Source of the DNA: Bacteroidota bacterium
Lineage (GTDB): Bacteria; Bacteroidota; Bacteroidia; Bacteroidales; JADFUO01
DNA length: 10,608 nt
Assembly: GCA_030614305.1 (NCBI GenBank)
Contig: JAUWKH010000034.1
Span: forward strand, 1 to 10,608
Reading direction: 5' to 3'
The translations under genes were made by a program, and so were the position numbers. This document shows positions 1 to 10,608 of the stretch, piece after piece (position 1 is the stretch's first letter; each line of letters starts with the position of its first letter). The notes beneath the pieces were generated by a model. The model worked only from the letters and a program-made list of their open reading frames with translations. It was not told where the DNA came from and ran no database searches.

Positions 1-5
1 AGAAT

Positions 6-524
6 ATGCGAATAGCAAGAATCAGTGAAAAAAAAATCACAGAAGAACAGGATCAGGTTGATGTAAATTTATTGGATTCTTTAATAGAAAAGTATAAAGA
101 TAAAAAAGGCAATCTGATTCCGCTTTTACAAGGTACACAAGACATTTTTGGGTATATTCCACACGAAGCTTTTGAAAAGATTTCCTCAGAAGTCGGCATA
201 GAACTTAGCGACATGTATGGTGTTGTCACATTTTATGCTCAGTTCAGATTGAATCCGGTTGGCAAACATATAATTAAAGTTTGTCATGGTACTGCCTGTC
301 ATGTACAAAATGCAAATGCCATTACCGATGCTTTAAAGGAATCATTAAAGATTAATGATGGCGAAACTACCGAAGATGGTATGTTTACACTTGAATCGGT
401 TGCTTGTCTGGGATGTTGTTCTTTAGCTCCTGTTATGATGATTGATAATGACACTCATGGAAAACTAACCGGTGGACAGGCCGTCAAGATCATCAAAAAC
501 GTAAAAATTAAGGAGAGTAATTAA
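6..524 (+). CDS. nuoE: NuoE/HydC-like [2Fe-2S] subunit of a bifurcating-type NADH oxidoreductase
   Basis: Small electron-transfer subunit with a thioredoxin-like fold that binds one [2Fe-2S] cluster and partners the FMN subunit encoded next. A helical N-terminal half (residues 20-80, including QGTQDIFGYIP and YGVVTFYAQF, typical of NuoE) precedes the cluster domain. The four expected ligands are present as C93-x4-C98 (CHGTAC) and C134-x3-C138 (CLGCC). The length of 172 residues is normal for the family. The stop lies 2 nt before the next start, so the two are translated as a pair. The ATG lies only 5 nt from the window edge, so an upstream start cannot be excluded, although the N-terminus already looks complete. 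The symbol marks the family only. No other complex I genes are present, and the HydC-like subunit of bifurcating enzymes is the closer functional match. Confidence 0.93.
   Translation: MRIARISEKKITEEQDQVDVNLLDSLIEKYKDKKGNLIPLLQGTQDIFGYIPHEAFEKISSEVGIELSDMYGVVTFYAQFRLNPVGKHIIKVCHGTACHVQNANAITDALKESLKINDGETTEDGMFTLESVACLGCCSLAPVMMIDNDTHGKLTGGQAVKIIKNVKIKESN
510..517 (+). promoter_or_regulatory. Ribosome binding site before the NuoF-like gene
   Basis: A purine-rich AAGGAGAG lies inside the last codons of the preceding gene, about 10 nt before the ATG at 527. It is one of the few good Shine-Dalgarno matches in the window. It supports the chosen start and coupled translation of the two subunits. 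Confidence 0.6.
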
Positions 525-526
525 TT

Positions 527-2305
527 ATGGAAAACAAAAAAGTAATTGTCGGACTTGGAAGTTGCGGAATTGCCGCAGGGGCAAACAAAGTATTTGAAAA
601 AATTAAAGCTTTAAAAGAAGCTGATAATTTAAAATTTGAATTAAAAAAAACCAGTTGTATCGGCATGTGTTACCGTGAACCACTGGTTGAGATAGTTGAT
701 GATAACGGCTCATATTTGTATGGCGATATAAATGAAAAAAAGGCAGCCGAACTAATTGAAAAGCACATACTTAAAAATGAACCTATAAAAAGTTATGTGG
801 TTCAGAGCGATTTGTTTGAAACTCCTGATAAGGATTTTATCGAGGATCAGGTGAAGATTACATTAAGAAACTGTGGATATATTGATCCTGAAATAATTGA
901 AGAATATGAAGTTAGAGGAGGTTATCGTGCAATCAGAAAAATAGCAGGACAAAGAATTTCAAGATTGGATGTAATTCAAACTGTAATTAATTCAGGATTA
1001 AGAGGAAGAGGAGGAGGAGGATTTCCAACAGGCTTGAAATGGAAATTTGCAAATAATAATAAAGCCGATGAAAAATTTATTATTTGTAATGCTGATGAAG
1101 GTGACCCCGGTGCTTTTATGGACCGCTCGGTTCTTGAAGGTGACCCTCATGCTGTTCTTGAAGGAATGATTATCGGGGCTTATGCCATTGAAGCTACCGG
1201 TGGAGTGATTTATTGTCGTGCCGAATATCCACTTGCCATTAAACGATTAAATATTGCTATTGAACAGGCAAGAAGGAAAGGTTATTTAGGTAAAAATATT
1301 CTAAGTATTGATGGTTTTAATTTTGATATTTATATAAAAGAAGGAGCCGGCGCCTTTGTTTGTGGCGAAGAAACAGCATTAATTGCTTCTGTTGAAGGTG
1401 AAAGAGGAATGCCCAGAAAACGTCCTCCGTTCCCTGCCGAATCAGGGCTGTGGCAAAAACCAACCAATATCAATAATGTTGAAACACTTGCCAACATCCC
1501 CTGGATATTATTACATGGTTCGGAAGAGTATGCCAAATATGGAACTGAAAAAAGTAAAGGAACAAAAGTATTTGCTCTGGCAGGAAAGATTAAACGTTCA
1601 GGACTGGTTGAAGTACCTATGGGAATGAGCATCAGAGATGTTATCTTTAAACTCGGAGGTGGAATACAAAATGATAAGAAATTCAAAGCTGTACAAATGG
1701 GTGGTCCTTCAGGCGGTTGCATACCTGCATATCTTGCAGATACTATCGTTGATTATGATTCGGTAAATGCTACAGGAGCAATTATGGGTTCTGGTGGTAT
1801 GGTTGTAATGGACGAAACAACCTGTATGGTTGATGTGGCAAAATTCTTTATTGATTTTACACAAAAAGAATCTTGTGGCAAATGTACATTCTGCCGTACC
1901 GGAACAAAACGAATGCTTGAAATTCTTACCAGGATTACCGAAGGAAAAGGAGAAGAAGGTGATATTGAAAAACTTGAAGAATTATCTTACCAGATAAAAG
2001 ACAGTTCGCTTTGCGGTTTGGGACAAACTGCTCCAAATCCTGTCTTAACTACAATTAAATATTTCAGGGAAGAGTATGAAGTTCATATCAGGGATAAAAA
2101 ATGTCCTGCAAAAGTTTGTAAACCATTACTAACTTATGAAGTTGATCCTGAGAAATGTACGGGTTGTACGGTTTGTGCCAAAAATTGTCCTACCGATGCT
2201 ATTGACGGAGCAAGAAAAGAAGTTCACTTTATCCGACAGGATGATTGTATTAAATGCGGGACGTGTTATACAAAATGTAAATTTGATGCAATAAAAATCT
2301 ATTAA
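527..2305 (+). CDS. nuoF: NuoF/HydB-like FMN, NADH-binding and Fe-S subunit
   Basis: Flavin subunit that oxidises or reduces NAD(H) and passes electrons to Fe-S clusters. Domains in order: an N-terminal thioredoxin-like [2Fe-2S] domain (residues 5-80; C13, C44, C48); the FMN/NADH core with the glycine-rich FMN loop RGRGGGGFPTGLKW (159-172), NADEGDPGAF (188-197) and EGAGAFVCGEETAL (272-285); the N3-type [4Fe-4S] site C450-x2-C453-x2-C456 plus C496; and two C-terminal [4Fe-4S] ferredoxin motifs (C544-x2-C-x2-C-x3-C and C574-x2-C-x2-C-x3-C). The added N- and C-terminal Fe-S domains and the 592-residue length match the HydB / HndC type found in bifurcating hydrogenases, not the shorter complex I NuoF. 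In the N-terminal domain the first usual cysteine position (about residue 8) is Val, leaving three of four ligands. It sits 2 nt from each neighbour in the operon. Confidence 0.94.
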   Translation: MENKKVIVGLGSCGIAAGANKVFEKIKALKEADNLKFELKKTSCIGMCYREPLVEIVDDNGSYLYGDINEKKAAELIEKHILKNEPIKSYVVQSDLFETPDKDFIEDQVKITLRNCGYIDPEIIEEYEVRGGYRAIRKIAGQRISRLDVIQTVINSGLRGRGGGGFPTGLKWKFANNNKADEKFIICNADEGDPGAFMDRSVLEGDPHAVLEGMIIGAYAIEATGGVIYCRAEYPLAIKRLNIAIEQARRKGYLGKNILSIDGFNFDIYIKEGAGAFVCGEETALIASVEGERGMPRKRPPFPAESGLWQKPTNINNVETLANIPWILLHGSEEYAKYGTEKSKGTKVFALAGKIKRSGLVEVPMGMSIRDVIFKLGGGIQNDKKFKAVQMGGPSGGCIPAYLADTIVDYDSVNATGAIMGSGGMVVMDETTCMVDVAKFFIDFTQKESCGKCTFCRTGTKRMLEILTRITEGKGEEGDIEKLEELSYQIKDSSLCGLGQTAPNPVLTTIKYFREEYEVHIRDKKCPAKVCKPLLTYEVDPEKCTGCTVCAKNCPTDAIDGARKEVHFIRQDDCIKCGTCYTKCKFDAIKIY

Positions 2306-2307
2306 CA

Positions 2308-5300
2308 ATGACAGAAAGATTAAATGTAAAGTTAAACGGTAAAATTATACAGGCATACAGAGGTGAAACAATTTTGGACCTTGCTAGACGGAATAATATT
2401 GAAATTCCTACTCTTTGCAACGATCCGAGAATAAAACCATACACTTCATGTTATGTTTGTGTTGTTGAAGTTGAGGGTATGAGAGGATTGCAACCATCAT
2501 GTTCTACAAAGGTTACCGATGGGATGAAAATTGATACTCATAACGAGAGAATTAAGAAAGCCAGGAAAACAGCCTTAGATCTTCTTTTAAGTAATCATTA
2601 TGCCGATTGTTTAGCACCTTGTACCCAGGCATGTCCCGCCGGAGTTGATATACAGGGTTATATTTCGTTGATTGACAAAGGACAATATAATGAAGCAGTT
2701 GCATTGATAAAAGATACCAATCCATTACCGGCTATTTGCGGAAGAGTTTGTGTTCGTCCATGCGAAACTGCTTGCAGAAGAAATCTATTGGATGAGGGCG
2801 CTGCGGTTGGAATTGACTATATGAAAAGATTTGCCGCTGATTATGACCTTGAATCCGAAAATAAATATATTCCTGAAATTAAAAAATCTACCGGCAAAAA
2901 AGTTGCTGTTATCGGTGCCGGTCCCGGAGGATTGTCAGCAGGTTTCTTCCTGCAAAAAGAAGGACATCAGGTTGATATTTACGAAGCAAGTCCAAAAGCC
3001 GGCGGATGGCTCAGATATGGAATTCCCGAGTATCGCCTGCCTAACGACCTCCTTCAAAAAGAAGTTGATAATATTACCGACTTGGGTGTTAAGATATTTT
3101 ATAATAAAAAGTTAGGGGACAATCTTAAAAATAAAGACCTGCAAAAAAAATATGATGCAGTAATTTTAACAATAGGTTCTCAAAAAGGCACATTGATAGG
3201 CTGCGAAGGTGATGATGCCGAAAATGTTTTTCCGGGTATTTATTTTTTGAAAAACATGGAGGTGACAGGTCAAAAATATAATTTTAAAGGTAAAAAAGTT
3301 GCTGTTGTTGGTGGTGGAAATACTGCAATGGATTGTTGCCGTACATCCAAACGTTGTAATGCTGATAATGTTTATGTGATTTATCGTAGAACTGAAAATG
3401 AAATGCCTGCCAACCCGATTGAAATTTATGAATCAAAGCTTGAGGGCGTTGAATATATGTTATTGACAAATCCTTCAGAAGTAAATAAAGATAAAAATGG
3501 AAAGGTGAAGTCAATAACCTGCCTGAAAATGAAATTGGGCGAACCGGATGCTTCAGGCAGAAGAAGACCTGTTCCGATTGAAGGTTCGGAATTTGAACTG
3601 GAAGTAGATTATATTCTGGCAGCAATCGGACAGAAAACCATTGTTAATTTCCTTGACGAAGTGAATGAAATAACCGATGAAGGAGAGTTAAAACTCAACA
3701 GATGGGGTGATATTGATGCTAATCCTTATACTCTACAAACCGGTATTAAAAACGTGTTTGCTGCCGGTGATGGTGTTACAGGTCCCGCAACTTTAATTGA
3801 AGCTGTTGCACAGGCAAAGATTGCTTCAAGAAGCTGCAACCAGTATTTACATAATTTGCCCCTTGAACCTCTCTCAGAAGAATTTATTAGTAAAAAAGAT
3901 AATTTCAAAACCCAGGTATTCGAAGATTATAAAGGACACTTTACTGAACAGAAGCGTGAAGAAATGCCAACACTTGATCCTTCCGAAAGAATGAATTTTA
4001 AAGAAGTTGAATTGGGTTATGCAAGTGAAGATGTTGCAAAACACGAAGCAGAACGTTGTTTGGAATGTGGCTGTACTGAAATATTTACCTGCGATCTGAA
4101 AAAATATTCCACAGAATATGGTGTTGAACAAAAAAGACTAAGCGGAGAATATACAGAATATCAAATTGATTTCAGGCATCCCTATATTGAGATTGATAAG
4201 AATAAATGCATATTGTGTGCAAGATGTATCAGGATTTGCCGAGAAGTTGTAGGAGCCGATGCTTTAGGATTAGTAAATCGAGGATATGATACTTACATTG
4301 CTCCGAGTATGGGGAATGCATTGCAGGATACTACCTGTGAATCATGCGGCTTATGTATCTCAACCTGTCCCACAGGTGCAATTACTGAAAACGTGTTGTT
4401 CAAACCGGGCCCCATAAAATTAGACACGGTTGATACTATTTGTAATTATTGTTCTGTCGGATGTAAAATTACAATAAATCACAAAAACCAATTTGTGATG
4501 AAGGTTACAGGACAATATGGGCAAATCAATAAAGATGGTAATTTATGTAAATATCCGAAATTCGGTTACCAATATCTGAATGATAATTCAAGAATTACTA
4601 AACCATTGCTGAAAATTAACGGCAGGTTTGAAGAAATAAGTTTTGAAAAAGCTTATAATATTATCACTGAAAAGATAAAATCAGTTAATCCTGATGATAA
4701 TGTGTTTTTTGCCGGTGCACGCCTGACGAATGAAGAAATGTATCTGATTCAAAAGCTGGCAAGAGCAGGTGCAAAAACAAATAATGTCACAAGCTTTCAT
4801 TATCTGAACCGTGGCATCGGATATGTTGATAATTCAAAAGCTAATGTGCCTTTTGATCAGATTGAGGACGCAAGTAAAATATATCTGATAGGTTCTGAAA
4901 TCAACAGAGATAATGCTGTGGCAGGATTTATGATCAATAATGCTCAATTTAAACATAATATTCCGGTTGAACTGATTACTGTTCATAAAAACAGCACTAT
5001 GAAACATAAAGTAGATGAAGTGCTTGAAATAAAATCCTACTATCATTTTGTTAAGGCAGTCAATTATTATCTTGTCGCGAATAATTTCCAAAACGGAATG
5101 TTCATCAAGGATAATTGCAAAGGTTTTGAAGAATACAAAGAAAAATTACTGAAAGAAAATTTCGTTGAACTTGTTGAAAAATCCGGTGTTCCATATATGG
5201 ATAAAATTGTGGAATTTGCCAAGGAATACAATAAGCAATTAAATGCAATTTTAGTATTTTCCGAAAAAGAACTTTCTTCAAATACTTGTGTTGAATTATT

Positions 5301-6018
5301 TAACTTAGCTAAGATAACAGGAAAACTCGGTAAAACCTCAAGTGGCTTAATTTCATTAAAAGAAAAAAATAATTCACAGGGATTGTTTGACATGGGTATT
5401 TGCCCGACATTTGGAGTTGGAATGCAGGCTATTGATAATAAGGACTTTATTGCAAAACTAAAGAAAAAATGGAATACTAAAAAATTACCGGTTACAATAA
5501 ATGTAAGTCAGTATAATTCGCTTGAAAAAGGAATTTTAAAGAATATATTTATTTTTGGTGAAGACCCTTTGGGTTGTGCAAAAAATAAAGTACAGATTGC
5601 CGGTTGGCTTGCTATAGTTGATTTTGTTGTGGTGCAGGATTATTTTATGACAGAAACCGCAAAACAATCCGACCTGATATTACCCGGTTCATTGCCTCTT
5701 GAATCAGGTGGGAGCTTTACAAACACGCAACAAGTTATACAGGAATTTGATAAGCAATTTAGTTCAAAGGTCGAACGTTTGTCTTATCAGCAAATAGTTG
5801 ATCTTTTGAAAAAACTCGGTTCAAAAGAAAAATCCGACTTACACGATATCAGAATGGAAGCTATATCATTATTGCCAACAGAAATTAATGCTAAAAAACA
5901 TCAATTCGTTTTTACAAATATTGATAATAATAATCGTATTTTTGAATATGGTTGTGATTCAGTAAACGAACGATTTGAAAAGGAATTTGAAGAAGCGTTT
6001 TATGTCAATAATAGTTAA
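2308..6018 (+). CDS. Fused NuoG / GltD(NfnB) / ferredoxin / molybdopterin-oxidoreductase-like large subunit (Stn-like transhydrogenase)
   Basis: Modular cytosolic redox protein of 1236 residues. In order: a NuoG-type [2Fe-2S] domain (C37-x10-C48-x2-C51-x13-C65); a GltD-type double [4Fe-4S] domain (C101, C105, C109; C144, C148, C152, C156); an FAD/NAD(P)H module with GAGPGGLSAG (203-212), a second dinucleotide fold VVGGGNTAMD (333-342), YRRTENEMPA (359-368) and the FAD-contacting FAAGDGVTGPATL (484-496); a short Cys motif (C584, C587, C589, C595); two ferredoxin [4Fe-4S] motifs (C634-C644, C677-C687); then a molybdopterin-oxidoreductase-like module starting with a [4Fe-4S] motif (C712, C715, C719, C747). 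The region equivalent to the catalytic Cys/Sec-His of formate dehydrogenases reads N834-R835, and the usual C-terminal dinucleotide-binding domain is missing. With the two preceding genes the set resembles StnABC, the Sporomusa-type NADH-, NADPH- and ferredoxin-linked transhydrogenase. This assignment is inferred from layout recalled from the literature. A Geobacter SfrAB-like or other GltD-linked oxidoreductase is the main alternative. Confidence 0.85.
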   Translation: MTERLNVKLNGKIIQAYRGETILDLARRNNIEIPTLCNDPRIKPYTSCYVCVVEVEGMRGLQPSCSTKVTDGMKIDTHNERIKKARKTALDLLLSNHYADCLAPCTQACPAGVDIQGYISLIDKGQYNEAVALIKDTNPLPAICGRVCVRPCETACRRNLLDEGAAVGIDYMKRFAADYDLESENKYIPEIKKSTGKKVAVIGAGPGGLSAGFFLQKEGHQVDIYEASPKAGGWLRYGIPEYRLPNDLLQKEVDNITDLGVKIFYNKKLGDNLKNKDLQKKYDAVILTIGSQKGTLIGCEGDDAENVFPGIYFLKNMEVTGQKYNFKGKKVAVVGGGNTAMDCCRTSKRCNADNVYVIYRRTENEMPANPIEIYESKLEGVEYMLLTNPSEVNKDKNGKVKSITCLKMKLGEPDASGRRRPVPIEGSEFELEVDYILAAIGQKTIVNFLDEVNEITDEGELKLNRWGDIDANPYTLQTGIKNVFAAGDGVTGPATLIEAVAQAKIASRSCNQYLHNLPLEPLSEEFISKKDNFKTQVFEDYKGHFTEQKREEMPTLDPSERMNFKEVELGYASEDVAKHEAERCLECGCTEIFTCDLKKYSTEYGVEQKRLSGEYTEYQIDFRHPYIEIDKNKCILCARCIRICREVVGADALGLVNRGYDTYIAPSMGNALQDTTCESCGLCISTCPTGAITENVLFKPGPIKLDTVDTICNYCSVGCKITINHKNQFVMKVTGQYGQINKDGNLCKYPKFGYQYLNDNSRITKPLLKINGRFEEISFEKAYNIITEKIKSVNPDDNVFFAGARLTNEEMYLIQKLARAGAKTNNVTSFHYLNRGIGYVDNSKANVPFDQIEDASKIYLIGSEINRDNAVAGFMINNAQFKHNIPVELITVHKNSTMKHKVDEVLEIKSYYHFVKAVNYYLVANNFQNGMFIKDNCKGFEEYKEKLLKENFVELVEKSGVPYMDKIVEFAKEYNKQLNAILVFSEKELSSNTCVELFNLAKITGKLGKTSSGLISLKEKNNSQGLFDMGICPTFGVGMQAIDNKDFIAKLKKKWNTKKLPVTINVSQYNSLEKGILKNIFIFGEDPLGCAKNKVQIAGWLAIVDFVVVQDYFMTETAKQSDLILPGSLPLESGGSFTNTQQVIQEFDKQFSSKVERLSYQQIVDLLKKLGSKEKSDLHDIRMEAISLLPTEINAKKHQFVFTNIDNNNRIFEYGCDSVNERFEKEFEEAFYVNNS

Positions 6019-6913
6019 AAATATTACGAAAACATTCGGCAAAAATAAAGCACTTGGTAATGTGTCTTTTGAAATACAGCCGGGTGGGATAGTCGGATTG
6101 CTTGGACCTAACGGTGCCGGGAAATCCACAATGATGAAGATAATCACGTGCTTTATTCCTCCAACATCAGGTGAGGTGATTGTTAATGGATTTGATATTT
6201 TTGAACAATCCATTGAGGTTAAAAAAATAGTCGGTTACCTGCCTGAGAACAATCCTTTATACCTTGATATGTATGTTAAGGAATTTTTATTTTTTATAGC
6301 AGGTTTACATCATTTAGGCAGACAAACAAAAGAACGGATTGCTGAGATGATTGATATTACAGGATTACGGTCAGAGCAAAATAAAAAGATTGGTGCTTTG
6401 TCAAAAGGTTACAGGCAACGGGTTGGGCTTGCCCAGGCATTAATTCATAATCCCGAAGTTTTAATTCTTGATGAACCGACTTCAGGCCTTGACCCGAATC
6501 AATTGCTTGAAATCAGAAACCTGATTAAAGAAATCGGTAAAGAAAAAACCGTGATGCTTTCCACTCACATCATGCAGGAAGTTGAAGCAATTTGCGACAG
6601 AGCAATTATAATTGATAATGGTAAAATTGTTGCAGATGATTTAACTTCCAATCTTGCAAAAATTTCTTCAAAAACTCAAATTATTAATGTGGAATTTAAT
6701 ACTCCTGTCAAAAAGCAGTTATTAAAATCAATTCAGGGAATTAAAGAACTGAAAAACCTAAGGGATAATATCTGGATAATTGAATCTGTAACAGATAAAG
6801 ATATTCGCCCTGATATTTTTAAGTTTGCAGTTAAAAATAATTTAACTGTCCTTTCAATGAGTAAAGAAGAAAAAACTCTTGAAGAAGTATTTCAGGAGTT
6901 GACAAGGAAATGA
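6002..6913 (+). CDS. gldA: GldA-like ABC transporter ATP-binding protein
   Basis: Cytoplasmic ATPase of an ABC-2 type exporter. In Flavobacterium GldA works with the membrane proteins GldF and GldG, linked to gliding. Taking the ATG at 6002 gives 303 residues starting MSIIVKNITKTFG, the usual family start. An in-frame ATG at 5975 would add nine residues (MKRNLKKRF) not expected in the family. Motifs: Walker A GPNGAGKS (35-42), Q-loop region GYLPENNPLYLDMYV (78-92, a stretch characteristic of GldA), signature LSKGYRQRVG (133-142), Walker B with D-loop LILDEPTSGLDP (154-165), and H189. A C-terminal regulatory tail of about 80 residues follows. The start overlaps the preceding gene by 17 bp, suggesting the same transcript. 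No permease gene follows, which is odd for an ABC ATPase and leaves the exact partner open. Confidence 0.85.
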   Translation: MSIIVKNITKTFGKNKALGNVSFEIQPGGIVGLLGPNGAGKSTMMKIITCFIPPTSGEVIVNGFDIFEQSIEVKKIVGYLPENNPLYLDMYVKEFLFFIAGLHHLGRQTKERIAEMIDITGLRSEQNKKIGALSKGYRQRVGLAQALIHNPEVLILDEPTSGLDPNQLLEIRNLIKEIGKEKTVMLSTHIMQEVEAICDRAIIIDNGKIVADDLTSNLAKISSKTQIINVEFNTPVKKQLLKSIQGIKELKNLRDNIWIIESVTDKDIRPDIFKFAVKNNLTVLSMSKEEKTLEEVFQELTRK

Positions 6914-6955
6914 ATTTTCTAATCACCACTATAGTGGAATAACAATTGTTTTATT

Positions 6956-7157
6956 ACTTCTGATGCTGATACCCATACGGGCTAATGAAACGAAGTAAAC
7001 GACACGAAGTTAGTACGTATGTATCCGTACGACTAAAAGGAGTCCTTATGGATGGACTTCATGTCGCTGGATGCTGGATACCCATACGGGATAAAACTTC
7101 GTGTCGCTGGATGCTGGATACCCATACGGGCTAACTTCGTGTCGCTGGATGCTGGTT
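6956..7157. repeat. 38-40 bp tandem repeat island with an inverted copy
   Basis: Two nearly identical 35-bp units start at 7056 and 7096. They begin ACTTC, contain GTCGCTGGATGCTGG, end ATACCCATACGGG, and differ at one base. A truncated third unit starts at 7134. A shorter copy lacking 11 internal bases starts at 6956. Between them, 7000-7013 is the perfect reverse complement of 7131-7144 (14 bp), and small stems such as AGTCC/GGACT (7041-7045 with 7054-7058) occur. The block is visibly richer in G+C than its surroundings, which suggests an acquired or dispersed element. No encoded protein is credible. Confidence 0.85.
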
Positions 7158-7182
7158 TCAGTCGGCAATTAAATTTGTTTTT

Positions 7183-7257
7183 TAATAGAATCCGAAGGAT
7201 TCAAATGTTTATAGAAAAACAAATAAAAATAGAATATTCGACGTCGGGGTCGTATTA
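7183..7257. repeat. Decayed palindromic intergenic repeat
   Basis: A perfect hairpin GAATCC-GAA-GGATTC (7188-7202) is followed by ATGTTTATAGAAAAA-like sequence and then a second, damaged palindrome around CGACGTCGGGGTCG (7239-7252), which looks like a CGACCCCG...CGGGGTCG stem that lost three bases. From memory, pairs of GC-capped palindromes joined by ATGTTTATAGAAA are dispersed in many Bacteroidota intergenic regions. I could not check this. Confidence 0.55.
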
Positions 7258-7373
7258 ACAAATGATATTTTTAATGCTATACTAATACTGAATAGAAATG
7301 CTGATTGATTTCTCAGAAGATTGATATTTAAAATTCTTTTGATATTTTGGATGTTGTTACGATTAAGTTTAAC

Positions 7374-7400
7374 TAATTCGTATAATTCGTGAAATTCGAT
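7374..7400. repeat. Three 9-bp AT-rich direct repeats
   Basis: Three consecutive units built on TAATTCGTA, TAATTCGTG and AAATTCGAT (7374-7382, 7383-7391, 7392-7400). They lie just downstream of the stop of the minus-strand gene. No hairpin forms, and no function is apparent. Confidence 0.5.
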
Positions 7401-7437
7401 GATAAAAAAAACCAATCGGATGAATAATATTCTATGA

Positions 7438-7959
7438 TCAGCCCTCTAACAATCTTCGCTTTTGTTCTTTTTTCAGTTCTTCAGGAGTCCATATATCATT
7501 TACCGAATCACAATAATTCACCTGAAAACAACTTGGGCAATCACCACTACAGCCATCTATATGCCAACCGAAATTATCAGGCAAAACTTCGTGAGGTTCA
7601 TGTAAATAATCTTCTGTTAAAAAACGATATGAAACTTCAACAGGGACTTTATCTGATACATCATAAGAGAAACCCTGATCTTCGAAGCACTTGATAAGTA
7701 AATTGAATTTTGAATTTATTTCATCTTTAGATAATTTTTCAGCAGGAGGGAAATCATCAGGATTTACATCAATTATTTCATAAAGCGGTTTGAGTTCTGC
7801 TTCTTCAAACGCAATAATATTTTTCATAAACTGGTTTTCGATTTCAGGATCAATATCCGAGCATCTGTGAATATCACCACCTTTGAGAATTATTTTTGAT
7901 TCTAAAAGGAAGTTTTCCTGTTCCAGTTTTTCTTTTTTGCTAAGTTCTTTGTCTTTCAT
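7438..7959 (-). CDS. Hypothetical acidic protein with C-terminal four-cysteine cluster
   Basis: I do not recognise a named family. The 173 residues are highly charged and acidic, with no signal peptide or membrane segment, so it is probably cytosolic. A lysine- and glutamate-rich, probably helical N-terminus (1-30) leads into DPEIENQFMKNIIAFEEAE (37-55). A central helical part follows (76-95), then RFLTEDYLHEPHEV (112-125). Near the end C137-x3-C141-x2-C144-x5-C150, within GWHIDGCSGDCPSCF, could bind zinc or an Fe-S cluster; this is inference. The middle part reminds me of small uncharacterised Bacteroidota proteins with a PEIE...FE start, but those usually lack the cysteines. It stands alone on the minus strand with its own good promoter (8018-8049), which supports it as a real gene. 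Confidence 0.75.
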   Translation of the reverse strand: MKDKELSKKEKLEQENFLLESKIILKGGDIHRCSDIDPEIENQFMKNIIAFEEAELKPLYEIIDVNPDDFPPAEKLSKDEINSKFNLLIKCFEDQGFSYDVSDKVPVEVSYRFLTEDYLHEPHEVLPDNFGWHIDGCSGDCPSCFQVNYCDSVNDIWTPEELKKEQKRRLLEG

Positions 7960-8017
7960 TTGTCAGAGGTTTTTATTTAAGGAAGATTTGTTTTTATTGT
8001 GACATTTTTAGAAGAAA

Positions 8018-8049
8018 CAAATTTATAAAAATCTTGTCAATTATGCAAA
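8018..8049 (-). promoter_or_regulatory. Bacteroidota-type promoter for the minus-strand hypothetical gene
   Basis: Read on the minus strand, TTTG (8049-8046) is followed after 20 nt by TAAATTTG (8025-8018). This fits the Bacteroidota -33 TTTG / -7 TAnnTTTG pattern. It predicts a transcript start near 8011 and a 5' untranslated region of about 50 nt before the ATG at 7959. Confidence 0.6.
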
Positions 8050-8155
8050 CAGAATGAATAAATAATATTCAAAACTATTTGTTTTATGAAGTGTTATTGT
8101 AAAATGATAGTTATACGCTTTCACAATATTTTAAAAATAAATTCTATTATAATAT

Positions 8156-8184
8156 TTTGTATATAAAATAAATTTTTAACTTTG
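8156..8184 (+). promoter_or_regulatory. Bacteroidota-type promoter for metK
   Basis: TTTG at 8156-8159, a 17-nt spacer, then TAACTTTG at 8177-8184 match the -33 / -7 consensus of Bacteroidota housekeeping promoters. The predicted start near 8190 places the SAM-II aptamer within the first ten nucleotides of the transcript, leaving a leader of about 300 nt before metK. Confidence 0.75.
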
Positions 8185-8197
8185 CCGTCATTATTTA

Positions 8198-8246
8198 GTG
8201 GACAGATTTGATTGATTGCAACCACGGGAAAAAATGCTAAAACAAT
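8198..8246 (+). promoter_or_regulatory. SAM-II riboswitch aptamer in the metK leader
   Basis: An H-type pseudoknot that binds S-adenosylmethionine. P1 is GUGG (8198-8201) with CCAC (8222-8225). The loop holds GAUUU (8205-8209) and AUUGCAA (8215-8221). After a 10-nt purine-rich linker comes GCUAAA (8236-8241). Pseudoknot helix P2 pairs C8219-G8236, G8218-C8237, U8217-A8239 and U8216-A8240 with U8238 left out, then AUUG (8211-8214) with CAAU (8243-8246). These match the conserved blocks and bulged U of the crystallised env12 metX SAM-II RNA as I recall it. P1 is short (4 bp) and three extra bases (ACA) precede GAUUU. The position just after the promoter and ahead of the SAM synthetase gene fits negative feedback by the end product. 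No covariance search was run. Confidence 0.85.
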
Positions 8247-8335
8247 GCTTTTACCTGCCAATCATCAATCTCCCAATAAAAGTAGAAAAATTAAGCACTG
8301 TTTTATTAGTTCATATAATTGAAATAATGGAATGA
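8234..8335 (+). other. Possible 33-codon leader ORF starting inside the aptamer
   Basis: ATG at 8234-8236 within the AAAUGCUAAA segment opens a frame of 33 codons ending TGA at 8333-8335 (begins MLKQCFYLPIINLPIKV). A second, overlapping frame starts with ATG at 8245-8247 in the P2 strand and runs 25 codons to TGA at 8320-8322 (begins MLLPANHQSPNKS). Neither is in frame with metK, has a Shine-Dalgarno sequence or resembles a known protein. They may be chance, but ligand binding would hide both start codons. Confidence 0.2.
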
Positions 8336-8422
8336 TGGAGTAATGGAGTAATGGAGTATTGGAGTATTGGAGTATTGGAATGATGGAGTTTTAAATCATT
8401 ATTCCATTATTCCACTATTCCA
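8327..8422 (+). repeat. 8-bp tandem repeat array forming a long hairpin in the metK leader
   Basis: Eight consecutive 8-bp units run from 8327 to 8390: ATGGAATG, three ATGGAGTA, two TTGGAGTA, TTGGAATG and ATGGAGTT. A complementary arm of TTATTCCA-type units lies at 8399-8422. The inner part pairs as 8376-8389 with 8401-8414 (14 pairs, two G-U) around an 11-nt loop. After one mismatch it continues as 8368-8374 with 8416-8422. A T6 run (8434-8439) lies 11 nt beyond, too far for a canonical terminator. It is probably a dispersed palindromic element lodged between riboswitch and gene. Confidence 0.8.
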
Positions 8423-8492
8423 GTAGAATTTAGTTTTTTAAGATATTAAAGATATATTAATAGTTAATTAATAATTTAAAAACTTTTATATT

Positions 8493-9794
8493 ATGGGATA
8501 TTTATTTACGTCAGAATCAGTATCAGAGGGACACCCTGATAAAATTGCAGATCAAGTTTCGGATGCATTACTGGATGAAATGCTGCGTTATGACCCGGAG
8601 TCAAAAGTAGCATGCGAAACATTAGTTACAACAGGCTTAACAATTTGTAGCGGAGAAGTCCTGACAACCGGTTATGCCGATGTTCAGAAGATTGCCAGAA
8701 GAGTTATTAAAAGAATCGGTTATACAAATGCCGATTACCGTTTTGATTATAATTCATGCGGGGTAATTTCAACAATCCATGAACAATCACCTGATATCAG
8801 GCAGGGAGTTGTAAGAAAGAAAAAAGAGGAGCAAGGCGCCGGCGACCAGGGGATGATGTTCGGTTATGCTTGCACTGAAATGGATAATTTGATGCCAATG
8901 CCTATTGAACTTGCTCATATTTTCCTGCAGGAATTAGCTGCAATTCGCAGGGAAGGTAAAAAAATGAAATACCTGCGACCCGATTCCAAATCGCAAATTA
9001 CCATTGAATATGGCGACAATAACAAACCTGTTAGAATTGATACCATCGTAATTTCAACACAACATGATGATTTTGATACAGAAGAAAACATGTTGAAAAA
9101 AATTAATGACGATGTTAGAAATATTCTTATTCCGCGTGTTAAAAAAACTTTACCCGACAGAGTGAAAAAATTATTTAAAAGCGATTTCAGATTATTGGTT
9201 AATCCAACAGGGAAGTTCGTAATAGGCGGACCGCACGGTGATACCGGACTAACAGGAAGAAAAATTATTGTTGACACTTATGGAGGTCGCGGTGCTCATG
9301 GCGGAGGTGCATTTTCAGGAAAAGATTCATCAAAAGTTGACCGTTCCGCAGCTTACGCAGCACGTCATATTGCAAAAAATCTGGTTGCTGCCGGCGTTGC
9401 TGATGAGGTGCTTGTTCAGGTTGCCTATGCTATTGGTGTTGCCGAACCGGTTGGTTTGTATATCAATACTTTTAAAACCTCTAAAGTAAAAAACAAAGAC
9501 GGTAAAAAACTTACAGATGGTGAAATTGCTGAAAAAGTTAATAAAATTTTTGATATGCGTCCCTATGCAATTATTAAGCGATTTGGATTAAAAAATCCAA
9601 TATTTGAAAGAGCGGCTTCTTATGGACATTTTGGCAGAGATCATTATTTTGAAGATGTTGAAGTATTTTACAGCAATGGAGATACAAAAACAAAGATTAT
9701 TGACGGAGAAGAAAAACACTTTAAAAATGTTGAATTCTTTGCCTGGGAAAAATTGGATTATGTTGATAAAATCAAAAAAGAATTTAGTCTTTAA
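8493..9794 (+). CDS. metK: S-adenosylmethionine synthetase (methionine adenosyltransferase)
   Basis: Makes S-adenosylmethionine from methionine and ATP in the cytosol, supplying methyl groups for the cell. The protein has 433 residues, slightly longer than the roughly 384 of E. coli MetK, as is usual for Bacteroidota-type enzymes. Diagnostic motifs: [13 protein letters not shown] (5-17) with the ATP-contacting H14 and the metal ligand D16, [12 protein letters not shown] (115-126), [13 protein letters not shown] (245-257) and [16 protein letters not shown] (270-285), the phosphate-binding loop. An insertion rich in charged residues near 190-230 accounts for part of the extra length. No Shine-Dalgarno sequence is seen before the ATG, but the N-terminus fits the family exactly. 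Expression is probably controlled by the SAM-II aptamer about 246 nt upstream. It is monocistronic as far as visible, because the next gene is convergent. Confidence 0.98.
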
Positions 9795-9940
9795 TTAGTG
9801 ACTGTCCATAAAGTCAAACAATTTTGAATTAAAGCACCAGATAACAAATAACAAATAAATTCCAAATATCAATTATCAATACGTGCTAAATTATTTCTGT
9901 TTTCAGGAATTCCGGCAATGAGATCACAAATACGTTTTCT
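9795..9940. other. Short convergent intergenic region
   Basis: This 146-bp gap between metK and the T9SS cargo gene includes the AT-rich direct repeat ATAACAAATAACAAATAA (9841-9858) and related AAATATCAATTATCAAT sequence just after it. I see no convincing stem-plus-T-run terminator for either convergent gene. Confidence 0.5.
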
Positions 9941-10608
9941 TTAATGCCTTACAATTAATTTTTTTGTTGTGGCTATCTCTCCGTTAAGCATTAAAGAATA
10001 AAAATAAACGCCATCTTTAAGATCGCTGGTGTTAATTGTTACTTTACCCTTAATATCCTGTAATTTAACATTCCTGACTGTTGAACCAAGCAATGTACTG
10101 ATAATAATTTCTGCATCTTTGAATTCATTATCGAATAAATAATTAAAACTTGTTTGAGTGTTAGCAGGATTCGGATAAGCATTTGAAAATTCAATATTGC
10201 TAAGCAAGTTTTCTTTAACAGATGAAGTGCCGCCTAAATATCTCACTTTTACACAAGCTGAATCAGCAGGATTATTTTCATCAAAAAATACATACATTAT
10301 TTCAGAAGTTCCGATATGTCCTTTACCTTCATAATGTCCTTCAAATCCATTATTGGTCTCATCAGGATCTATTGAAACAGCATTTGGAGATACATAAATA
10401 TTTGAAGGGAAACAAACTCCGTTCCAGCAAAAAGTATTTTCCGACAGTGTTACAGTATCAATAATAACTTTTTTTACTTTTATTAATAATGTAACAGTTG
10501 AAATATTGGTTACCCAAACAGGAGCTGCAAGCAGTTCGTCAGGGGTTCCTTCAACGGCTATTGTTGAATTATTTGGGATACTTCCTTGTTCGTTTGATAG
10601 TTCCAAAC
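9941..10608 (-). CDS. Secreted protein with T9SS type A sorting domain (C-terminal part)
   Basis: The frame runs off the window edge, so only the last 221 residues or so are visible and the true start lies beyond 10608. The last 85 or so residues form a Por-type C-terminal sorting domain: an AYPNPANTQTSFNY motif (143-156 of the visible part), a beta-rich body with IIISTLLGSTVRNV, DLKDGVYFYSLMLNGE, and the terminal basic KKLIVRH. Such domains direct cargo through the outer membrane by the type IX system and are removed or used for surface anchoring. The upstream part is a beta-rich segment with a FCWNGVCFP cysteine pair (C60, C65), probably a disulfide, found in many Bacteroidota surface proteins of unknown function. 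No catalytic domain is visible. This gene implies that the host has a type IX secretion system. Confidence 0.88.
   Translation of the reverse strand, partial: LELSNEQGSIPNNSTIAVEGTPDELLAAPVWVTNISTVTLLIKVKKVIIDTVTLSENTFCWNGVCFPSNIYVSPNAVSIDPDETNNGFEGHYEGKGHIGTSEIMYVFFDENNPADSACVKVRYLGGTSSVKENLLSNIEFSNAYPNPANTQTSFNYLFDNEFKDAEIIISTLLGSTVRNVKLQDIKGKVTINTSDLKDGVYFYSLMLNGEIATTKKLIVRH

Follow-up and report, generated by a model that had tools for sequence, protein, structure and literature searches.

SAM-II leaders of metK in Bacteroidota and a linker that may switch between aptamer and start codon

The locus described here raises a question of distance. In the window, by which we mean the whole stretch of 10,608 nucleotides analysed (contig JAUWKH010000034.1 of a Bacteroidota bacterium), a SAM-II riboswitch stands upstream of metK, and the start codon of metK lies far beyond the last strand of the pseudoknot. 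Passages of PMC6847099 describe the Bacteroidetes as having no Shine-Dalgarno (SD) sequences and report that initiation in Flavobacterium johnsoniae is tuned by structure at the start site; what translational riboswitches usually act on is thus missing in these bacteria. How, then, might the aptamer reach its gene? The start of metK is far past the pseudoknot and there is no ribosome site in P2; the mechanism most probably resides in the linker between the two.

The aptamer and its gene

The element is a SAM-II riboswitch upstream of metK (Table 1). A cmscan of the whole window gave RF01726, SAM-II (long loop), as the only match above threshold, covering all 60 model positions with an E value of 2.7e-11. 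The initial annotation had placed a SAM-II riboswitch at 8198-8246, which is the stretch bounded by the 5' end of P1 and the 3' end of P2a, and had named both pseudoknot helices, GAUUU, AUUGCAA, GCUAAA and a bulged U. Sequence and covariation agree with each of these: P1 is GUGG/CCAC, GAUUU lies at 8205-8209, UUGCAA at 8216-8221, and GCUAAA at 8236-8241 with U8238 bulged. The covariance-model search that it had suggested for 8180-8260 scores well above the gathering threshold, and the related metK leaders that it had proposed to align keep the conserved blocks and P2, with covariation in P1 and P2 across 174 leaders. Membership in RF01726 is supported by the score, the compensatory changes in P1, the P2 pseudoknot with its bulged U and A-rich loop, and the position upstream of a gene of the SAM/methionine pathway. 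That the window RNA binds SAM is something we infer.

Table 1. Features of the metK leader and its surroundings in the window
Feature	Position	Strand	Basis
Promoter, Bacteroidota type: TTTG 8156-8159, 17 nt, TAACTTTG 8177-8184	8156..8184	+	sequence match
SAM-II (long loop) aptamer, RF01726	8192..8250	+	66 bits, gathering score 44
P1 helix 8198-8201/8222-8225, loop 1, and 5' strands of P2a 8211-8214 and P2b 8216-8220	8198..8225	+	sequence, covariation
Pseudoknot 3' strand: P2b 8235-8240 (U8238 bulged), P2a 8243-8246	8235..8246	+	sequence, covariation
Putative anti-aptamer arm, pairing with aptamer 5' half 8199-8220	8256..8275	+	18 pairs with bulges, -13.0 kcal/mol
Putative sequestor 5' arm; 8271-8275 common with anti-aptamer arm	8271..8283	+	pairs with 8482-8498
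Stretch of about 170 bases absent from two same-genus metK leaders	8277..8450	+	comparison; edges approximate
Putative sequestor 3' arm, over UG of the metK AUG (8493-8495) and codon 2	8482..8498	+	duplex with 8271-8283
metK, methionine adenosyltransferase, 433 aa	8493..9794	+	TIGR01034 513.7 bits, cut-off 309.4; ORF

To compare this leader with others we collected 184 loci, taken as best-scoring Rfam matches and not as a random draw. They comprise the window's own locus, 29 loci from 60 relatives, 25 new ones from the order, 29 from a draw of the phylum, and 100 regions taken by place from the listed rows of the relatives and order scans, where the order-scan rows available for picking were those among the matches listed. 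An aptamer text pattern fitted 179 of the 184 (the misfits being L112, L171, L174, L176 and L183); without the metH locus L012 and four duplicates there remained 174 distinct metK leaders. Leaving out L128, L138 and L154, whose start is unusual or whose linker is very short, gave 171 leaders, of which 149 come from the window's order and the remaining 22 from different orders of the same class. The 149 were reduced to a dereplicated set of 133 once similar linkers were removed, and 129 of these, with linkers of up to 150 nt, were used for ensemble folding. A stricter set holds 81 leaders whose metK 5' ends are less than 80% identical.

In P1, standard pairs occur at positions 1 to 4 in 173, 173, 174 and 173 of the 174 distinct leaders, and the second pair takes all four Watson-Crick types (TA 145, AT 21, CG 6, GC 1). 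The A-U pair of P2b is kept in 173 of 174. Pairs 1 to 5 of P2a are standard in 158, 135, 126, 99 and 66 leaders, so that P2a weakens outward; its pair 3 alternates between TA (56) and CG (55).

A promoter had also been claimed directly ahead of the aptamer, and TTTG-N17-TAACTTTG is found there; transcription would be expected to start near 8189. The element TAnnTTTG, named as the sigma-A consensus at -12 to -5 in the available text of PMC9723704, precedes the aptamer in 150 of 173 leaders, compared with 4.2% of shuffles. The placement ahead of the SAM synthetase gene stands insofar as metK is the next gene. It is not close behind, however: 242 nt separate the end of the Rfam match from the metK ATG, and 251 nt separate GCUAAA from it, where the median across the 174 leaders is 75 nt and the 10th percentile 63 nt. 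Further upstream, a 173-aa ORF on the minus strand that diverges from metK (7438-7959) matched nothing in Pfam or NCBIfam at E 0.001, and a 40-bp tandem repeat occupies 7056-7155 in about 2.6 copies.

The initial annotation regarded SAM-II control of metK itself as less usual in a Bacteroidota. The comparison speaks against this. Among the best-scoring matches, the gene after the aptamer is metK in 178 of the 179 parsed loci and metH in the remaining one, L012. RF01726 lies above cut-off in 37 of 60 relatives, in 214 of 295 genomes of the order and in 62 of the 392 in a draw from the phylum, the window's own genome being included each time. Thirty named records found by pattern, which include the same contigs as L012, L013 and L083, give a similar picture: 28 lead to metK, another carries the metH copy, and the last breaks off short of the gene. 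SAM-II upstream of metK is by itself ordinary in Bacteroidota. Weinberg 2010 (PMC2864571) lists the "SAM-II long loops" motif for Bacteroidetes and marine sequences, and the portion of its text that we consulted does not tie the long-loop form to metK.

Several observations accompany this survey. The metH-linked element (L012:1490-1548) is a second, nearly identical SAM-II copy in the same-genus genome G001, upstream of a metH match that is part of a gene cut by the locus end. It shares aptamer and linker with the metK leader up to CTCCC and diverges beyond, and the CTCCC end of this common block may mark the boundary of a functional unit. The metK leader of a record titled Alphaproteobacteria (L207) is nearly identical to the one in the Bacteroidales record L214, and L207 is probably a misnamed assembly. 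SAM-I matches, for example at L170:1501-1587 and L170:2992-3087, share genomes with SAM-II in 61 of the 69 SAM-II genomes of the phylum draw (7 of these 69 having SAM-II matches below cut-off) and in 8 of 37 in the relatives draw; the window's own genome gave no SAM-I match. A 2007 survey (PMC2258182, in the passages seen) reported no species having both. By best match, the ORF after six SAM-I loci is O-acetylhomoserine sulfhydrylase in three, a cystathionine gamma-synthase/lyase type in one, aspartate kinase in one and metH in one, with metK in none.

Two predicted pairings of the linker

One alternative is direct occlusion by the pseudoknot. The 3' strand of P2a in the window is CAAU and contains no SD sequence, and the ATG stands 242 nt past the Rfam match. 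Because metK begins 251 nt past GCUAAA, against the relatives' median of 75, the textbook ribosome site within the pseudoknot does not fit. In a variant, the pseudoknot would hide an AUG at 8234-8236, inside the aptamer, from which a leader frame would be read. AUGCUAAA is present in the window, UGCUAAA is preceded by A in 159 of 174 leaders, and a 2024 review (PMC10907184, as excerpted) groups SAM-II under direct occlusion. However, the frame from this AUG is not more open than its neighbour (median 18 codons to a stop, compared with 20 in frame 2, across 171 leaders), the remaining frame stops at once in all 171, the first base of the AUG is C in 3 of 174 and its U is lost in one, and in L010 the frame closes after four codons. 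Taken with the distance to metK, this leaves direct occlusion very improbable. Control by a leader peptide starting at the aptamer AUG was likewise set aside, a conserved frame not being found across the 174 and 171 leaders.

To compare a leader's own linker with those of other genomes, linkers were swapped between genomes and the duplex energies compared by permutation, with the phylogenetic tree ignored. The partners were the strands of the aptamer and the start region of metK, taken as -12 to +12 around its ATG.

The 5' strand of the aptamer pairs with its own linker at a mean of -15.59 kcal/mol, compared with -13.21 for exchanged linkers (sd 0.195; 133 leaders), a value matched by none of 20,000 tree-blind permutations. 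The double-centred term is negative in 115 of the 133. Composition explains little of this, since shuffled and reversed linkers give z scores of only -1.8 and -1.9; in the stricter set of 81 the signal persists (z -10.2, 0 of 5000 permutations as good). The 3' strand of the aptamer, tested in the same 133 order leaders, gave no own-specific signal (-4.34 for own and for exchanged linkers). Exact pentamer matches are mixed: GATTG is answered by CAATC in 43 of 61 and GGATG by CATCC in 4 of 4, but GACTG finds CAGTC in only 6 of 30.

Among the 22 other-order leaders, the linker also pairs strongly with the aptamer (-16.50, compared with -9.51 for shuffled linkers), and the own-specific anti-aptamer signal is weak, with 212 of 5000 permutations equalling it. 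Here the 3' strand gives -7.43 versus -6.93, with 43 of 5000 permutations as good, and a TTTAG complementary to that strand occurs in 11 of 22 leaders, compared with 14 of 133 in the order. This element is perhaps a second style of anti-aptamer. Several of the leaders from other orders of the class (L156-L184) carry long hairpins in the A-rich loop.

The start region of metK behaves similarly. With its own linker it reaches -7.72, compared with -6.62 for exchanged linkers, and none of 20,000 permutations, again ignoring the tree, did as well (133 leaders). The signal holds in the stricter set of 81 (z -7.7, 0 of 5000) and in the 22 other-order leaders (z -2.9). Shuffled linkers (z -0.7), reversed linkers (z -1.5) and the coding stretch from +12 to +36 (z -1.1) served as controls. 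It is absent from 136 leaders of other genes at the same loci (z -0.6), where the start was the first ATG of ORFs of at least 150 codons, and from 60 metK leaders of two families, the best 30 loci each, that have no upstream SAM-II text match (z +1.6). Divided by start type, the signal is z -4.6 for the 69 ATGGG starts and z -2.9 for the 64 others, of which only 33 individually prefer their own linker. The best linker-start duplex covers the AUG in 126 of 133 leaders, a figure in which some bias toward AUG coverage is expected because the start region served as query. A simple rule by which CCC in the linker answers AUGGG was rejected: TCCC precedes 52 of 77 ATGGG starts and 26 of 72 others, and these rows are related by ancestry, which is why permutation was used instead.

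This comparative evidence points to a linker that pairs sequence-specifically with both the 5' half of the aptamer and the start region of metK. Like the aptamer and its metK target, these two own-specific predicted pairings are what comparison shows.

In the window taken alone, neither helix is very significant against shuffles. The anti-aptamer duplex, computed with a slightly longer strand, reaches -13.9 kcal/mol, and 56 of 2000 shuffles are equal or better. The predicted sequestor has 13 pairs at -12.6 kcal/mol, as good as which are 44 of 2000 shuffles within 60 nt and 53 of 500 over the whole linker. This leader also holds the stretch that the same-genus leaders L013 and L083 do not have: these share aptamer and linker with the window up to CTCCCAA and then pass through a short AT-rich stretch to metK. 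The extra stretch holds an 8-bp tandem repeat at 8325-8389 (of the TAATGGAG type) and an inverted copy at 8397-8425, so that a long hairpin is possible. The window's own genome matches it in part at 21 other sites, in both orientations; of the 15 sites examined, 13 fall outside ORFs of at least 300 nt. The hairpin falls within the loop that the sequestor arms enclose, and pairing of these arms is still possible.

A proposed switch and its alternatives

We put a probability of roughly 55% on the reading that this long-loop SAM-II riboswitch represses metK at high SAM through an SD-independent switch in the linker. At low SAM, the C-rich, G-poor linker would pair with the 5' half of the aptamer, undoing the aptamer and thereby keeping the linker off metK. 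Once SAM is bound, the pseudoknot would form and free the linker, whose distal part could then pair with the start codon of metK and with codon 2 and block initiation. Both the alternation of the two pairings and the output at translation are steps that we infer. For the phylum we lean modestly the same way: across Bacteroidota, SAM-II on metK may share a fast-evolving, SD-independent platform, in which the linker switches from an anti-aptamer helix to masking the start codon and back; compensatory change would have reshaped this platform in each lineage.

The same linker composition could mean something else. Linker positions +10 to +35 past GCUAAA have a C content of 28-33% and a G content of 8-13% (171 leaders), and SAM might expose the linker as an untranslated loading site for Rho, or attenuate transcription in some other way. 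Alpha- and beta-proteobacterial SAM-II elements are often tied to terminators (passages of PMC2258182), and in the portion of PMC9373788 available the terminator of the S. meliloti metA leader is validated and that of metZ predicted. The C-richness, however, can be accounted for by complementarity to the G-rich strand of the aptamer, and a Rho site would not predict own-specific pairing with the start region. A simple scan of 7960-9900 found no intrinsic terminator on the plus strand; the repeat hairpin ends at 8425 and the T run starts at 8434, so the two are not adjacent. We regard attenuation of transcription as unlikely.

Do the two pairings alternate, as the linker switch would require? 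The pseudoknot is beyond the folding program, and as a stand-in for the SAM-bound state we used partition-function folding with the aptamer deleted. Removal of the aptamer raised the linker-start pairs from 4.36 to 6.70, compared with 4.31 to 5.39 for shuffled linkers (p 1.3e-5; 129 leaders), with a rise of more than one pair in 76 of the 129 and a fall of more than one in 4. The start region as a whole has nearly the same number of pairs in the modelled states (8.49 versus 8.00), and the paired fraction from -6 to +9 is likewise similar (0.572 versus 0.538; 145 leaders). The spans of the two pairings overlap in 107 of 133 leaders, barely above the 74% obtained with exchanged start regions, and this overlap does not show the pairings to be mutually exclusive.

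A further alternative is a working aptamer with linker pairings that act in mRNA stability or co-transcriptional folding instead of masking the start codon. Folding does not show the linker pairings to be exclusive, and S. meliloti SAM-II RNAs are stabilised at high SAM according to passages of PMC9373788. Against such a role, the second pairing has the AUG at its centre, covered in the 126 of 133 best duplexes mentioned above, with some query bias, and we judge it distinctly unlikely. The switch between two linker pairings is the best-supported reading of the sequence comparisons and models together.

For the window's own leader, folding predicts only a weak switch. Its minimum-energy fold contains the anti-aptamer core and the sequestor simultaneously, the overlap of their arms being limited to 8271-8275, and the U and G of the AUG are paired at 0.98 and 1.0 without the aptamer and at 0.89 and 0.86 with it. 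The same-genus leaders divide: linker-start pairs of 9.31 versus 7.56 in L013 follow the expected direction, and 8.34 versus 10.63 in L083 the opposite one. One could suppose that the extra repeat stretch broke the switch in this lineage, leaving metK permanently masked or unregulated, which is compatible with any of the group-wide explanations; the long leader and a modelled start codon mostly paired in both states would fit. However, 8195-8274 agrees with L013 in every base and with L083 in all but one, and the window's sequestor is stronger than theirs (-12.6, compared with -7.6 and -7.8). We give a broken switch only a small chance.

Comparison with known SAM-II systems

The aptamer belongs to a known family, and the linker as expression platform looks new. 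Among the open-access matches listed, we recognised by title or abstract no paper on a SAM-II expression platform in Bacteroidota. For a gene leader as common as this one, a linker covarying with the aptamer and with the start region alike would be a concrete and testable answer to the missing SD target. Comparing own with exchanged linkers also offers a route to expression platforms too variable to align.

The likeness to RF01726 extends to P1, P2a, P2b, the bulged U and the A-rich loop, and we saw no difference in the aptamer. The host fits as well, Bacteroidetes being the listed home of the long-loop form in the text seen of PMC2864571. The window's linker lies beyond the 60-position Rfam model, and the portions of the literature available to us contained no description of it. 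Alphaproteobacterial SAM-II elements (on metX, metA and metZ) are of the same aptamer class, and repression by SAM is expected in both. They have their ribosome site in P2 (PMC10907184, as excerpted) or a terminator after it (PMC9373788, likewise), whereas the window has no ribosome site in P2 and instead a linker that can pair with either the aptamer or the start region. A further parallel is the "translation at a distance" described for S. meliloti metA in passages of PMC9373788, where SAM-II acts on a start codon 74 nt downstream. That system needs a Shine-Dalgarno sequence inside the riboswitch, according to the same passages, whereas in the window the start region itself would be the paired partner. 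If this reading is true, the metK leaders would represent an SD-independent counterpart of translational riboswitches in Bacteroidota.
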